In this document: in pieces, positions 1-64,000 of the stretch
How positions within the stretch are numbered: position 1 is the first letter of the stretch
Layout of the letters: every line of letters begins with the position of its first letter
Assembly (NCBI RefSeq): GCF_014200495.1
Contig: NZ_JACHBY010000009.1
Coordinates: 124,001-188,000 of the forward strand
Origin: Mucilaginibacter geliditolerans
GTDB lineage: Bacteria > Bacteroidota > Bacteroidia > Sphingobacteriales > Sphingobacteriaceae
Direction of reading: 5' to 3'
Length of the DNA stretch: 64,000 nt
Notes under the pieces: generated by a model
The model's input: the letters and a program-made list of their open reading frames with translations, nothing else
Databases searched by the model: none
Told to the model about the DNA's origin: nothing
Program-made: the position numbers and the translations under genes

Positions 1-569
1 ACAGGCAGGCAATAACAGGGCTCAACCCCAATATTACAGATAAAGAATGGGATTATTTTCAAAGTGGCCTTACCATACAAACACTTAAAGCCCGCGAATT
101 TTACATTGAAGCTGGTAAAAAGAACCACCAACTGGGCTTTTTGATCAGCGGACTTATCAGGATTTACTTTATTAATCCCCTCGGCGAAGACATCACCATT
201 TCATTTGTGAAGGAAAACGAATACGCCACCGATTATACTTCACTCATCACAGAAACGCCAAGCAGGTATAATTTCCAATGCCTTGAACCAGGCATCATCA
301 TCAGTCAGCCTTATGCGCATATACAAAAAGGTTACGACCGTTATGCTGGTTTTGAAAGATATGGCCGTTTAATAGCCGAAGAAGTGCTCAAAATGCAGCA
401 AAAAAGAATTGAAAGCTTTCAGTTTGATAATGCAGAACAACGCTATCTCGACTTTATAAAACAGAACCCCGATCTGTTTAACCGCATTTCACTCACCCAC
501 CTCTCTTCCTACCTCGGCATTGAGCGCCCCTCGCTAAGCCGCATCAGAAAAAAGATAGTGGGCCTGTAA
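1..569 (+). CDS. Crp/Fnr-family transcriptional regulator, 5' end outside the window
   Basis: The reading frame is open from base 3 to the stop at 569, so the gene starts upstream of the window; an internal TTG at 141 is not the start. About 189 residues are visible. The first ~110 resemble the cyclic-nucleotide-binding beta-roll of the Crp/Fnr family (GFLISGLIRIYF, then GEDITISFV). The C-terminus holds a short helix-turn-helix (residues ITLTHL-like ISLTHLSSYLGIERPSLSRI), typical of Bacteroidota Crp-like regulators that often sit beside the gene they control. The next gene (705) is a small membrane protein on the same strand and may be its target. Family assignment is firm, ligand and targets unknown. 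Confidence 0.85.
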   Translation, partial: RQAITGLNPNITDKEWDYFQSGLTIQTLKAREFYIEAGKKNHQLGFLISGLIRIYFINPLGEDITISFVKENEYATDYTSLITETPSRYNFQCLEPGIIISQPYAHIQKGYDRYAGFERYGRLIAEEVLKMQQKRIESFQFDNAEQRYLDFIKQNPDLFNRISLTHLSSYLGIERPSLSRIRKKIVGL

Positions 570-704
570 TTTTGTAACATATGTTTCAGGTGCAGGCTTT
601 ACAAATAGCCTAACTTTATGTAAATCAAATCGAAAGCTTGCTTTTCATATATACCGTTAAAGCAAGCAGGTTTTAATAATCACTCCCACTAAACAATTAA
701 TTGT

Positions 705-1118
705 ATGATGACCTCTATCTCAAAATTAATGTGCGGTATTACTATTTTAACCGTGCCCAGTATCGCTTATGGCGGCTATTTCCTTTTAACTGTACTTTCC
801 GGAAAGGTAAAGATTCCTTTAACCGATTTTCAAAAAGCCATGTTCAGGGCAGGGCACGCGCATGCCGGGGTACTGGTACTGCTTAGCCTGATAGCCCAGC
901 TACTGCTTGATAATACGCAGATGAGTCCGGGGTTGGATCTCGCTACACGGATTGCCTTTCCGCTGGCAGCTATTTTAATCAGCGGCGGCTTCTTTGCAAG
1001 CGCGGGCGGCAGCGGGCTTACTCAACCCAACAGGTTCATAGTTATATTATATGCAGGGGTGTTGCTTTTAGTTGCCGGGCTTATTGTTTTGGGAGTTGCC
1101 CTGATAAAAAGCAGATAA
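705..1118 (+). CDS. Small four-helix membrane protein of unknown function
   Basis: The product has 137 residues and starts at the first of two adjacent ATG codons. It has four hydrophobic stretches (about residues 8-30, 45-65, 80-100 and 110-133), a HAHAG motif at the start of the second helix, and a glycine-rich loop ASAGGSG before the last helix. I recognise no catalytic motif. It follows the Crp/Fnr-type regulator by 135 bp on the same strand, so the two may be functionally linked; this is inference from position only. The overlapping 61-residue frame at 701 is a shadow of this gene. Confidence 0.7.
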   Translation: MMTSISKLMCGITILTVPSIAYGGYFLLTVLSGKVKIPLTDFQKAMFRAGHAHAGVLVLLSLIAQLLLDNTQMSPGLDLATRIAFPLAAILISGGFFASAGGSGLTQPNRFIVILYAGVLLLVAGLIVLGVALIKSR

Positions 1119-1159
1119 AGATTTTGGTTGGCAGCTTGTTCAGGCATAGCGCATAGTTA

Positions 1160-1453
1160 ACTCACCCCGACTTTGCTTCGCTCGTCGCCCCTCTCTCCGC
1201 TTTGCGGAAAGAGGGGTTAACCGCCTGTTCAAGCGCCTACGCCTGAATGTTTTCACCACCGCCTCACCGCCTGTTCAAGCGTCCACGCTTGAATACTTTC
1301 TAATGTAAGCGTCCACGCTTACGTTAAATCATCTTATAGATTTTGTAACGTAAGCATGGACGCTTGAACGGGCAGACGGAACATTAAAATGTATTTACCT
1401 TCTTTCCGCAAAGCGGAGAGAGGGTGGTCAAGCGAAGCGATGACCGGGTGAGT
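1160..1453. repeat. MITE-like element with ~55-bp imperfect terminal inverted repeats
   Basis: The gap 1119-1464 holds no gene. Its left arm (1160-1218) and right arm (1398-1453) are imperfect inverted copies, both carrying CTCTCTCCGCTTTGCGGAAA or its complement and an ACTCACC end. Between them are two direct copies of a 34-bp unit (1221-1254 and 1267-1300, starting CCGCCTGTTCAAGCG) and a palindrome TAAGCGTCCACGCTTA at 1306-1321, with a third inverted partial copy near 1350-1375. No transposase is encoded. The structure looks like a non-autonomous element or a stacked palindrome between a plus-strand and a minus-strand gene that converge here. Confidence 0.75.
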
Positions 1454-1464
1454 CACCCCCGCGT

Positions 1465-1977
1465 TTATTGAAATGCATACTTTATACCCAATCCCGGCGC
1501 AAGGTCAAAAAACGGCCCGCTTGCCAGCTCAATCCTGGGGTTAAGATCCAAACTTACAGCTATAGGTGAATTTGGGATAACATATTCAAGGCCGATAACG
1601 CCATCAGCACCCAATAATATATGGCTGCTGCTATAATATTCATTATCACCATTAAACCGCTGGTAATCACCCTTGCCTACGCCCCCTATATGCGCGCCGA
1701 ATCCATAATAAAATTTCAACTCAGGTACATTAAATGCTTCCTGATTTATCTCATACAGACCGGTTACTACTACCCCATGGCTCCTGAAACCCAGTATGCC
1801 TTCATATGATATATTGTCTGTGGCAAAATACTTTCCGGATATCCCGTCCTCATAACCGCCAAACTTTAAGCCAGCGGCAATTGTATAGTTTGATGCGTTT
1901 TGAGTTTGCGCCTGAGACCGTGTTGTGATCAATAAAAAAGAAACTAAAACAGCTAATGATAATACCAGTTTTTTCAT
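1465..1977 (-). CDS. Secreted outer-membrane beta-barrel-like protein
   Basis: The 170-residue product begins with a clear signal peptide (KKLVLSLAVLVSFLLITT, cleavage near SQAQ). The mature part alternates polar and hydrophobic residues and has several GxxxG-type turns. It ends in an aromatic residue followed by one polar residue (KYAFQ), as in small outer-membrane beta-barrels. I do not recognise a specific family. It converges with the membrane-protein gene at 705-1118, and the repeat element lies between them. Confidence 0.7.
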   Translation of the reverse strand: MKKLVLSLAVLVSFLLITTRSQAQTQNASNYTIAAGLKFGGYEDGISGKYFATDNISYEGILGFRSHGVVVTGLYEINQEAFNVPELKFYYGFGAHIGGVGKGDYQRFNGDNEYYSSSHILLGADGVIGLEYVIPNSPIAVSLDLNPRIELASGPFFDLAPGLGIKYAFQ

Positions 1978-2208
1978 CCAATTGTGGTTTTTATTTATAC
2001 TTAATGCTTTTATGCTAAACGGCCGAAATTAGATTTTATGGCCTTAACATTAAAAAAATAAGTATTTAATATCCATAATATATTATTTATCAGCCAAAAA
2101 CATTTATATATCTACAGAAAATATACAATCAATAAGGCACATTAATAATTAAGGCTATGGTTAGTTTACAAGCATAAAATGATAAATTAGTGCCGTCATT
2201 TTTAAATT

Positions 2209-3924
2209 ATGAGCTTCAATATCCTCCATAAAAAAACTTCACAAATAGCCTTGCTGCTGCTTACAGGATTTCTCCCCCTCGGTTGCGTACAGGGACAGTT
2301 AACCAATACCAGCGGGCACGAATACCGTAATGGTATGGTTGTTTGTGCTTATCCTGATGCATCGCAGGCGGGGCTTACCATATTGCAAAAAGGCGGCAAC
2401 GCTGTTGATGCCGCAGTAGCTGTACAATTTGCACTGGCTGTAACCTTGCCCGAGGCCGGCAACATTGGCGGTGGCGGTTTTATGGTGTACCGTGGCGCTG
2501 ATGGTCAAACCAATACCCTCGACTTCCGTGAAAAAGCACCTGCAGGGGCCAGTACCAATATGTACCTTGATTCGGCAGGCAATGTAATACCTGATATGAG
2601 CCTTTATACGCACAAAGCGTCCGGCGTACCCGGCTCTGTTGATGGCATGGTAACCGCGCACAAAAAATACGGCAAGTTAAATTGGGCAGTATTGCTGCAG
2701 CCGGCTATCGACCTGGCAACAAATGGTTTTAAAATAACCAAACACCTGGCGGATGACCTTAACCGCAACCAGGCCATATTTAAAAAGCTGAATCCGGGGA
2801 AAACATATTTGTTAAAGGATACACCATGGAAAGAAGGCGATGTATTAACACAGCCCGACCTTGCCAAAACGCTGGAACTGATCCGTGATAAAGGGCGTGA
2901 TGGGTTTTACGATGGCCCCGTTGCTGATTCACTGGTAGCCGAAATGAAAAAAGGCGATGGATTGATCTCAAAAGCTGATCTTACCAATTACCATGCAGTA
3001 TGGCGCAATGCTATTACCGGTAATTATAAGGGCTATAAAATCATCACCATGCCGCCGCCATCAAGCGGGGGTATTGCTTTATTGCAATTATTAAAGTCGG
3101 TTGAAAAATACCCTATCCAAAAATGGGGACATAATCAGGACTCAACCGTGCAGGTAATGGTTGAAGCCGAGCGCCGCGTATATGCCGACCGCTCCAAATA
3201 CCTGGGCGATCCCGATTTTTATAAAGTACCTGTCGATAGCCTGTTAAACCCGGTTTACCTGGATGCGCGCATGAAAAGCCTGAACTGGAATGCCGCTACG
3301 CCAAGCACCAACATACAACCCGGCGCATTTGTAGGCTATGAAAGCGACCAAACCACGCATTACAGCATTGTTGATCGTGATGGTAACGCGGTATCAATAA
3401 CCACTACATTGAATGACTCCTTCGGCTCAAAAATATTTGTGGCTGGTGCAGGCTTTTTGCTGAACAATGAGATGGACGACTTCAGCTCGAAACCCGGTGT
3501 ACCCAATATGTTCGGCCTGATTGGCGGCAAAGCCAACAGTATACAGCCCGGCAAACGCATGCTCTCATCCATGACACCAACCATTATTGAAAAAGACGGG
3601 CAGTTGTTTATGGTAGTAGGCACACCGGGTGGTGCAACTATCATGACCTCTGTATTCCAAACCATATTAAATGTGATAGATTTTGACCAGGATATGCAAC
3701 AGGCGGTAACATCAAAACGTTTTCACTCCCAATGGCTGCCTGATAATGTGGAGATAGAGGCTGGCGCATTAGATACCCTTACCAGGCAAAAACTGGAGAA
3801 AAAAGGATATAAAATAATTGATTACCGACCAATTGGCCGGGTTGATGCAATTTTAAAAACTAAATGGGGTTATTATGATGGCGGCGCCGACCCACGCGGG
3901 GATGATACTAAACTGGGATGGTAA
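2209..3924 (+). CDS. ggt: Gamma-glutamyltransferase (glutathione hydrolase)
   Basis: The 571-residue product belongs to the Ntn-hydrolase GGT family, which cleaves the gamma-glutamyl bond of glutathione and related compounds in the periplasm. The N-terminus is a secretion signal; a cysteine in PLGC could make it a lipoprotein, but the residue before it is not a good lipobox. The autoprocessing and catalytic threonine is Thr382 in DQTTHYSIVD, followed by GNAVSITTTLNDSFGS and LLNNEMDDFS. GTPGGATIMT near residue 470 is the usual oxyanion region. Length matches single-chain precursors that split into large and small subunits. It appears to be monocistronic. Confidence 0.95.
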   Translation: MSFNILHKKTSQIALLLLTGFLPLGCVQGQLTNTSGHEYRNGMVVCAYPDASQAGLTILQKGGNAVDAAVAVQFALAVTLPEAGNIGGGGFMVYRGADGQTNTLDFREKAPAGASTNMYLDSAGNVIPDMSLYTHKASGVPGSVDGMVTAHKKYGKLNWAVLLQPAIDLATNGFKITKHLADDLNRNQAIFKKLNPGKTYLLKDTPWKEGDVLTQPDLAKTLELIRDKGRDGFYDGPVADSLVAEMKKGDGLISKADLTNYHAVWRNAITGNYKGYKIITMPPPSSGGIALLQLLKSVEKYPIQKWGHNQDSTVQVMVEAERRVYADRSKYLGDPDFYKVPVDSLLNPVYLDARMKSLNWNAATPSTNIQPGAFVGYESDQTTHYSIVDRDGNAVSITTTLNDSFGSKIFVAGAGFLLNNEMDDFSSKPGVPNMFGLIGGKANSIQPGKRMLSSMTPTIIEKDGQLFMVVGTPGGATIMTSVFQTILNVIDFDQDMQQAVTSKRFHSQWLPDNVEIEAGALDTLTRQKLEKKGYKIIDYRPIGRVDAILKTKWGYYDGGADPRGDDTKLGW

Positions 3925-3932
3925 TTCCATTG

Positions 3933-4051
3933 AGTTTGCAGTTTTCAGTTAGCAGTTTGCATAGCTAAATTTCACACTGCAAACTGCCTGCTGAGAACTG
4001 CTAACTAAAGCAAAACTGCCCACTGAAAACTGCATACTGAAAACTGAAAAA
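3933..4051. repeat. Heptad-periodic inverted repeat (AACTG type) upstream of marR
   Basis: Four uninterrupted 7-mers at 3933-3960 follow the word AGTTTGC. From 3979 to 4006 the complementary phase gives four more 7-mers (GCAAACT type). After an 11-bp break, five further units (GAAAACT type) run from 4018 to the A just before the marR ATG at 4052. The two halves are inverted relative to each other, so an RNA copy could fold into a long hairpin. Units vary in positions 2-4 but the spacing stays at 7. Confidence 0.8.
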
Positions 4052-4504
4052 ATGCGTAATACAATAAAGAGCCAGGAAACCATTGATTATTTTTTGAAAA
4101 TAGTATGGCAAACTATGGCCAACAGGTATAACCAGATTGTAACCGAATTTGGCATTACACAATCTATAGGCTACCTGCTTATAAATATTGATGAGAATGA
4201 AGGCACTACAGTGTCAAAGGCGGCATCATTATTAGGCCTTAAATCAACCAGCCTGTCGCGCATGCTTAACCAGCTGGAGAAAACCGGCTTGATATACCGG
4301 GAGCTGAACCCGGGCGATAAACGTTCGGTAAAAATTTACTTAACCCCCCTTGGCAAAGAGAAAAGGCACATGGCCCGTGCCGTGGTAAAACAATTCAATA
4401 ACTACCTCAACACGCATATCAATGATAGTGATAAGCAGTATTTAATAGAAATGCTGGAGAAAATAAACCAGTTAACCCTTAATTACAAGCCTGTAAAGCC
4501 CTAA
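4052..4504 (+). CDS. MarR-family transcriptional regulator
   Basis: The 150-residue product has the winged-helix layout of MarR. A helical dimerisation segment comes first (residues 1-40), then the recognition part TVSKAASLLGLKSTSLSRML, and the wing LIYRELNPGDKRSVKIYLT with the conserved DxR. A C-terminal helix closes the dimer. The gene precedes two FKBP lipoprotein genes by 122 bp on the same strand; a candidate operator lies in that gap. The ATG follows directly on a heptad repeat and lacks a Shine-Dalgarno sequence, which is normal for Bacteroidota. The inducer is unknown. Confidence 0.9.
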   Translation: MRNTIKSQETIDYFLKIVWQTMANRYNQIVTEFGITQSIGYLLINIDENEGTTVSKAASLLGLKSTSLSRMLNQLEKTGLIYRELNPGDKRSVKIYLTPLGKEKRHMARAVVKQFNNYLNTHINDSDKQYLIEMLEKINQLTLNYKPVKP

Positions 4505-4527
4505 AAAAGTGTCCCTTTTAACAATAA

Positions 4528-4545
4528 AACACGCTTTAAAGTGTT
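4528..4545. promoter_or_regulatory. Candidate operator (AACAC-N8-GTGTT)
   Basis: An inverted repeat AACAC / GTGTT with an 8-bp spacer that contains TTTAAA sits 23 bp after the marR stop and ahead of the two FKBP genes. MarR proteins bind short imperfect palindromes of this kind. The arms are only 5 bp, so chance is a real alternative. Confidence 0.3.
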
Positions 4546-4603
4546 AGGATAGCATATAAATTGTTAAAAAGTGTTAAGCTGCCGTTTTTGAATTATAAAA
4601 GAA

Positions 4604-4611
4604 TAAATTTG
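4604..4611 (+). promoter_or_regulatory. Candidate Bacteroidota -7 box (TAAATTTG)
   Basis: TAAATTTG matches the Bacteroidota -7 consensus TAnnTTTG and ends 15 bp before the ATG at 4627. A TTTG lies at 4587-4590, but the 13-bp spacing is shorter than the usual 17-23 bp, so only the -7 element is convincing. Confidence 0.3.
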
Positions 4612-4626
4612 CCTTTTGAAAATCAG

Positions 4627-5169
4627 ATGAAGAGGATATTGTTAATTGTTGTGCTTTTATCTGTTTGTTGCCTTATGGCATGCCAAAAATCAACAGGATT
4701 TGGCAGTACGCAATATAAGGCACAAGCTGCTATTGATGATGCAATATTGACTGAATATATTAAAGACAACAACTTAACAGCGGTGGCAAAAAAAGTGAAC
4801 GATACTTCAGGTGTGTATTATATAGTAATTGATCCCGGATCGGGAACCACATTATTTACCAATTCAACACAAGTAACCGTTGGCGATACCGGCAGAACGA
4901 TAACTAAAGGGCAAATAGGTAGCGGAAAGTTATTTTACCAAACTCAGCAGTATCACCCAACCTATCCGTTAGGCTCGGTAATATTGGGCTGGCAATTCGG
5001 CATTCCAATGGTTTTAACCGGCGGAGAAGTAGAGTTGCTGATACCATCGCGCTATGCCTACGGCCCCGTTGCACACCCTGAATTGAATCAGTACGATCTG
5101 AACCCTGGAGGGTTACCCGCTAACTCAATACTCGATTTCCGAATAAGACTTTATGATGTAATTAATTAA
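4627..5169 (+). CDS. FKBP-type peptidyl-prolyl isomerase lipoprotein (single domain)
   Basis: I start the gene at the ATG at 4627 rather than the TTG at 4561, because the N-terminus is then a lipoprotein signal (KRILLIVV, lipobox LMAC). The product is 180 residues. The second half resembles an FKBP domain: GWQFGIPMVLTGGEVELLIPSRYAYG is split here by description only, with the typical IPSxxAYG motif and a closing strand FRIRLYDV. Proline isomerase activity in the periplasm or at a membrane is expected but several FKBP active-site aromatic residues are hard to place. The next gene starts 4 bp after the stop, so the two are co-transcribed. Confidence 0.8.
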   Translation: MKRILLIVVLLSVCCLMACQKSTGFGSTQYKAQAAIDDAILTEYIKDNNLTAVAKKVNDTSGVYYIVIDPGSGTTLFTNSTQVTVGDTGRTITKGQIGSGKLFYQTQQYHPTYPLGSVILGWQFGIPMVLTGGEVELLIPSRYAYGPVAHPELNQYDLNPGGLPANSILDFRIRLYDVIN

Positions 5170-5173
5170 TTAA

Positions 5174-6124
5174 ATGAAACAAACACTTTTTACGCTTTTA
5201 TTACTTTCTACAATAGGGCTGGTATCCTGCAAGAAAACGGGAACTCAACCCAACATTAAGCAATATGACGAAACTCAGATACAAAATTATATAAGCGCCA
5301 ATGGCATATCAGGTATGATAAAAGATACCGTAGGCCAGGATACTACCGGTATATATTATAAAATACTTACCAGCCCTAAAACTGTTACAACAATTATTGG
5401 TGATACCAGCAAAATATCATTTGTATTTACGCTGAAAAGTTTTGACGGAAAATATTCAAGTACTGATACCATACAAAATCATTACGATGGCTATGTAGGG
5501 CATATTACACTGGATGCTTTGCCGCTTGGCCTCAGATTGGCAATTCTTAATAATCTAAAATATCGCGGTTACAGCATGCGTATACTTATACCATCACATC
5601 TGGCTTATGGCTTGTATGGTTATGGCAGCGGTAGTATTGAAAATACATCAAGCAGGATTGCCGGCAACCAATGTCTTGATTACTATGTGCATGTTATTAA
5701 TAATGTAAACGGCCCTGTACCTGACAACCAGGCAACCTATGATGATCAGACAATTCAGCAGTATATGAAACACGAGAATTTTACTGATTACATAAAAACT
5801 TCTACAGGCCTGTATTATAAAATAATAACCCCTGGCACTGGCGCAAAAATCATCAACCAAAATTCAACGATTGAATCTACCTATACCGGTATGTTGTTAA
5901 ATAATATCCAGTTTGATTCAGCCAACAACGGTGCTGATAGTGTTTCGCTTGAAGTACCAGACCTTATAAAAGGCATGCAGGAAGGATTAACACATGCTAC
6001 TACCGGCACACTGATATCAATGATAATACCTTCGGGGCTTGCTTATGCTGAAACAGCTACAACAGGCGTACCTGTAAACAGCTGTTTACGTTTTGAATTT
6101 CAGGTGATAGATGTTACTCCTTAA
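5174..6124 (+). CDS. Tandem-domain FKBP-type lipoprotein
   Basis: The 316-residue product begins with a lipoprotein signal (lipobox LVSC, residues ~16-19). It contains two FKBP-like units. The N-terminal one (about 35-170) is diverged but keeps LIPSHLAYG. The C-terminal one (about 190-315) has GLYYKIITPGTGAK, STYTGML, LIKGMQEGL and MIIPSGLAYAE. It probably arose by duplication, and the partner gene 4 bp upstream carries a single unit. The stop at 6124 converges with the photolyase gene, leaving 2 bp between them. Confidence 0.82.
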   Translation: MKQTLFTLLLLSTIGLVSCKKTGTQPNIKQYDETQIQNYISANGISGMIKDTVGQDTTGIYYKILTSPKTVTTIIGDTSKISFVFTLKSFDGKYSSTDTIQNHYDGYVGHITLDALPLGLRLAILNNLKYRGYSMRILIPSHLAYGLYGYGSGSIENTSSRIAGNQCLDYYVHVINNVNGPVPDNQATYDDQTIQQYMKHENFTDYIKTSTGLYYKIITPGTGAKIINQNSTIESTYTGMLLNNIQFDSANNGADSVSLEVPDLIKGMQEGLTHATTGTLISMIIPSGLAYAETATTGVPVNSCLRFEFQVIDVTP

Positions 6125-6126
6125 TA

Positions 6127-7437
6127 TTATTTAGCTAATGCGGCTTTAAAAGCTTTCAGGCATCTGTCGCGCGCGAACGCGTGATCAATAATGGGTTTTG
6201 GATATTTGCTGAAGTCGGCATATTCCGGAACCCATTTTTTTATGTAGATAAGATCGGGGTTGAATTTTTTAAGCTGTGAGTCCGGGTTAAAGATCCTGAA
6301 ATACGGCGCAGCATCCGTACCACAACCTGCCGACCATTGCCAGCCGCCAACATTGCTGGCCATTTCATAATCCAGCAGTTTACGGGCAAAGTAGCGCTCG
6401 CCCCAACGCCAGTCTATCAGCAAGTCTTTTGTTAAAAAGCTGGCCGCTACCATACGCACACGGTTATGCATATAACCCGTAGCATTCAGTTCACGCATAC
6501 CGGCATCTACCAGCGGGAAGCCCGTTTCACCTTTGCACCAGGCCTCGAACTGTGCCTCATCGTTCACCCATTTAATTCGGTCGTATTCCGGCCTGAAAGC
6601 ATGATCCATTGTTTTAGGGAAATGATCCAGTATCATCATATAAAACTCGCGCCATATCAGCTCATTCAGCCACGTTTTCTCGTTAAAGCTATTGGCTGTA
6701 TGTACAAGCTCCCTGATGCTTACCGTACCAGAACGTAAATGCAACCCAATATGCGAAGTACCATTCACACCGGGAAAATCTCTTTTTTCAGCATAATCCT
6801 TTATCACATCCTTATAATCTTTGCCGGGTATAGGCAGAAAGCTTTTCTCAAAGCCTATCTCTTTTAAGGATGGAACAGGCAGTGCATCCGCCCTAAATAA
6901 ATTTTTAAAATACTTTTTTGTGGGATAAGGCTTCAGGTAGAACGGCGTTAAAGCTTCATACCATTTACGCTGATACGGTGTGTAAACCGTATAGGGAGAG
7001 CCATCGCTTTTAACAACCTCGTCCCTTTCAAAAACAACCTGATCTTTATAAGTTTTAAAGCTGATGTTATGCCGCTTTAACTTTTCAGCTATAGTTTCAT
7101 CACGCTTTTTGGCATAAGGCTCATAATCATGATTGGTATAAACAGCAGCAACGTTATAGGCCTTTAAAATATGATCCCAGGTATGTTCGGCCTTATCATA
7201 CCGCACCAGTAAGGTGCTGCCATATTTTTTAAACTCCTTGCTGATATCTTCAATAGTCTGATGGATGAAAGTTACCCTCGCATCGTCTTTATCTTCCAGT
7301 TGATCAAGTATCTCTCTGTCAAAAATAAACAATGGCAAAACAGGGTGTTCCCCTTTTAAAGCATAGTATAAACCGGCGTTATCCTCTACCCTCAAATCGC
7401 GCCTGAACCAGAAAATATTGATAAGAGTTTTATTCAT
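6127..7437 (-). CDS. phrB: Class I deoxyribodipyrimidine photolyase
   Basis: I choose the ATG at 7437 (436 residues) over a TTG at 7452. The product has the N-terminal antenna domain (IFWFRRDLRVEDNAGL, residues ~6-130) and the C-terminal FAD domain. Diagnostic motifs are WREFYMMIL, GYMHNRVRM, DWRWGERYFARKLLDYE and GTDAAPYFRIFNP, as in CPD photolyases that repair UV-induced cyclobutane dimers with blue light. The conserved tryptophan electron-transfer residues appear to be present (WQWSAG). It is one of two photolyase/cryptochrome genes within 8 kb; the other is DASH type at 12447. Confidence 0.95.
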   Translation of the reverse strand: MNKTLINIFWFRRDLRVEDNAGLYYALKGEHPVLPLFIFDREILDQLEDKDDARVTFIHQTIEDISKEFKKYGSTLLVRYDKAEHTWDHILKAYNVAAVYTNHDYEPYAKKRDETIAEKLKRHNISFKTYKDQVVFERDEVVKSDGSPYTVYTPYQRKWYEALTPFYLKPYPTKKYFKNLFRADALPVPSLKEIGFEKSFLPIPGKDYKDVIKDYAEKRDFPGVNGTSHIGLHLRSGTVSIRELVHTANSFNEKTWLNELIWREFYMMILDHFPKTMDHAFRPEYDRIKWVNDEAQFEAWCKGETGFPLVDAGMRELNATGYMHNRVRMVAASFLTKDLLIDWRWGERYFARKLLDYEMASNVGGWQWSAGCGTDAAPYFRIFNPDSQLKKFNPDLIYIKKWVPEYADFSKYPKPIIDHAFARDRCLKAFKAALAK

Positions 7438-7460
7438 AATTATATATATCAAAACGCTCT

Positions 7461-7552
7461 GTCATGCTGAACTTGTTTCAGCATCCCATTTGCAGGTTTA
7501 CACCAAGCAATTCGTTTATCTTGTGAGATCCCGAAACAAGTTCGGGATGACC
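7461..7552. repeat. Interspersed inverted repeat, family A, copy 1
   Basis: The left arm GTCATGCTGAACTTGTTTC and the right arm (7525-7552, containing GAAACAAGTTCGGGATGACC) form an imperfect stem around a ~45-bp centre. A second copy with the same arms and a related centre (CTTGC...TGTGAGAT) lies at 37885-37977. The 184-bp gap between the photolyase start and the epimerase stop contains nothing else I can support. Confidence 0.75.
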
Positions 7553-7636
7553 GTAGTTCTTTTTGTCATACTGAGCAACGAAGCATCCTATTATACTGGC
7601 ACATCCTTCGCTACCCTTTATAATGATAAAAAGAAA

Positions 7637-8542
7637 TTATCCATAGATCTCCTTTAACGCGCTTTCCAGCTCAGGGTATTCAAACTTAAAGCCATGCTCC
7701 TCTATTTTTTGTGGTGATACTTTGGTACTGCCAAGCACTATCATGCTCATCTCGCCCAGTAAAACATCTAATACAAATGCGGGCACTTTTGGCGCCCATA
7801 TGGGTTTGTGCAGGTATTTGGCAACTGCACGGGTCATTTCTTCATTGGTAACCGGCACAGGCGCTACCATGTTAAATGTACCTGCTAATTTGTTATGCAT
7901 AATGGCATACAAATACAGCTTCACTACATCGTGCCAGTGTATCCAGGGTATCCATTGCTTACCATCGCCCAATGCCGAACCAACATACCATTTTATCGGA
8001 TTAGCCAGTTGCGGCAACGCCCCTCCTTTTTTATTGAGCACTACCCCTGTTCTGAACTTTACTATGCGTAAACCTAATTCCTCACCTTCATCAACAGCCT
8101 TTTCCCATGCGATGCAGCATTCAGCCAGAAAACCATCAGCCGGTTTGCTGTCCTCGTTTAACAATATATCACCCCTGTCGCCATAATAACCGGTTGCCGA
8201 TGCGGATATCACCGAGGTTATTTTATGCTCCTTTTTCCGAAGCAGTTCGTATATTAACCGTATTGATTTTGTGCGACTTTCAACCAACTCCTGTTTGCGC
8301 TTATTCGTCCAGCGTTTATCTGCAACTCCGGCTCCGGCTAAGTGAATTATAGTATCAGCGCCATCAATACAGGCTTCGTCTATCTCGCCTTTATGCACAT
8401 CCCACAAATAAGTTTTCACCATCTGGTCCTTCCCCGGCAACCGGCTTAAATGGCTTACCTTATACCCCTGGGCTAACAACAATTTAGTTAAATCACCCCC
8501 AATTAATCCCGACCCGCCTGTTAATAATATATGTTTTTGCAT
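7637..8542 (-). CDS. TIGR01777-type SDR sugar-nucleotide epimerase-like protein
   Basis: The 301-residue product starts with the Rossmann motif LLTGGSGLIGG and contains the extended-SDR active-site region SASATGYYGDRGD, then WEKAVDEGEELGLRIVKFRTGVVL. The C-terminal DUF1731-like part ends in LKEIYG. These features match the YfcH/SulA-like TIGR01777 family, whose substrate is not established. In Bacteroidota this family is often found near photolyases, as it is here. Same strand as phrB, 199 bp upstream of it. Confidence 0.85.
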   Translation of the reverse strand: MQKHILLTGGSGLIGGDLTKLLLAQGYKVSHLSRLPGKDQMVKTYLWDVHKGEIDEACIDGADTIIHLAGAGVADKRWTNKRKQELVESRTKSIRLIYELLRKKEHKITSVISASATGYYGDRGDILLNEDSKPADGFLAECCIAWEKAVDEGEELGLRIVKFRTGVVLNKKGGALPQLANPIKWYVGSALGDGKQWIPWIHWHDVVKLYLYAIMHNKLAGTFNMVAPVPVTNEEMTRAVAKYLHKPIWAPKVPAFVLDVLLGEMSMIVLGSTKVSPQKIEEHGFKFEYPELESALKEIYG

Positions 8543-8667
8543 GCTGTATATGTTGATATTGCCTAAACGGCAAATACTTTATAATTGGCCAGCCCATACT
8601 GTAATTCCTTTGAGTAGGTGAAACAGCAGCACTCCATGCCAATACTTTCATCTACGTGGAACAATAC

Positions 8668-8696
8668 AAAAGGCAAGGTGTTTCACCTTGCCTTTT
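8668..8696 (-). terminator. Rho-independent terminator after the Dabb gene
   Basis: A 13-bp perfect stem (AAAAGGCAAGGTG and its complement) closes a 3-nt loop. It lies 32 bp beyond the stop of the Dabb gene on the minus strand, with T-rich flanks on both sides, so it may work in both directions. Confidence 0.7.
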
Positions 8697-8728
8697 CTTT
8701 TATTCTTAATTGGTTAAGCTTAAACTAC

Positions 8729-9040
8729 CTAAGCGTTCACGCTATCCTGCACCACTACTCTGGCACATAATGGTTTAGCATAACCATCAACAAATATTAA
8801 GTGTATTGGGTCATCCTGGTAAGCATCCTGTGCTGCCTTATCATCAAATAAAATGAGTAAGGATACATCATAAGAACGGTCTACCACATCACGATGGGTA
8901 TCGGCAGGCACGCCAATATGTATATCGCGGATATAAGTAATGGGTCTCAACAAATTTAAACCCTCAATAAATTTTTGCAAATCTGCCTTATCCTTAAGCC
9001 AGAAATGTACGTGGTGAACGAATGTGTTATTTAATGACAT
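8729..9040 (-). CDS. Dabb (stress-responsive alpha/beta-barrel) family protein
   Basis: The ATG at 9040 is preferred over a TTG at 9058 and gives 103 residues. The start FVHHVHFWLKD is the hallmark of Dabb proteins, small ferredoxin-like alpha+beta dimers; the middle YDVSLLILFDD and DPIHLIFVDGYAKPL are also typical. The family has no single agreed function; many members are stress-induced. It lies between the ABC1 kinase and the epimerase genes on the same strand but is followed by a strong terminator. Confidence 0.85.
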   Translation of the reverse strand: MSLNNTFVHHVHFWLKDKADLQKFIEGLNLLRPITYIRDIHIGVPADTHRDVVDRSYDVSLLILFDDKAAQDAYQDDPIHLIFVDGYAKPLCARVVVQDSVNA

Positions 9041-9064
9041 AGATAAATATTTTAACAAATATAT

Positions 9065-9095
9065 ACTGCAAAGTATTCACTGCCAACTGCCAACT
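9065..9095. repeat. Short heptad-periodic tract (ACTGCCA type)
   Basis: Four 7-mers in phase (ACTGCAA, AGTATTC, then ACTGCCA twice) lie 25 bp before the Dabb start. The word is the same family as the tract at 3933-4051, but only one arm is present. Confidence 0.5.
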
Positions 9096-9119
9096 ATTTT
9101 ATTAAGGGTGGTGGCAATG

Positions 9120-9237
9120 TGCGATTCCTTCCCTGGGGAAGGAGGAGGTAGGGGTTTCATGAATTTACTTGGCATTGTGCAGAGACCCCTCCCTGCCTTT
9201 GCACACATCCTGCCGCCCCCCTCCCGTGGGAGGGAAT
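9120..9237. repeat. Interspersed repeat family B, copy 1
   Basis: A ~118-bp unit starts TGCGATTCCTTCCC and ends CCCGTGGGAGGGAATT; the inner arms AGGGGTTTC and AGACCCCTCCCTGCC are also inverted. A second copy in the opposite orientation lies at 22834-22950. The gap 9041-9278 holds this and the short heptad tract but no gene. Confidence 0.75.
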
Positions 9238-9278
9238 TAAAAGACAATTCAACAAATCGTTAAATTACCACCAACTAC

Positions 9279-10604
9279 TTAAGCAAACTGCTCTGTAACA
9301 TGCGGCTTAAACGTATCCGTTTTCACCTTTGCCTTTAGCTCATGCAGTATATTATACAAGCCAAAATTTGTCCGGTTTACATAGATGAAGTGTTTAACAC
9401 CCCGGGCCTGTTTAAACTCGGGCATTTTTGATATCATTTCGCCATACGCATATAGCTCATCAAAGAACCTGGTTTCGCCAAAATCAAAGTTAGCATCAAT
9501 ATAAGGCATGGCAAATAAGCTGATCATTTGCTTATACATCCCGTAATAAAACTCCACTTGCTGCGGCGTATCATCAGGGTGGATCATTTCAAGCAGACGG
9601 AAAGCCTTAATGGTTTCTTCCTTATTATCCAGCAAATTGGTTGAGGTAAGCGAAAAGAACGGCGAATAAAAATCATCCGGCATCTCTTTTATACAGCCAA
9701 AATCAATTACCCCCAGTTTACCATCCGGTGTGATCATAAAATTTCCAGGGTGCGGGTCGGCATGCACGGCCCGTAATTCATGCTGCTGAAAGTTATAAAA
9801 ATCCCATAACGCCTGCCCTATTGTATTACGCAGTTCCTGCGATGGATTGGTAGCTAAAAACTCTTTTAAATGTATACCCTCCAGCCAGCTCATAGTAATA
9901 ATACGTTTGCTGGATAGCTCCGGATAATAGGTAGGGAATACCACATTATCCAAATTGGCACAAGCGTTGGAAAATTCAACAGAACGGCGGATCTCCAGCT
10001 CGTAATCGGTTTCTTCCAATAACCGTTCCTCAACCTCGCGCATATAAACATCCAACTCTTTTTCGCTCATACCCAGCAAACGAAATGCGAATGGTTTAAC
10101 CAGTTTCAGGTCGGATGAGATAGAATCACCAACACCCGGATATTGGATCTTTACGGCTAGTTTCCGACCTTTCAGCTCCGCCTCATGCACCTGCCCTATT
10201 GATGCCGCGTTGGTGGAGCGCAGGTTAAATTTATCATAGATCTGCTCAGGCGTTTTACCAAAATACTTCTTGAACGTTTGCACAATCAGCGGCCCCGAAA
10301 GTGGCGGCGCGTTGTATTGCGATTGCGAAAATTTGTCCACATAAGCCTGCGGCAGCAGGTTTTTATCCATGCTCAGCATTTGGGCAACCTTTAGGGCACT
10401 GCCCTTTAGCTCGCTTAGTGATTCATAAATATCGGCAGCATTATCTTCGTTCAGCTCGCTTCTATCAAGATCGGGATTGAACAGTTTTTTTGAGTAATGC
10501 TTTATATAATTACTACCAACCTTTATCCCGGTCTTCACAAACCGGCTTGATCGTTGTACTTTGCTGGTTGGTATGCTATTTTGCTCTTTCGGCGTATTGC
10601 TCAT
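9279..10604 (-). CDS. ABC1 (UbiB/AarF/ADCK) atypical kinase-like protein
   Basis: The ATG at 10604 (441 residues) is preferred because the upstream ATG at 10625 lies inside an intergenic heptad repeat. The family's N-terminal signature is present as ALKVAQMLS (KxAQ in place of KxGQ). The Ala-rich loop AASIGQVH, the ATP-binding lysine in LAVKIQYPG, the catalytic HADPHPGNFMI and the metal-binding VIDFGCIKE are all intact. Family members act in quinone biosynthesis or lipid homeostasis as ATPases. No ubiquinone genes are nearby. It sits with a HAD phosphatase and a TetR regulator upstream on the same strand. Confidence 0.9.
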   Translation of the reverse strand: MSNTPKEQNSIPTSKVQRSSRFVKTGIKVGSNYIKHYSKKLFNPDLDRSELNEDNAADIYESLSELKGSALKVAQMLSMDKNLLPQAYVDKFSQSQYNAPPLSGPLIVQTFKKYFGKTPEQIYDKFNLRSTNAASIGQVHEAELKGRKLAVKIQYPGVGDSISSDLKLVKPFAFRLLGMSEKELDVYMREVEERLLEETDYELEIRRSVEFSNACANLDNVVFPTYYPELSSKRIITMSWLEGIHLKEFLATNPSQELRNTIGQALWDFYNFQQHELRAVHADPHPGNFMITPDGKLGVIDFGCIKEMPDDFYSPFFSLTSTNLLDNKEETIKAFRLLEMIHPDDTPQQVEFYYGMYKQMISLFAMPYIDANFDFGETRFFDELYAYGEMISKMPEFKQARGVKHFIYVNRTNFGLYNILHELKAKVKTDTFKPHVTEQFA

Positions 10605-10707
10605 AGTTTTTAGTTCATGGTTCATAGTTGATGGTTCATAGTAAAGCCCGTTTGGCGCTAACTCATCATATTAATGGCCATGAACTATGAACCATCAGCT
10701 ATGAACT
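10601..10707. repeat. Heptad-periodic inverted repeat (TCATAGT / ATGAACT type)
   Basis: Six 7-mers of the TCATAGT type run from 10601 to 10642; four complementary 7-mers of the ATGAACT type run from 10680 to 10707. The first unit overlaps the ABC1 start codon and the last overlaps the HAD stop codon (10706-10708). A related element occurs at 38726-38832. Confidence 0.8.
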
Positions 10708-11365
10708 AAATAAATAATGCAGCCAGTTTTTGTACCGTAAGCTCTGTATAATCATTAATTACCAGGCCCGATGGCTGCAACTGATCTGCGGTATGGCCCG
10801 TGGTAATGCCTACCACTTTCATGCCAGCCGCGTTTGCGGCCTTAATACCTGCCAGCGAATCCTCAAAAACCACGCAATCTTCGGGCCGGGCTTTCAGTTC
10901 TTCTGCTGCCTTTAAAAATATCTGCGGGTTAGGCTTGCCTTTGCTCACCCTGCTCCCGTCAATTATCGCTTCAAAATCATCTCTGATGGGGATCTTGTTC
11001 AAGATAAAATCAATGTCCTCCACCGTTGCCGATGAGGCTATGGCCATTTTTATACCGGCATCTTTTAAGGCTGTCAAAAAGTTCTCCAGTCCGTTTATCG
11101 GTGCTAAGAAAGGTGCGTATATTTCACGGTAATAGCTTTCCTTTTCTTCCAGCAGTTGGTGCAACCCCGCTTCATCATATTTATCGCCGAATAATCTTCT
11201 CAGCGTTTCAATTATCGGTACGCCGCTAATTTCTGTTCTGTAAGTTTCCAATGTTAATGTACCCAGATCATGCTTTTTAAAAAGGGCCTGCCATGATTTA
11301 AAATGATATGGGGTATTATCAATTAAGGTACCGTCCATATCAAAAATTGCGGTAAAGTTTTTCAA
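10706..11365 (-). CDS. HAD-superfamily phosphatase, beta-phosphoglucomutase-like
   Basis: The 219-residue product has the HAD motifs in order: FDMDGTLIDNTPYH (nucleophile Asp), a cap domain, ASSATVED (motif II), GKPNPQIFLKAAEEL (motif III lysine) and VFEDSLAGIKAANAAGM (motif IV). This arrangement is typical of beta-phosphoglucomutases and small sugar-phosphate phosphatases. No ATG fits the start: the only in-frame candidate that keeps motif I is the TTG at 11365, and an in-frame stop lies a short distance upstream. The stop codon is inside a heptad repeat shared with the gap to the ABC1 gene. Confidence 0.88.
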   Translation of the reverse strand: MKNFTAIFDMDGTLIDNTPYHFKSWQALFKKHDLGTLTLETYRTEISGVPIIETLRRLFGDKYDEAGLHQLLEEKESYYREIYAPFLAPINGLENFLTALKDAGIKMAIASSATVEDIDFILNKIPIRDDFEAIIDGSRVSKGKPNPQIFLKAAEELKARPEDCVVFEDSLAGIKAANAAGMKVVGITTGHTADQLQPSGLVINDYTELTVQKLAALFI

Positions 11366-11401
11366 AGGTTGATGTATGTGTGATTATATATAATTAAATG
11401 A

Positions 11402-11490
11402 TGTCATTGCGAGGAGGAACGACGCGGCAACCTTGTCGCGTTCAATATGCAAGCGACGGGGTTGCCACGCTATCGCTCGCAATGACATGG
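11402..11490. repeat. CATTGCGAG-type inverted repeat (family D), copy 1
   Basis: Imperfect inverted arms start GTCATTGCGAGGAGGAACGA and end CGCTCGCAATGACAT. The right half (11447-11490) recurs nearly unchanged as a half element at 52117-52160. An 87-residue plus-strand frame across it is not a gene. Confidence 0.75.
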
Positions 11491-11502
11491 TATATTAATG
11501 AA

Positions 11503-12165
11503 TTAAAACTGCCCGAAACCCATCTTTTCCTGCATACCGCCGTTCTTAACCAAAAACCTGCCGTACTCAAAAAGATTGTCAATAGGCGAACGCTGAAACA
11601 GGTCGAAAGTTACATTAACACCCTTTTCAATGGCCTCATCGGTTTTCTCAAACCCGGTTGAGTTATCCTTGATCCAGAAATTCAGCACAAAGCCAAACTG
11701 CACCCATAAGGCATCCTTGTATTTTTTGGAGAAGAATCTACGATCTGATAGTTCACCGGTTTCAATACCTTCTTTAATAATCTCCTGGGCAAAGCCTTCA
11801 AAAACACCTTTAAGTTTTTCAAACACACGTGGTGTTGTAAAACTTTTAGGCTGCTGTTGTATGCTGTAAACCGCAAAGCTGCGGCTGCTTTTCAACTGTT
11901 CAAAAAAAGCATAAAAAAACGACAGTCCTTTCTCGCGCGAAGAATATTCCGGCCAAACTTGCTGTCCTCTTATCTCAATAAGCGTATTCAGCGCAAAGCC
12001 CTCCCATATACTTTGCTCCAAAGCTTCAAACGAACCAAAATGCTGGTAAAACTCAGCTTCGGTCATTTTATTTTTCTTGGCGAATATGTATACCGATTTA
12101 GGCTGCGCGCCTTCTGTCAGTACAAAATCCATGTAAGCCTTTCTTATGCCTTCAATAGTTGCCAT
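11503..12165 (-). CDS. TetR-like transcriptional regulator
   Basis: The 220-residue product has an N-terminal helix-turn-helix-like segment (residues ~1-55; SVYIFAKKNKMTEAEFYQHF resembles the TetR recognition region with the FYxHF signature) and a helical ligand-binding part. It is the first gene of the string TetR-HAD-ABC1 and is divergent from the cryptochrome-DASH gene. An AT-rich perfect palindrome overlaps its start codon. The ligand is unknown. Confidence 0.8.
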   Translation of the reverse strand: MATIEGIRKAYMDFVLTEGAQPKSVYIFAKKNKMTEAEFYQHFGSFEALEQSIWEGFALNTLIEIRGQQVWPEYSSREKGLSFFYAFFEQLKSSRSFAVYSIQQQPKSFTTPRVFEKLKGVFEGFAQEIIKEGIETGELSDRRFFSKKYKDALWVQFGFVLNFWIKDNSTGFEKTDEAIEKGVNVTFDLFQRSPIDNLFEYGRFLVKNGGMQEKMGFGQF

Positions 12166-12179
12166 AATTTATAAATTAT
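12164..12179. promoter_or_regulatory. Perfect 16-bp palindrome at the tetR-like start
   Basis: ATAATTTATAAATTAT is its own reverse complement and overlaps the ATG of the TetR-like gene (12163-12165). It could be an autoregulatory operator; AT-only palindromes also arise by chance. Confidence 0.3.
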
Positions 12180-12446
12180 AGTATAAAACTAGCGTTTATT
12201 AAGTAGTGATGTGTCATACTTATCTATAATTAAACGGCCTGTTTGCATATATGTTTTACCTTATCTTACCTCCTCCTAAATTTTAGGGGAAGGCATCAAT
12301 CAAAAGCAAACGGCGGAGATAAAATTAAGTGTAGAAATGCGCTTAAATGTTGAGAAGATGTCAAATATTAGCCTTAAATGCAAAAAAGATAGAAATATTT
12401 ACAATTTTTGTCATCTACTATTAATTTGCTGGGGCTTCATAAAAAG

Positions 12447-13772
12447 ATGAGTGGAAAAACAATCCTGGTTTGGTTCAGAAACGATTTACGGATACACGAT
12501 AACGAAATATTGTTAGAAGCTATACGTAAGGCCGATAATGTATTACCTGTTTACTGCTTCGATCCATACTATTTCACTAAAACCACATCAGACGAATCAA
12601 AAACAGGTAACCTGCGTGCCCGTTTTCTTTTAGAATCTGTTGCCGACCTGCGTAAAAATCTCCAGGTCCGCAGTTCTGAACTCATTATACGTACGGGTAA
12701 CCCTGCCGAAATACTGCCGCAATTAGCCGAAGAATACCATGTAAGCGAAGTGTACCATCATCGTGAAGTAGCTTACGAAGAAACTGATATATCCGAAGCC
12801 GTTGAAGCAGCTTTGTGGAAGATCAGGCTAAATCTGAAACACTTTATAGGTCACACCTTATATCATAAAGAGGATCTGCCATTCCCGATAAAAGACATCC
12901 CCGATAGCTTTGCCATCTTTAAAAAGAAAATTGAGCGCGACAGCAATGTGCGCCCTTTTGCAAGCACACCTGAGCATATTGTTACACCTGAGATAACCGA
13001 CGCCGGTGAACTGCCCACCTTACAGCAATTAGGTTTGGATGAACCGGTTGATGATCCGCGTGCTGCTATCAAGTTTATTGGCGGCGAAACGGAGGCTTTA
13101 AAGCAGCTGGACCAATATTTTATACATACTGAACAATTAGGCAAGCAAAAGCCAAAGAACGGATCGGCAAGCACATGTATGTCATCGCACCTTTCGCCCT
13201 GGATAGCATTGGGCTGTATATCCTTGCGCCAGGTATATTGGGAGGTGATAAAACATGAAGGCAGCACACACAATAATAGTCCGCTGGTTTTGGAACTGCT
13301 TTGGCGCGATTACTTCAGGTTCATGTTTAAAAAACATGGCCAAAAATTCATCTCCGCTAAAGAAAATGATAATAGCGACGATTTTGCTGCCAACCAGGAT
13401 GAGCTTTTCATAAAATGGAAAACCGGCACTACCGGTGTTGCTTTGGTTGATGCCATTATGCATGAGCTAAACGCCACGGGCTATATCAACAATTACAGCA
13501 GGCAAATTGTTGCCGGCTTTTTGGTAAGTGTACTTAAGGTAGACTGGACCAAAGGCGCCGCTTATTTTGAGGAAAAACTGATCGACTACTCGCCTGCAAG
13601 CAACTGGGGCAACTGGGCATTCATAGCCGGTATAGGTAATGACCCGCGCGATAGCCGCTATTTTAACATAGCCAAACAGCTTAACGACCTCGACGCCAAA
13701 AATGATTTTATTGATACCTGGCTACCCGAGTTAAAGGATGTGAGCGCTCAGTACGCGCATGTCACCCATTAG
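12447..13772 (+). CDS. Cryptochrome-DASH family photolyase
   Basis: The ATG at 12447 (441 residues) is preferred over a TTG at 12408 because the family starts just before TILVWFRNDLRIHDNE. DASH-type motifs follow: SSHLSPWIALGCISLRQVYW, LLWRDYFRF, GYINNYSRQIVAGF, and ASNWGNWAFIAGIGNDPR. DASH proteins bind FAD and a folate antenna and repair dimers in single-stranded or loop DNA, and may act as light sensors. It is divergent from the tetR-like gene across a 281-bp gap that holds the AT palindrome and no other gene. Confidence 0.93.
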   Translation: MSGKTILVWFRNDLRIHDNEILLEAIRKADNVLPVYCFDPYYFTKTTSDESKTGNLRARFLLESVADLRKNLQVRSSELIIRTGNPAEILPQLAEEYHVSEVYHHREVAYEETDISEAVEAALWKIRLNLKHFIGHTLYHKEDLPFPIKDIPDSFAIFKKKIERDSNVRPFASTPEHIVTPEITDAGELPTLQQLGLDEPVDDPRAAIKFIGGETEALKQLDQYFIHTEQLGKQKPKNGSASTCMSSHLSPWIALGCISLRQVYWEVIKHEGSTHNNSPLVLELLWRDYFRFMFKKHGQKFISAKENDNSDDFAANQDELFIKWKTGTTGVALVDAIMHELNATGYINNYSRQIVAGFLVSVLKVDWTKGAAYFEEKLIDYSPASNWGNWAFIAGIGNDPRDSRYFNIAKQLNDLDAKNDFIDTWLPELKDVSAQYAHVTH

Positions 13773-13837
13773 TAAATTATTAAGCAGGCAGTAACATTTT
13801 AAGCGTTATTCCGTCTATATACTATAAACCCTTCATC

Positions 13838-13939
13838 ATGAACTCTTTTGAAGAATATACCGTAATTATTGGCTTACTTGCAGTAATGTTTGAGGGCTTC
13901 TCCTACCTGCGCGATTATGTACACAAACTCCTGCACTAA
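13838..13939 (+). CDS. Possible 33-residue small membrane protein
   Basis: A short frame with an ATG gives MNSFEEYTVIIGLLAVMFEG followed by a basic end (LRDYVHKLLH). It has one hydrophobic helix and lies 65 bp after the cryptochrome stop. The composition is protein-like, but there is no clear ribosome binding site and no homologue I recognise. The rest of the gap up to 14142 shows only a promoter-like word. Confidence 0.3.
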   Translation: MNSFEEYTVIIGLLAVMFEGFSYLRDYVHKLLH

Positions 13940-14095
13940 TTTATTTTTCTGAGAATTTAGATAACGTTTTTTCAATTCATACGTTAACCCAATACGCTGG
14001 TTTTAGCTCCTATTTTAAAACAGCATAATTTTATGGCAACCACTTTCCTCAATTCAGGGTAAAATATAAATGTTTTTTATCAATTAATTTAAATG

Positions 14096-14121
14096 TTTGT
14101 AAGCCGTTATGCTTACTTTTG
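14096..14121 (+). promoter_or_regulatory. Candidate promoter of odhA (TTTG...TACTTTTG)
   Basis: TACTTTTG at 14114-14121 matches the Bacteroidota -7 box TAnnTTTG. A TTTG lies at 14096-14099. The 14-bp spacing is shorter than the usual 17-23 bp. The implied start would leave a leader of about 15 nt before the ATG at 14143. Confidence 0.35.
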
Positions 14122-14142
14122 TACGTTTTTAAGAATGATTAC

Positions 14143-16944
14143 ATGGATCGCCTAAATTATATAAATAGCGGAAACGCAGCTTTTATTGACTCCCTATATC
14201 AAGAATATCAACAGGACCCATCAGCTGTTGATTATGGATGGCAAAAGTTTTTTGAAGGATTTGATTTCGGAAGAGGTTCCGAAGCACCTGCTGCAAGTGC
14301 TGAAACCCCCGAGCATTTTTTAAAAGAGATCAATGTTTTAAACATGATCAACGGGTACCGTACGCGCGGCCACCTGTTTGCTACCACCAACCCGGTGCGC
14401 GAGCGCCGCAAATATTACCCGGGTAAAGAACTGGAAACCTTTGGCTTGAGTGATGCCGATATGGACACCGTATTTAATGCCGGTGTTGAACTTGGAATAG
14501 GCCCCGCTAAACTGCGCGATATCCGCCAGTTACTGGAAGATACTTATTGCCGTAACATTGGTGCCGAGTACCGTTACGTGCGCAACCCCATAAAAGTAAA
14601 GTGGTTTGAAGACCGCATGGAGAAAGGCCGTAACACGCCATCATTCAGCGTGGAGCAAAAAAGGCTGATGTTTGATAAACTAAGCCACGCGGTTATTTTC
14701 GAGAACTTTTTAGGCACCAAATTTCTGGGCCAGAAACGTTTCTCATTAGAAGGCGCCGAAGCGCTGATACCTGCATTGGATTCTGTTATTCAAAAAGGGG
14801 CAACATTGGGTATCGAAGAGTTTATCATCGGTATGGCTCACCGCGGTCGTTTAAATGTGCTGTCAAACATCATGGAGAAAACCTATAAGGAAATTTTCTT
14901 TGAGTTCGAGGGTAAGAATTACGACGTGGATTCACCATTCAGTGGCGACGTGAAATATCACCTGGGTTACTCAACCGATGTGAAGGCCACTAACGGTAAG
15001 AATGTTCACCTTAGCCTTTGCCCTAACCCATCACATTTGGAAGCCGTTGACCCCGTTGTTGAAGGCTTAACACGCTCGAAAATTGATTTCAAATACAAAG
15101 GCGATCATACCAAAATAGCTCCAATATTAATTCATGGCGATGCTTCAGTAGCAGGTCAGGGAATTGTGTACGAGGTTTTACAAATGGAAAAACTGGATGG
15201 CTACCGTACAGGTGGTACCATACATTTGGTTATCAACAACCAAATTGGTTTTACTACCAATTATATTGATGCACGTTCAAGTACTTATTGTACCGATGTT
15301 GCTAAAACTGTATTATCGCCGGTTTTCCACGTTAATGGTGATGATGTTGAGGCATTAGCTTATGTAGTTAACCTTGCAATGGAATACCGCCAGGCATTTC
15401 ATGATGATGTATTTATAGATATTTTATGCTACCGCCGCTATGGGCACAATGAAGCTGATGAGCCTAAATTTACCCAGCCGGTATTATACAAGGCTATAGA
15501 TGCACATGAAAACCCACGCGAAGTTTACCTGAAAAAACTAATAGCCGAAGGCAGCATTACCGAAACGCTGGCTAAGGATACTGAAAAAGAATTCCGCGAT
15601 CTGTTACAACAGCAACTGGATGAATCAAAAGCGGAAGAACGCTTTACCGATACCATCCCGATGTTTAATGGTGCTTGGGAAGGTCTGCATATTGCTACTG
15701 AAAGGGAAGCAATGGCAAAAACAGATACAGCTGTTCCAAAAGAGGAATTAATAGCAATTGGCAAGGTGTTAACCGAACTGCCAAAGGATAAAGAGTTCTT
15801 CAAAAAAATCGAGAAATTATTCCAGGACCGTAATGCCATGGTTAACAAAACCGGCGTATTTGACTGGGCCATGGGCGAACTTCTTGCTTACGGTACGTTG
15901 TTAAAAGACGGCCACCCGGTTAGGTTAAGCGGCGAGGATGTTAAACGTGGTACTTTCTCACATCGCCATGCGGTTTTAACACTGGCTGATTCTGAAGAAG
16001 AATACATACCAATGGATAATTTAGGTTCTGACGCCAAATTCAGCATCTACAACTCTTTATTATCTGAATACGGTGTATTAGGTTTTGAATACGGTTACGC
16101 CCTGGCAAACCCTAACGCCTTAACCATATGGGAAGCACAGTTTGGTGATTTCTTTAACGGTGCACAAATTATTGTTGATCAGTACATAGCCAGCGCCGAA
16201 ACAAAATGGCAGCGCGGTAACGGTTTGGTAATGTTATTGCCGCACGGTTACGAAGGCCAGGGCCCTGAGCACTCATCAGCACGTATAGAGCGCTTTATGG
16301 AGCTTTGTGCCGATAACAATATCCAGGTAGCTAATTGCACTACGCCAGCTAACTTCTTCCATATATTACGCCGCCAGATCTATCGCGACTTCCGTAAACC
16401 ATTAATAATATTTACGCCTAAGAGCCTGCTCCGCAGCCCTAAATGCGTATCGCCAATTGTTGAATTTACCGAAGGTAAGTTCCAGGAGGTGATAGATGAT
16501 ACTTATGCTGAAGCTAAAAAGGTTAAACGTGTATTATTCTGCTCAGGTAAAATATACTACGATCTGCAGGAGAAACAACAAACTGATCAACGTAAAGATG
16601 TAGCTATAGTACGTATAGAGCAGTTATATCCTACCCCGGTACAGCAAATGGCTAAAATAAAAGCTAAATACAGCAAAGCCACCGAATTTATATGGGTACA
16701 GGAAGAACCTGAGAACATGGGCGCATGGCCATATATGTGCCGCAAATTCCGCAAGGAAGATGTGCTGAAACTGGATGTGATATCACGTATTGAAGGCAGC
16801 AGTACAGCTACAGGCTTTGCTAAACAGCATGCCGCTCAGCAACTGTATATCATTTCAAAAGCGTTTGAATCGCCGGTTGGCCCTGAGTTAAAAGAAAAGA
16901 TCAAGAAAACAACACAAAAAATGGCTACGGCCAGCGCAGATTAA
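14143..16944 (+). CDS. sucA: 2-oxoglutarate dehydrogenase E1 component
   Basis: The ATG at 14143 gives 933 residues, starting MDRLNYINSGNAAFIDSLYQ as expected for the family; the earlier TTG at 14119 is rejected. The N-terminal DYGWQKFFEGF segment docks to the E2 core. Thiamine-diphosphate binding is shown by GMAHRGRLNVL, GDASVAGQGIVYE and INNQIGFTT; HGYEGQGPEHSSARIERF is the transketolase-like part. It decarboxylates 2-oxoglutarate in the TCA cycle. The E2 gene follows 86 bp downstream; the gap contains a heptad inverted repeat. E3 (lpdA) is at 52167. Confidence 0.97.
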   Translation: MDRLNYINSGNAAFIDSLYQEYQQDPSAVDYGWQKFFEGFDFGRGSEAPAASAETPEHFLKEINVLNMINGYRTRGHLFATTNPVRERRKYYPGKELETFGLSDADMDTVFNAGVELGIGPAKLRDIRQLLEDTYCRNIGAEYRYVRNPIKVKWFEDRMEKGRNTPSFSVEQKRLMFDKLSHAVIFENFLGTKFLGQKRFSLEGAEALIPALDSVIQKGATLGIEEFIIGMAHRGRLNVLSNIMEKTYKEIFFEFEGKNYDVDSPFSGDVKYHLGYSTDVKATNGKNVHLSLCPNPSHLEAVDPVVEGLTRSKIDFKYKGDHTKIAPILIHGDASVAGQGIVYEVLQMEKLDGYRTGGTIHLVINNQIGFTTNYIDARSSTYCTDVAKTVLSPVFHVNGDDVEALAYVVNLAMEYRQAFHDDVFIDILCYRRYGHNEADEPKFTQPVLYKAIDAHENPREVYLKKLIAEGSITETLAKDTEKEFRDLLQQQLDESKAEERFTDTIPMFNGAWEGLHIATEREAMAKTDTAVPKEELIAIGKVLTELPKDKEFFKKIEKLFQDRNAMVNKTGVFDWAMGELLAYGTLLKDGHPVRLSGEDVKRGTFSHRHAVLTLADSEEEYIPMDNLGSDAKFSIYNSLLSEYGVLGFEYGYALANPNALTIWEAQFGDFFNGAQIIVDQYIASAETKWQRGNGLVMLLPHGYEGQGPEHSSARIERFMELCADNNIQVANCTTPANFFHILRRQIYRDFRKPLIIFTPKSLLRSPKCVSPIVEFTEGKFQEVIDDTYAEAKKVKRVLFCSGKIYYDLQEKQQTDQRKDVAIVRIEQLYPTPVQQMAKIKAKYSKATEFIWVQEEPENMGAWPYMCRKFRKEDVLKLDVISRIEGSSTATGFAKQHAAQQLYIISKAFESPVGPELKEKIKKTTQKMATASAD

Positions 16945-16950
16945 TATTTG

Positions 16951-17015
16951 TGAGTGGTGAATGGTGAGCAGTGAATTGTTAAAACAACCACTCACCATTC
17001 ACCGCTCATTACTCA
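16951..17015. repeat. Heptad-periodic inverted repeat (TGAGTGG / CCACTCA type)
   Basis: Four 7-mers (TGAGTGG, TGAATGG and two variants) at 16951-16978 are followed after 9 bp by four complementary ones (CCACTCA, CCATTCA and two variants) at 16988-17015. The element starts 6 bp after the sucA stop and ends 15 bp before the sucB start. The same word family occurs between rpoA and rplQ at 58082-58157. Confidence 0.85.
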
Positions 17016-17030
17016 CACAAACATAACAAC

Positions 17031-18608
17031 ATGAGTTTAGAGATCAAAGTTCCGCCGGTAGGCGAATCAATTACCGAAGTTACCCTGTCATCATGGCTAA
17101 AAAAAGATGGTGATACCGTGAAAATGGATGAAGTAATTGCCGAATTAGAATCAGACAAAGCCACATTTGAGCTTACTGCCGAAAAAGCCGGGACTTTAAA
17201 AACTATAGCCAAAGAAGGCGATACCTTAGCAATTGGCGCACCTGTTGCCAGTATTGAAGATGGCGGAGCAGCATCAGCTCCTGCTCCGGTTGCAGAAAGC
17301 GCACCTGCTGTTAAAGCAACCAGCGAAACAGTAGCAGCACCTGCAGATACCACAAACCCATCTGCCGGAGCCAGCACATCTGAAATAAAAGTTCCGCCGG
17401 TAGGCGAATCAATTACTGAAGTTACTTTATCACGCTGGATTAAAAAGAACGGCGATACCGTAGCTATGGACGAAGCCATTGCCGAACTGGAATCAGACAA
17501 AGCAACATTTGAATTAACTGCTGATAAAGCGGGTACATTAAACACCATAGCCAAAGAAGGCGACGTATTAGCCATTGGCGCGCCCGTTGCCAGCATTACC
17601 GGTGGTGGTGGTGTATCTGGTGGAGGAAGCCCTGCTGCAACTATTTCAGCCCCTGCAGCTGCCCCTGTTATTTCATCCGATAAAAATTACGCTACAGGCA
17701 CCCCATCGCCTGCGGCAGCAAAAATATTAGCCGAAAAAGGCATTTCTCCAACAGCCGTTAGCGGCAATGGCGTTAATGGCCGCATTACTAAGGAAGATGC
17801 AATAAAAGCTAACCTGGTATCAGAAAGCCCACAAGCTCCTGTTCCACCGGCAACAAAACCTTCACCGGTTGCCGCCACGCAGGCAACACCTGTATCCTTT
17901 AGTGGTGACAGGGCTGACCGTCGCGAAAAAATGTCGTCGTTACGTAAAACAGTTGCCAAACGTTTGGTAGCCGTTAAAAATGAAACCGCGATGCTGACCA
18001 CTTTTAATGAAGTAGACATGTCGCCGATCATGGAGATCCGCGCTAAATACAAGGATAAGTTTAAAGAGAAAAATGGCGTTGGCTTAGGCTTCATGTCGTT
18101 CTTCACCAAAGCAGTTTGCGAAGCATTAAAAGAATGGCCTTCAGTTGGCGCACGTATTGACGGCGACGAAATAGTTTTCAGCAATTATGCTGATATCTCG
18201 ATAGCTGTATCAGCCCCTAAAGGTCTGGTAGTACCTGTTATCCGCAACGCCGAAAGCATGAGCCTTGCGCAGATTGAAAAAGCAGTTGCTGCTCTTGCCG
18301 TTAAAGCCCGCGAAAGCAAATTAACACTGGAAGAAATGACAGGTGGTAACTTCACCATCACTAACGGTGGTGTGTTTGGTTCACTGTTATCAACCCCTAT
18401 CATTAACTCACCGCAATCGGCCATATTAGGCATGCACAACATAGTTGAGCGCCCAATTGCACTAAACGGACAAGTGGTTATCCGCCCGATGATGTACATC
18501 GCTCTATCATATGATCATCGCATCATTGATGGCCGCGAGTCGGTTAGCTTCCTGGTACGTGTAAAACAATTATTGGAAGATCCTACAAGATTATTACTGG
18601 GCGTTTAG
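17031..18608 (+). CDS. sucB: Dihydrolipoyl succinyltransferase (E2 of 2-oxoglutarate dehydrogenase) with two lipoyl domains
   Basis: The 525-residue product carries two N-terminal lipoyl domains (about residues 2-76 and 118-191), each with the lipoylation motif [11 protein letters not shown]. An Ala/Pro-rich linker leads to a peripheral-subunit-binding domain ([17 protein letters not shown]) and the catalytic acyltransferase with [14 protein letters not shown]. Succinyltransferases usually have one lipoyl domain, so the gene is longer than the common form. The two lipoyl repeats share 29 identical bases at their start, suggesting a fairly recent internal duplication. A strong terminator follows the stop. 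Confidence 0.96.
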
Positions 18609-18633
18609 CCCCTACCCCCTAAAGGGGAATAAG

Positions 18634-18668
18634 AAAAGCCCGGTTGGATGTTTCAACCGGGCTTTTTT
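18634..18668 (+). terminator. Rho-independent terminator of sucAB
   Basis: A 13-bp stem (AAAAGCCCGGTTG and complement) with a 7-nt loop and T-tract lies 26 bp after the sucB stop. Confidence 0.9.
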
Positions 18669-18690
18669 ATGTTTAGCTATTCTCCGCCCG

Positions 18691-19277
18691 CCATTGCGAG
18701 GAACAGCCCGTCCCGAACTTGTTTCGGGAAGCAATTCCCGTACAGATTCCTCTGGTTACTTATCTATTGAGTCGCATGGTATCGCTCATAGCCGCTAAGG
18801 CCTATTTCTTTTGTCTTGATACAAAAGAAACAAAACATCAAGTCAGTAGATTAGGCTTCTTTGCCGCACAATGCCATCACCCTGCAAATCAGACAAAACC
18901 TGGGCTGCTATATTTTTACCCTGCTGTCGCTACGCACTTTGGCCTTTCCGCTTCTATAAAAATCTGCTATGCCCTGCCACCCACAAGCCCACCATCGTTT
19001 TGCCTGATTTCACCCGAAGCTGTTCTACTGACGGAGCTACCTAAGATGAGGAAACTTTAAATGAACCGTGATAAAAAGCGGGCAAAGGCCTGACAAAAAG
19101 CGCGGGCCTGGGTATTTTGCCTGTGGGTGGAAGGATCTTTTTGTCTTGATTTTTTGCTACCTTTTGTATCAAGACAAAAGTAGTAGCCTCCGCGGCAATG
19201 AGCGGCTTCACAAGATAAGTAAACTATAGGCAAATGATCTGCAAGGTCGGGGATTGCTTCGTTCCTCGCAATGACGC
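18691..19277. repeat. Composite nested repeat E, copy 1 (core in orientation 1)
   Basis: The gap 18609-19290 holds the sucB terminator and this element, but no gene. Outer ends are CATTGCGAG arms (18692 and 19264-19277). Inside them, the left arm contains TTTTGTCTTGATACAAAAG (18810-18828) and the right arm its inverse (19161-19180). The core 18837-19150 runs from ATCAAGTC to GTCTTGAT. Copy 2 at 25322-25969 has the same outer parts, but its core is inverted. A 113-residue frame across it is probably not a gene. Confidence 0.85.
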
Positions 19278-19290
19278 TTAGCTGAGTGGC

Positions 19291-19746
19291 CTACACCAAC
19301 TTCCTAATCGACATAATATACCCAATATGCAATCCCTCATGGAAAGGCAAAAAGGCGACAGCCTCATCAATGCTGCTTAACTCAATACCGTAACGGGTCA
19401 TAACTTTGGTATAATCAACAAAAATACCTTTATCCAGGCCGGCTTCCAGTTGATCCAGCGTTATAAATAACTGGTCTTTTATAAATGCTATCTCCGCCTC
19501 ATCAATAAACCGCTCTGGCTTGGTACCAGGCTTATAGGTATGGAAAAAGTCTTCGCTAACTGTTGTGTCAAGCCCCGAGCGTTTGTAGCAGATGCCTTGC
19601 TGCGCAGCTATCATATGGCCCAGGTTCCAGGCAATATTATTATTAAAACCTGTTGGGACTTTATTTAATTGTTCAGTGCTTAAATGTTCGATTTCTTTAA
19701 GTACCAGCAAACGTGGTTGTTTTATTATATCGATAGCTCGTCTCAT
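19291..19746 (-). CDS. DinB-superfamily protein
   Basis: The 151-residue helical product has the spaced histidines of DinB-like metal-binding four-helix bundles: NLGHMIAAQQ near residue 44 and FHEGLHIGYIM near the C-terminus. Members of this fold include thiol transferases (bacillithiol- and mycothiol-dependent), but the substrate cannot be read here. It is monocistronic and lies beside composite repeat E copy 1. Confidence 0.8.
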   Translation of the reverse strand: MRRAIDIIKQPRLLVLKEIEHLSTEQLNKVPTGFNNNIAWNLGHMIAAQQGICYKRSGLDTTVSEDFFHTYKPGTKPERFIDEAEIAFIKDQLFITLDQLEAGLDKGIFVDYTKVMTRYGIELSSIDEAVAFLPFHEGLHIGYIMSIRKLV

Positions 19747-19867
19747 TGGTGTGATAAAATGTGGAGGCTAATGTGAGAAAAATATTTTAATTGGGGCGAT
19801 GCATTTGCCGCCTTTCGGCTTAAAGGGTTTTATTATAACTTTACAGCTTTAACAAACACAAGCATTA

Positions 19868-21574
19868 ATGCCGGAGCTAACTGCAAACAAAACTTTTCAG
19901 TCGAATAAAACCATCTGGTATTTCTTATTGGCATGGACCGCCCTGAACATCATCCAGGCCTACACCCTCGAGCTACATGCCGATGAAGCCTATTATTGGC
20001 TCTACTCCCGTTTTCTGAATTGGGGCTATTTTGATCACCCCCCAATGGTGGCGCTGTTCATCCGCTTTGGCGATAGCATTATGCATAACGAGCTGGGCTT
20101 GCGCATATTGACCATTACGGTCAGTACCGCATCGATATACATATTATGGCTCATCCTTAAAAAATACAATGCGGATATCAGGCTGTTCATTACAGTAATT
20201 TCCTGCATGTTCATGGTGCATATGTATGGCTTTACTACCACGCCTGATGCGCCCTTGTTCTTCTTCGCGGTAGTGTTCTATTATTTTTATCAGCGCTATA
20301 TTGATAATGATAGCTGGGCGCTGGCTTTAATATTAGGACTGGTTGTGGCCTGCCTTTTATATAGCAAATACCATGCGGTGCTATTGATTGGCTTTACGGT
20401 GCTGGCCAATCTCAAATTATTAAAACGCCCATCGTTTTGGTTCATTGTTGTGCTGGCAGCCGTATTATTTATCCCGCATATTTTGTGGCAGGTACATCAT
20501 AATTTCCCATCTCTTAACTACCATTTATCCGAGCGTTCGGCTGATAAATATCACCCTGAATTTACCTACCTGTACCCATTAGGGCAGATCTTAATGGCAG
20601 GTCCGCTGGTTGGCTGGTACCTGTTTTATAAAGGTTTCAGCGCGCGTGTTACCGATACCTTTACCCGTTGCCTGATGGTGAACAGCATCGGCACACCTAT
20701 ATTTTTCCTGATCAGCTCCTTTCGTGGCGAAGTACAACCACAGTGGACCTATATCGCCTTTGCACCACTGATCCTGCTCATTCTCATCAGCTTTGCTCAA
20801 AAACCTGTTATACCAAAATGGTTTTACCCCGTGGCGATCATCAATATAGTTATTATTGTTGCAATCAGGATATGTCTGATAGCTGGTATACCGATTGGCC
20901 GATTGCAAAGTCAGTTCGGATTTAAAAACTGGTCGTACGTGGTAAAACAAAAGGCCGGCGACAACTATGTGATATTTAACGAGGGTTTCCAAAACCCAGC
21001 CAAATACGATTATTACAACAATACGCTCAAAGGCTTCGCCTATGATTCCCGCTATTACCGCAGCACACAGTTTGATATCTGGCCCATCGAAGATAGCTTA
21101 CAGCATAAACGTGTTTATTACCTGCTAACCTACAATTCACCCGGCGTAACTACCGACTCTATAAAAGTTAGCGCCGGCACCTGGTATGGCGGCTGGGTAG
21201 ATGATGTGCGCACCTACCAAAAAGTAATTATTGATAACGGCAATTACAAAATGAGTGCGGCCCCGGGGCAGAAGATCAATTTTAACCTCACCATCACCAA
21301 TCCATACACTTACGCTATCGATTTCAGCAACAAAGGCTGGCAGCACAAGGTATTTATGGAAGCCTGTTTCTTTAACGAAAAAGGCGAAATGCAATCACAG
21401 CTTGCCGATACTACTTTCAATAAAATTGCGTTAAAGCCGGGACAAAGCACCCATTATAGTTTTACAATTGTCAGCCCAAAGCAAAAAGGCAGGTATGATT
21501 TGCTATTTTCGCTGCGGACACAGCCTTTTGTTGGCAGCAAGAACAGCAGGATCGTTAAATTTACAACCGAATAA
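19868..21574 (+). CDS. GT39/PMT_2-type membrane glycosyltransferase
   Basis: The 568-residue product has about ten hydrophobic helices in its first ~370 residues and a soluble C-terminal domain. The first periplasmic loop carries LHADEAYYWLYSR and YFDHPPMVALF, the acidic motif of ArnT/PMT-like enzymes that transfer a sugar from a polyprenyl-phosphate carrier. The acceptor (lipid A, protein or another glycan) cannot be predicted. The C-terminal region after residue ~370 looks like a beta-sandwich. A secreted beta-rich protein follows 10 bp downstream and is probably co-transcribed. Confidence 0.82.
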   Translation: MPELTANKTFQSNKTIWYFLLAWTALNIIQAYTLELHADEAYYWLYSRFLNWGYFDHPPMVALFIRFGDSIMHNELGLRILTITVSTASIYILWLILKKYNADIRLFITVISCMFMVHMYGFTTTPDAPLFFFAVVFYYFYQRYIDNDSWALALILGLVVACLLYSKYHAVLLIGFTVLANLKLLKRPSFWFIVVLAAVLFIPHILWQVHHNFPSLNYHLSERSADKYHPEFTYLYPLGQILMAGPLVGWYLFYKGFSARVTDTFTRCLMVNSIGTPIFFLISSFRGEVQPQWTYIAFAPLILLILISFAQKPVIPKWFYPVAIINIVIIVAIRICLIAGIPIGRLQSQFGFKNWSYVVKQKAGDNYVIFNEGFQNPAKYDYYNNTLKGFAYDSRYYRSTQFDIWPIEDSLQHKRVYYLLTYNSPGVTTDSIKVSAGTWYGGWVDDVRTYQKVIIDNGNYKMSAAPGQKINFNLTITNPYTYAIDFSNKGWQHKVFMEACFFNEKGEMQSQLADTTFNKIALKPGQSTHYSFTIVSPKQKGRYDLLFSLRTQPFVGSKNSRIVKFTTE

Positions 21575-21584
21575 CCCCCAACAA

Positions 21585-22694
21585 ATGATCAAAAAATTCT
21601 ACTTACTCATCATTCTTTCTTTTTTCACTTCGGCAATCGCTTTTGCGCAAACTAATTTTGTGCAGCAGCAAACCGACTTTGTGCAGCAGCAAACTTTTTC
21701 AGCAGATACAACCAAAGCAAAGCAGGTAAACACCGCTTCGGTTGATTTTCACTTCAATGCGCTGGCATGGCTGGATAACCGGGAATATAAGGCCTTTATC
21801 CCGCGCTCACGCACTTATTCGGGTACACGCACCGCTATTGATTTCGGCTTGAACCTGGATAGCCTGAACCATTTTGTGGTAGGTACCAATGCCATACATG
21901 AGTTTGGCGCGCAGCCATACTTTTTGAATGCTGTGCCGATAGCTTACTACAATTATCACAGCTCTAAATGGTTATTTAATGCAGGTGAATTCCCGAGGGC
22001 TGGATTAATTGACGACTATCCGCGTGCCATGCTGAATGATACACTTATGTATTACCGCCCCAATGTAGAAGGTTTGCTGGCGCGATATGGCAACCAGCAT
22101 TTCTGGCAAACAGGCTGGATAGATTGGGTGAGCCGACAAACTGATACCCAGCGCGAAGAATTCTTATTTGGTGCCGAAGGTAAATATACACCAGGCAATG
22201 GCCTGTTTTACATAAGAGATTACTTTATGATGGAGCACGATGCCGGCGCTGCTATACTACAACCTACCGATCATATATTTGATAATGGCGCTGTTGAAGT
22301 ACGCTTAGGCTTAAACTTCACCCATAAAACTTTCCTTGATTCCTTATCATTTGAGGCAGGTAACCTTACCTCTTTTTTAAGGGAACGCGGTGTTGATGGC
22401 TGGCAAACACGTAACGGCTTTATGTTCAGTGCTTATGCAGGCTATCACAGGTTTGCTGTATTTGAAGAACTATACAAAGGCCAGGGTAGCATCATCTATT
22501 ATGGTGATTCGTACTACGAAAAAACATTTTATGATCGTGTGGATCTGATCTTCACACCATTCTTATCCGGCCGTGTTAAAGGGCAATTTGTGGCCAGTTT
22601 TCACTTCTCGCCAGGGCATGCTAATGATAACCAGGAGGTTTTCAGGGTAACGTATGATCTGGGGAGAAAGACGATAGCGAGGTTTAAGGATTAG
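21585..22694 (+). CDS. Secreted beta-barrel-like protein of unknown function
   Basis: I start the gene at the ATG at 21585 (370 residues), because a signal peptide follows (KKFYLLIILSFFTSAIAFAQ); the longer frame overlaps the upstream gene. Right after cleavage there is a short tandem duplication, NFVQQQT then DFVQQQT, also visible at DNA level. The mature part is rich in aromatic and alternating residues and ends in VTYDLGRKTIARFKD, compatible with an outer-membrane barrel. It is downstream of the glycosyltransferase by 10 bp and ends at a strong terminator. No family recognised. Confidence 0.7.
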   Translation: MIKKFYLLIILSFFTSAIAFAQTNFVQQQTDFVQQQTFSADTTKAKQVNTASVDFHFNALAWLDNREYKAFIPRSRTYSGTRTAIDFGLNLDSLNHFVVGTNAIHEFGAQPYFLNAVPIAYYNYHSSKWLFNAGEFPRAGLIDDYPRAMLNDTLMYYRPNVEGLLARYGNQHFWQTGWIDWVSRQTDTQREEFLFGAEGKYTPGNGLFYIRDYFMMEHDAGAAILQPTDHIFDNGAVEVRLGLNFTHKTFLDSLSFEAGNLTSFLRERGVDGWQTRNGFMFSAYAGYHRFAVFEELYKGQGSIIYYGDSYYEKTFYDRVDLIFTPFLSGRVKGQFVASFHFSPGHANDNQEVFRVTYDLGRKTIARFKD

Positions 22695-22722
22695 CAAAGT
22701 CATATAAACGATCATACTTACA

Positions 22723-22758
22723 AAATGGCAAGCTTGTTTTCAGGCTTGCCATTTTTTT
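22723..22758 (+). terminator. Rho-independent terminator
   Basis: An 11-bp stem (AAATGGCAAGC and complement), 10-nt loop and T-tract follow the stop at 22694 by 28 bp. Confidence 0.88.
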
Positions 22759-22799
22759 ATTTTCTACTCTTGCTGTGTACGCGTACTACCTGTGCTTAA

Positions 22800-22989
22800 A
22801 CCATAGGTGTTCGGAAGATTTATTTTTCTTATAGATTCCCTCCCAACGGGACGGGTGCGGCTGATTGTGCAGCGGCAGGGAGGGGTTTATGCGCTAACTA
22901 AGCTATTTCAATAAACCCCTTCCTGCACCTTCCCAGGGGAAGGAATCGCACTATCCCTCGCTTTTTTTAATCTTTCGAACACCTATGGT
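22800..22989. repeat. Family B repeat, copy 2, nested in a second inverted repeat
   Basis: Outer arms ACCATAGGTGTTCG (22800 onward) and CGAACACCTATGGT (to 22989) match over 20 of 21 bases. Between them lies family B copy 2 (22834-22950), an inverted version of 9120-9237. The gap 22695-23343 also contains a terminator, a heptad tract, an FNR-like palindrome and a sigma-54-like promoter for dnaK, but no convincing gene. Confidence 0.78.
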
Positions 22990-23163
22990 GCTTAAACCGA
23001 AGTTTCGTGTTAGGGGTTGAAGCGGATACCGGCCTGTGAATAAGGCCTGTGCAGTATGAGTGGAAGACCCGACCCGCTGGACAGCGGGAAACACCCTAAA
23101 TATAATTGTCGCTTTTATCAAACACACCTCTTTCAATAAAGTAATCTTGCGTATTGCTTTCTA

Positions 23164-23177
23164 TTGACATAAGTCAA
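23164..23177. promoter_or_regulatory. FNR/Crp-like palindrome TTGAC-N4-GTCAA
   Basis: TTGACATAAGTCAA is a perfect inverted repeat with a 4-bp spacer, similar in layout to Crp/Fnr boxes (TTGAT-N4-ATCAA). It lies 166 bp upstream of the dnaK start. Function is speculative. Confidence 0.3.
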
Positions 23178-23227
23178 ATTCTGCCAACCTGTCACCGTCA
23201 AATTATTACAATCTGACTATTTATTAC

Positions 23228-23255
23228 CTTTCAGCTTTCTCCTTTCAGCCTTTTA
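23228..23255. repeat. Short heptad-periodic tract (CTTTCAG type)
   Basis: The word CTTTCAG occurs at 23228 and 23242 with CTTTCTC between and CCTTTTA after, keeping a 7-bp step. Only one arm is present. Confidence 0.5.
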
Positions 23256-23281
23256 GCTAAATATTAACTGCCAAACCAACA

Positions 23282-23298
23282 TTGGCACAAGCCTTGTT
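23282..23298 (+). promoter_or_regulatory. Sigma-54-like promoter upstream of dnaK
   Basis: TTGGCACAAGCCTTGTT closely follows the -24/-12 consensus TGGCAC-N5-TTGCW. The GG at -24 is intact and the -12 GC reads GT. It lies 46 bp before the dnaK ATG. No CIRCE element was seen. Confidence 0.35.
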
Positions 23299-23343
23299 AA
23301 ATACATTGTAATTAAATTATTCAATCAAGAAAAAACAATATAT

Positions 23344-25248
23344 ATGTCTAAAATCATTGGAATCGACTTAGGGACAACAAACTCTTGCGTGGCTGTAATG
23401 GAAGGTAACGAACCTGTAGTTATACCAAACAGCGAGGGCAAGCGCACTACACCATCAGTAGTAGCTTTTGTTGACAACGGCGAACGTAAAGTGGGTGATC
23501 CGGCGAAGCGTCAGGCTATCACCAATCCTACAAGAACTATTTATTCAATCAAACGCTTTATGGGTAACAACTTTAACGAAGTTACCAAAGAAGCTGCACG
23601 TGTACCTTACACCGTGGTTAAAGGTGATAACAACACCCCACGCGTTGAAATTGGCGACCGTAAATATACTCCACAGGAAATTTCAGCTATGATACTTCAG
23701 AAAATGAAGAAAACTGCTGAAGATTTCTTAGGACACGAAGTTACCGAAGCGGTTATTACCGTTCCGGCTTATTTTAACGATGCTCAACGCCAGGCTACTA
23801 AAGAAGCCGGTGAAATTGCAGGCCTAAAAGTACGTCGTATCATAAACGAACCTACTGCTGCTGCCCTGGCTTATGGCCTGGATAAAGCACACCGCGATAT
23901 GAAAATTGCTGTGTTCGATTGCGGTGGTGGTACACATGACGTATCAGTACTTGAACTTGGCGATGGCGTGTTTGAAGTAAAAGCAACCGACGGTGATACG
24001 CACTTAGGTGGTGACGACTTTGATCAGGTAATTATCGACTGGTTAGCTGACGAATTTAAAAGCGACGAAGGCATCGACCTGCGTAAAGACCCAATGGCGC
24101 TGCAACGCTTAAAAGAATCAGCTGAGAAAGCTAAAATTGAATTATCAAGCACTACTCAAACCGAAATTAACTTACCATACATTACTGCTAATGATGGTAT
24201 GCCTAAGCACTTGGTTAAAACTTTAACCCGCGCTAAATTTGAGCAATTAGCTGATAGCTTAATAAAACGTACTATTGACCCATGCCGTTCAGCATTGAAA
24301 AATGCAGGCTTAAAAACTACTGATATTGACGAGATCATTTTAGTAGGTGGTTCAACCCGTATCCCGGCTATACAGGAAGCTGTTGAAAAGTTCTTCGGTA
24401 AAGCGCCTTCAAAAGGTGTAAACCCCGATGAAGTGGTAGCTATTGGTGCTGCTATTCAAGGTGGTGTATTAACCGGCGAAGTTAAGGATGTGTTATTATT
24501 AGACGTTACCCCGCTTTCATTAGGTATTGAAACTATGGGTGGTGTAATGACCAAACTGATAGAAGCTAACACTACTATCCCAACTAAAAAATCTGAAACT
24601 TTCTCAACTGCGTCTGATAGCCAGCCGTCAGTAGAGATCCACATATTACAAGGTGAGCGCCCAATTGCTTCAGGCAACCGTACTATTGGCCGTTTCCACT
24701 TAGATGGAATACCACCAGCACCTCGTGGCGTACCTCAGATCGAAGTAACTTTTGATATTGATGCTAACGGTATATTACACGTAGCAGCTAAGGATAAAGC
24801 TACCGGTAAAGAGCAAAAGATCCGTATCGAAGCGTCTTCAGGTTTATCAGATGCTGATATCAAGAAGATGAAAGAAGAAGCTGAAGCTAATGCAGATGCT
24901 GACAAAGCGGCAAAAGAAGAAGTTGAAAAACTGAATTCTGCTGATGCCCTGATCTTCTCAACTGAAAAACAATTGAAAGAGTATGGCGATAAGATCCCTG
25001 CTGACAAAAAAGCACCGATTGAAGAAGGTTTAACAAAACTGAAAGCTGCTTACGCTTCAAAAGATCTTACTGCTATTGAAACTGCCCAAAATGAGTTAAA
25101 CACTGCATGGACAGCCGCATCAGAAGATATGTACAAAGCCGCTGCTGACGCAGGCCAACAACCAGGCGCAGGTGAAGCAGGACCAGAAGCTCACGCTGAA
25201 GGTAATGCTGATAATGTTACTGATGTTGACTTTGAAGAAGTAAAATAA
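23344..25248 (+). CDS. dnaK: Molecular chaperone DnaK (Hsp70)
   Basis: The 634-residue product starts [21 protein letters not shown] and has the ATPase signatures (IFDCGGG-type [27 protein letters not shown]). The substrate-binding domain follows residue ~385, and the end DVDFEEVK is typical. It refolds proteins with DnaJ and GrpE, which are not in this window, so dnaK stands alone. The second ATPase signature reads DCGGGTHD where DLGGGTFD is more usual. A perfect terminator follows. Confidence 0.98.
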
Positions 25249-25271
25249 TAGCCCGAAAGGGATCATATATC

Positions 25272-25305
25272 AAGCCCGGCTGGTTTTCCAGCCGGGCTTT
25301 TTTGT
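25272..25305 (+). terminator. Rho-independent terminator of dnaK
   Basis: A 12-bp perfect stem (AAGCCCGGCTGG and complement) with a TTTT loop and T-tract follows the dnaK stop by 23 bp. Confidence 0.92.
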
Positions 25306-25321
25306 GTTTAATTATCTCCAC

Positions 25322-25969
25322 GCGTCATTGCGAGGAGGAACGACGAAGCAATCCCCGACTGTACAAATCACGATTTTGTCTATTGAGTCGCATGGTATCG
25401 CTCATAGCCGCTAAGGCCTATTTCTTTTGTCTTGATACAAAAGAAACAAAAACCGACCGTAGGGAGCTCATGAATACCAATGAAGAACAAATAATAGATG
25501 AATAAATCAAGACAAAAAGATCCTTCCCCCCACAGGCAAAACACCCAGGCCAGCGCTTTTTGTCGGGCCTTTCCCCGCTTTTGATTACGGTTCATTTAAA
25601 GTCCTCTTCTTTGAAGAGAGTTGGATGAGGTAAAGTTCTTTTTCCCCGTCAGTAGAACAGCTTCGGATGAAATCAGGCAAAACAATGGTGGCCTCGAGCG
25701 TGGCAGGGCATAGCAGATTTTTACAGAAGCGTAAAGGCCAGGTGCGTAGCGACAGCAGGGTAAAAATATAGCAGCCCCGGTTTTGCGTGGTTTGCAGGGC
25801 AAAGGCCTTGTGCGGTAAAGAAGCATTTCTACCGACTTGATTTTTTGCTACCTTTTGTATCAAGACAAAAGTAGTAGCCTCCGTGGCAATGAACGGCTTC
25901 ACGCGATAAGTAAACGATAGGCGAATTGATCTGCACAGTCGGGGATTGCTTCGTACCTCGCAATGACGC
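25322..25969. repeat. Composite nested repeat E, copy 2 (core in opposite orientation)
   Basis: The gap 25249-25989 is filled by the dnaK terminator and this element. Outer CATTGCGAG arms and the TTTTGTCTTGATACAAAAG arms match copy 1 in the same orientation. The core 25506-25841 is the reverse complement of the copy 1 core with substitutions and small indels. Copy 2 carries an extra ~55-bp segment (about 25450-25505) between left arm and core. Frames of 67-105 residues across it look spurious. Confidence 0.85.
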
Positions 25970-25989
25970 TTGGAGATGATTGAGGGATC

Positions 25990-28380
25990 CTAATACTGAA
26001 TCTTTATTTCTTTCCCCTCATTAACAAAAATACTATAATCAGTACCATCACCAGTATTTGGCCATATCTTCACATCATGCCCGTTTACTTTAAACGTTTT
26101 TAAATGGCCTTTAAAACCATGTAATACCAGTTCGATCTTATTATATTTTGACACGAATGAACCTTCAACAGCCGATAAACTGATCATACTTTTTGCAGGA
26201 TCGAAGCTAATAGTGCGTTTATAGTAAACACCTTTTTGATAATCGTAAGATGAACCATCATCCTCATAATAAACAAATGAGTTAGCTGTAGAGCCATACC
26301 AAACATTTATTTTCAGGATACCATCACCCTTTTCGCTGGTGCTTTGTACCAGGTTTTGCATAGGGATAATGGCGCTGCCCTTAATGAACACCGGCAGATC
26401 AGTTAACGGAGCGGGTGCATTAATGATCCGGCCGCCCACAAATTTCTCTCCGCTACTCAAGCGGTACCATTCGCCTTTGGGCAGGTAGACATCTTCATTA
26501 AACTTAGTGCTTTCAACAGGGGCAACCAAAATGGCATCGCCAAACATAAACTGATTCTGAAAATGCTCCGAGAAGATACTGTCCTCCTGCGTGTAATCAA
26601 TAGCCAGTGTGCGACTTAACGGCAAGCCCGTTTGGTGCGATTGATAATAACCGGAATAAATATAAGGCAACAATTTATAGCGCTGCTCTATATCCTTGCG
26701 AATGATAGCCTCATTATCCTTACCCCAGCGCCATGGCTCACGGTAATTGGTACCTTGCGCGGCGTGGTTACGGAACATTGGCGTATAAACCCCTAATGAG
26801 TTCCAGCGGACCATTAGTTCAGGTGTTGGGTTGCCTGTGAACCCGCCGATATCCACTCCAACCAATGACATACCTGTTATACCCAAACTATTCACCAAAC
26901 GCTGCCCAAGCAGCATATGCGCATCATAAGCAGAGTTATCACCCGTCCACACGGCAGAGAAGCGCTGCGTGCCTGCGTATGCCGCGCGTGTAAGCACGAA
27001 TGGGCGTTTATTACCTAATATCTTTTTAGTGCCTAAATAAGTAGCTTCGGCCATTTGCATACCATAAACATTACGTATCTCGGGCATATAATACTTGCCG
27101 AACTTCACCATCCACGGGATGCTTTGGTTCCAAACGGCGGGTTCATTCATATCGTTCCAGAAACCCTCAACACCCGGCTCTGTTAAAGCGGTGAATGATG
27201 CGCCCCACCAGTCGCGCACCGCCTTATCAGTAAAATTTGGAAAATAACAGCGGCCAGGCCATACGCTGCCAATATATTTTTCGCCATCGGGATAGGTGGC
27301 AAAATAACCTTTGGCAACACCCTCATCATGTTGCTTGTAGCCGTCCTCAACCTTAATACCCGGGTCCACAATGGTAACCAGGTGAAAATTCATGGCTTTA
27401 AGCTTGTCGATCATCCCCTTTGGATCAGGAAAAGTCTGCTTATTCCAGGTAAATATTTTGTAGTGATCCATGTAATCAATATCGCAATACACCACATCGG
27501 CAGGGATCTTATCTTCTCTTAATTTACTGGCGATGTCAAGCACTTCCTCAGCGCTCATATAGCTCCAGCGGCATTGCTGATAGCCGAGGCTCCAAAGCGG
27601 CGGCATTTCCATTCTGCCGGTTAGCCAGGTATAATCCTCAATGATCTGCGCCACGCTTTGCGCGCCGAAAAAGTAATAGTTCATATCACCCCCATCGGCA
27701 CCAAACCAGCTCATTTGTTCATCGGTTGATGCGCCAAAATCGAAATAACTTTTATGCGTATTATCAAAAAACAACCCGTAGCTCAGGCCATTGTGCAATC
27801 CCACAAAAAATGGGAAAGTTTCATATAAAGGATCTGTTTTAGGACCATGATCGGGAGCATCGGTATTCCAGTTCACATAAGCGCTCCCCCTGCGGTCGAG
27901 ATTTCCGGTCTTTTCACCCAGACCGATAAACCTTTCATCCTTATATAATTTGCGGTAATTAACCACCCTTGTACCCTGCCAGTTGGTACCAAAACGCGGA
28001 TCATCCTCACTCAGCACTTTACCATCAGCAGTTGAAAAATTAAAACGCAACGGTGATTTATTGATATGTAGCGTTAATGCCGATGTACTTACGGTAATAT
28101 CAGTAGCAGTTTCCTTATAATTTAAGGTAGATTCAGGGTCTTTTACCACCGCGAATGAACTATCCGCACTATGCTCCTTACTGATACTTACCCTTATAAT
28201 GGTAGGGCTATACACCCAAACCCTGGCTTCGGCTTCTTTTGTTTTGATGAGCAAGACGTTATTTTGCTGTGTTACGCTTTCGGCATTTCCTAATATTTCT
28301 GTCTGCATATGTTGTTGTGCAAATAGGCTGGATGAATAAATTACTAACAGGATAACGAGCGAATAACAATAACGTTTCAT
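25990..28380 (-). CDS. Glycoside hydrolase family 31 alpha-glucosidase
   Basis: The 796-residue secreted enzyme has a signal peptide (residues 1-21) and an N-terminal beta-sandwich. The (beta/alpha)8 catalytic domain holds the nucleophile Asp in GFWNDMNEPAVW and the acid/base Asp in WTGDNSAYDAH. DVVYCDIDYMDHYKIFTW is the usual subsite motif. A C-terminal DUF5110-like sandwich follows. It probably removes terminal alpha-glucose from oligosaccharides in the periplasm. No Sus-type transporter lies beside it, so the gene is not in a visible polysaccharide locus. Confidence 0.95.
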   Translation of the reverse strand: MKRYCYSLVILLVIYSSSLFAQQHMQTEILGNAESVTQQNNVLLIKTKEAEARVWVYSPTIIRVSISKEHSADSSFAVVKDPESTLNYKETATDITVSTSALTLHINKSPLRFNFSTADGKVLSEDDPRFGTNWQGTRVVNYRKLYKDERFIGLGEKTGNLDRRGSAYVNWNTDAPDHGPKTDPLYETFPFFVGLHNGLSYGLFFDNTHKSYFDFGASTDEQMSWFGADGGDMNYYFFGAQSVAQIIEDYTWLTGRMEMPPLWSLGYQQCRWSYMSAEEVLDIASKLREDKIPADVVYCDIDYMDHYKIFTWNKQTFPDPKGMIDKLKAMNFHLVTIVDPGIKVEDGYKQHDEGVAKGYFATYPDGEKYIGSVWPGRCYFPNFTDKAVRDWWGASFTALTEPGVEGFWNDMNEPAVWNQSIPWMVKFGKYYMPEIRNVYGMQMAEATYLGTKKILGNKRPFVLTRAAYAGTQRFSAVWTGDNSAYDAHMLLGQRLVNSLGITGMSLVGVDIGGFTGNPTPELMVRWNSLGVYTPMFRNHAAQGTNYREPWRWGKDNEAIIRKDIEQRYKLLPYIYSGYYQSHQTGLPLSRTLAIDYTQEDSIFSEHFQNQFMFGDAILVAPVESTKFNEDVYLPKGEWYRLSSGEKFVGGRIINAPAPLTDLPVFIKGSAIIPMQNLVQSTSEKGDGILKINVWYGSTANSFVYYEDDGSSYDYQKGVYYKRTISFDPAKSMISLSAVEGSFVSKYNKIELVLHGFKGHLKTFKVNGHDVKIWPNTGDGTDYSIFVNEGKEIKIQY

Positions 28381-28479
28381 TTTTTACGAATTGGTAGAAC
28401 CAAATGTAATAATTCTTCGGGAACGTTTCCGGAAGAATGGAAAAATATCATAATAACAATCCCGATCCAAAAACCGCAC

Positions 28480-28560
28480 CTTGTTGGTGTTGTCACTAAC
28501 AAGCTTATAAGTTTAAGCAACATAAAAGATAGTGGTTTGTTGGTGACAACACCAACAAAG
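28480..28560. repeat. Double hairpin repeat (TTGTTGGTG type)
   Basis: Two arms (28480-28503 and 28537-28560) are inverted copies. Each arm is itself a hairpin: TTGTTGGTG, a 4-nt loop, then CACCAACAA (one mismatch in the left arm). The loops, TTGT and ACAA, are complementary. It sits between the alpha-glucosidase start and the next gene's stop. Confidence 0.78.
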
Positions 28561-28577
28561 AGCGAATAAATGAAGCA

Positions 28578-29051
28578 CTACAACCCTTTTTTCCCATTAA
28601 CAAACATCAATTTTTTTATTTCGTAAAGCTCTTTTTCGGATACAGCTTTTTTAGGGAAATAAGTATTTTGCGTGCTATTAAACCAAATAAAAAAACATTG
28701 ATTATTCTCAGAAAACTTAATGATACTGTCCCATCCTGTCCATGTTAAAGATGATTTACTTTTTATTTCAATACCCGTATCATCTATCTTCCAAAACAAT
28801 TCTTCATCAGCATTGGGAGTTGACTTATATCTGTTTCTTGCAGCTATATAAGGATTGGCGATCAATATTATTACAAAAGCTGAAAAAACTATCAAATTGC
28901 TTATATCATGTGTGATATTAAAGTCTTGATAGGTAGTAAATCCCAAAAAAAATATAAATATCCAGATGGTTCGGTTTTGATACGATTTTTTTAAACTAAG
29001 ACTTAGATATGTCTTGTAATCTTGCTTTGTTGAAAAGGTGATAGGGTCCAT
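28578..29051 (-). CDS. YcxB-like membrane protein
   Basis: The 157-residue product has two central hydrophobic helices (about residues 28-45 and 51-70). A soluble C-terminal part follows, with IDDTGIEIKSKSSLTWTGWD, YFPKKAV and EIKKLM. This resembles the YcxB-like domain found in many Bacteroidota and Bacillota proteins, function unknown. It is monocistronic, between two repeat elements. Confidence 0.7.
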   Translation of the reverse strand: MDPITFSTKQDYKTYLSLSLKKSYQNRTIWIFIFFLGFTTYQDFNITHDISNLIVFSAFVIILIANPYIAARNRYKSTPNADEELFWKIDDTGIEIKSKSSLTWTGWDSIIKFSENNQCFFIWFNSTQNTYFPKKAVSEKELYEIKKLMFVNGKKGL

Positions 29052-29114
29052 TTAAATGAATCTGGTTGAATATAATAACAGCTTAAAGATATCCAAACCG
29101 TCCATAAAAACAAA

Positions 29115-29199
29115 GCGTCATTGCGAGGAACGAAGCAATCTCTAAACTATACAGGGCTGACCTGCTAATCGGGGATTGCTTCGTTCCTCGCAATGACGC
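29115..29199. repeat. Family D inverted repeat, perfect 26-bp arms
   Basis: The arms 29115-29140 and 29174-29199 are perfectly complementary (starting GCGTCATTGCGAGGAACG) around a 33-bp centre. The gap 29052-29305 holds nothing else I can support. Confidence 0.88.
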
Positions 29200-29305
29200 G
29201 TGGGTTATGCCGTATTTTAGTCTATCTGATTAACTTATCCTGTAAATCAAATAAATCCTAAAAATCTAGGTTCCAAATCCTGATTCTTCCTGGTTCCCTT
29301 GTTCC

Positions 29306-30205
29306 TTATGCCCAAAGATTCTCCGGATAAACACCGCTGTTTACCAAATCAGAGATACATTTCTGCACGATAGGCTTATCTTCTTTATAAGTAACACCAA
29401 ACCATTTTGATGCAGTTGGGATCACTTTAAATGAGGCTATACCGCTTTTTATCAGTCCGTCAGCTACCAATGGTATAAAGAACTCTGATTTTGGTTTGTC
29501 CTCATTAGCCTCCACAAACTTTATAAACATAGATTCACTTTGTTTAAAAACCGCCGGGGTAAAGCCCCAGAAGTTCATAGATACACGGGTATCAAGTGAC
29601 AATGGAGTTTCTATACCCCCCTCTTCATATACTACGCCGCCATCTTTAAAATAAACCTGGGTACGCTCGTTGATCTCAATCATGTTGCCGTTTTCATCAA
29701 CCTTACAAACACCGCGGGATACTGAACCATATTCAGATAATGTTTTATCAATCTGGTAGCCAACTAACGAGTAGGTATCATCAGAAACATCGGTAGTTAA
29801 AAATTTAGCCATTTTTTCAAATGAGTCATAACCATAAAAGTCATCAGCATTAATAACGCAGAATGGCTCATTAATTTGGTTACGGGCAGCTAATACCGCG
29901 TGTGCAGTACCCCATGGTTTTGCACGCTCAATAGTTTTGTGTATACCAAATTGGGTAAGGTCATAACTTTGATAAACATAATCTGTTTCGATACGCCCCT
30001 TTAGCTTAGGCTCAAAAATAGCCTTAAAATTGTCTGCAAACTCCTCGCGAATAATGAAGCTGACCTTACCAAAACCGGCTTTTATAGCATCATAAATAGA
30101 GTAATCAATAATTGTTTCGCCATTAGGACCAAAGCCATCAACTTGTTTCATGCTTCCATAGCGGCTGGCCATACCCGCGGCCAGTATCAGTAATGTAGGT
30201 TTCAT
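29306..30205 (-). CDS. Sugar-phosphate nucleotidyltransferase-like protein
   Basis: The 299-residue product has the nucleotide-binding signature LILAAGMASRYGSMKQ at the N-terminus and a metal-binding VINADDFYGYD near residue 105. WGTAHAVLAAR matches the uridylyl/thymidylyl transferase fold, and WFGVTYKEDKP lies near the end. It probably activates a sugar phosphate as NDP-sugar, but the sugar cannot be told. It lies 111 bp downstream of the M42 peptidase gene on the same strand. Confidence 0.85.
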   Translation of the reverse strand: MKPTLLILAAGMASRYGSMKQVDGFGPNGETIIDYSIYDAIKAGFGKVSFIIREEFADNFKAIFEPKLKGRIETDYVYQSYDLTQFGIHKTIERAKPWGTAHAVLAARNQINEPFCVINADDFYGYDSFEKMAKFLTTDVSDDTYSLVGYQIDKTLSEYGSVSRGVCKVDENGNMIEINERTQVYFKDGGVVYEEGGIETPLSLDTRVSMNFWGFTPAVFKQSESMFIKFVEANEDKPKSEFFIPLVADGLIKSGIASFKVIPTASKWFGVTYKEDKPIVQKCISDLVNSGVYPENLWA

Positions 30206-30316
30206 ATATTCTTTAGGTGTGATTTATTAACTGTAAATATGACATTTTTATTTGATCGTTTCATAAGCTTTTTAACACTTATACCATTTTTTTAGCCAAA
30301 ATGTTTTGAAACGAAA

Positions 30317-31432
30317 TTATTTAATATAGCGAAAATCCTGCCCGTCTTTTATGTTCAGCAAGGCTTCATAAATAAGGCGGATAACATTATCCACGTCTTC
30401 TTTATGTATCATTTCAACTGTAGTGTGCATATAACGCAATGGCAATGATATCAATGCCGAAGGTACGCCGCCGTTTGAATAAGCAAATGAATCGGTATCG
30501 GTACCTGTAGACCGTGATGATGCCTGGCGCTGAAACGGTATCCCCGCTTTTTCTGCCGATTGGATCAGCAGTTTGTTTAAATTATTCTGAATTGCCGGTG
30601 CATATGATATTACCGGTCCCTTACCGCAAGCCAGGTCGCCTTGCGTTATTTTGTTGATCATTGGTGTTTGAGTGTCGTGCGTAACATCGGTAACAATAGC
30701 AACATTTGGTTTAATATGATGCGCTATCATTTCGGCACCGCGTAAACCTATCTCCTCCTGCACCGAGTTTACAATGTATAAGCCAAATGGCAGCTTCACC
30801 TTGTTCTCTTTAAGCATACGGGCAACTTCGGCTATCATAAAACCACCGGCACGATTATCTAGTGCTCTACCAACATAGTAGCGATCGTTTAATATCATAA
30901 ATTCATCCTCATAGGTAATTACACAACCTACATGGATACCCAGCTTCTCTACCTCTTCCTTTGAGGTACAGCCGCAATCCAGGAAAATATTTTTAAGTGT
31001 CGGTGCTTCCTCTTTATCACCTGCACCGCGGGTATGTATAGCAGGCCAGCCGAAAACAGCTTTCACTATGCCTTTATCGGTATGAATGTCAACCCTTTTT
31101 GATGGCGCTATCTGGTGGTCAGATCCACCGTTACGGATAACATAGATCAAACCATCGCTGGTGATATAGTTTACAAACCATGAAATTTCATCGGCATGCG
31201 CCTCGATAACTACTTTATAGGCAGCATTTTTATTGATGATACCAACGGCAGTGCCATAATTATCTACATAATGCTCATCAATATAAGGTTTTAAATATTC
31301 GAGCCACATTTCCTGGCCCTTCCACTCAAAACCGGTAGGCGACGGATTATTTATATATTTTTCGAAAAAAGAAAGCGAAGTTTCATTTACAACGGGAGTA
31401 TGCTTTGGAGCATCAGTATTTTTCTTAGCCAT
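30317..31432 (-). CDS. M42-family metallopeptidase
   Basis: The 371-residue product matches the M42 (glutamyl-aminopeptidase-like) family. Metal-binding segments are EAHADEISWFVNYI, GRALDNRAGGFMI, NSVQEEIGLRGAEM and VTDVTHDTQTP. A final RYMHTTVEMIHKEDVD carries the last histidine ligand. It should trim peptides as a cytosolic aminopeptidase with two metal ions. No signal peptide is present. Confidence 0.92.
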   Translation of the reverse strand: MAKKNTDAPKHTPVVNETSLSFFEKYINNPSPTGFEWKGQEMWLEYLKPYIDEHYVDNYGTAVGIINKNAAYKVVIEAHADEISWFVNYITSDGLIYVIRNGGSDHQIAPSKRVDIHTDKGIVKAVFGWPAIHTRGAGDKEEAPTLKNIFLDCGCTSKEEVEKLGIHVGCVITYEDEFMILNDRYYVGRALDNRAGGFMIAEVARMLKENKVKLPFGLYIVNSVQEEIGLRGAEMIAHHIKPNVAIVTDVTHDTQTPMINKITQGDLACGKGPVISYAPAIQNNLNKLLIQSAEKAGIPFQRQASSRSTGTDTDSFAYSNGGVPSALISLPLRYMHTTVEMIHKEDVDNVIRLIYEALLNIKDGQDFRYIK

Positions 31433-31604
31433 GTTTCATAAGGTGGCCTGTGTTTAGCCACAAGCAAATATAATAAAGCTACCGATAATGCCAAGTTAAC
31501 TAATAACCTTAGGAGTATAGTTTATCAATAGTTTAACATTGACTTTATGCTGATACTGCATCTTTGTGGTGAGTAAATTTTTCAATATATAATTAGTTTG
31601 GTTG

Positions 31605-31637
31605 AAAGCCGGTTTATTTTATAAGCCGGCTTTTTTT
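31605..31637. terminator. Hairpin after the GNAT gene
   Basis: An 8-bp stem (AAAGCCGG and complement) with A/T-rich extension touches the GNAT stop. The T-tract is stronger on the plus strand, so it may act in both directions. Confidence 0.55.
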
Positions 31638-32055
31638 ATGCCGACAGATCCTTTTCCATAATCTCGTAATCAAACCCATTCTTTGAGAAATGCTCGCCTT
31701 TTTGCACAAAACCGTGCTTTAAGTAGAATGGGATGGCCGTAAGCCGGGCATTGCACCAAAGCCTTGTACCTCCCTCACTGATAGCAAAATTGGCAATATA
31801 TTGCAATAGCCTGCTTCCGATACCCTTACTTTGTACCGATGCTTCAACAGCAAATTTCCTGAACTGCCAGCTATCGTCCCGCTTAAACAGGGACACCACC
31901 GCCACCAAATTATTATCATGGAACGCGCCGAAATGATATCCATCGTTATCCTCGTCGATCTCCATCTCAAACATTTTTTGCTGCGGGTACAAAATATCCC
32001 TACGTAATTTCCAGGTTAATTCAGGGCGGATCTGTTCAATGCTGATTTCATTCAT
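31636..32055 (-). CDS. GNAT-family N-acetyltransferase
   Basis: The 139-residue product is a single GNAT domain. It has AVVSLFKRDDSWQFRKFAV as the central strands and the acetyl-CoA pyrophosphate loop VQSKGIGSRLL (Q/R-x-x-G-x-G/A), then LWCNARLTAIPFYLKHGF. The acceptor is unknown. It lies between two hairpins, downstream of the M1 peptidase gene by 59 bp on the same strand reading order reversed (the peptidase ends upstream of this start). Confidence 0.88.
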   Translation of the reverse strand: MNEISIEQIRPELTWKLRRDILYPQQKMFEMEIDEDNDGYHFGAFHDNNLVAVVSLFKRDDSWQFRKFAVEASVQSKGIGSRLLQYIANFAISEGGTRLWCNARLTAIPFYLKHGFVQKGEHFSKNGFDYEIMEKDLSA

Positions 32056-32082
32056 ATCGGATTAAAAATATATGTTTTAAAA

Positions 32083-32110
32083 CAAAAAACCCGGCATAAC
32101 CGGGTTTTTG
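32083..32110 (-). terminator. Terminator of the M1 peptidase gene
   Basis: A CCCGG stem extended by A/T pairs lies directly after the stop codon at 32115, with a TTTTTTGTTTT tract on the minus strand. Confidence 0.82.
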
Positions 32111-32114
32111 TTTT

Positions 32115-34112
32115 TTATTCTTTACTTTTCCAGACATTGTTTGCCGGGTTATAATCGGGCAGCACATTATCCGGATCATAAGTAACCGACTCAATAGGTT
32201 CGGTCGACGGATATTTAAAGGTGCGGGTTGCAAAGCGTTCCCATATCTCAACCGGATATTTTATACGCTCGGTTTTACCGCTCTTGGTTTTTATCTCCAA
32301 TATCACCGGCATAGCCATTTTGTCAAGATTATCAATAGTGATCAACGCACCTTTTGTTGGGTCGCCGTCTACATATTTAACATCGCTAACAGCTACATCA
32401 AGCCTCCAGTTGTTAATGAACCAGCCTCTCCAGAACCATTGCAGGCTCTCGCCCGATACATTTTCTATCGTGCGGAAAAAGTCATCAGGTGTTGGGTGTT
32501 TGTAAGCCCATCTTTCAATATAAGTTCTGAACGCAAGGTCAAAACGCTCTGGACCCAGGATTTGCTCGCGCAATAACACCAAACCCGCGCTTGGTTTTCT
32601 GTATAATAATGTACCTGTATTTGCTTCTTTAAGATCAGCTGGTGCTGTTAATACCGGCTCTAAAGTTGGGTTGGTAAACCTGGCGCCTATCATATGCATA
32701 TCCATTGGCTTGGTTGGCTTATACTCACCATTATTAAAATCAGCAGTTGATAAGCCGTTGATAAAAGTGTTAAAGCCTTCATCCATCCAGCCGTATAAAC
32801 GTTCGTTCGAGCCTACTATCATCGGGAACCAGGTATGGCCAAACTCGTGGTCGTTTACACCCCATAATTCTTTTCCTTTGGCTTTTGATCCGCAGAAAAC
32901 AATACCCGGATACTCCATACCGCCTACAATACCTGCAACCGCAGTAGCAGCTGGGTAAGGGTATTCAAACCATTTGGCAGAGTTGTATTCGATAGATTTT
33001 TTTACGTATTCAGTTGATCTTCCCCATGCATCATTACCATCGCTCTCAACCGGGTAGGCCGATATCGCTATTGATTTTTTACCGCTTGGCAAATCCATCT
33101 TGGCTGCATCAACAATAAACGCTGCTGAAGACGCCCATGAAGCATCACGCGCGTTTTTTATCTTAAAATGCCAGGTTAAGGTTGATTTACCAGCCGGGCG
33201 CGATGCCGGGTCGGTAACTTCGGCCGCGCTGCGGATAAGCACTGTTTTTTCGCTTTCGGCAGCTTGTGCCCAGCGTTTCTGTTGTTCAGATGTATAAACA
33301 TCGCCAGGGTTTTGTAACTCGCCTGATGCTAATACAATGTGGTTAGCAGGTACTGTAATACTCAGGTCGAAGTCGCCGTACTCCAGGTAAAACTCACCCG
33401 GACCAGTATAAGGCAGCGTATTCCATCCCATCACATCATCATACACACACATACGCGGGTACCATTGTGCTACCTGGTATATCTTACCGTTCTTGGTATC
33501 CAGCACACCCATACGGTCCGATCCGTAATTTGGCGGTGTAAATGACCATTCTATCTTCACTTTTACCTTGCCCCCGTCAGCTGCTAGCTCTTTAGGTAAA
33601 AACACCTGCATACGGGTATCGGTTATCAGATATTTTACATCAACGCCATCAACCTTAATTGATTTAATTTTATCACCGGCGTCAAATATTTGTCCGCGGC
33701 CCCAGTTACGGCTGCCGGATAATGGCACAATAGCTGTACCCCTTGAATCTTGTTTAAAAAGGTTCTGTTCAACCTGCATCCATAAAAAGCCTAATTTTTG
33801 CGGGCTGTTATTGGTATAGGTAAGTGTTTCAGATCCGGAAATTTCGTTGGTTTGATCGTTTAGCGTAGCTGCTAACTGGTAGTCAGCACGGTTTTGCCAG
33901 TATTTTGGCCCGGGTTGCCCATCCGCAGCACGGTTTTCGTTTCCATTCTTTGTATAAAAGTACGGCCCAAAAGCATCGCGGTAATTGTATTTGCTAACAG
34001 GTTTAGAAGTGTCTGTTGCGGCTGCAGGCTGTGGGGTTTGTTGCTGTGCCTGGCTCACATTAATAACGGCAACAAAAGCCGGCAGTACACCGGCAAGCAG
34101 TTTAAATTTCAT
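32115..34112 (-). CDS. Secreted M1-family metallopeptidase
   Basis: The 665-residue product has a signal peptide (residues 1-22, SQAQ) and a Gln/Pro/Ala-rich linker. The M1 fold shows zinc site HEFGHTW with downstream glutamate in WMDEGFNTF, and the exopeptidase-like motif GGMEYPG. It is an aminopeptidase-like enzyme of the periplasm or outer surface. A second M1 member lies at 54553-56244. Confidence 0.92.
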
Positions 34113-34167
34113 TTAGTTCTTTTAGATCAGTTAAAAATCGACCGAAAGATAATATAAAATACGGAAA

Positions 34168-34235
34168 AGCCCCGATTGGTAAAATAATTGTTACCTGCAA
34201 GTTAATTATCAGGCATTATTTTACCAATCGGGGCT
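34168..34235 (-). terminator. Long hairpin, probable terminator of the ArsC-like gene
   Basis: A 21-bp perfect stem (arms 34168-34188 and 34215-34235, beginning AGCCCCGATTGG) with a 26-nt loop lies 26 bp after the ArsC stop. The T-tract is weak (GGGGCTTTTCC), so it may be a processing or attenuation hairpin instead. Confidence 0.65.
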
Positions 34236-34260
34236 GTTATTTTATGAACGTTTAAAACTC

Positions 34261-34608
34261 TTATTTATTGAAATGCTGTTTATAAGCCTGCTCATCAAAA
34301 CCAAAGAATAAAAAACCGCCGTCTTCAATAACCGGGCGTTTTATCATACTTGTTTTCTCTTTCAACAAAGGCAATGCTTCAGCAACGCCTTTCACGCTTT
34401 CTTTTACCGATGGATCGAGCTGTTTCCAGGTAAGGCCCTGCTTATTCATAAAATGAGTGTAGCCCGCCTTGCTGTCCCACTCCTGTAACTTTTCTTCGCT
34501 GATGCCTAACTTTTTAAAGTCGTGGAATTCATAATCAACCCCATTATTTTTAAACCAGTCGAGCGCTTTTTGTACTGTATTACAATTTTTAATGCCGTAT
34601 ACTTTCAT
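34261..34608 (-). CDS. ArsC/Spx-like thioredoxin-fold reductase (YffB type)
   Basis: The 115-residue product begins KVYGIKNCNTVQKALDWF with one active cysteine (Cys9), as in YffB-type ArsC-like proteins that lack the CxxC of thioredoxin. IKRPVIEDGGFLFFGFDE is the family's cis-proline region. Arsenate reduction is not implied. It lies 6 bp downstream of the outer-membrane receptor gene and is probably co-transcribed. Confidence 0.88.
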   Translation of the reverse strand: MKVYGIKNCNTVQKALDWFKNNGVDYEFHDFKKLGISEEKLQEWDSKAGYTHFMNKQGLTWKQLDPSVKESVKGVAEALPLLKEKTSMIKRPVIEDGGFLFFGFDEQAYKQHFNK

Positions 34609-34614
34609 TTGTTA

Positions 34615-37065
34615 TTATTGATTACCTGTGCCTTTGTTGCTGTTTTTCGTATCGTCGTTATCTATCCCGTGTTGATTTTTCTTGATGTCGCTGTTCAGTC
34701 TGCCAAACTTGTAGCTCACCCTTAGGGCAAATGTACGGTATGTTTGCTCATGATTATCCACCTGCGAAAAATCTGGGGTATTGGTTGTTGAGCTTCCATG
34801 CCAATATTTGCTCCATGGGTTATTAGCTACTAAGGATATGCTGGCGGTTTTTTTCAGGAAATCTTTACTGAATACATAGGAATTAAATATAAAATAACTT
34901 GATTTCCCCTGTAAAGTAACATTGCCGCTAAAGTAACCGGTGTTCATTCCTATGCGGTAGCCGCTTGCAAATTTGTAACTGATACTGGTAAACATATTGC
35001 CCATGTAACCGCTATTTTTGTACGACGTTCCATTATAAAAACCCTGCAACCATAAGCGATTTAATAAACCATTAATGTTTACTGATAGTTTTGATGTTAT
35101 AGGAATATTAGCATTAATGTTATAGCCCAAAGTTCTGTTGCTGCCTAAATTTTGATAAGTTGAGTAAGTAACTGTATCCAGTTGATTACCTATTGTCTCC
35201 GTTTTAAGGCTGGTCACGTTTTGGATAGAATTGTTGGAAAACGAATAACTGAACCCTGTATTTATTGATGCTTTTGAAAAATGACTGTAATTTAACTCAA
35301 ATACATGGTTTAATTCGGGTTTCAGATTGGGATTACCTGAGCTGATGAACTGCGGATCGGACCTGTCAACAAAAGGATTTAACTCACTTATAGAAGGGCG
35401 TTGTATACGCTCTGTAAACCCAAAATTGATACTGTTATTTTTAAACTGGCGCTGTATAGAAACAGATGGAATAAGATTGGTATAATTTGTGTTTAAGGTA
35501 GAACCCACCGAACTAAAATCAGCATTAACGGTAGTTTCCTCTAATCGTAACCCGGCCTTTCCTGTCCAGTCCTTTAATTTTACCTGGTATGAGTTGTATA
35601 AACTGTATACATCCTGGTGATAATTAAAGTTGTTGGTTTGCTCGTCATTTTGCAGGTATTCATTACTTTGCGTGTTAGCCAATGTATCCTGGTGAAAATC
35701 ACTGAAATTATTTCTGAAGATGGCTTTACCGCCTACTTCAAGACTAAACTTTTTAAAAGGCTGCGCATAATCAATCTGTACTGTTTGATCTCTTTCACCG
35801 GAATTATTGTATTGACGGAAATTTGGCTGGCGATAATTGATCGTATCAGTAAATAAGTTCTGATTGTATTCATTATCAGGAGAATAACTATACCTGTATG
35901 ACAAGGTCAATAACTGATCCTTACTCTTTTTAAACCCTAGCTGATAATTAATGCTTGCATCAACACCAGTATACTTTGAAGTACTGCCATTGTTTGTAGC
36001 ATATTGCTGCGAGATAATATTATTCATCACAGTTTGTGTAAAACTGCCTTCGCCATTGTTATTTATACCATTATTGAAATCAATTGACGCGGTAACCAGG
36101 TTAAGCGAATCAATCTCATAGCTAAATTCACCATCAAAATACTTGTAGTTGCCGGTATAATCGGCACTGCCAGATTGTGTTAAAACAGATGCCGGGTTAA
36201 AAAAGGTTTGTGTATTATCAAAGGGATTTGTGGATTTGTTTTGTCGGCCCAAGCCTGCGTAGCCAGAAAAACCGAACTTACCTTCCTTTACCGTGCCATT
36301 TAAATTAACGCCGGGGCCCCAAATTGTATTATAGCGCGCATTAACGCCAATGTTATAACCCTGGTCGGCATTTTTTGTGGTGATGATATTAATGATACCA
36401 GCTAAGCCTTCCGCATCATATTTTGCCGGAGGTGTAGTGATCACCTCAATTTTTACAATGTTGGTAGCCGGCATAGACCGTAATACATCCGACGGATTTT
36501 TAGCTAGCAAAGCTGATTCTTTACCATTTACCAATATTTTATAGTTGCCGCTGCCTTTCAGCTGGATATTATCGTTCGCATCAACCGTTAATAAGGGCAC
36601 CTTTCGCATCATATCCAGCGCAGTTATCGATTTACTTTCCGGGTCGGAAGATACGTTATAGCTAATACGGTCAACTTCCTGTTGCATCAGGGGTTTTACA
36701 GCTGTTACCGAAACTTCCTTTAATTGATTGGTTGCCGGTTTCAGTTTTATTTTACCTGCATTAGTAACGCCTGCGGCAGATGATATATTAATAACCTTAG
36801 TGCTATATCCTATAAAAGCCAATACAAGCTGATATTTTTTGCCTGCCGGAGCCTTCAGTTCGAAACTACCGTCATCTTTTGTTAAATTACTTTTTACGGG
36901 TACTTTAGTTTGGGCATCCTGTAAAGCTACGGTAACATAGCCCTGTGGCTGGTTGGTCACCGAATCGATCACGATACCTTTAACAGTTACGATTGGAACA
37001 GCATTTTGAGCCAATGCCATGGCATAAAAATAACAGCACAGCGCTGTTAGTAGAATTTTTCTCAT
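34615..37065 (-). CDS. TonB-receptor-like outer-membrane beta-barrel protein
   Basis: The 816-residue product has a signal peptide (residues 1-19), a carboxypeptidase-regulatory-like domain (~25-112), a plug domain (~120-225, including EVITTPPAKYDAEGLAGIINI) and a barrel to about residue 785. A short Asn/Lys/Asp-rich tail follows. It belongs to the outer membrane beta-barrel family common in Bacteroidota. No SusD partner is adjacent, so it is not a polysaccharide-utilisation pair; the ligand is unknown. Its stop is 6 bp before the ArsC-like gene. Confidence 0.9.
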   Translation of the reverse strand: MRKILLTALCCYFYAMALAQNAVPIVTVKGIVIDSVTNQPQGYVTVALQDAQTKVPVKSNLTKDDGSFELKAPAGKKYQLVLAFIGYSTKVINISSAAGVTNAGKIKLKPATNQLKEVSVTAVKPLMQQEVDRISYNVSSDPESKSITALDMMRKVPLLTVDANDNIQLKGSGNYKILVNGKESALLAKNPSDVLRSMPATNIVKIEVITTPPAKYDAEGLAGIINIITTKNADQGYNIGVNARYNTIWGPGVNLNGTVKEGKFGFSGYAGLGRQNKSTNPFDNTQTFFNPASVLTQSGSADYTGNYKYFDGEFSYEIDSLNLVTASIDFNNGINNNGEGSFTQTVMNNIISQQYATNNGSTSKYTGVDASINYQLGFKKSKDQLLTLSYRYSYSPDNEYNQNLFTDTINYRQPNFRQYNNSGERDQTVQIDYAQPFKKFSLEVGGKAIFRNNFSDFHQDTLANTQSNEYLQNDEQTNNFNYHQDVYSLYNSYQVKLKDWTGKAGLRLEETTVNADFSSVGSTLNTNYTNLIPSVSIQRQFKNNSINFGFTERIQRPSISELNPFVDRSDPQFISSGNPNLKPELNHVFELNYSHFSKASINTGFSYSFSNNSIQNVTSLKTETIGNQLDTVTYSTYQNLGSNRTLGYNINANIPITSKLSVNINGLLNRLWLQGFYNGTSYKNSGYMGNMFTSISYKFASGYRIGMNTGYFSGNVTLQGKSSYFIFNSYVFSKDFLKKTASISLVANNPWSKYWHGSSTTNTPDFSQVDNHEQTYRTFALRVSYKFGRLNSDIKKNQHGIDNDDTKNSNKGTGNQ

Positions 37066-37214
37066 ATGACGTTAATAGTTGCTTAGGTAGACGTAGAAAT
37101 TATCTGTTCGTTACAAACAGGTAAAGGTATTTTTATGCAGGTAAAGGTATTTTACTTTTTACAGACAAAAAAGCATTTAACAAACTTTAACTAAAAGATT
37201 AGTTTAAATTAACA

Positions 37215-37778
37215 CTACAACCTATTGTACTTAGTCATAGTAAGTTCCGTACCAATTGTGGCGAAACTTTTTATAATTTCAATAGAGCGGTCAATCAATG
37301 CAGGGAGTTCAGGTTTTTCATCATCATCAAAGCCGCTCAGTACATAATCAACCTGGCGGCCTTTAGGGTAGTTATCACTCACGCCAAAACGCAGGCGCGC
37401 GTATTCATTGTTGCCAAGGGTAGCCTCGATATGCTTTAAACCGTTATGCCCGGCAGCGCTTCCTTTAGGTTTCAGGCGTAGCGTGCCTAATGGCAATGCA
37501 ATATCATCCACAATAACCAATACATTTTCAACGGGGATCTTCAGTTCCTTCATCCAATGATTAAGGGCTTTACCGCTCAAATTCATATAGGTGGTTGGCT
37601 TAATAAGGTATAGCGTACGGCTTTTGTAGTTTACTTCGGTATAATAAGCCAGGCGCATGTTATAAAACTTAACATTTTCCTGCTTGGCCATTTCATCCAA
37701 TACCATAAACCCGATGTTATGCCGGGTATCAGCATATTCAGGACCAATGTTACCTAAACCAACTATAAGATATTTCAT
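37215..37778 (-). CDS. pth: Peptidyl-tRNA hydrolase
   Basis: The 187-residue product starts KYLIVGLGNIGPEYADTRHN, with the catalytic histidine in TRHNIGF and the conserved KPTTYMNLSGKA, VIVDDIALPLG and GSAAGHNGLKHI. It recycles tRNA from dropped-off peptidyl-tRNA. It follows rplY and prs on the same strand, an order found widely in Bacteroidota. Confidence 0.97.
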   Translation of the reverse strand: MKYLIVGLGNIGPEYADTRHNIGFMVLDEMAKQENVKFYNMRLAYYTEVNYKSRTLYLIKPTTYMNLSGKALNHWMKELKIPVENVLVIVDDIALPLGTLRLKPKGSAAGHNGLKHIEATLGNNEYARLRFGVSDNYPKGRQVDYVLSGFDDDEKPELPALIDRSIEIIKSFATIGTELTMTKYNRL

Positions 37779-37884
37779 AAGCCCCTAACCCCTAAAGGGG
37801 AACTTTTTGATTTGCACGATTGAATCGCTTTGTTATTTAATAAATAGCGATGGGTTTGAAACCATGAGCGTTCAAAATCCTGAA

Positions 37885-37977
37885 TGTCATGCTGAATTTA
37901 TTTCAGCACCCCACTTGCAAAGTGTATACCAGGCAAGCCGCTTGTCCTGTGAGATGCCGAAACAAGTTCGGCATGAC
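37885..37977. repeat. Interspersed inverted repeat, family A, copy 2
   Basis: The copy has the same arms (TGTCATGCTGAATTTATTTC and GAAACAAGTTCGGCATGAC) as 7461-7552. The gap 37779-38120 also has CCCCTAAAGGGGA words near both ends but no gene. Confidence 0.75.
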
Positions 37978-38120
37978 GGTGGATTATAACGTTTCGATTC
38001 CTCCCGATTTCAAACCTGTCGCTATGCGAAGATATTATTTCTATACAAGAACAGCGATAAGTAAACTTATCGCTGTTCAAATTAGTTAACCCTTAACTCC
38101 CCCTTCAGGGGGGCGGGGGC

Positions 38121-38705
38121 TTATTTTTTGCCTGAAGCAGCTTCCTGCTCAGCCTGACGTAATGCACGTGAAGTAGTTACCGATACAATGGTATCTTCAA
38201 TAGCGTTAGTAATGATTAAGTTAGCTACTTTAATTTCAGCAACTTTTACTGATTTACCAACTTCTAAACCTTCAATGCTTACTTCAATCGCATCTAAGTG
38301 ATCTTTAGGTAATGCTTTGATACGTAATTTTCTTAGTTTCTGAACTAATTTACCACCGGCTTTAACACCTGATGAGCTTCCGGTTAATTTAATCGGAATT
38401 TCAATGGTAACTGGTTTTTTCTCATCTAACAATAGAAAATCTACGTGGATGATCTGCTCAGTTAATGGGTGAAACTGGATATCTTTAATGATAGCCTGTG
38501 AAGTTACACCAGCAATTTGTAAATCGATGAAATGAACAACCGGTGTATAAACTACGGCTTTCAAATCAGCTGCGGACACTGCAAAGTGGGTTTGGGTTGG
38601 CCCACCGTAAAGTACTGCTGGTACCAGGCTCTGGTAACGCAATTCCTTCGCGTCTCGTTTCCCTACGTTCTCTCTTAAAGAACCGCTAATAGCAATTGAT
38701 TTCAT
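38121..38705 (-). CDS. rplY: Ribosomal protein bL25 / general stress protein CTC
   Basis: The 194-residue product has the N-terminal L25 fold that binds 5S rRNA (SLRENVGKRDAKELRYQSLVPAVLYGG) and the longer CTC-type C-terminal domain, ending in an Ala/Glu-rich tail. It lies between prs and pth. Confidence 0.95.
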   Translation of the reverse strand: MKSIAISGSLRENVGKRDAKELRYQSLVPAVLYGGPTQTHFAVSAADLKAVVYTPVVHFIDLQIAGVTSQAIIKDIQFHPLTEQIIHVDFLLLDEKKPVTIEIPIKLTGSSSGVKAGGKLVQKLRKLRIKALPKDHLDAIEVSIEGLEVGKSVKVAEIKVANLIITNAIEDTIVSVTTSRALRQAEQEAASGKK

Positions 38706-38725
38706 TTGTTTTTATTTATTCTTGT

Positions 38726-38832
38726 TAATAGTTGATGGTTCATAGTAAACTATGCCCACCTTGTGTATTCTCTTTTTATTATGATGATCTGTTGTTCAAA
38801 AACTATGAACTATGAACCATCAGCCATGAACT
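38726..38832. repeat. Heptad-periodic inverted repeat (TCATAGT / ATGAACT type), second copy
   Basis: Left units TAATAGT, TGATGGT, then TCATAGT occupy 38726-38746. Right units AAAAACT, ATGAACT and three more occupy 38798-38832 and end 4 bp before the prs stop. Same word family as 10601-10707, but with a different 51-bp centre. Confidence 0.85.
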
Positions 38833-38835
38833 TTC

Positions 38836-39780
38836 TCAATCCACCTTAAACAACTGGCTTATTGAGCCATGTTCGTTTACATTTTCAATAGCACTTGCAA
38901 ACAGTTTAGCGGTTGTTAATACTCTTATCTTCTCGCTTTGATATTTCAGTGGTATAGTATCCGTAACTATCAGCTCAGTTAATACCGAATTCTCGATAGT
39001 TTCATATGCTTTTCCTGATAATACCGGGTGCGTACAAACCGCTCTTACGGTACGTGCGCCACGCTCCATAATTAATGCTGCTGCTTTAGCCAGCGTACCT
39101 GCGGTATCGCAAATATCATCTATCAGTACAATGTCCTGATCGGTTACATCACCTATCAGTGTCATTGATTCAATTTCATTTGCACGTTTGCGGCGTTTAT
39201 CGCAAATAACAACCTCGGCATTAAAAAACTTGGCGAAGCTGCGTGCCCTGTATGAACCGCCCATATCCGGCGAGGCAATCGTTAAATTACCTAAGCCCAG
39301 GCTTTTTATATAAGGTACAAAAATGATCGAAGCATCCAGGTGATCAACCGGGATGTCAAAAAATCCTTGTATCTGAGCCGCGTGCAGATCCATGGTCATA
39401 ATACGGTTAATACCCGCTGCAACCAATAAATTAGCTACCAGCTTTGAGCCGATTGCCACACGTGGTTTGTCTTTTCTATCCTGGCGTGCCAGCCCAAAGT
39501 AAGGGATAACTGCCGTTACATAATGTGCTGATGCCCTGCGTGCAGCGTCAATCAGCATTAGTAATTCAATTAAGTTATCAGTTGGCGGGTTGGTTGATTG
39601 TATTAAAAACACATCGCAACCACGTACTGATTCATTAAAATGCGGCTGAAATTCGCCATCACTAAATACTGAAAGGGTCACCTCACCTAATTCGCGCCCG
39701 TAAGCATCAGCAATATTTTGTGCCAATACTTGAGTACCTGAACCTGCAAATAACTTAATGGGGTTAAACTGTAAAGGCAT
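38836..39780 (-). CDS. prs: Ribose-phosphate pyrophosphokinase
   Basis: The 314-residue product matches PRPP synthase: ADAYGRELGEVTLSVFSDGE, the metal site DLHAAQIQGFFDIPVDHL, and the PRPP-binding loop DIVLIDDICDTAGTLAKAA. It supplies PRPP for nucleotide, His and Trp synthesis. It is first in the prs-rplY-pth string; a heptad repeat separates it from rplY and another lies upstream. Confidence 0.97.
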   Translation of the reverse strand: MPLQFNPIKLFAGSGTQVLAQNIADAYGRELGEVTLSVFSDGEFQPHFNESVRGCDVFLIQSTNPPTDNLIELLMLIDAARRASAHYVTAVIPYFGLARQDRKDKPRVAIGSKLVANLLVAAGINRIMTMDLHAAQIQGFFDIPVDHLDASIIFVPYIKSLGLGNLTIASPDMGGSYRARSFAKFFNAEVVICDKRRKRANEIESMTLIGDVTDQDIVLIDDICDTAGTLAKAAALIMERGARTVRAVCTHPVLSGKAYETIENSVLTELIVTDTIPLKYQSEKIRVLTTAKLFASAIENVNEHGSISQLFKVD

Positions 39781-39790
39781 CTTCTATATT

Positions 39791-39956
39791 ATTTCGAATA
39801 TCGAATTTTCGATTTCGGATTTGATTTATAATGATTTAGAATATTTAATCAGCTTGAATATCCTGTTGCCAAAGCTACTATAAAACAATTCGGATTTCGA
39901 TTTTTTAAACCGGAAAAAATCCGAAATCAAAAACCCGAAATCCGAAATCAAATTTT
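39791..39956. repeat. Longest heptad-periodic inverted repeat (ATTTCGA / CGAAATC type)
   Basis: Five 7-mers (ATTTCGA, ATATCGA and variants) run from 39791 to 39825. On the right, ten contiguous 7-mer steps run from 39887 to 39956, ending CGAAATC, CGAAATC, AAATTTT directly beside the tRNA 3' end. The gap up to 40245 holds only this, the tRNA and AT-rich sequence. Confidence 0.8.
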
Positions 39957-39957
39957 G

Positions 39958-40028
39958 TTGCCCGACCAGGATTCGAACCTAGACAAACGGTACCAAAAAC
40001 CGTCGTACTACCATTATACTATCAGGCA
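39958..40028 (-). tRNA. tRNA-Gln (anticodon TTG)
   Basis: On the minus strand the 71-nt molecule has a 7-bp acceptor stem (TGCCTGA with TCGGGCA, one G-T pair), a D-arm with TGGTAGTAC, an anticodon stem ACGGT/ACCGT around loop TTTTGGT (anticodon TTG), and T-arm GGTTCGAATCC. The 3' CCA is not encoded. Confidence 0.95.
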
Positions 40029-40245
40029 ATCTCCTATGGTTTGTTATCCATCCCAAAAAGGAATGCAAATATAAGGCGATTTTTTTGTTATCAAAAGCAA
40101 TTTTTCAAAAAGTATGAAATATCTTCATTATTTTTAAAATGACTAATTTGATCTGCTATAAGCTGCCTGTCGATATAAACACTACATAACTACTAAATTA
40201 TTTGATATTCAGCTTGATAACATATTCCTCAACCATAATTACACT

Positions 40246-41634
40246 ATGAAAACATCACAACTAACGGCTTTTATTCTGCTGTTTATATTTTTTTCTTCCC
40301 GTTTATCGGCACAACAAAAGAGCAGTAATGATTCATTAACCGCCAAATTGGATGACTATTTGACCTCAGCTGTGCAAGCCGGGCAGTTTAATGGCACCGC
40401 ATTAGTTGCAGAAAAAGGAAAGATCATCCTGCAAAAAGGTTACGGCTGGAAGAATTTTTCAGCACATACGCTCAACGATAATAATACCCTTTATCAGATA
40501 GGTTCTTTAACCAAACCCTTCACGGCAATTATTATATTAAAGCTACAGGAAGAGGGCAAATTATCTGTAAATGACCTTTTAAGTAAATATTTCCCTGACC
40601 AAAAGGGCGCTGATCAAATCACTATCCAAAATTTACTGGACCATACTTCGGGCATTTATAATTATACTGACGATATCGGGCCCGAAGATTCGGCTATAGT
40701 TAGCCACCCCATAGATAGGCAATTAGCATTGGATGTATTTATTAATAAGGACCTGCTATTTAAACCGGGAACAAAATTCAGTTATAGCAATTCCGGATAT
40801 TTTCTATTGGGAATGATCATAGAGAAAATAACAGGCAAGCCGTATCAGCAAGTGCTAAGGCAGTTTATCTTCACCCCTCTCGAAATGCACCATACCGGGT
40901 TCGACTATATTAATTTAAAGGACGCTGCAAAAGCAACAGGGTACGATGTTTTTGATAGCACCCGGCATAGCATTGCTGTAAAATGGGATTCCACGGTTAC
41001 TTACTCTGCCGGATCTATTTATAGCACCGCCGGAGATCTGTATAAATGGAGCAAAGCCATCGCAAAAGGCGAAATCTTATCTGCGGCTTCGTGGAAACAG
41101 GCGTTTACCCCCAATCTCGGTAATTATGGTGATGGCTGGTGGATTGATACGCTCTACGGCAACAAATACGTTACGCACAGTGGCGGCATGCCTGGTTTTA
41201 TGGCAAATTTTGTTTATTATCCTGATAAGGACATCACCATTATTTTGCTGAATAATTTTGGCAACTTTGGGCAAAGCCTGCTATCCGTAAATATGGGGTT
41301 ATCTGCTATTATGTTTAACAAGCCCTATCTAAATTATACTGCTAACAAAGAGGTGGCAACTGATAAAAATACTTTACAAGCCTATACAGGCACATATGTT
41401 TATAACGATCAGCATAAATTGATCATTACCCTTGAAAACAATACGTTATTTGTTGAGGACACTAATCCACAGGATAAATTGCCTAAAGTACAATTACACT
41501 ACGGAGATGGTGATATGTTGTATATAACTGAGGCCAATTTAAAGTTTCAGTTTATAAAGGATTCAACCAACCACTATTATAAGCTAATTACCTATAATAG
41601 TGGCGGGAAAGATGCAGAATGGTTAAAGAAGTAA
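40246..41634 (+). CDS. Secreted serine hydrolase of the class C beta-lactamase fold
   Basis: The 462-residue product has a signal peptide (cleaved near SAQQ) and the three penicillin-binding motifs: SxxK at Ser87-Lys90 (IGSLTKPF), YSN in FSYSNSGYF and HSGGMPGF in place of KTG. A C-terminal lipocalin-like DUF3471-type region follows residue ~370. It may be an esterase or D-amino peptidase rather than an antibiotic-hydrolysing enzyme. Monocistronic. Confidence 0.9.
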   Translation: MKTSQLTAFILLFIFFSSRLSAQQKSSNDSLTAKLDDYLTSAVQAGQFNGTALVAEKGKIILQKGYGWKNFSAHTLNDNNTLYQIGSLTKPFTAIIILKLQEEGKLSVNDLLSKYFPDQKGADQITIQNLLDHTSGIYNYTDDIGPEDSAIVSHPIDRQLALDVFINKDLLFKPGTKFSYSNSGYFLLGMIIEKITGKPYQQVLRQFIFTPLEMHHTGFDYINLKDAAKATGYDVFDSTRHSIAVKWDSTVTYSAGSIYSTAGDLYKWSKAIAKGEILSAASWKQAFTPNLGNYGDGWWIDTLYGNKYVTHSGGMPGFMANFVYYPDKDITIILLNNFGNFGQSLLSVNMGLSAIMFNKPYLNYTANKEVATDKNTLQAYTGTYVYNDQHKLIITLENNTLFVEDTNPQDKLPKVQLHYGDGDMLYITEANLKFQFIKDSTNHYYKLITYNSGGKDAEWLKK

Positions 41635-41647
41635 AATAAAGCGTTGC

Positions 41648-42604
41648 TTATTCTTCTATCACCACGCCCATTGAGCAGAATTTATCGATCCGCTCAGTAA
41701 CTACATCATCAATATTTTTTTCTTTTAATACTTTAAGATCTTTTAAAAGCTGTTTTTTCAGGGTTGATGCCATAGCAACCGGATCCTGGTGAGCGCCGCC
41801 AAGTGGTTCTTTTATAATGCCATCAATCAACTTGTTCTTCAGCATTTCGCTTGAGGTAAGTTTTAAAACCTCTGCCGCTCTTTCCTTATTCTCCCATGTT
41901 TTCCAAAGGATGGTTGAGCAGTTTTCAGGAGAGATAACCGAATACCATGAGTTTTCCAGCATCAGCACCCTATCGCCAATACCAATGCCCAACGCGCCGC
42001 CCGACGCACCTTCACCAATAATTATGCAAATAATAGGCACTTTTAGCACCGACATTTCCATCAGGTTACGTGCAATAGCCTCGCCTTGTCCGCGTTCTTC
42101 AGCCTCAAGGCCGGGGAATGCTCCGGGGGTATCTATTAAAGTAATAACCGGTTTGTTGAATTTTTCGGCAAGCTTCATCAGCCTTAATGCCTTGCGGTAA
42201 CCCTCGGGGTTAGCCATACCGAAGTTTCGGTACTGGCGCTCCTTGGTATTACGGCCTTTTTGCTGGCCAATAAACATAGCTGTTTGCCCGTTTATAGAGC
42301 CAAACCCACCTATTATAGCTTTATCATCGCCCACTGTCCTATCGCCATGCAGCTCAATAAAGTCGTCACACATCAGCTCAATATACTGTAAAGTATATGG
42401 CCTTTCGGGGTGGCGGGATATCTGTACCTTTTGCCAGCCGGTGAGGTTGGCATATATTTCGCGCTTCGCGGTTTCCAGCTTTTCTTCAAGTTCTGCAACC
42501 GAAGCGGACATGTCCAGTTTATTTTTATCTTCAAGCTGCTTCACTTTCTCAATCTGCACTTGCAGGTCAGCTAAAGGCTTTTCAAAATCAAACGTAATCT
42601 TCAT
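41648..42604 (-). CDS. accA: Acetyl-CoA carboxylase carboxyltransferase subunit alpha
   Basis: The 318-residue product has the N-terminal helices ([19 protein letters not shown]), then [20 protein letters not shown] and the carboxyltransferase core [20 protein letters not shown] with [12 protein letters not shown]. It transfers CO2 from carboxybiotin to acetyl-CoA in fatty-acid synthesis. The other subunits are not in the window. Confidence 0.97.
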
Positions 42605-42651
42605 ACTTTGTATTGAGGCCGCTAATTTAACTAAATGAAACGGAATATTGA

Positions 42652-43305
42652 TTATTTATGATTTTCCAATGACTCAAGATGTTTGATCTGAGCCGGACTA
42701 AGCAACCGTTCAGTATTATAACAGGCTACTAAAATGGCCGTTCTGAGTTCGCCCTGGTATAATCCGTAACGATTTGCATAAAAAATAACACTGCCTTCAT
42801 CTAATTTTCCTCCTTTGAACAAATCATCAAGCGTTTGCTCATTTTTAATGATGATACCGCCCATCTCCAACCTTTTGCGGTGTAGCTCGGTAGCAATAGC
42901 AGTTATTTTATTGATCTGTATCGGACTAAGATCAATCCTTTTTTTATACTTTACCACCTCATCAGGCATCGGAAAATGGTTTAATACGGCCACCAGGTTC
43001 ATATTATACAGGTCGTCTCCTTTTAATAGGGCGCTGTATTGCTCATAAGTAAGTGTTTTAAGCGGCGAGTGTTGTGCGCTATCGGCCGGATGAATAACCG
43101 CGATTGCTTTTGATATGCTATCGGGAGAGTGAATAGTTGCAATCGGCTTTGCCGTTGTATCAGTTTTGTGCCGGATGGGGGTGTCGAGCGAATGTTTTGT
43201 TGTGTTATCCGGCAGATTTTTGATAGTACTATCAGCCGTAGTCTGCGCATTTACATGCGCTAAAAACAATACAATACAAATGGATAAGGCTATTTTTTTT
43301 ATCAT
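42652..43305 (-). CDS. Spy/CpxP-like periplasmic protein
   Basis: The 217-residue product has a signal peptide (residues 1-20), a disordered Thr/Ser/Asp/His-rich linker (~21-85), and a helical C-terminal domain. Two LSPxQ motifs ([10 protein letters not shown] and [10 protein letters not shown]) frame that domain, as in Spy/CpxP-like chaperones and zinc-resistance regulators. It follows an ECF sigma factor gene on the same strand but a terminator separates them. Role uncertain. Confidence 0.65.
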
Positions 43306-43374
43306 AGTTGGGCAGCTTTATTCAATTTATCAATAATACATACAATATTTTTTACTGCATAGGCTTTAAAAAAG

Positions 43375-43406
43375 GAAGAACCCACTTTGTATAAAATGGG
43401 TTCTTC
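43375..43406 (-). terminator. Terminator of the ECF sigma gene
   Basis: A 10-bp perfect stem (GAAGAACCCA and complement) is followed on the minus strand by CCTTTTTTAAA. It lies 28 bp past the sigma stop. Confidence 0.85.
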
Positions 43407-43433
43407 TGATAATATATGTTGAGTTTAATTGTG

Positions 43434-43973
43434 TTAAAATTCTTCGGCGTATACTGGTTTTTTAACGCCGTTATCATAAGCCTTTAAACTTTTCTTCAAT
43501 AATTTGCGGGCAACGTGTATGCGGGTTTTAACGGTTCCGATAGGAATAATTAAATGATCGGCAATTTCATGGTATTTATGTCCTTCAAAATACATGGTGA
43601 ACGGTATATAATAATCTTCAGGCAGGCGATCAAGGGCGCGTTTAATATCATCCATCACAAATTTTGATTCACCTTGATTTTTTGTTGAACTGAATACCAG
43701 GTTTGGTGATGAAATCTCATCAGACTTGGTAACAAATGTGCTCATTTTAACAAAACGGCGATAATTGTTGATGAAGGTATTTTTCATGATGGTATACAAC
43801 CATCCTTTTAAATTTGTGCCTTCTTTAAACTTATTGTAATAAGTTATGGCTTTCAACATTGTATCCTGGACAAGGTCGTTAGCATCGTCTGCGTCATGCG
43901 TGAAATGTAAAGCATATGACCTTAATGAACTGGCCTGACGTAATACTAGGGTGTTAAACTCAATCTTTGTCAT
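43434..43973 (-). CDS. ECF-type RNA polymerase sigma factor
   Basis: The 179-residue product has region 2 (DADDANDLVQDTMLKAITYY, GWLYTIMKNTFINNYRR) and region 4 (LPEDYYIPFTMYFEGHKYHE, IPIGTVKTRIHVARKLLKK). No anti-sigma gene follows; the neighbour beyond the terminator is a Spy/CpxP-like protein. The upstream gap 43974-44232 has no recognisable element. Confidence 0.92.
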   Translation of the reverse strand: MTKIEFNTLVLRQASSLRSYALHFTHDADDANDLVQDTMLKAITYYNKFKEGTNLKGWLYTIMKNTFINNYRRFVKMSTFVTKSDEISSPNLVFSSTKNQGESKFVMDDIKRALDRLPEDYYIPFTMYFEGHKYHEIADHLIIPIGTVKTRIHVARKLLKKSLKAYDNGVKKPVYAEEF

Positions 43974-44232
43974 TCTGTTTAATGTTTTGTATGGATATCA
44001 AGTCAAACATGATACCACTATGCCAAAACATTAAACTGCAAACAAGGACAATAGCACGTATTTAGTGCTATTGATAAGCAGGCAATCAGTAAACGAGTGG
44101 ATAAATAAGAAAAACAATTAATCTATTGGAAAACAAACCTTTATATAGCGATAAAATTTAAGTTTCACGCTTATTAGGTACGATAAATCAATAAAAACAG
44201 TGACCTGATAAATTTATTTCAACTAAATTTAT

Positions 44233-45252
44233 TTAGCCGATAATGTTTACTTCACGTTCCAGCTTAACGCCAAATTTAGTGTACACACTGTCTATGATTT
44301 GCGACGAAAGAGTGTACACTTCTTCGCCCGATGCGTCTCCATGGTTCACTAAAACCAGCGCCTGATTCTTCCATGTACCTGTGCGGCCCACTACAATTCC
44401 CTTCCATCCACACTGTTCAATCAGCCAACCAGCCGCCAGTTTAACCTGGCCGTCACCTGCCGGATAATGTACCACCTCAGGAAAAAAAGATTGAATAGCC
44501 TGAAATTCATCCTTATCAATTACAGGATTTTTGAAAAAGCTGCCTGCGTTACCTATGGTTGATGGATCAGGCAGTTTGGATACCCGTATGTGTGATACTA
44601 CTTCTGATACATCCTTAATAGTAGGTTCGGTGATATGTCTTTTTTCCAGCTCTTCCCTTATAGCGCCGTAATGCAGTTTAAGGTCGGGTACTAATGCCAG
44701 GCGAAATTTTACTGATACAATAATGTACTGGCCTTTCATATCATTTTTAAAAACACTGTCGCGGTAATCAAAGTTGCAATCCTCTTTCATAAAGGTTTTG
44801 AATTTGCCCGAGGCAATTTCAAAAGCATTGCAGCTAAAGAACACATCCTTCAACTCTACGCCATAAGCGCCTATGTTTTGTATGGGCGATGCGCCTACCG
44901 AGCCAGGGATCAGGCTCAGGTTCTCCAATCCGGCATATTCGTGCTTTACGCAATAGTTTACCAGGTCGTTCCATACCTCACCGGCACCGGCTGCTACAAA
45001 CACCTCGTCACCACTAATTCGGTGATCTATCCCACGGATATTCATGCGGATAACCAGTCCATCAAAATCCTTACGAAACAACATATTACTGCCCCCGCCT
45101 AAAACCAGCCGCTCCATATTGAACCATTGCGGGTCCATAAAAAGCTCAATCAGTTCGTTCGGGTGGTTTATCTCAATAAAATATTTGGCAAAAACTTCGA
45201 TACCGAAGGTGTTAAAATTTTCGAGAGAGATGTTTTCCTGTATTTGCAGCAT
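44233..45252 (-). CDS. murB: UDP-N-acetylenolpyruvoylglucosamine reductase
   Basis: The 339-residue product has FAD-binding motifs NTFGIEVFAKYF and LGGGSNMLF, then SLIPGSVGASPIQNIGAYG, GNAGSFFKNPV with the catalytic serine region, and a C-terminal EVNIIG. It makes UDP-MurNAc for peptidoglycan. It stands alone here, outside a division cluster. Confidence 0.96.
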   Translation of the reverse strand: MLQIQENISLENFNTFGIEVFAKYFIEINHPNELIELFMDPQWFNMERLVLGGGSNMLFRKDFDGLVIRMNIRGIDHRISGDEVFVAAGAGEVWNDLVNYCVKHEYAGLENLSLIPGSVGASPIQNIGAYGVELKDVFFSCNAFEIASGKFKTFMKEDCNFDYRDSVFKNDMKGQYIIVSVKFRLALVPDLKLHYGAIREELEKRHITEPTIKDVSEVVSHIRVSKLPDPSTIGNAGSFFKNPVIDKDEFQAIQSFFPEVVHYPAGDGQVKLAAGWLIEQCGWKGIVVGRTGTWKNQALVLVNHGDASGEEVYTLSSQIIDSVYTKFGVKLEREVNIIG

Positions 45253-45315
45253 TTTAGTTCCGGATGTAAAGGGGCGAATTTCGGAATTTAAATTGGATTT
45301 GAAACTTGCAGAATA

Positions 45316-45348
45316 AAACTTACGAAGTCTTTAAGACTTCGTAAGTTT
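45316..45348. repeat. 16-bp-arm palindrome (ACTTACGAAGT), family H copy 1
   Basis: Arms AAACTTACGAAGTCTT and its complement flank a single base. A second copy with slightly different ends is at 57202-57234. It lies between divergent murB and the ABC permease, so it is not a terminator in the usual position. Confidence 0.85.
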
Positions 45349-45507
45349 ACTTTTGAACCGTATATGACAAATCCTGTAATACCACCGAACGCCCACTGTT
45401 CGTTTCCGTACGTTCCCAACCATAGAAAACCAACAAACAGCCTCATTATCAATACTTTAAACAAGTGGCATAAATTTTAGACAGATTGATCTAAATCCAA
45501 TTGTACC

Positions 45508-47874
45508 ATGATCAAAAACTACTTTAAAATTGCCTGGCGCAGCTTATGGAAAAACAAGGCGTTCTCATCGCTTAACATTGCAGGGCTCACCATCGGTATG
45601 GCCGGTGCTATATTGATATTCGCATGGATACAAAATGAGATCAGTTATGATCAGTTCCACGCCAATAAGGCCGACTTGTATAAACTATGGAATAAGTCAG
45701 TAAAAAATGGGAATAATCCTATCGGATGCTGGGATGTAACAACTGCAGCAGTTACCCCGGCTTTGCAGCAATTTCCCGAAGTAAAGGCCGTTGCACGCGT
45801 GTTCTGGTCTACCGAACGCCTGTTTAATTATGGTGATAAAGCCATTACCGCAAACGGACTTGATGTTGAAAAGCCTTTTTTAACCATGTTCAGTTTTCCG
45901 TTGCTGGAAGGCAACTCCAATCATGCTTTGGATGATATTAAAAATATAGTACTAACACAACAGCTGGCGAAGAAGATCTTTGGCAATGCCGACCCCATGG
46001 ATAAGCTGGTTAGGATAAACGATAAGGACACCTACAAAGTGAGCGGGGTAATGAAGGACCTGCCCAACAATACCCAGTTTGATTTTGAGTACCTGGTATC
46101 ACTTGCCGGCAACCCATTGCTAAAGAATGATGAAAAACAATGGAACTCAAACAGCTACAATACCTATGTACAGTTACAACCAGGAACTAATGTTGAACAA
46201 TTCGATAAAAAAATCGAGAACATCATACTTAAGCATGACACCTCAATAGCTGAACAGGTATTTCTGCACCCCATCAGTAAATGGCGGCTATACTCAGATT
46301 TCGAGAATGGAAAGATCTCCGGCGGCAAAATTGAAACCGTTCGCTTAATGTTTGTTATTGCCTGCCTTATTCTATTAATAGCCTGTATCAATTTTATGAA
46401 TATGAGCACTGCCCGTAGTGTAAAACGCGCTAAGGAAGTTGGTGTACGCAAGGTGATCGGGGCCAACAGGCTCGCGCTTGTAAAGCAGTTCTTAACAGAA
46501 TCCATATTAATTGCTGCCATTGCCGGGGTATTCGCGCTCATAATTGTGCAATCATGCCTTCCTGCATTTAACCAGCTTACCGATAAGCAGCTTTTTATTG
46601 ATTACTCAAGCCCCGTTTTATGGAGCTGTATCGTTGGCTTTATACTTATCACCGGGTTATTAGCAGGCAGTTACCCGGCTTTCTTTTTATCGGGTTTTAA
46701 CCCTATAAAGGTGCTTAGCGGTACATTTAAATCAGCTGTTTCGTTTTTTTCGCCCCGCAAATTGTTGGTGGTTATCCAGTTTACAGTGGCTATTGTTTTA
46801 ATAATAGCTACCCTTATCATTTATAAACAAATTAAATATGTACAGGATCGTGATAATGGTTATAGCCGCAGTGACCTGGTAGAGCACCCCGTTAATGGCG
46901 ACATCAGCAAAAATTATGAAGCGCTTAAAAATGAGCTGATCAGTAGTGGCGCGGTTACAGCAGTATGTAAAACCAGTACATCGGTTACAATGGACGGTAG
47001 TACTACCAGCGGATTGGAATGGGGTGACATGGATCCCTCACACAAGCAAGTTGTATTTAGCCAGTTTGCTACCACAGGCGACTTTGTTAAAACTATAGGT
47101 TTGAAAATGGTTGAAGGGCGCGATATTAACCTGGTTGAATATCCTGCTGATACCATGTCGGTTGTAATAAATGAGTCGACGGCAAAGACAATAGGTTTCA
47201 AAAATCCCATTGGGCAAAGTATACGCGCCGGCGGAAAACCTATTATGATTGTTGGCGTATTCAAGGATTTTATCATCGGCTCGCCTTATCAGCCCGTAGG
47301 CCCTATGCTGGTTTATGGCTCAAGAACATGGTGGTACAGTGCCATAAATTTCAGGCTTAACCCAAACAAGCCTGTGTCTGCAGATTTGAAACTGGCAGAA
47401 ACCATCTTTAAGAAATATAACCCTGCATACCCTTTTCAATACAAATTTGTTGATGAAATATATAATGAAAAATTCCATGATGAAGTACGTACTGGCACCC
47501 TTGCGGCAGTTTTTGCAAGTCTTACTATTATTATTTCCTGCTTAGGTTTATTCGGCCTGGCTACTTATATGGCCGAAAGCCGCTCAAAGGAAATTGGCAT
47601 ACGCAAAGTTTTGGGTGCAAGTGTAAGCAGCATTATACAACTGCTTACCAAAGAGTTTGTAGCCTTGGTGGTTATAGCTATTATTATAGCTGTGCCTATC
47701 GGCTGGTATGCCATGAATAAGTGGCTGTTGAATTATGATTACCGCATCCATATCAGTTGGACAGTGTTTGCGTGTTCGGGCCTGCTGGCTATAGTAATTG
47801 CCATTTTAACGGTGAGTTTCCAGGCTGGAAAAGCCGCAATTGCCAAGCCGGTGAATAGTATTAAGGCAGAATAA
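45508..47874 (+). CDS. Two-FtsX-domain ABC transporter permease (MacB type)
   Basis: The 788-residue product starts MIKNYFKIAWRSLWKNKAFS, has an N-terminal helix, a periplasmic MacB-like region (~45-270), an FtsX block of helices (~285-450), a second periplasmic region and a second FtsX block (~670-780) with KEIGIRKVLGAS. This fused layout is typical of Bacteroidota. No ATPase gene is beside it, so it must use a distant one. Substrate unknown. Confidence 0.92.
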   Translation: MIKNYFKIAWRSLWKNKAFSSLNIAGLTIGMAGAILIFAWIQNEISYDQFHANKADLYKLWNKSVKNGNNPIGCWDVTTAAVTPALQQFPEVKAVARVFWSTERLFNYGDKAITANGLDVEKPFLTMFSFPLLEGNSNHALDDIKNIVLTQQLAKKIFGNADPMDKLVRINDKDTYKVSGVMKDLPNNTQFDFEYLVSLAGNPLLKNDEKQWNSNSYNTYVQLQPGTNVEQFDKKIENIILKHDTSIAEQVFLHPISKWRLYSDFENGKISGGKIETVRLMFVIACLILLIACINFMNMSTARSVKRAKEVGVRKVIGANRLALVKQFLTESILIAAIAGVFALIIVQSCLPAFNQLTDKQLFIDYSSPVLWSCIVGFILITGLLAGSYPAFFLSGFNPIKVLSGTFKSAVSFFSPRKLLVVIQFTVAIVLIIATLIIYKQIKYVQDRDNGYSRSDLVEHPVNGDISKNYEALKNELISSGAVTAVCKTSTSVTMDGSTTSGLEWGDMDPSHKQVVFSQFATTGDFVKTIGLKMVEGRDINLVEYPADTMSVVINESTAKTIGFKNPIGQSIRAGGKPIMIVGVFKDFIIGSPYQPVGPMLVYGSRTWWYSAINFRLNPNKPVSADLKLAETIFKKYNPAYPFQYKFVDEIYNEKFHDEVRTGTLAAVFASLTIIISCLGLFGLATYMAESRSKEIGIRKVLGASVSSIIQLLTKEFVALVVIAIIIAVPIGWYAMNKWLLNYDYRIHISWTVFACSGLLAIVIAILTVSFQAGKAAIAKPVNSIKAE

Positions 47875-47919
47875 AGCGGGCTTAAAATTGGAGTTGAATT
47901 AACAAACGGATAAGTTTTC

Positions 47920-47949
47920 ATTATATTGGTATCCAACTACCAGTATAAT
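47920..47949. promoter_or_regulatory. Inverted repeat covering a start codon
   Basis: ATTATATTGGTA and TACCAGTATAAT pair over 11 of 12 bases (the mismatch would be G-U in RNA) with a 6-nt loop. The right arm includes the AT of the ATG at 47948. It could hide the start in the mRNA or be an operator. Confidence 0.4.
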
Positions 47950-48820
47950 GAAAACTAAATTTATCCCCATCGTTTTTACGATGACCTTCGTTTCATGCTT
48001 TTTCACCAGATCATTCGCCCAGAAAAAAGATCTGGTGCGGATTGCCGATAGTATCACAAGGGAAGGCAGGATCTTATACAGATCAGAATGGGCATCATGG
48101 TATGGCACCGATATTTTTGTTGCAAAATGCGCTGCTAAAAAAGAATTGACTGGTGGTTATCTTTCTTATAATTCAGGCACGGGACTAACTAATATTTTTT
48201 TCTCGAAGGGAAGTTCGCCTGTAGTGTTAGCCACTACTTCATTTGGATATGATCTTAAATCAAGTAATTATACATTGGATACCACCAGCCGAAAACTTAC
48301 GCCGCTTGAAGAGCAGTTATACACCATCAGGCAGGCGGCGCTTGCTAAAATATATTCCGATACTTCGTTTAGAATTTACAAGAACACCAGCTTAAACCTG
48401 GTTCCAATAATTATTAATAATACAAGGCGTGTTTATGTGCTTTCAGGATCAAAAATAAACGGACTGGTGGTTTTTGGGAATGATTATCTATTTGAGTTTG
48501 ATGCGGATGATCATCTCATCAGCGAAAAGAAGATCCATAAAAGTTTTATACCCATAAAAGCCAATAAACGGGGAGTTGACAGCACTAAAACCGATGTAGC
48601 AAGTATTCATACCCACTCACCCGAAACAGGAGATTTTATTACCGCAACAGATGTATGTACACTGATGCTTTATGAAAATTTCACTACGTGGGATCAGCAT
48701 ATCGTAGTATCAAAAAATTATGTATCTGTATGGGATTGCAAGAAAAACCATTTGCTGATACTAACGGCAGAAGCATGGAAAAAAATAAGTGCTTCGGCAA
48801 ATACCTACTTAAAAAATTAA
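47948..48820 (+). CDS. Secreted protein with a JAMM-like HxH...D motif
   Basis: The 290-residue product has a signal peptide (cleaved near SFAQ). I do not recognise the family. Near the C-terminus, H221-T-H223 followed by T232 and D235 resembles the JAMM/MPN metal motif H-x-H-x7-S-x2-D, with one extra residue and Thr for Ser. A strand-rich segment LVVFGNDYLFEFDADDHL comes before it, with a possible catalytic glutamate. Candidate periplasmic metallopeptidase or deamidase-like fold; only inferred. An inverted repeat overlaps its start. Confidence 0.6.
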   Translation: MKTKFIPIVFTMTFVSCFFTRSFAQKKDLVRIADSITREGRILYRSEWASWYGTDIFVAKCAAKKELTGGYLSYNSGTGLTNIFFSKGSSPVVLATTSFGYDLKSSNYTLDTTSRKLTPLEEQLYTIRQAALAKIYSDTSFRIYKNTSLNLVPIIINNTRRVYVLSGSKINGLVVFGNDYLFEFDADDHLISEKKIHKSFIPIKANKRGVDSTKTDVASIHTHSPETGDFITATDVCTLMLYENFTTWDQHIVVSKNYVSVWDCKKNHLLILTAEAWKKISASANTYLKN

Positions 48821-48975
48821 GTCTACTAAAACTTAAATCTTGATAAGCATATTTAAGCATCGCAATAAAAATCAACCATTCTTATTAAATTTATAACAAC
48901 CCTGCATAAACTTTAATCTTTTTTAATTATTTTAGAAACTTCAATTCACTTATTAAAATATTTAAAGAAGTAAAA

Positions 48976-50247
48976 ATGACAGCACCAGCTAAAAAGTCAG
49001 CAATAAACCCGGTAATAATTATCGGTGCATTGTTTTTCATATTCGGGTTTGTAACCTGGATGAATTCAGTTTTAATACCTTATTTAAGGATAGCCTGCGA
49101 GCTGAATAATTTTGAATCCTTTTTAGTTGCAAGCGCATTTTATATTGCCTACCTACTCATGGCCAAACCGTCGGCCTGGGTGCTCAAAAAATATGGCTTT
49201 AAAAACGGGATGGCTATTGGCCTTGCTATTATTGCTATTGGAGCGCTTATTTTTATACCTGCCGCATTAACCAGGATCTATGCTGTGTTTTTACTGGGCC
49301 TTTTTGTCCAGGGTACTGGTTTGGCGGTATTACAATCGGCATCAAATCCTTATATTACCATTATCGGCCCGCCCGAAAGTGCTGCAAAGCGTATCAGCAT
49401 TATGGGCATCTTCAATAAATTTGCCGGTGTACTAGCACCGCTTGCCCTGGGTGCCGTAGTTTTAAAAAACATCGATGCCTTCACCGCCAACCTTGCCAAA
49501 CTTAGTCCGGCCGAAAAACTTACCGAACTAAATGAATTGGCATCACGGGTGATCCTGCCTTATGTTTTAATTGTTATTGTATTAGTAATATTAGCTGTAC
49601 TGATCTACTTCTCGGGCCTGCCCGAAATTGATACCGATCACGAAGATGAAAACGTAGCTGCTGCAAACTCTGGTAAAACAAGCATATTTGAATTTCCGCA
49701 CTTAATAATAGGTGTAATTGCCCTGTTCTTTTATGTAGGTGCCGAGGTTATAGCAGGCGACTCTATCATCGGCTATGGCGTATCGCACCATATCCCATTA
49801 TCTGAAGCGCGATACCTGGCATCAGCTACGCTCATTTGCATGGTTGTTGGTTATTTTGCAGGTATCATATTTATACCTAAGTATATTTCGCAGCAAAAGG
49901 CTTTGGTATATTCGGCTGTATTGGGTACTGTATTAACTGTTATAGCATTGTTTGCCCCTAAGTGGGTTTCAATATCATGTATAGCGCTTTTAGGCTTAGC
50001 CAACTCCCTGATGTGGCCTGCTATATGGCCTTTGGCATTATCGGGCTTAGGCAGATTTACCAAAATAGGTTCATCATTACTGGTAATGGGTATTGCAGGT
50101 GCAGCCGTTTTCCCGCCGATATATGGTTTATTGGTTGATGCCATGACCGCGCAAACCGCTTATATTATATTAGTGCCTATCTATCTGTTCATCCTTTATT
50201 TTGCCGCTATAGGGTATAAAAAGGGTAAGCATGTGGTAGCGGTCTGA
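48976..50247 (+). CDS. FucP/GluP-type sugar MFS transporter
   Basis: The 423-residue product has about twelve helices and the FucP-like start FFIFGFVTWMNSVLIPYLRI, then LQSASNPYITIIGP and SIMGIFNKFAG. These features match proton-coupled L-fucose or glucose/galactose permeases of Bacteroidota. The sugar is not determinable, and no catabolic gene is adjacent. Confidence 0.9.
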   Translation: MTAPAKKSAINPVIIIGALFFIFGFVTWMNSVLIPYLRIACELNNFESFLVASAFYIAYLLMAKPSAWVLKKYGFKNGMAIGLAIIAIGALIFIPAALTRIYAVFLLGLFVQGTGLAVLQSASNPYITIIGPPESAAKRISIMGIFNKFAGVLAPLALGAVVLKNIDAFTANLAKLSPAEKLTELNELASRVILPYVLIVIVLVILAVLIYFSGLPEIDTDHEDENVAAANSGKTSIFEFPHLIIGVIALFFYVGAEVIAGDSIIGYGVSHHIPLSEARYLASATLICMVVGYFAGIIFIPKYISQQKALVYSAVLGTVLTVIALFAPKWVSISCIALLGLANSLMWPAIWPLALSGLGRFTKIGSSLLVMGIAGAAVFPPIYGLLVDAMTAQTAYIILVPIYLFILYFAAIGYKKGKHVVAV

Positions 50248-50267
50248 ACCAGGATTTTATTTAGATT

Positions 50268-50298
50268 AAAGGGATTTTCAGGATGTGAGAATCCCTTT
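50268..50298. terminator. Bidirectional terminator between the sugar permease and crtZ
   Basis: A 9-bp stem (AAAGGGATT and complement) with a T-tract on the plus strand lies between the two converging genes and touches the crtZ stop. Confidence 0.7.
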
Positions 50299-50736
50299 TT
50301 ATTTTGTTTTTTTTCTGCTGATTACTAATAGTCCAAACTCTTCAGCGGGATGTTTCTCCATGGATTTATGGTGAATTTTGTGCGCCCTGCGGATTTTCAA
50401 CAGGTATTTGTTATTGGTTTTAAAAGATTTGAAACGGTTATGTATAAACCAATCGTGGAAAATAAAGTAGATGATGCCATACAAGCTGATTCCTGTTCCC
50501 ATCCAAAAACGATAGTCGAGCATGATATGACCGAGCCACATCAGCCATAAGGCTATTGATGCAAACAGGACACTGAAAAGATCATTCAACTCAAACCAAC
50601 CCTGCTTATGCAAGTGATGTGTTTTATGGATGAACCACAAAGGCCCATGGAAAAGATACTTGTGGATGGCCCATGAAAACGCTTCCATACCGGCTATACT
50701 GAGTAATACAATGCCGGTATCTGTTAAAGCTTTCAT
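50299..50736 (-). CDS. crtZ: Beta-carotene hydroxylase-like fatty-acid-hydroxylase-fold protein
   Basis: The 145-residue membrane protein has the four histidine clusters of non-haem di-iron carotene hydroxylases: HKYLFH, HKTHHLHK, HDWFIHNR and HKIHHKSMEKH. Four hydrophobic stretches surround them. CrtZ makes zeaxanthin from beta-carotene. No other carotenoid genes are in the window. It lies 12 bp after an MFS transporter gene on the same strand. Confidence 0.88.
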   Translation of the reverse strand: MKALTDTGIVLLSIAGMEAFSWAIHKYLFHGPLWFIHKTHHLHKQGWFELNDLFSVLFASIALWLMWLGHIMLDYRFWMGTGISLYGIIYFIFHDWFIHNRFKSFKTNNKYLLKIRRAHKIHHKSMEKHPAEEFGLLVISRKKTK

Positions 50737-50748
50737 TCTCCATTAACA

Positions 50749-51945
50749 TCAAACCTGCGCGGTTGTTCGGCATGTTGCAACGCTATGCTCTTTATCCTTT
50801 AAACGGAATGTGAACAAAAAAGCGATCAAGATATAAAAGGACGACAGGAAGAACACGGCATGTATGGATATCATGGTAATAAAACCTGCCGCTATTGGCC
50901 CCAGCGTTTGCCCTATTGACGCGCATGACTGGTTAAACCCAAGTATCGCCCCCTGACTTTTATTGGTATTATTATCGGCAATAATGGCGTTAAGCATAGG
51001 GTTACGCAAGCCATTAAACAAGCCATAAATACATATGCAAACCGCAAATGTTAGTATAGTAGCGGTAAAGCCTGCAAAAAACATCGCTGCAAAGCACAAA
51101 AAAGTTGAGAACAGTAAAATAACCGTGCGTGAGTGGAATATTTTTGTAAATAAAGGTATGCACAACTGCATAATGATTCCCATAGCAGCGAAGCCGGTAT
51201 AAAGTAAGCCGATGTTATTGGGCGATAGCTTCAAGGTATCAACCGTAAAGGTCTGGAAGCCGATGATCATGGTGAATTGCGCCATGGTGAGTAAAAAGCC
51301 TATAAAAATGGCGATGCCCACAACGGGTACTTTAAGGGTAGAGAATGAGGAGAAAAGTTTTTTAGGCTCAGTGGCAACTATCTTTTTATTGCCTACCGGG
51401 TTAGTCTCCTTCAGGAAAAAGATGGTCGCCATCACACCAAGGAACGAGATCCCAGCCGCGAAAAAGAATGGCGCCTGCAAACCAAACCTACTCAATAAAC
51501 CACCTACTGCCGGACCGATCACAAAGCCAAAAGCAAAAGCCGAGCTTAATATACCAAACCGCCTGGCCCTGTTTGCAGGTGTTGAAGTATCAGAAACTAT
51601 CGCTTGTGCAACTGATATATTTCCTCCGGTTAGGCCATCCAGTATCCTTGCTGCAAACAACAGGATCACGCCCCGTGCCTCGGCAAACATAATAAAGCTG
51701 ATACAAGTGCCTATCAAACTAATAGCCAGTAAAGGCTTGCGGCCATATTTATCAGAAAGCGACCCTAAAATTGGCGTGGCAATTAATTGTGCTACAGAAT
51801 ATGCAGCCGTTAACCAGCTAAGCGATTGTTCGTTTATGCCGTACCTTTTACCAAAGGTGTACATTAACGGAACTATGATACCAAAACCCAGGGAGTTTAT
51901 AACACAAATAAATACCAGTGTCCACAGGCTTTTATCAATCTTCAT
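50749..51945 (-). CDS. TetA-like MFS drug/metabolite exporter
   Basis: The 398-residue product has about twelve helices and MFS motif A GSLSDKYGRKPLL after helix 2, as well as the antiporter-like GPAVGGLLSRFG. It is closest in pattern to TetA-type exporters; tetracycline resistance is not implied. It is upstream of crtZ by 12 bp and probably forms an operon with it. Confidence 0.9.
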   Translation of the reverse strand: MKIDKSLWTLVFICVINSLGFGIIVPLMYTFGKRYGINEQSLSWLTAAYSVAQLIATPILGSLSDKYGRKPLLAISLIGTCISFIMFAEARGVILLFAARILDGLTGGNISVAQAIVSDTSTPANRARRFGILSSAFAFGFVIGPAVGGLLSRFGLQAPFFFAAGISFLGVMATIFFLKETNPVGNKKIVATEPKKLFSSFSTLKVPVVGIAIFIGFLLTMAQFTMIIGFQTFTVDTLKLSPNNIGLLYTGFAAMGIIMQLCIPLFTKIFHSRTVILLFSTFLCFAAMFFAGFTATILTFAVCICIYGLFNGLRNPMLNAIIADNNTNKSQGAILGFNQSCASIGQTLGPIAAGFITMISIHAVFFLSSFYILIAFLFTFRLKDKEHSVATCRTTAQV

Positions 51946-52025
51946 CAGGGCGAATTTAGTTAATATACCGATTGTTGTTTAAACATTTTTATTGCCCTTA
52001 TATTTTATTAGGTTCCCTAAAATAT

Positions 52026-52060
52026 AAAAAGCGGCTTACTTTTTAAGTAGACCGCTTTTT
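52026..52060. terminator. Bidirectional hairpin upstream of the MFS gene
   Basis: AAAAAGCGG and its complement CCGCTTTTT close a stem extended by TACTT/AGTA. Both sides end in T-tracts. It lies in the gap between lpdA (which ends at 52167 on the minus strand) and the MFS start. Confidence 0.75.
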
Positions 52061-52116
52061 GCTTTTATTGTTACTGAATATTAAATTTTAATGGCGATAA
52101 ACCTGTCGCTTGGTTA

Positions 52117-52160
52117 TTGCATGCGACGAGATTGCCACGCTATCGCTCGCAATGACATGG
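52117..52160. repeat. Half element of family D
   Basis: Matches the right half of 11402-11490 (TTGCCACGCTATCGCTCGCA), with no left arm. Confidence 0.7.
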
Positions 52161-52166
52161 GGCCTT

Positions 52167-53570
52167 TTAAATATGTATTGGCCTGTTATCCGTAGCGGCT
52201 AAACAAGCTTCGCGGAATGCTTCGGTATACGTTGGGTGAGCATGGCTGGCACGTGATACATCCTCTGCCGATGCGCGGAACTCCATGGATATAACGGCTT
52301 CAGCAATCATATCCGCAGCACGCGGACCGATAATGTGTACGCCTAATATCTCGTCGGTAGCGGCATCTGCCAAAACCTTTACAAAACCGTCAAGGTCGCC
52401 ACTGGCTACTGCCCTGCCGCTTGCCCTGAAAGGGAATGAGCCTGTTTTATATTTAACGCCTGCCTCCTTTAATTGCTCCTCGGTTTGACCAACAGCTGCA
52501 ACTTCGGGCCAGGTATAAACAACACCCGGTATCAGGTTATAGTTAATATGTGGTTTTTGTCCGGCAATGGTTTCAGCAACCAATGTACCTTCGTCCTCAG
52601 CTTTGTGGGCAAGCATAGCGCCGCGGATCACATCGCCTATGGCATAAACACCTTTAACACTGGTTTCCAGGTGATCATTAACGGCTACTTTTCTACCGCG
52701 TTCTTCAACGGCAAGGCCTATTTTATCCAAACCTAAACCATCGGTGTAAGCAATACGGCCTACAGCAACAAGACAGTAATCACCTTTTAATTCTTTCTTT
52801 TCGCCGGTCGGGCTATCAAAGGTTACGCTTACTTCTTTACCTTTTGTGGTAGCGCCGGTAACTTTATGGCCTAAGTAAAACTCAACACCTTGTTTCTGCA
52901 TTACTTTTTGCAGTTCCTTGCCCAGACTTTTATCCATAGTTGGGATAATAGAATCCATAAACTCAATTACAGAAACTTTTGCGCCTAAACGTGCATAAAC
53001 TGAGCCTAGCTCCAACCCAATAACACCCCCACCAATTAATATCAGGTGCTTAGGTATTTCGGTAAGCGTTAAAGCCTCGGTTGAGGTAATAATACGTTTT
53101 TTATCGATCTTGATAAAAGGCAGGCTCGATGGTTTTGAACCGGTAGCTATAATAACATTGGTGCCGGTGATCTCCTGGGTAGTACCATCGGCTTTGGTTA
53201 TAACAACGGTGTTTTTGTCTTTAAAAGAACCCACACCCTGGTACGAATCAATTTTATTCTTTTTGAACAGGAAAGTAATGCCGCTGGTATTTTTAGCAAC
53301 AACCTCTGTTTTGCGCTTCATCATCTGGGTAAGGTCAACTGATAAATTATCAAGATTGATACCGTGAGTTTTGAAGGTATGTGATGCATTGTAATAATGC
53401 TCAGAAGAATCAAGTAAAGCCTTTGAAGGGATACAGCCCACATTAAGGCAGGTGCCGCCAAAGGTTGAATATTTTTCGATACAGGCAGTTTTTAAACCCA
53501 ATTGGGCAGCACGTATAGCGGCTACATAGCCACCTGGGCCCGAACCGATAACGATAACATCATATTGCAT
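52167..53570 (-). CDS. lpdA: Dihydrolipoyl dehydrogenase (E3)
   Basis: The 467-residue product has the FAD motif IVIGSGPGGYVAAIRAAQLG, the redox disulfide Cys41-Cys46 (GGTCLNVGC), NAD-binding IGGGVIGLELGSVYARLG and the catalytic HAHPTYTEAFREA. It reoxidises the lipoyl groups of E2, so it serves sucAB (14-18.6 kb) and probably pyruvate dehydrogenase. It is monocistronic and ~34 kb from sucAB. Confidence 0.98.
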   Translation of the reverse strand: MQYDVIVIGSGPGGYVAAIRAAQLGLKTACIEKYSTFGGTCLNVGCIPSKALLDSSEHYYNASHTFKTHGINLDNLSVDLTQMMKRKTEVVAKNTSGITFLFKKNKIDSYQGVGSFKDKNTVVITKADGTTQEITGTNVIIATGSKPSSLPFIKIDKKRIITSTEALTLTEIPKHLILIGGGVIGLELGSVYARLGAKVSVIEFMDSIIPTMDKSLGKELQKVMQKQGVEFYLGHKVTGATTKGKEVSVTFDSPTGEKKELKGDYCLVAVGRIAYTDGLGLDKIGLAVEERGRKVAVNDHLETSVKGVYAIGDVIRGAMLAHKAEDEGTLVAETIAGQKPHINYNLIPGVVYTWPEVAAVGQTEEQLKEAGVKYKTGSFPFRASGRAVASGDLDGFVKVLADAATDEILGVHIIGPRAADMIAEAVISMEFRASAEDVSRASHAHPTYTEAFREACLAATDNRPIHI

Positions 53571-53660
53571 AGTAGTGTAAATTTGCGAGCAAAGTTAAGC
53601 ATTATCTGCAGCTAAAAAAGCTCAATTATGTTAGTATTAAGTCAATTGTGGGCTGATGCT

Positions 53661-54440
53661 TTAGTCCTGTTTGATTGAATTTGCATCCTTTGTTTTATAG
53701 TAACCCATTTTCAGCATAAACAGTACAAACAAGCTGCCCAGCGGCACACCAAAAGCCCATACCGAATTTAAGTAACCAGTATAGGCAAAAGTCAACCCGA
53801 ATAAAATCTGAACACTCAGCAGCTTAAAGAATATCCCACCTACTGCATTGTAACCAATAGTTGGCACATTCAGCAAAATAATGGCGAAGTATTTAAGCCA
53901 TTTGCGTTTTATATTGCTGCGTTTCACCTGTACAATAACATAAATATTAAAGGCGAGTATAAGCAGCGGTATTATCCCAAAAAGCCAGAAGATAGTCATG
54001 TTGGGGATCTTTTGCTTTACATCGAGCAGGTTAAAGTTGAAGATCTTTTGCGATTTATCGTTAAATATCACCTGCACTTCGCCAAACTCCGTTGCATTGG
54101 AGATCTGCATATGGAAAACGGTTTGCCCGGGCGCTGTTCCGTCAGATCCGGTTGAAAAGGTTTTCTGTGCCGTTTCAAAGGAGTAATCCAGCTTAGTGCC
54201 AAAATTCTGCACTAAAGATTGATGCACCAGTTTGAGCGATTTTTGGATAGTATCTACATATTGAGCATTTACACCCTGCAGATCCATTAATGAGGTACAT
54301 TTATTATAGTCCTCATGTATCAGCGCTTCACAAAATTCTTTGGTAGTATCCCTGTAATTGAATACGTTGCCTATAAAACTGCATCCGCTAAATAATACGA
54401 TCAGCAGGATAACCGGGATAATTAATTTGATCTTCTTCAT
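53661..54440 (-). CDS. Lipoprotein with C-terminal membrane helices, unknown function
   Basis: The 259-residue product has a lipoprotein-like signal (LFSGC near residue 20), a soluble DUF4878-like or NTF2-like part (~30-145), then three to four hydrophobic helices from residue ~148. A lipid anchor and several helices in one chain are unusual. No family is certain. It is divergent from the M1 peptidase at 54553. Confidence 0.65.
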   Translation of the reverse strand: MKKIKLIIPVILLIVLFSGCSFIGNVFNYRDTTKEFCEALIHEDYNKCTSLMDLQGVNAQYVDTIQKSLKLVHQSLVQNFGTKLDYSFETAQKTFSTGSDGTAPGQTVFHMQISNATEFGEVQVIFNDKSQKIFNFNLLDVKQKIPNMTIFWLFGIIPLLILAFNIYVIVQVKRSNIKRKWLKYFAIILLNVPTIGYNAVGGIFFKLLSVQILFGLTFAYTGYLNSVWAFGVPLGSLFVLFMLKMGYYKTKDANSIKQD

Positions 54441-54552
54441 TATAAATAAGTCAGGTGATGATCCTGTAAAATGATGCGAACATATTAATAATTTTTAACT
54501 TGTATTATTAATGCTTTGAGTATTTTAGCCGTTTAACTGACTGATAAAACAA

Positions 54553-56244
54553 ATGAAGCTAAACAGATTACTGATAGTTTTTCTAGGAATTCTATCTTTT
54601 AATGCAAAAGCCCAGTTGGGCACTCCTAAAGATACATTTACCCACGCCGATACCCTGCGGGGTAATATATATTCGCCGTTCCGTACCTGCTACGACATTA
54701 ACTATTACCACCTGGATGTTAAGTTTGATATCGACAATAAATTTATCAGCGGCAATGTACTTTTTAAATATACTGCTACGCAGGATTTCACTCAGTTGCA
54801 GTTCGACCTGTATGATAACCTGAAGATTGAAAAAGTAGTTTATAAAGGCGCCGAAGTGCCTTACCGGCGCGAAGCTAATGCCGTGTTTGTTACCTTCCCT
54901 ACTACTATCAACAAGGGTAGCAAGAATGAATTTATGGTTTATTACTCAGGCAACCCTACCATCGCCAAAAATGCACCATGGGATGGTGGTGTAGTTTATA
55001 AAAAGGATTCATTAAACAAGCCATGGGTGGCTACTGCCTGCCAGGGCGATGGAGCGAGCATATGGTGGCCTAATAAGGATCAACAGGCTGATGAGGTTGA
55101 TAGTGCTTTGATCAGCATAAGTGTACCTACGGGGCTAAAAGATGTGTCAAATGGCCGATTACGCAAAGTTACCGACCTGGGCAATGGCTATACGCAGTTT
55201 GATTGGTTTGTAGCTAACCCGATAAACAACTACGATATTGAAGCCAACATTGGTGATTATACCCATTTCAGCGATACTTATGATGGCGAAAAAGGCAAGC
55301 TAAGTCTTGATTACTGGGTACTGCCCTATCACCTGGAGCAAGCTAAAAAGCAATTCGGCGCAAATGTAAAGCGGATGCTGCAATCGCATGAGCACTGGTT
55401 TGGGCCATACCCTTTTTATGAGGATGGTTATAAACTGATTGAAACACCGCATTTAGGTATGGAGCATCAAAGCGGTATAGCCTACGGCAATCATTACATG
55501 AATGGCTATTTGGGTATGGATCTTTCCCACACAGGATGGGGCTTAAAATTCGACTATATTATTATACATGAAAGCGGGCACGAATGGTTTGGCAACAACA
55601 TTACCTCAAAAGATCTGGCCGATATGTGGATACATGAATCTTTCACCGATTACTCTGAATCATTATTTGTTGAAACATTCTACGGCAAACAAGCCGGGCA
55701 GGAATATGTGCACGGTTTACGTAATGGTATAGCTAATGACAGACCTATAGTTGGTCCATACGGCGTGAATAAAGAAGGCGCAGAAGATATGTATGATAAA
55801 GGTTCGGTTATTTTAAATATGGTGCGTACTATTATTAATGATGATGAAAAGTGGCGCAGCATTTTACGGGGATTGAATAAAACTTTTTATCACCAAACAG
55901 TTACCTATAATGATATTGTAAATTATATTTCTGATCACTCGGGCCAAAACTTAAAACCTGTTTTTGATCAATACCTGCACTACACTAATTTACCTGTATT
56001 GTACATCACTAATAGAAAAGGTAAATTATACTGTATGTGGACAGGTTGTATCCCTGATTTCAATATGCCAATAAGGATAAGAATGAAAGGCGGTGAATAC
56101 AAATACTTTACACCAAAAGCAACCAACGGAAGAGGCCCGGTTAGCTCAAGAGTGCAACCAACGCTTATTAACATCCCCGGCATAAATAAAGATAACGTTG
56201 AGGTTGATACCTTTAACTACTATATAGGCGTGTTGATAGATTAA
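54553..56244 (+). CDS. Secreted M1-family metallopeptidase, second copy
   Basis: The 563-residue product has a signal peptide (residues 1-20), the M1 N-terminal sheet, the zinc site IIHESGHEWFGN with the third ligand in WIHESFTDYSE, and the exopeptidase motif HLGMEHQSG in place of GxMEN. It is shorter than the member at 32115-34112 and not a close copy. A strong terminator follows. Confidence 0.92.
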   Translation: MKLNRLLIVFLGILSFNAKAQLGTPKDTFTHADTLRGNIYSPFRTCYDINYYHLDVKFDIDNKFISGNVLFKYTATQDFTQLQFDLYDNLKIEKVVYKGAEVPYRREANAVFVTFPTTINKGSKNEFMVYYSGNPTIAKNAPWDGGVVYKKDSLNKPWVATACQGDGASIWWPNKDQQADEVDSALISISVPTGLKDVSNGRLRKVTDLGNGYTQFDWFVANPINNYDIEANIGDYTHFSDTYDGEKGKLSLDYWVLPYHLEQAKKQFGANVKRMLQSHEHWFGPYPFYEDGYKLIETPHLGMEHQSGIAYGNHYMNGYLGMDLSHTGWGLKFDYIIIHESGHEWFGNNITSKDLADMWIHESFTDYSESLFVETFYGKQAGQEYVHGLRNGIANDRPIVGPYGVNKEGAEDMYDKGSVILNMVRTIINDDEKWRSILRGLNKTFYHQTVTYNDIVNYISDHSGQNLKPVFDQYLHYTNLPVLYITNRKGKLYCMWTGCIPDFNMPIRIRMKGGEYKYFTPKATNGRGPVSSRVQPTLINIPGINKDNVEVDTFNYYIGVLID

Positions 56245-56282
56245 TGACCGATCTTTAACAATACCGGCTAATTTAGTAAATT

Positions 56283-56331
56283 GCCCTTTATCGATCCCTT
56301 TTATATGGGATTTATAAAGGGCTTAATTTTT
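56283..56331 (+). terminator. Rho-independent terminator
   Basis: GCCCTTTAT and an inner GATCCC stem pair with their complements; a run of T follows. It lies 38 bp after the peptidase stop. Confidence 0.85.
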
Positions 56332-56394
56332 TTGAGTTTTCGTGCAACTACTTCTATATACCAGGCGTCTTATAACCAAACAAACTCATAGATT

Positions 56395-57132
56395 ATGAAA
56401 TCAATTACTAAGATCTTATTGGCAGCCGCATTACTAACAGGCGCCAACTATACTTTTGCAAACACACATGAATTTGCAAAAGTTAAAACAGACAATACCG
56501 TACAGGACCGTCACCTTACAGGCTTTAACGCTGTTGACGCGGCAGGCTCATTTGATGTATACATTGTACAGAGCGGTACTGAGTCGGTAAGAGTTGAAGC
56601 CCCTGCTGATGTTATTGACAAAATTGTTACTGAAGTTGAAGGTGGTGAATTAAAGATACACGACAAAAACAATTCTGGCTGGAACTGGAGCGGATTAACT
56701 CACAAAAAGATAGCTGTTTATGTTTCGGTAAAGGATATCAACAGCATAGGCATCACCGGTTCAGGCAATGTATTTTTTAAAGAAGGCATTAGAGCAAACT
56801 CACTTAAAGTAAGGGTAAGCGGCTCGGGTGATGTATTTGGTAAAGTTGACGTAAAATCGTTAGAAGCCAGCATATCAGGTTCAGGCGATATGAAACTTTC
56901 GGGCCATGCCGAAACTTCAACTATACATGTATCAGGCTCTGGTGATTTCACTGCTAAAGAACTGGCTACTGTAAACACCTCTGTGCATGTAACAGGCTCA
57001 GGCGATGCTGCTATTAACGTTAGCGGTAGTCTTGATGCTTCTGTATCAGGTTCAGGTGATATTAGCTACACCGGCGGCGCGCAGCATGTTGTTAAATCAA
57101 AATCTGGTAGCGGCGATATTAGCGGTAATTAA
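56395..57132 (+). CDS. Head-GIN (DUF2807) domain secreted protein
   Basis: The 245-residue product has a signal peptide (residues 1-22) and a right-handed beta-helix-like repeat domain. The tripeptide-rich word SGSGD and its variants recur at least seven times from residue ~120, one per coil. The start FNAVDAAGSFDVYIVQ is the usual opening of the domain. Function unknown, probably cell-surface or periplasmic. Its own terminator follows. Confidence 0.92.
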   Translation: MKSITKILLAAALLTGANYTFANTHEFAKVKTDNTVQDRHLTGFNAVDAAGSFDVYIVQSGTESVRVEAPADVIDKIVTEVEGGELKIHDKNNSGWNWSGLTHKKIAVYVSVKDINSIGITGSGNVFFKEGIRANSLKVRVSGSGDVFGKVDVKSLEASISGSGDMKLSGHAETSTIHVSGSGDFTAKELATVNTSVHVTGSGDAAINVSGSLDASVSGSGDISYTGGAQHVVKSKSGSGDISGN

Positions 57133-57151
57133 TTATTAATTGATCTATATG

Positions 57152-57186
57152 AAACGCTCTGTTCCAAAAGAACAGAGCGTTTTTTG
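57152..57186 (+). terminator. Rho-independent terminator of the head-GIN gene
   Basis: A 13-bp perfect stem (AAACGCTCTGTTC and complement), 5-nt loop and T-tract. Confidence 0.93.
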
Positions 57187-57201
57187 TTTAGAGATGATAT
57201 A

Positions 57202-57234
57202 AGACTTACGAAGTTTTAAAAACTTCGTAAGTCT
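57202..57234. repeat. 16-bp-arm palindrome (ACTTACGAAGT), family H copy 2
   Basis: Arms AGACTTACGAAGTTTT and its complement flank a single base. Copy 1 is at 45316-45348; the outer and inner bases of the stem have changed on both sides together, keeping the pairing. Confidence 0.85.
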
Positions 57235-57244
57235 GCTTTTCTCT

Positions 57245-57350
57245 CCAAGCGTCATTGCGAGGTATGAAGCAATCCCCGACTTTGCAGATCCACTTGCAAG
57301 GACCGCTCTATATAGTTAGGGATTGCTTCATACCTCGCAATGACGCTTGG
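57245..57350. repeat. Family D inverted repeat, perfect 32-bp arms
   Basis: Arms 57245-57276 and 57319-57350 (starting CCAAGCGTCATTGCGAGG) are fully complementary around a 42-bp centre. Together with the palindrome before it and two terminators, it fills the gap 57133-57423. Confidence 0.88.
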
Positions 57351-57370
57351 AAATAACGTTGAAAACAAAA

Positions 57371-57400
57371 AAAGGCCCTGATCAAATGATCAGGGCCTTT
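57371..57400 (-). terminator. Terminator of the ribosomal-protein operon
   Basis: A 13-bp perfect stem (AAAGGCCCTGATC and complement), AAAT loop, and a TTTTTTT tract on the minus strand. It lies 23 bp after rplQ. Confidence 0.93.
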
Positions 57401-57423
57401 AATATTAATTGAAAGAGGATTAA

Positions 57424-58002
57424 TTATTCTCCTTTTTCAGCGTTTTCTTCGTTATCAGCAGCTGGTGCTTCTTCGGCAGCAGGAGCTTCTGCTACTGGAG
57501 CCTCGTCAACAACCGGTGCTTCAACAACCTCTGCAGCTGGAGCAGTAGCAGCATCCTGTGCAACAGGAGCCTTAGCTTTAGCTGAACCACCGCGACGACG
57601 GGTTGTCTTTTTAGCTGTTTGTGCGTTATCGCCACCGTAAACAGTGTTATAATCTACTAATTCAATCAGTGCCATTTCAGCGTTGTCACCTAAACGGTTT
57701 TCCATTTTGATGATACGAGTGTAACCACCCGGACGGTTAGCAATTTTCTCAGCTATGTCACGGAACAGGATGCTAACTGCATCTTTATCCTGTAAGTAGC
57801 TAAATGCTGTACGACGTGAGTGAGTAGTGTCGCTTTTTGATTTAGTTAAGATTGGCTCAACATAAACGCGTAAAGCTTTTGCTTTAGCTAATGTTGTAGT
57901 GATACGCTTGTGTAAAATAAGCGAAGTTGCCATGTTACTCAGCATCGCTTTGCGGTGGCTGGTAGTACGGCCTAAGTGATTGTGTTTTTTTCCGTGTCTC
58001 AT
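57424..58002 (-). CDS. rplQ: Ribosomal protein bL17 with acidic tail
   Basis: The 192-residue product starts [20 protein letters not shown], the normal L17 opening. The conserved domain ends near residue 120; the remaining ~70 residues are an Ala/Pro/Glu/Val-rich tail ([17 protein letters not shown]) that most L17 proteins lack. It is the last gene of the operon. Confidence 0.97.
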
Positions 58003-58081
58003 TGTTTTTTAATTTTAGCACGTGCATACCGTTGGGCGATTACCTCAAGCCCTCGGAATTATGCCTTCGCTGTTTTTATTG

Positions 58082-58157
58082 TTAGTAGTGAATTGTGAGT
58101 GGTGAGTATGAAGCAGTAAAAACTACTCACTATTCACCAATCACTGCTCACCAAATT
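58082..58157. repeat. Heptad-periodic inverted repeat (TGAGTGG / CTACTCA type)
   Basis: Five 7-mers (TTAGTAG, TGAATTG and variants) at 58082-58116 face five complementary ones (CTACTCA, CTATTCA and variants) at 58123-58157. The last unit overlaps the rpoA stop at 58156-58158. It lies inside a ribosomal-protein operon. Confidence 0.85.
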
Positions 58158-59148
58158 ATTCTTCGTCTAACTTAAATTTAGACAGGTTCATACCGAAAGA
58201 TAATCCTTTTGATTTAACCAGGTCCTGAATTTCAGTTAATGATTTTTTTCCGAAGTTTCTGAATTTTAACATGTCAGCAACATCATATGATACTAAATCA
58301 GCCAGGCTGCGGATGTCAGCAGCTTTAAGGCAATTTAATGCACGTACTGAAAGATCAAGGTCAACCAATTCAGTTTTCAGGATCTTGCGCATGTGCAGGA
58401 TCTCTTCATCAACTTCTTTAGTTTCTTCCTTAGCCTGTGCTTCAAGCATCATGTTTTCATCGCTGAACAGCATAAAGTGCTGGATCAGGATCTTTGCTGC
58501 TTCTTTAAGCGCATCTTCAGGGTGTATTGAACCATCAGTTGTAATATCCAGCACTAATTTTTCGTAGTCTGTTTTTTGTTCAACACGATAGTTTTCAATA
58601 GTGAACTTTACATTTTTGATCGGGGTGAAAATAGAATCGATAGCTATTACACCTACATTAGCATCCGGGTTTTTATTTTCGTCGCTTGGGATGTAACCGC
58701 GACCCTTGTTGATAGTAAGCTCGATTTCAAGCGTTACTGAAGAGTCCATGTTACAGATAACAAGGTCAGGATTTAAAACTGTAAAGTTGTTAGAGAATTT
58801 GCTGATATCGCCAGCTTTAAAAGCATCCTGACCATTAATGATCACGAATATTTTTTCGCTGTCGCCAGATTCGCCTGTCTTTTTGAAACGTACCTGTTTA
58901 AGGTTCAGTATGATCTCGGTAACATCTTCAACAACACCTTTGATTGTAGAAAACTCATGCATCACTCCTGAGAAACGTACAGAAGTAATCGCATAACCTT
59001 CTAATGATGAAAGTAAGATACGACGCAGAGCATTACCAATGGTTATACCGAAACCTGGTTCTAACGGACGAAACTCAAACGTGCCATCAAAATCAGTTGA
59101 TTTCTGCATGATAACCTTGTCTGGTTTTTGAAATGCTAAAATTGCCAT
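58156..59148 (-). CDS. rpoA: RNA polymerase alpha subunit
   Basis: The 330-residue product has the N-terminal dimerisation and assembly domain ([20 protein letters not shown]) and the C-terminal helix-hairpin domain ([33 protein letters not shown]). Position between rpsD and rplQ is standard. Confidence 0.98.
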
Positions 59149-59242
59149 TTATATCCTTTGTTTATTGTTTACGAATTGATTTGATTAAACCACAAAAATG
59201 ATTGGCAGCTTTTGCCAATCATTCTGTGTATAAGTATCATTA

Positions 59243-59851
59243 TTATTTTGAGTATAACTCGACGATCAGGTTTTCCTTGATGTTTTCAGGAATCTCATCG
59301 CGGTTTGGATAGTTAAGGAATTTACCGGTTAATTCGGCAGCATCCCATTCCAACCAGCTATATTTATTGATCTTTCTGCCGGCAACTGAATGCGAAATAG
59401 CTTCAAGAGATTTTGATTTTTCACGTACCGAGATAACGTCGCCTGCTTTTAATTGATAAGAAGCAATGTTAACCACTTCGCCATTCACATTGATGTGTTT
59501 GTGGCCTACCAACTGACGGGCAGCTGAACGGGTTGGCGCAATACCTAAACGGTAAACTGCGTTATCTAAACGGGCTTCTAAAAACTTTAATAAGTTTTCA
59601 CCAGTGATACCTTCTTTTGAAGAAGCGCGGTGAAACAAGTTTTCGAATTGTTTTTCCAATACACCGTAAGTGTATTTTACTTTTTGTTTTTCCATCAGCT
59701 GAGTTGAATACTCAGATTGCTTTCCTCTTCTTTTAGAAGCGCCATGCATTCCTGGTGGATAGTTTTTTCTTTCTAACGCTTTATCCGGACCGAAGATCGG
59801 CTCACGGAAACGGCGTGCAATTTTTGATTTTGGACCTGTGTATCTAGCCAT
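59243..59851 (-). CDS. rpsD: Ribosomal protein uS4
   Basis: The 202-residue product starts [20 protein letters not shown] and contains the S4 RNA-binding domain ([36 protein letters not shown]). Confidence 0.98.
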
Positions 59852-59918
59852 TTTTGTGTTGTTTTAAAGTATCAGACAGCCCGCAGCTGCTGAATCTTAG
59901 CTTTAAAAAATATATTAA

Positions 59919-60308
59919 TTAAACTCTTCTTCTTTTTGAAGGACGACAACCGTTATGCGGAAGCGGTGTGATGTCTTTTATTGTGGTTACTTCAATACCT
60001 GCAGTTTGCAAAGTACGGATAGCTGATTCACGACCAGCGCCCGGGCCTTTTACAAATACTTCAACCTTGCGTAAACCTAAATCGTACGCAACTTTACCGC
60101 AATCGCCAGCAGCTTGTCCGGCAGCATAAGGGGTATTCTTTTTTGAACCTTTGAAACCCATTTTACCAGCTGACGACCATGATATAGCCTGGCCGGTTTT
60201 GTTAGTAAGGGTAATGATAATGTTGTTAAAAGTAGCATTGATATGTGCTTCGCCGATTGGCTCAACTATAACAACGCGTTTTTTGGTAACTTTTTTGCTC
60301 TTAGCCAT
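59919..60308 (-). CDS. rpsK: Ribosomal protein uS11
   Basis: The 129-residue product has [20 protein letters not shown] and the conserved end [12 protein letters not shown]. Confidence 0.98.
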
Positions 60309-60438
60309 TTTTTTAATTATTGAGTTAACAGATTATTGAGTTAATGATATAACCCGGACCCGGTAACTATTTATTTATAATATATATTCCAAATGATCTA
60401 AGCGCATATATACTGCCCCGTTGATCATTCATCAATTA

Positions 60439-60816
60439 CTATTTAGTAGCTTTCTTTTTGTTAGCAACTGTTTTACGTTTTCCTTTACGGGTACGTGAGT
60501 TGTTTTTAGTACGCTGACCACGTAATGGTAAACCTTTACGGTGACGTGTACCACGGTAACAACCTATATCCATTAAACGTTTAATGTTAAGCTGAACTTC
60601 TGAACGCAGTGAACCTTCAACCTTGATCTGATCGTTAATGATACCACGTATGGTAGCTAACTGATCATCGTTCCAATCCTGAACTTTGGTATCAAAACTA
60701 ATACCTGCCTGATTCAAAATTTCCTGAGCGGTTGAGCGGCCTATTCCGTAGATATAGGTTAAGCCTATCTCTCCTCTTTTATTTTTTGGTAAATCAATAC
60801 CTGATATCCTTGCCAT
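60439..60816 (-). CDS. rpsM: Ribosomal protein uS13
   Basis: The 125-residue product starts [20 protein letters not shown] and ends with the basic [20 protein letters not shown] region and a Lys-rich tail. Confidence 0.98.
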
Positions 60817-60889
60817 ATTTTTTGTTTGTGCTTTTACGTAATAATCGAACGGCGGGCCACCGTTGTACGAATTATTACAATCTTTTTAA

Positions 60890-61006
60890 TTATCCCTGAC
60901 GTTGTTTATACTTCGGGTTCTTTTTGTTTATAACATAAAGTTTCCCGTTGCGGCGGATGATCTTGCAATCAACACTGCGTTTTTTAATGGATGCTCTAAC
61001 TTTCAT
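60890..61006 (-). CDS. rpmJ: Ribosomal protein bL36
   Basis: The gene is 38 codons long and easy to miss. The product reads [20 protein letters not shown] and ends [10 protein letters not shown], with one of the four zinc-ligand positions (Cys14) kept and others replaced, as in zinc-free (C-) L36 forms. It starts 8 bp after the infA stop on the minus strand. Confidence 0.97.
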
Positions 61007-61014
61007 CTCTTTAA

Positions 61015-61233
61015 TTATTTATATCTATAGGTTATTCTACCTTTTGTTAAATCATACGGACTCATCTCTAATTTCACTCTGTCGCCAGGTAAAATTTTGA
61101 TGTAGTGCATCCGCATTTTTCCGGAAATATGCGCAATAATCTCATGGCCATTCTCTAGTTCAACCCTGAACATTGCATTAGATAATGCTTCCCGAATTGT
61201 TCCGTCCTGTTCAATCGAAGATTGTTTAGCCAT
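61015..61233 (-). CDS. infA: Translation initiation factor IF-1
   Basis: The 72-residue OB-fold protein has [37 protein letters not shown] and [12 protein letters not shown]. Standard position between map and rpmJ. Confidence 0.98.
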
Positions 61234-61296
61234 ATTTTACTGATTATTACTTAATTATCCGCCCTAAAACCGGGATGCAAAATTAATAATTTTTTT

Positions 61297-62088
61297 TTAA
61301 TTTTTATTTATTTCTTTTAAAACATTATCAACGTACGAAAAAGTTGATAAAATGTCTACTTTACCCTTACCTACAGCTACCGTATGCTCATAGTGGGCCG
61401 ATGGTTTCTTATCAACTGTTGATACTGTCCATCCATCATCCCAAAATTTAACACCGGCACGGCCTGCATTTATCATCGGTTCAATGGCAATTACCATTCC
61501 TTCCTCCAATTTTATGCCCGATCCGCGCTTGCCATAGTTTGGTACTTCTGGCTTTTCATGCAAATGCAATCCAACGCCATGCCCTACCAGTTCCTTTACT
61601 ACACCAAACCCATGCTTTTCAGCATGCTCCTGAACTGCATAGCCTATATCGCCTATCCTCATGCCCACCACAGCCTTCTCAACCCCAAGGTCAAGACATT
61701 CTCTGGTTACACGCATCAGTGTTTTAACGGTATCGCTAACCTCTCCTACTGCAAAGGTAAATGCCGAGTCGCCGTAGTATTTATTTAAGATAACACCACA
61801 GTCAACTGATATTAAATCGCCCTCAACCAAAACTTTTTGGCCCGGGAAGCCATGAACAACCTGGTCATTAGGCGAAATGCATAATGAATAAGGAAATCCA
61901 TGATAATTTAAAAAAGCTGGAACCCCGCCGTTATCGCGGATATAGGTCTCGGCAAGTTTGTTTAATTCTATAGTTTTAACGCCTGGAGCAATCATCTTAG
62001 CGATCTCTCCAAGCGTTTTAGAAACAAGTAAAGAACTTTCTCTTATGAGTTCTATCTCTTCGACAGACTTATAATTGATCTTTGACAT
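61297..62088 (-). CDS. map: Type I methionine aminopeptidase
   Basis: The 263-residue product has the pita-bread fold metal ligands: DQVVHGFPG, ISVDCGVILNKYYGDSAFTF, GHGVGLHLHEKPEVPNYG and MVIAIEPMI, then YEHTVAVGKG. It removes the initiator Met. It lies 9 bp after secY on the same strand. Confidence 0.97.
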   Translation of the reverse strand: MSKINYKSVEEIELIRESSLLVSKTLGEIAKMIAPGVKTIELNKLAETYIRDNGGVPAFLNYHGFPYSLCISPNDQVVHGFPGQKVLVEGDLISVDCGVILNKYYGDSAFTFAVGEVSDTVKTLMRVTRECLDLGVEKAVVGMRIGDIGYAVQEHAEKHGFGVVKELVGHGVGLHLHEKPEVPNYGKRGSGIKLEEGMVIAIEPMINAGRAGVKFWDDGWTVSTVDKKPSAHYEHTVAVGKGKVDILSTFSYVDNVLKEINKN

Positions 62089-62097
62089 GCTGTTAAA

Positions 62098-63435
62098 TTA
62101 GATAACCGGGCTTGATCCAGTAACCGCAGGTGCTGAGCTACGACCTTTTATTCTGCCCGTTTTCATTAATCCATCATAATGACGCATTAATAAATGGCTT
62201 TCTATTTGCTGCAAGGTATCCAATATAACACCTACAAGAATGATCAGTGATGTACCACCGAAGAAACGTGCAAATATTGGAGTAACACCTATCATACTTG
62301 CAACAGCAGGTATAACAGCTATAATAGCCAGCGCAATTGAGCCCGGTAAAGTTATCTTTGAAATAATATCGTCTATAAAGTTGGCTGTTGCCATACCTGG
62401 TTTTACACCCGGTACAAATCCACCATTCTTTTTCATGTCATCCGCCATTTGGTTAGGATTAACAGTGATAGCGGTGTAGAAATAGGTAAACAGGATGATC
62501 AATACAGCAAACAACAAGTTGTGTGGCCATGAGTTATAGTTTGCCAACGCCATTACTGTAGGGTTAGCAGCTATGCTCGGGAACAATGATGGTATATACG
62601 CAGGTATAAACATTAAAGCCTGTGCAAATATAATAGGCATTACACCTGCCGCATTTACCTTTAATGGTATATACTGGCGCACGCCGCCATATTGTTTGTT
62701 ACCAACTATACGTTTTGCATATTGTACAGCAATCTTTCTTGTACCCTGAACAATCAGGATAGTGAACATTACTACAGCTATAAGCGCTACAAGTTCAACC
62801 ACAAAAGTTACTAAACCACCCTGGCCGCCTGTACGGGTTAAAAACTCTGTTGCTACAGCGCCTGGTAGTTGAGCAATGATACCCACCATTATAATTAATG
62901 ATATACCATTACCAATACCTTTATCAGTGATTCTTTCACCAAGCCACATTACAAATAATGTACCTGAGGTTAATACGAATACGTTCAGAATTGTAAACAC
63001 CGGGTCCGCAATTAAACGGGCATCACCAGTGATCTGTGATTTCAAATAACCGATAGCCTGTAAAGCAGTAATAGCTATTGTTAGATAGCGGGTCCACTGG
63101 TTTATTTTGTTCTGGCCGCTTTCGCCTTCTTTTTGCAGTTTAGCAAAGTAAGGTACAGCTATACCTAGCAATTGCACCACAATTGAGGCTGAGATGTACG
63201 GCATTACGCCTAATGCAAAAATTGATGCATGCGAAAACGCACCACCTGCAAACATGTTCAGTAAACCAAGCAGGCCTTCTTTAGCATGTGTGCTTAATGA
63301 TGACGGATCGACACCAGGTAAAACAACTACGCAGCCTACACGATATATTAAAAGAAATAAGAGTGTGTTAATTATACGCACTCTTAAATCCTCGATTTTC
63401 CAGATATTGGATAATGTGGTGAAAAAATTCTTCAT
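62098..63435 (-). CDS. secY: Protein translocase subunit SecY
   Basis: The 445-residue product has ten membrane helices and the SecY motifs LLIYRVGCVVVLPGVDPSSL, LNMFAGGAFSHASIFALGVM-like start of helix 2 and PGVKPGMATANFIDDI near helix 8. It is the channel for secretion of the many signal-peptide proteins in this window. Confidence 0.98.
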   Translation of the reverse strand: MKNFFTTLSNIWKIEDLRVRIINTLLFLLIYRVGCVVVLPGVDPSSLSTHAKEGLLGLLNMFAGGAFSHASIFALGVMPYISASIVVQLLGIAVPYFAKLQKEGESGQNKINQWTRYLTIAITALQAIGYLKSQITGDARLIADPVFTILNVFVLTSGTLFVMWLGERITDKGIGNGISLIIMVGIIAQLPGAVATEFLTRTGGQGGLVTFVVELVALIAVVMFTILIVQGTRKIAVQYAKRIVGNKQYGGVRQYIPLKVNAAGVMPIIFAQALMFIPAYIPSLFPSIAANPTVMALANYNSWPHNLLFAVLIILFTYFYTAITVNPNQMADDMKKNGGFVPGVKPGMATANFIDDIISKITLPGSIALAIIAVIPAVASMIGVTPIFARFFGGTSLIILVGVILDTLQQIESHLLMRHYDGLMKTGRIKGRSSAPAVTGSSPVI

Positions 63436-63443
63436 TTGAAAAA

Positions 63444-63890
63444 TTATAGCTTAACTATGGTGCCGCCGGCTGCTTCAATAGCTTTTTGCGCAGTTGCGGT
63501 AAATGCATGTGCCTTAACCTCTAAAGTTGCTTTTAGCTCGCCGCGACCAAGGATCTTAACCAGGTCGTTTCTTGAAGCTAAACCATGTGCTTTCAGTGTG
63601 TCAAAATCAACTGAAGTGAGTGTATATTGCTCAACCAGTTGTTGTAACACATCAAGGTTTACACCAACGTATTCAACACGGTTAGGATTTTTAAAGCCTA
63701 CCTTAGGAACACGACGTTGCAATGGCATCTGGCCACCTTCAAAACCAATTTTAGTTTTGTTACCTGAACGTGAACCTGCGCCTTTATGACCGCGGGTTGA
63801 TGTACCGCCACGGCCAGAACCTGTACCACGGCCAATTCTTTTTCTATTTTTAGTAGAACCTTCTGCAGGTTTTAAATTACTTAAATTCAT
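63444..63890 (-). CDS. rplO: Ribosomal protein uL15
   Basis: The 148-residue product has the glycine/arginine-rich start ([20 protein letters not shown]) and [17 protein letters not shown]. It ends 8 bp before the secY start. Confidence 0.98.
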
Positions 63891-63894
63891 GATA

Positions 63895-64000
63895 TTAAAT
63901 ATTTTCTACCGCTACCAAATGATTAACTTTCTTTACCATACCGATGATAGCTGGAGTAGCTTCAACTTCCACACTGTGGTTGATCTTGCGTAAGCCCAGG
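63895..64000 (-). CDS. rpmD: Ribosomal protein uL30, C-terminal part (gene continues beyond the window)
   Basis: The frame opposite 63895-64000 reads [20 protein letters not shown] and on to [13 protein letters not shown], the typical L30 end. The start lies past the window end. The stop is 4 bp before rplO, matching the usual rpmD-rplO-secY order. Confidence 0.95.

Follow-up and report, generated by a model that had tools for sequence, protein, structure and literature searches.

The STRR sequences of cyanobacteria are head-to-tail tandem heptamers without inverted arms, and REP/BIME elements, which go with RAYT transposases, are dispersed intergenic palindromes. Heterogeneous heptads of the type GGGAATC have been described from Xanthomonas and of the type GGGGA(C/T)T from Nostoc (Rehm et al. 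2015, PMC4692102). In Xanthomonas they form convergent inverted pairs (70 in Xcc and 75 in Xac), are nearer to the upstream gene (on average 28 nt, versus 160 nt to the downstream gene) and lie mostly between codirectional genes (PMC4692102). TAACTGA direct repeats are known from Beggiatoaceae, cyanobacteria and five Bacteroidetes (MacGregor 2015, PMC4679880); in Flexibacter litoralis, 12 of 14 sets run forward before a start codon and one runs in reverse behind a stop codon. Mrazek et al. (2007), as cited in these two papers (PMC4692102, PMC4679880), found heptamers to be the most abundant of the long simple repeats of prokaryotes and proposed polymerase slippage over 7 nt. Bacterial heptamer repeats have been counted before, and no cause has become accepted.

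The window, i.e., the whole 64,000-nucleotide stretch of Mucilaginibacter geliditolerans DNA analysed here, contains intergenic arrays that are a multi-word version of the heptamer repeats known from Xanthomonas and cyanobacteria. The STRR definition does not fit them, as their arms are often inverted and their units heterogeneous. Their anatomy is that given for Xanthomonas heptads in the relevant passages of Rehm et al. (2015): units of 7 nt, two or more in tandem, that may be perfect or heterogeneous and have both fixed and variable positions; an intergenic location closer to the upstream gene, mostly between codirectional neighbours; inverted convergent pairs with the same arm order (48 AG-then-CT versus 0); and lengths that vary between relatives. 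The word differs, since GGGAATC with its quadruplex-capable G tracts is not what we find. Whereas those passages describe a single G-tract word per genome, there are about a dozen words here without G tracts. New compared with the earlier descriptions are the coexistence of several families in one genome, the related octads, a register of purine-G steps and the switching of families at an orthologous site. The TAACTGA repeats are likewise intergenic heptamers, and their orientation in F. litoralis fits the arm order seen here, but they are direct repeats of one exact word, with one inverted pair in the main genome of that report (PMC4679880). The survey of Mrazek et al. shares the heptamer excess with our data; it dealt with simple repeats, and the passages citing it do not mention an inverted layout or family turnover. 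Given the heptamer arrays of five Bacteroidetes (PMC4679880) and the inverted, heterogeneous heptads of Xanthomonas (PMC4692102), the statement in an earlier note on this DNA that no description was known for Bacteroidota was too strong. Inverted multi-word heptads are not mentioned in any title or abstract opening among the open-licence papers listed on such repeats, Bacteroidetes and the genera Mucilaginibacter and Pedobacter included. About a dozen words in one layout and one arm order, together with the 15 family changes that a single gap needs on a tree of 30 genomes, separate what is kept (step, mirror, order and place) from what is not (the word), and this makes mutational origin versus function testable in culturable bacteria. 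A further caution is that arrays of this kind can pass for RNA structures or motifs of gene regulation.

The earlier note had listed eight gaps of the window with 7-mers in exact phase. All eight hold period-7 or period-14 arrays (Table 1), but the phase is not strict: 9 of the 10 period-7 rows that Tandem Repeats Finder gives in these gaps have only 69-81% matches. Six of the gaps do have two inverted arms, as had been claimed, and the remaining two are single-armed. Several arrays sit in housekeeping gene pairs, namely rpoA-rplQ, 2-oxoglutarate dehydrogenase E1-E2 and PRPP synthase-L25. In a comparison of the window with Rfam, tRNA alone reaches the gathering score.

Table 1. Heptad arrays of the window and adjoining genes (positions are those of the window).
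Feature	Position	Strand	Remarks
AGTTTGC-family element, inverted arms	3927..4046	.	Fills gamma-glutamyltransferase / MarR-like gene gap; one AG arm, two CT arms; version in sister genome G026 diverged, same family
Single AGTTGGC/AGTTTGC-family arm	9064..9098	.	
AGTTCAT-family element, two arms	10611..10708	.	
AGTGAGT-family element, two arms	16948..17016	.	Between 2-oxoglutarate dehydrogenase E1 and E2 genes
Single AGCTGAA-family arm (CTTTCAG)	23224..23258	.	
Two-armed element, PRPP-L25 gap	38726..38835		
AGTTCAT-family arm, first (+ strand) of PRPP-L25 gap	38726..38748	.	Sister G026 has an extra unit (7-bp indel)
AGTTCAT-family arm, second (CT-type) of PRPP-L25 gap	38801..38835	.	
Ribose-phosphate diphosphokinase (PRPP synthase)	38836..39780	-	NCBIfam NF002320, TIGR01251
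Two-armed element behind tRNA-Gln	39789..39949		
Distal heptad arm, CT type on - strand	39789..39823	-	Adjoins PRPP synthase start
Short partner arm and T tract	39880..39903 (limits approximate)	-	Pairs with heptad arm: terminator-like hairpin
Heptad arm, AG type, GGATTTC on - strand	39915..39949	-	First arm behind tRNA-Gln in transcription direction
tRNA-Gln(TTG)	39957..40028	-	Upstream of the highlighted tract (39791-39956)
rplQ (ribosomal protein L17)	57424..58002	-	NCBIfam TIGR00059
AGTGAGT-family element, two arms, rpoA-rplQ gap	58079..58151	.	
rpoA (RNA polymerase alpha)	58156..59148	-	NCBIfam TIGR02027

For the period statistics, the window (on contig C9) was combined with 40 other stretches of the 6.5 Mb genome (G000), which at the PRPP synthase locus has Mucilaginibacter as its nearest named relatives, to a total of 858 kb; of the sampled stretches, L058 and L059 were chosen as holding word matches, and some grid stretches held matches too. 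Gene calls with a home-made simple hexamer model, which leave out RNA genes, gave 716 genes and 539 intergenic gaps. The match rate at lag 7 in these gaps is 0.2918, compared to 0.2775 in dinucleotide shuffles (z 12.5), with further peaks at lags 14 and 21. Plain autocorrelation is not specific, since lags 3 and 4 outscore lag 7 (z 15.1 and 13.9; lags 6 and 8 give 4.7 and 8.3). A clearer picture comes from local segments that no shorter lag explains: 32 are observed at lag 7 versus 2.5 expected from shuffles, in 27 of the 539 gaps, while the counts are 2 versus 3.4 at lag 6, 18 versus 2.45 at lag 8 and 31 versus 1.75 at lag 14. The genome-wide excess at lag 7 over lags 6 and 8 that had been anticipated from the window is therefore present. 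Contrary to what had been supposed, the 7-bp step is not unique, because octad families with an 8-bp step occur and account in part for the excess at lag 8. Octad arrays, some with inverted arms, are found at L049 1917-2018, L051 3379-3575, L055 16614-17089 and L189 7314-7433, and examples in our genome and its sister G026 are of the GATGTGCA and TTCATTAG types. The lag-8 excess is seen in these two genomes and hardly in other Mucilaginibacter loci (5 versus 2.7).

Across all sampled groups (1594 gaps), a column-information scan puts 172 gaps above the 99% shuffle threshold at period 7, where 16 are expected; for the other periods from 5 to 12, the numbers range between 37 and 85. In 33 Mucilaginibacter loci, we observed 58 lag-7 segments versus 3.7 expected, many of them copies of the same few sites. 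Twenty stretches from other families of the class (158 gaps) have 7 versus 1.4 expected, with 4 versus 1.8 at lag 6 and 6 versus 2.0 at lag 8, and one of the 20 contains inverted CGGGTTT heptads. The intergenic heptad pattern is real, and it is broader than could be seen from the window.

The scan yielded 220 arrays, which greedy grouping sorts by word into 39 groups; 13 of these contain at least four arrays. The arrays belong to about a dozen word families, including AGTTCAT, AGTCCAT, AGTATCA, AGAGTCA, AGTGAGT, AGAGATT, AGTTTGC, AGCTGAA and GGATTTC, and clustering thus bears out that the words differ between loci while the step and inverted layout are kept. From the different words, the earlier note had concluded that ordinary copying of one sequence does not explain the arrays. 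This is half right: there are several families, but the four we probed are dispersed through the genome, so that sequence copying does take part. For instance, CGAAATCCGAAATC is present at 44 places with at most one mismatch, 11 of them exact, and an AGTTCAT pattern has 37 exact matches. The latter pattern is matched at all in 17 of 296 sampled genomes of the phylum; besides the 37 of our genome there are 124, 7 and 1 in three other members of the genus, and one distant genome has 22, largely in perfect tandem. The words AGTATCA, AGTAGCT and AGTATTT are a vocabulary common to our genome and Pedobacter. None of the main word groups of our genome has a GGG run, and G runs occur in a few other genomes (L111, L132 and L228). 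A role as stop-codon traps in all frames was rejected, as repeats of AGTATCA, AGAGTCA, AGTTTGC and GGATTTC are by eye free of stops in every frame.

On the G-richer strand, units tend to begin with AG or GG. The best-phase fraction of purine-G averages 0.762 per group, compared to 0.614 (sd 0.027) in column-permuted controls, and none of 500 permutations reaches it. The excess is moderate, with AG being the best conserved column pair in 4 of 13 well-filled groups; octads have, by eye, a similar register. The order of the arms is fixed as well. Among unlike neighbours within 250 bp, 48 pairs run from the G-rich (AG) to the C-rich (CT) arm, none runs in the reverse order and 4 have one undecided arm; our genome alone gives 17 to 0. 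Since an inverted repeat reads the same after reverse complementation, the order belongs to the element and not to the strand. Of the 48 pairs, 34 lie in codirectional, 11 in divergent and 2 in convergent gaps, and 1 is at a stretch end. As RNA genes are absent from the gene calls, orthologues of the tRNA-Gln gap are counted among the divergent ones. Like neighbours comprise 16 C-rich and 7 G-rich pairs, and single arms and arms of mixed families also occur.

Arrays are present in 34 of the 432 gaps of at least 60 nt in our genome. By gap type, the numbers are 25 of 269 for codirectional, 4 of 61 for convergent and 4 of 88 for divergent gaps and 1 of 14 for those at stretch ends. Our genome and the sister together have 45 array gaps between codirectional genes, orthologous pairs included, and in 27 of these the first array begins no more than 13 nt behind the stop codon of the upstream gene.

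The tract at 39791-39956, behind tRNA-Gln, had been singled out as the longest, with ten contiguous steps in its right arm. We could not confirm the ten steps, as the longest array of the tract, in its right arm, is 33 bp, or 4.7 units. The first arm forms, together with a short partner, a terminator-like hairpin with the stem TTCGGATTTC / GAAATCCGAA. An alignment of 21 loci gives a 12-pair consensus for this stem, in which 6 pairs change in no more than one of the 21 rows and there is almost no covariation (1 pair changed on both sides, in one row). Pairing of the distal with the first arm is found in 86.1% of cells versus 85.7% in shuffles, with a covariation score of 0.112 versus 0.103 (reached in 48 of 500 shuffles), which is not clearly above shuffles; it exceeds versions shifted by 1 to 3 columns, as expected of a structure drawn from one row. 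The tract thus combines a conserved hairpin behind tRNA-Gln, its stem word multiplied, with a distal mirrored arm whose pairing is not clearly above shuffles. By eye, the GGATTTC word is present at this site in 28 of 31 Mucilaginibacter loci. Three Pedobacter loci have nothing but a short terminator there, and its stem TTCGGATT is the same stem word, so that a terminator stem may have been the origin of the tRNA-Gln array. Judged by eye, the element has an identical multi-base departure in its two arms in L061 and L062, as template switching would give.

To follow the arrays between relatives, we compared 215 kb of contig C9 with the sister genome G026. Arrays are present in either genome in 22 of 144 gaps. 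In our reading, the family is kept in 13 of the 22 and replaced or gone in 5, and the other 4 are unmapped, doubtful or present in G026 only. The five replacements are a swap of heptad families at rpoA-rplQ, heptads versus octad-like sequence at two sites, another palindrome at one and nothing at one. At rpoA-rplQ, G026 has an AGAGTCA-family element instead of AGTGAGT; the flanks shown are identical and the element is wholly different. We found no near-identical recent donor copy of the switched elements in our genome or the sister: the best other places of one element have 79% identity over 70 nt or 91% over 32 nt, and those of the second, among the matches listed, 80-84% over 55-75 nt or 94% over 34 nt. 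Identity falls below 70% in 5 of 19 array gaps and in 23 of 103 other gaps, i.e., array gaps are not replaced faster, which indicates that turnover is not special to arrays.

The same site was followed through the genus. Of 30 rpoA-rplQ loci, 25 have arrays according to a four-unit detector and 27 by eye, the other three having plain terminators. In the best tree of rpoA and part of rplQ from the 30 genomes, 10 of 27 inner branches are weak, and the six states (five families, labelled by eye, and plain) require 15 changes; the minimum possible is 5, and shuffled labels need 16.9 on average and as few as 15 in 20 of 200 cases. The changing words and kept layout postulated by the earlier note are hence seen at orthologous gaps, both against G026 and over 30 genomes. 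At PRPP-L25, labels assigned by eye for 35 loci are AGTCCAT type in 13, AGTTCAT type in 8 (two of them remnants), AGTCTGC in 1, other palindromes of CCTCTCC type in 9 and no element in 4. Since the word at tRNA-Gln is kept while other sites switch, the age of a word can differ from site to site.

What generates and keeps the arrays? The explanation that we consider likeliest, with roughly an even chance of being right, is that arrays gain or lose units of 7 bp, acquire a mirror image through template switching during replication and persist passively behind genes. In gaps with at least 70% identity between our genome and the sister, 10 of the 89 indels in array gaps are multiples of 7, compared to 2 of the 109 in gaps lacking arrays (p = 0.007); for indels of at least 5 nt, the numbers are 10 of 30 versus 2 of 24 (p = 0.046). 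Arms within one gap share their word (consensus distance at most 1 in 65 of 84 pairs, versus 9% between gaps). In our genome, the longest exact string shared by arms of one element averages 14.0 nt, compared to 11.1 nt with same-family arms elsewhere (n = 17, p = 0.016). With the sister added, the values are 14.1 versus 9.7 (n = 27, own/G026 orthologues included, p = 9e-5), and for all groups 13.7 versus 10.6 (n = 40); one private arm-to-arm string, at L046 18757-19002, is 29 nt long. Private sharing is not significant for the Mucilaginibacter loci alone (12.9 versus 10.8, p = 0.11) and is on average absent at 27 rpoA-rplQ loci (9.7 versus 9.0), and by the looser measure of mean arm identity, arms are no more alike within a gap (0.793) than between gaps of the same family (0.786). 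We read the longer shared strings as arms that may have been mirrored copies at birth and drifted later. Simple slippage as the sole cause was rejected: the match between units is 0.660 at a distance of 7 bp, 0.677 at 14 bp and 0.710 at 21 bp, so neighbouring units are no more alike than distant ones, unlike what fresh slippage would leave. The proposal of slippage combined with a template switch therefore has modest support, the unit-sized indels and arm-private strings speaking for it and the likeness of units against simple slippage. The creation or repair of inverted repeats through template switching is reported as established in bacteria and has been inferred in the histories of RNA genes (PMC7202029, PMC8794818).

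From these data we infer a course of events in which heterogeneous heptad arrays would arise and be renewed mainly via errors of DNA replication. Just after a stop codon, a short seed with G in it would expand and contract in 7-bp, sometimes 8-bp, units, and a polymerase switching template would copy the array into its reverse complement, giving the second arm. Exchange between same-family copies elsewhere would maintain the family vocabulary. The position directly behind stop codons presumably tolerates arrays, and a few, such as the one behind tRNA-Gln, would double as stems of existing terminators. With little constraint on sequence, words would turn over while the layout stays. The arm order may reflect the slightly better back-folding of the G-rich strand, for which family means are -1.57 versus -1.17 kcal/mol with DNA parameters (p = 0.019). 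Further points count against this mutational origin: slippage alone leaves the fixed arm order and the purine-G register without explanation, vocabularies shared across genera (AGTATCA, AGTAGCT and AGTATTT) need copying or selection, and array gaps turn over no faster than other gaps.

Selection for an RNA hairpin, put forward in the earlier note, would make the arrays transcription terminators or protectors of mRNA 3' ends. Their position directly behind stop codons and the conserved terminator-like stem at tRNA-Gln fit such a role, as do the terminator-like structures of rpoA-rplQ gaps (13 of 30 in sense, 6 in antisense). Pooled over four groups, sense-strand folding of 77 array gaps is more stable in 46 and less stable in 30 (p = 0.004; 316 versus 318 of 635 in controls), but this set contains many orthologues of two gaps, and the gaps of our genome and the sister give 12 more stable versus 21 less stable. 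Terminators (-10 kcal/mol) are not enriched (8 of 35 array gaps versus 72 of 313 controls), and long-arm covariation at the highlighted site stays close to shuffles, so that we reject RNA hairpins as the general function and regard them as a quite improbable explanation. An equally doubtful candidate is a putative protein or RNA factor that would read the purine-G register with a 7-nt pitch, as RNA or DNA, selection keeping the step while words drift. The register above permuted controls, its octad counterpart and the fixed arm order would suit such a factor, and for the TAACTGA arrays of Beggiatoaceae, binding by S1, Csp or Csr proteins has been proposed (PMC4679880); against it stand the moderate size of the register excess and the lack of sense-strand bias in the gaps of our genome and the sister. 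A more general grammar, in which many words serve provided that the first arm repeats purine-G at intervals of 7 (or 8) nt and a mirror follows, could come from a pitch-reading factor or from word-generating replication of the G-rich strand, in unrelated phyla alike, and we give it similarly little credence.

Non-autonomous MITE- or REP-like elements, for which a transposase with a preference for gene ends would move palindromes bearing heptad arms, are unlikely too. The match numbers of the AGTTCAT pattern in the four sampled genomes of the genus look as they would after bursts, PRPP-L25 exists in filled and empty versions, and the arm order is fixed (48 to 0). Like REP/BIME elements, the arrays form dispersed intergenic palindromes, and L225, one of seven PF01797 genes sampled, has heptad arrays on both sides, 68 and about 280 bp away. 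However, none of the other six genes adjoins a heptad array (L224 has two about 1 kb off), and by eye six of the seven are flanked by other short palindromes. The rpoA-rplQ elements have no near-identical donor in our genome or the sister (for one element, among the matches listed), replaced sites show no obvious target duplication by eye, and single and mixed-family arms exist. An origin from REP/RAYT systems is thus not supported by the flanks of the seven RAYT-type genes, with L225 as the one exception, and the mixed folding results, covariation, terminator and RAYT tests together lend no general support to a function or a transposase. As a separate observation on these genes (L221-L227), the palindromes in the flanks of six mostly differ, by eye, from gene to gene, and at L225 1100-2120 the RAYT-type gene lies between two terminator-like copies (GGGCACAGTCCTAAAACCATGCCCT), each followed by a heptad array.

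The gaps contain further features besides heptads. The rplQ leader (GCATAATTCCGAGG ... GACGGTATGCACGTG), at 58003-58075 of the window and in L191-L220, looks strongly conserved across the rpoA-rplQ gaps of the genus and is possibly a ribosomal protein leader, though it stays below every Rfam family threshold. Two parts of the window, 18811-19224 and 25504-25895, align to additional places in the joined G026 stretch with 78-84% identity and are perhaps a repeated gene or element. A further type of palindrome (CCCCTCTCC ... GGAGAGGGG and similar) is found at 9120-9240 and 22827-22960 of the window and in L061-L063 and L065, and it occupies the PRPP-L25 gap in other species.
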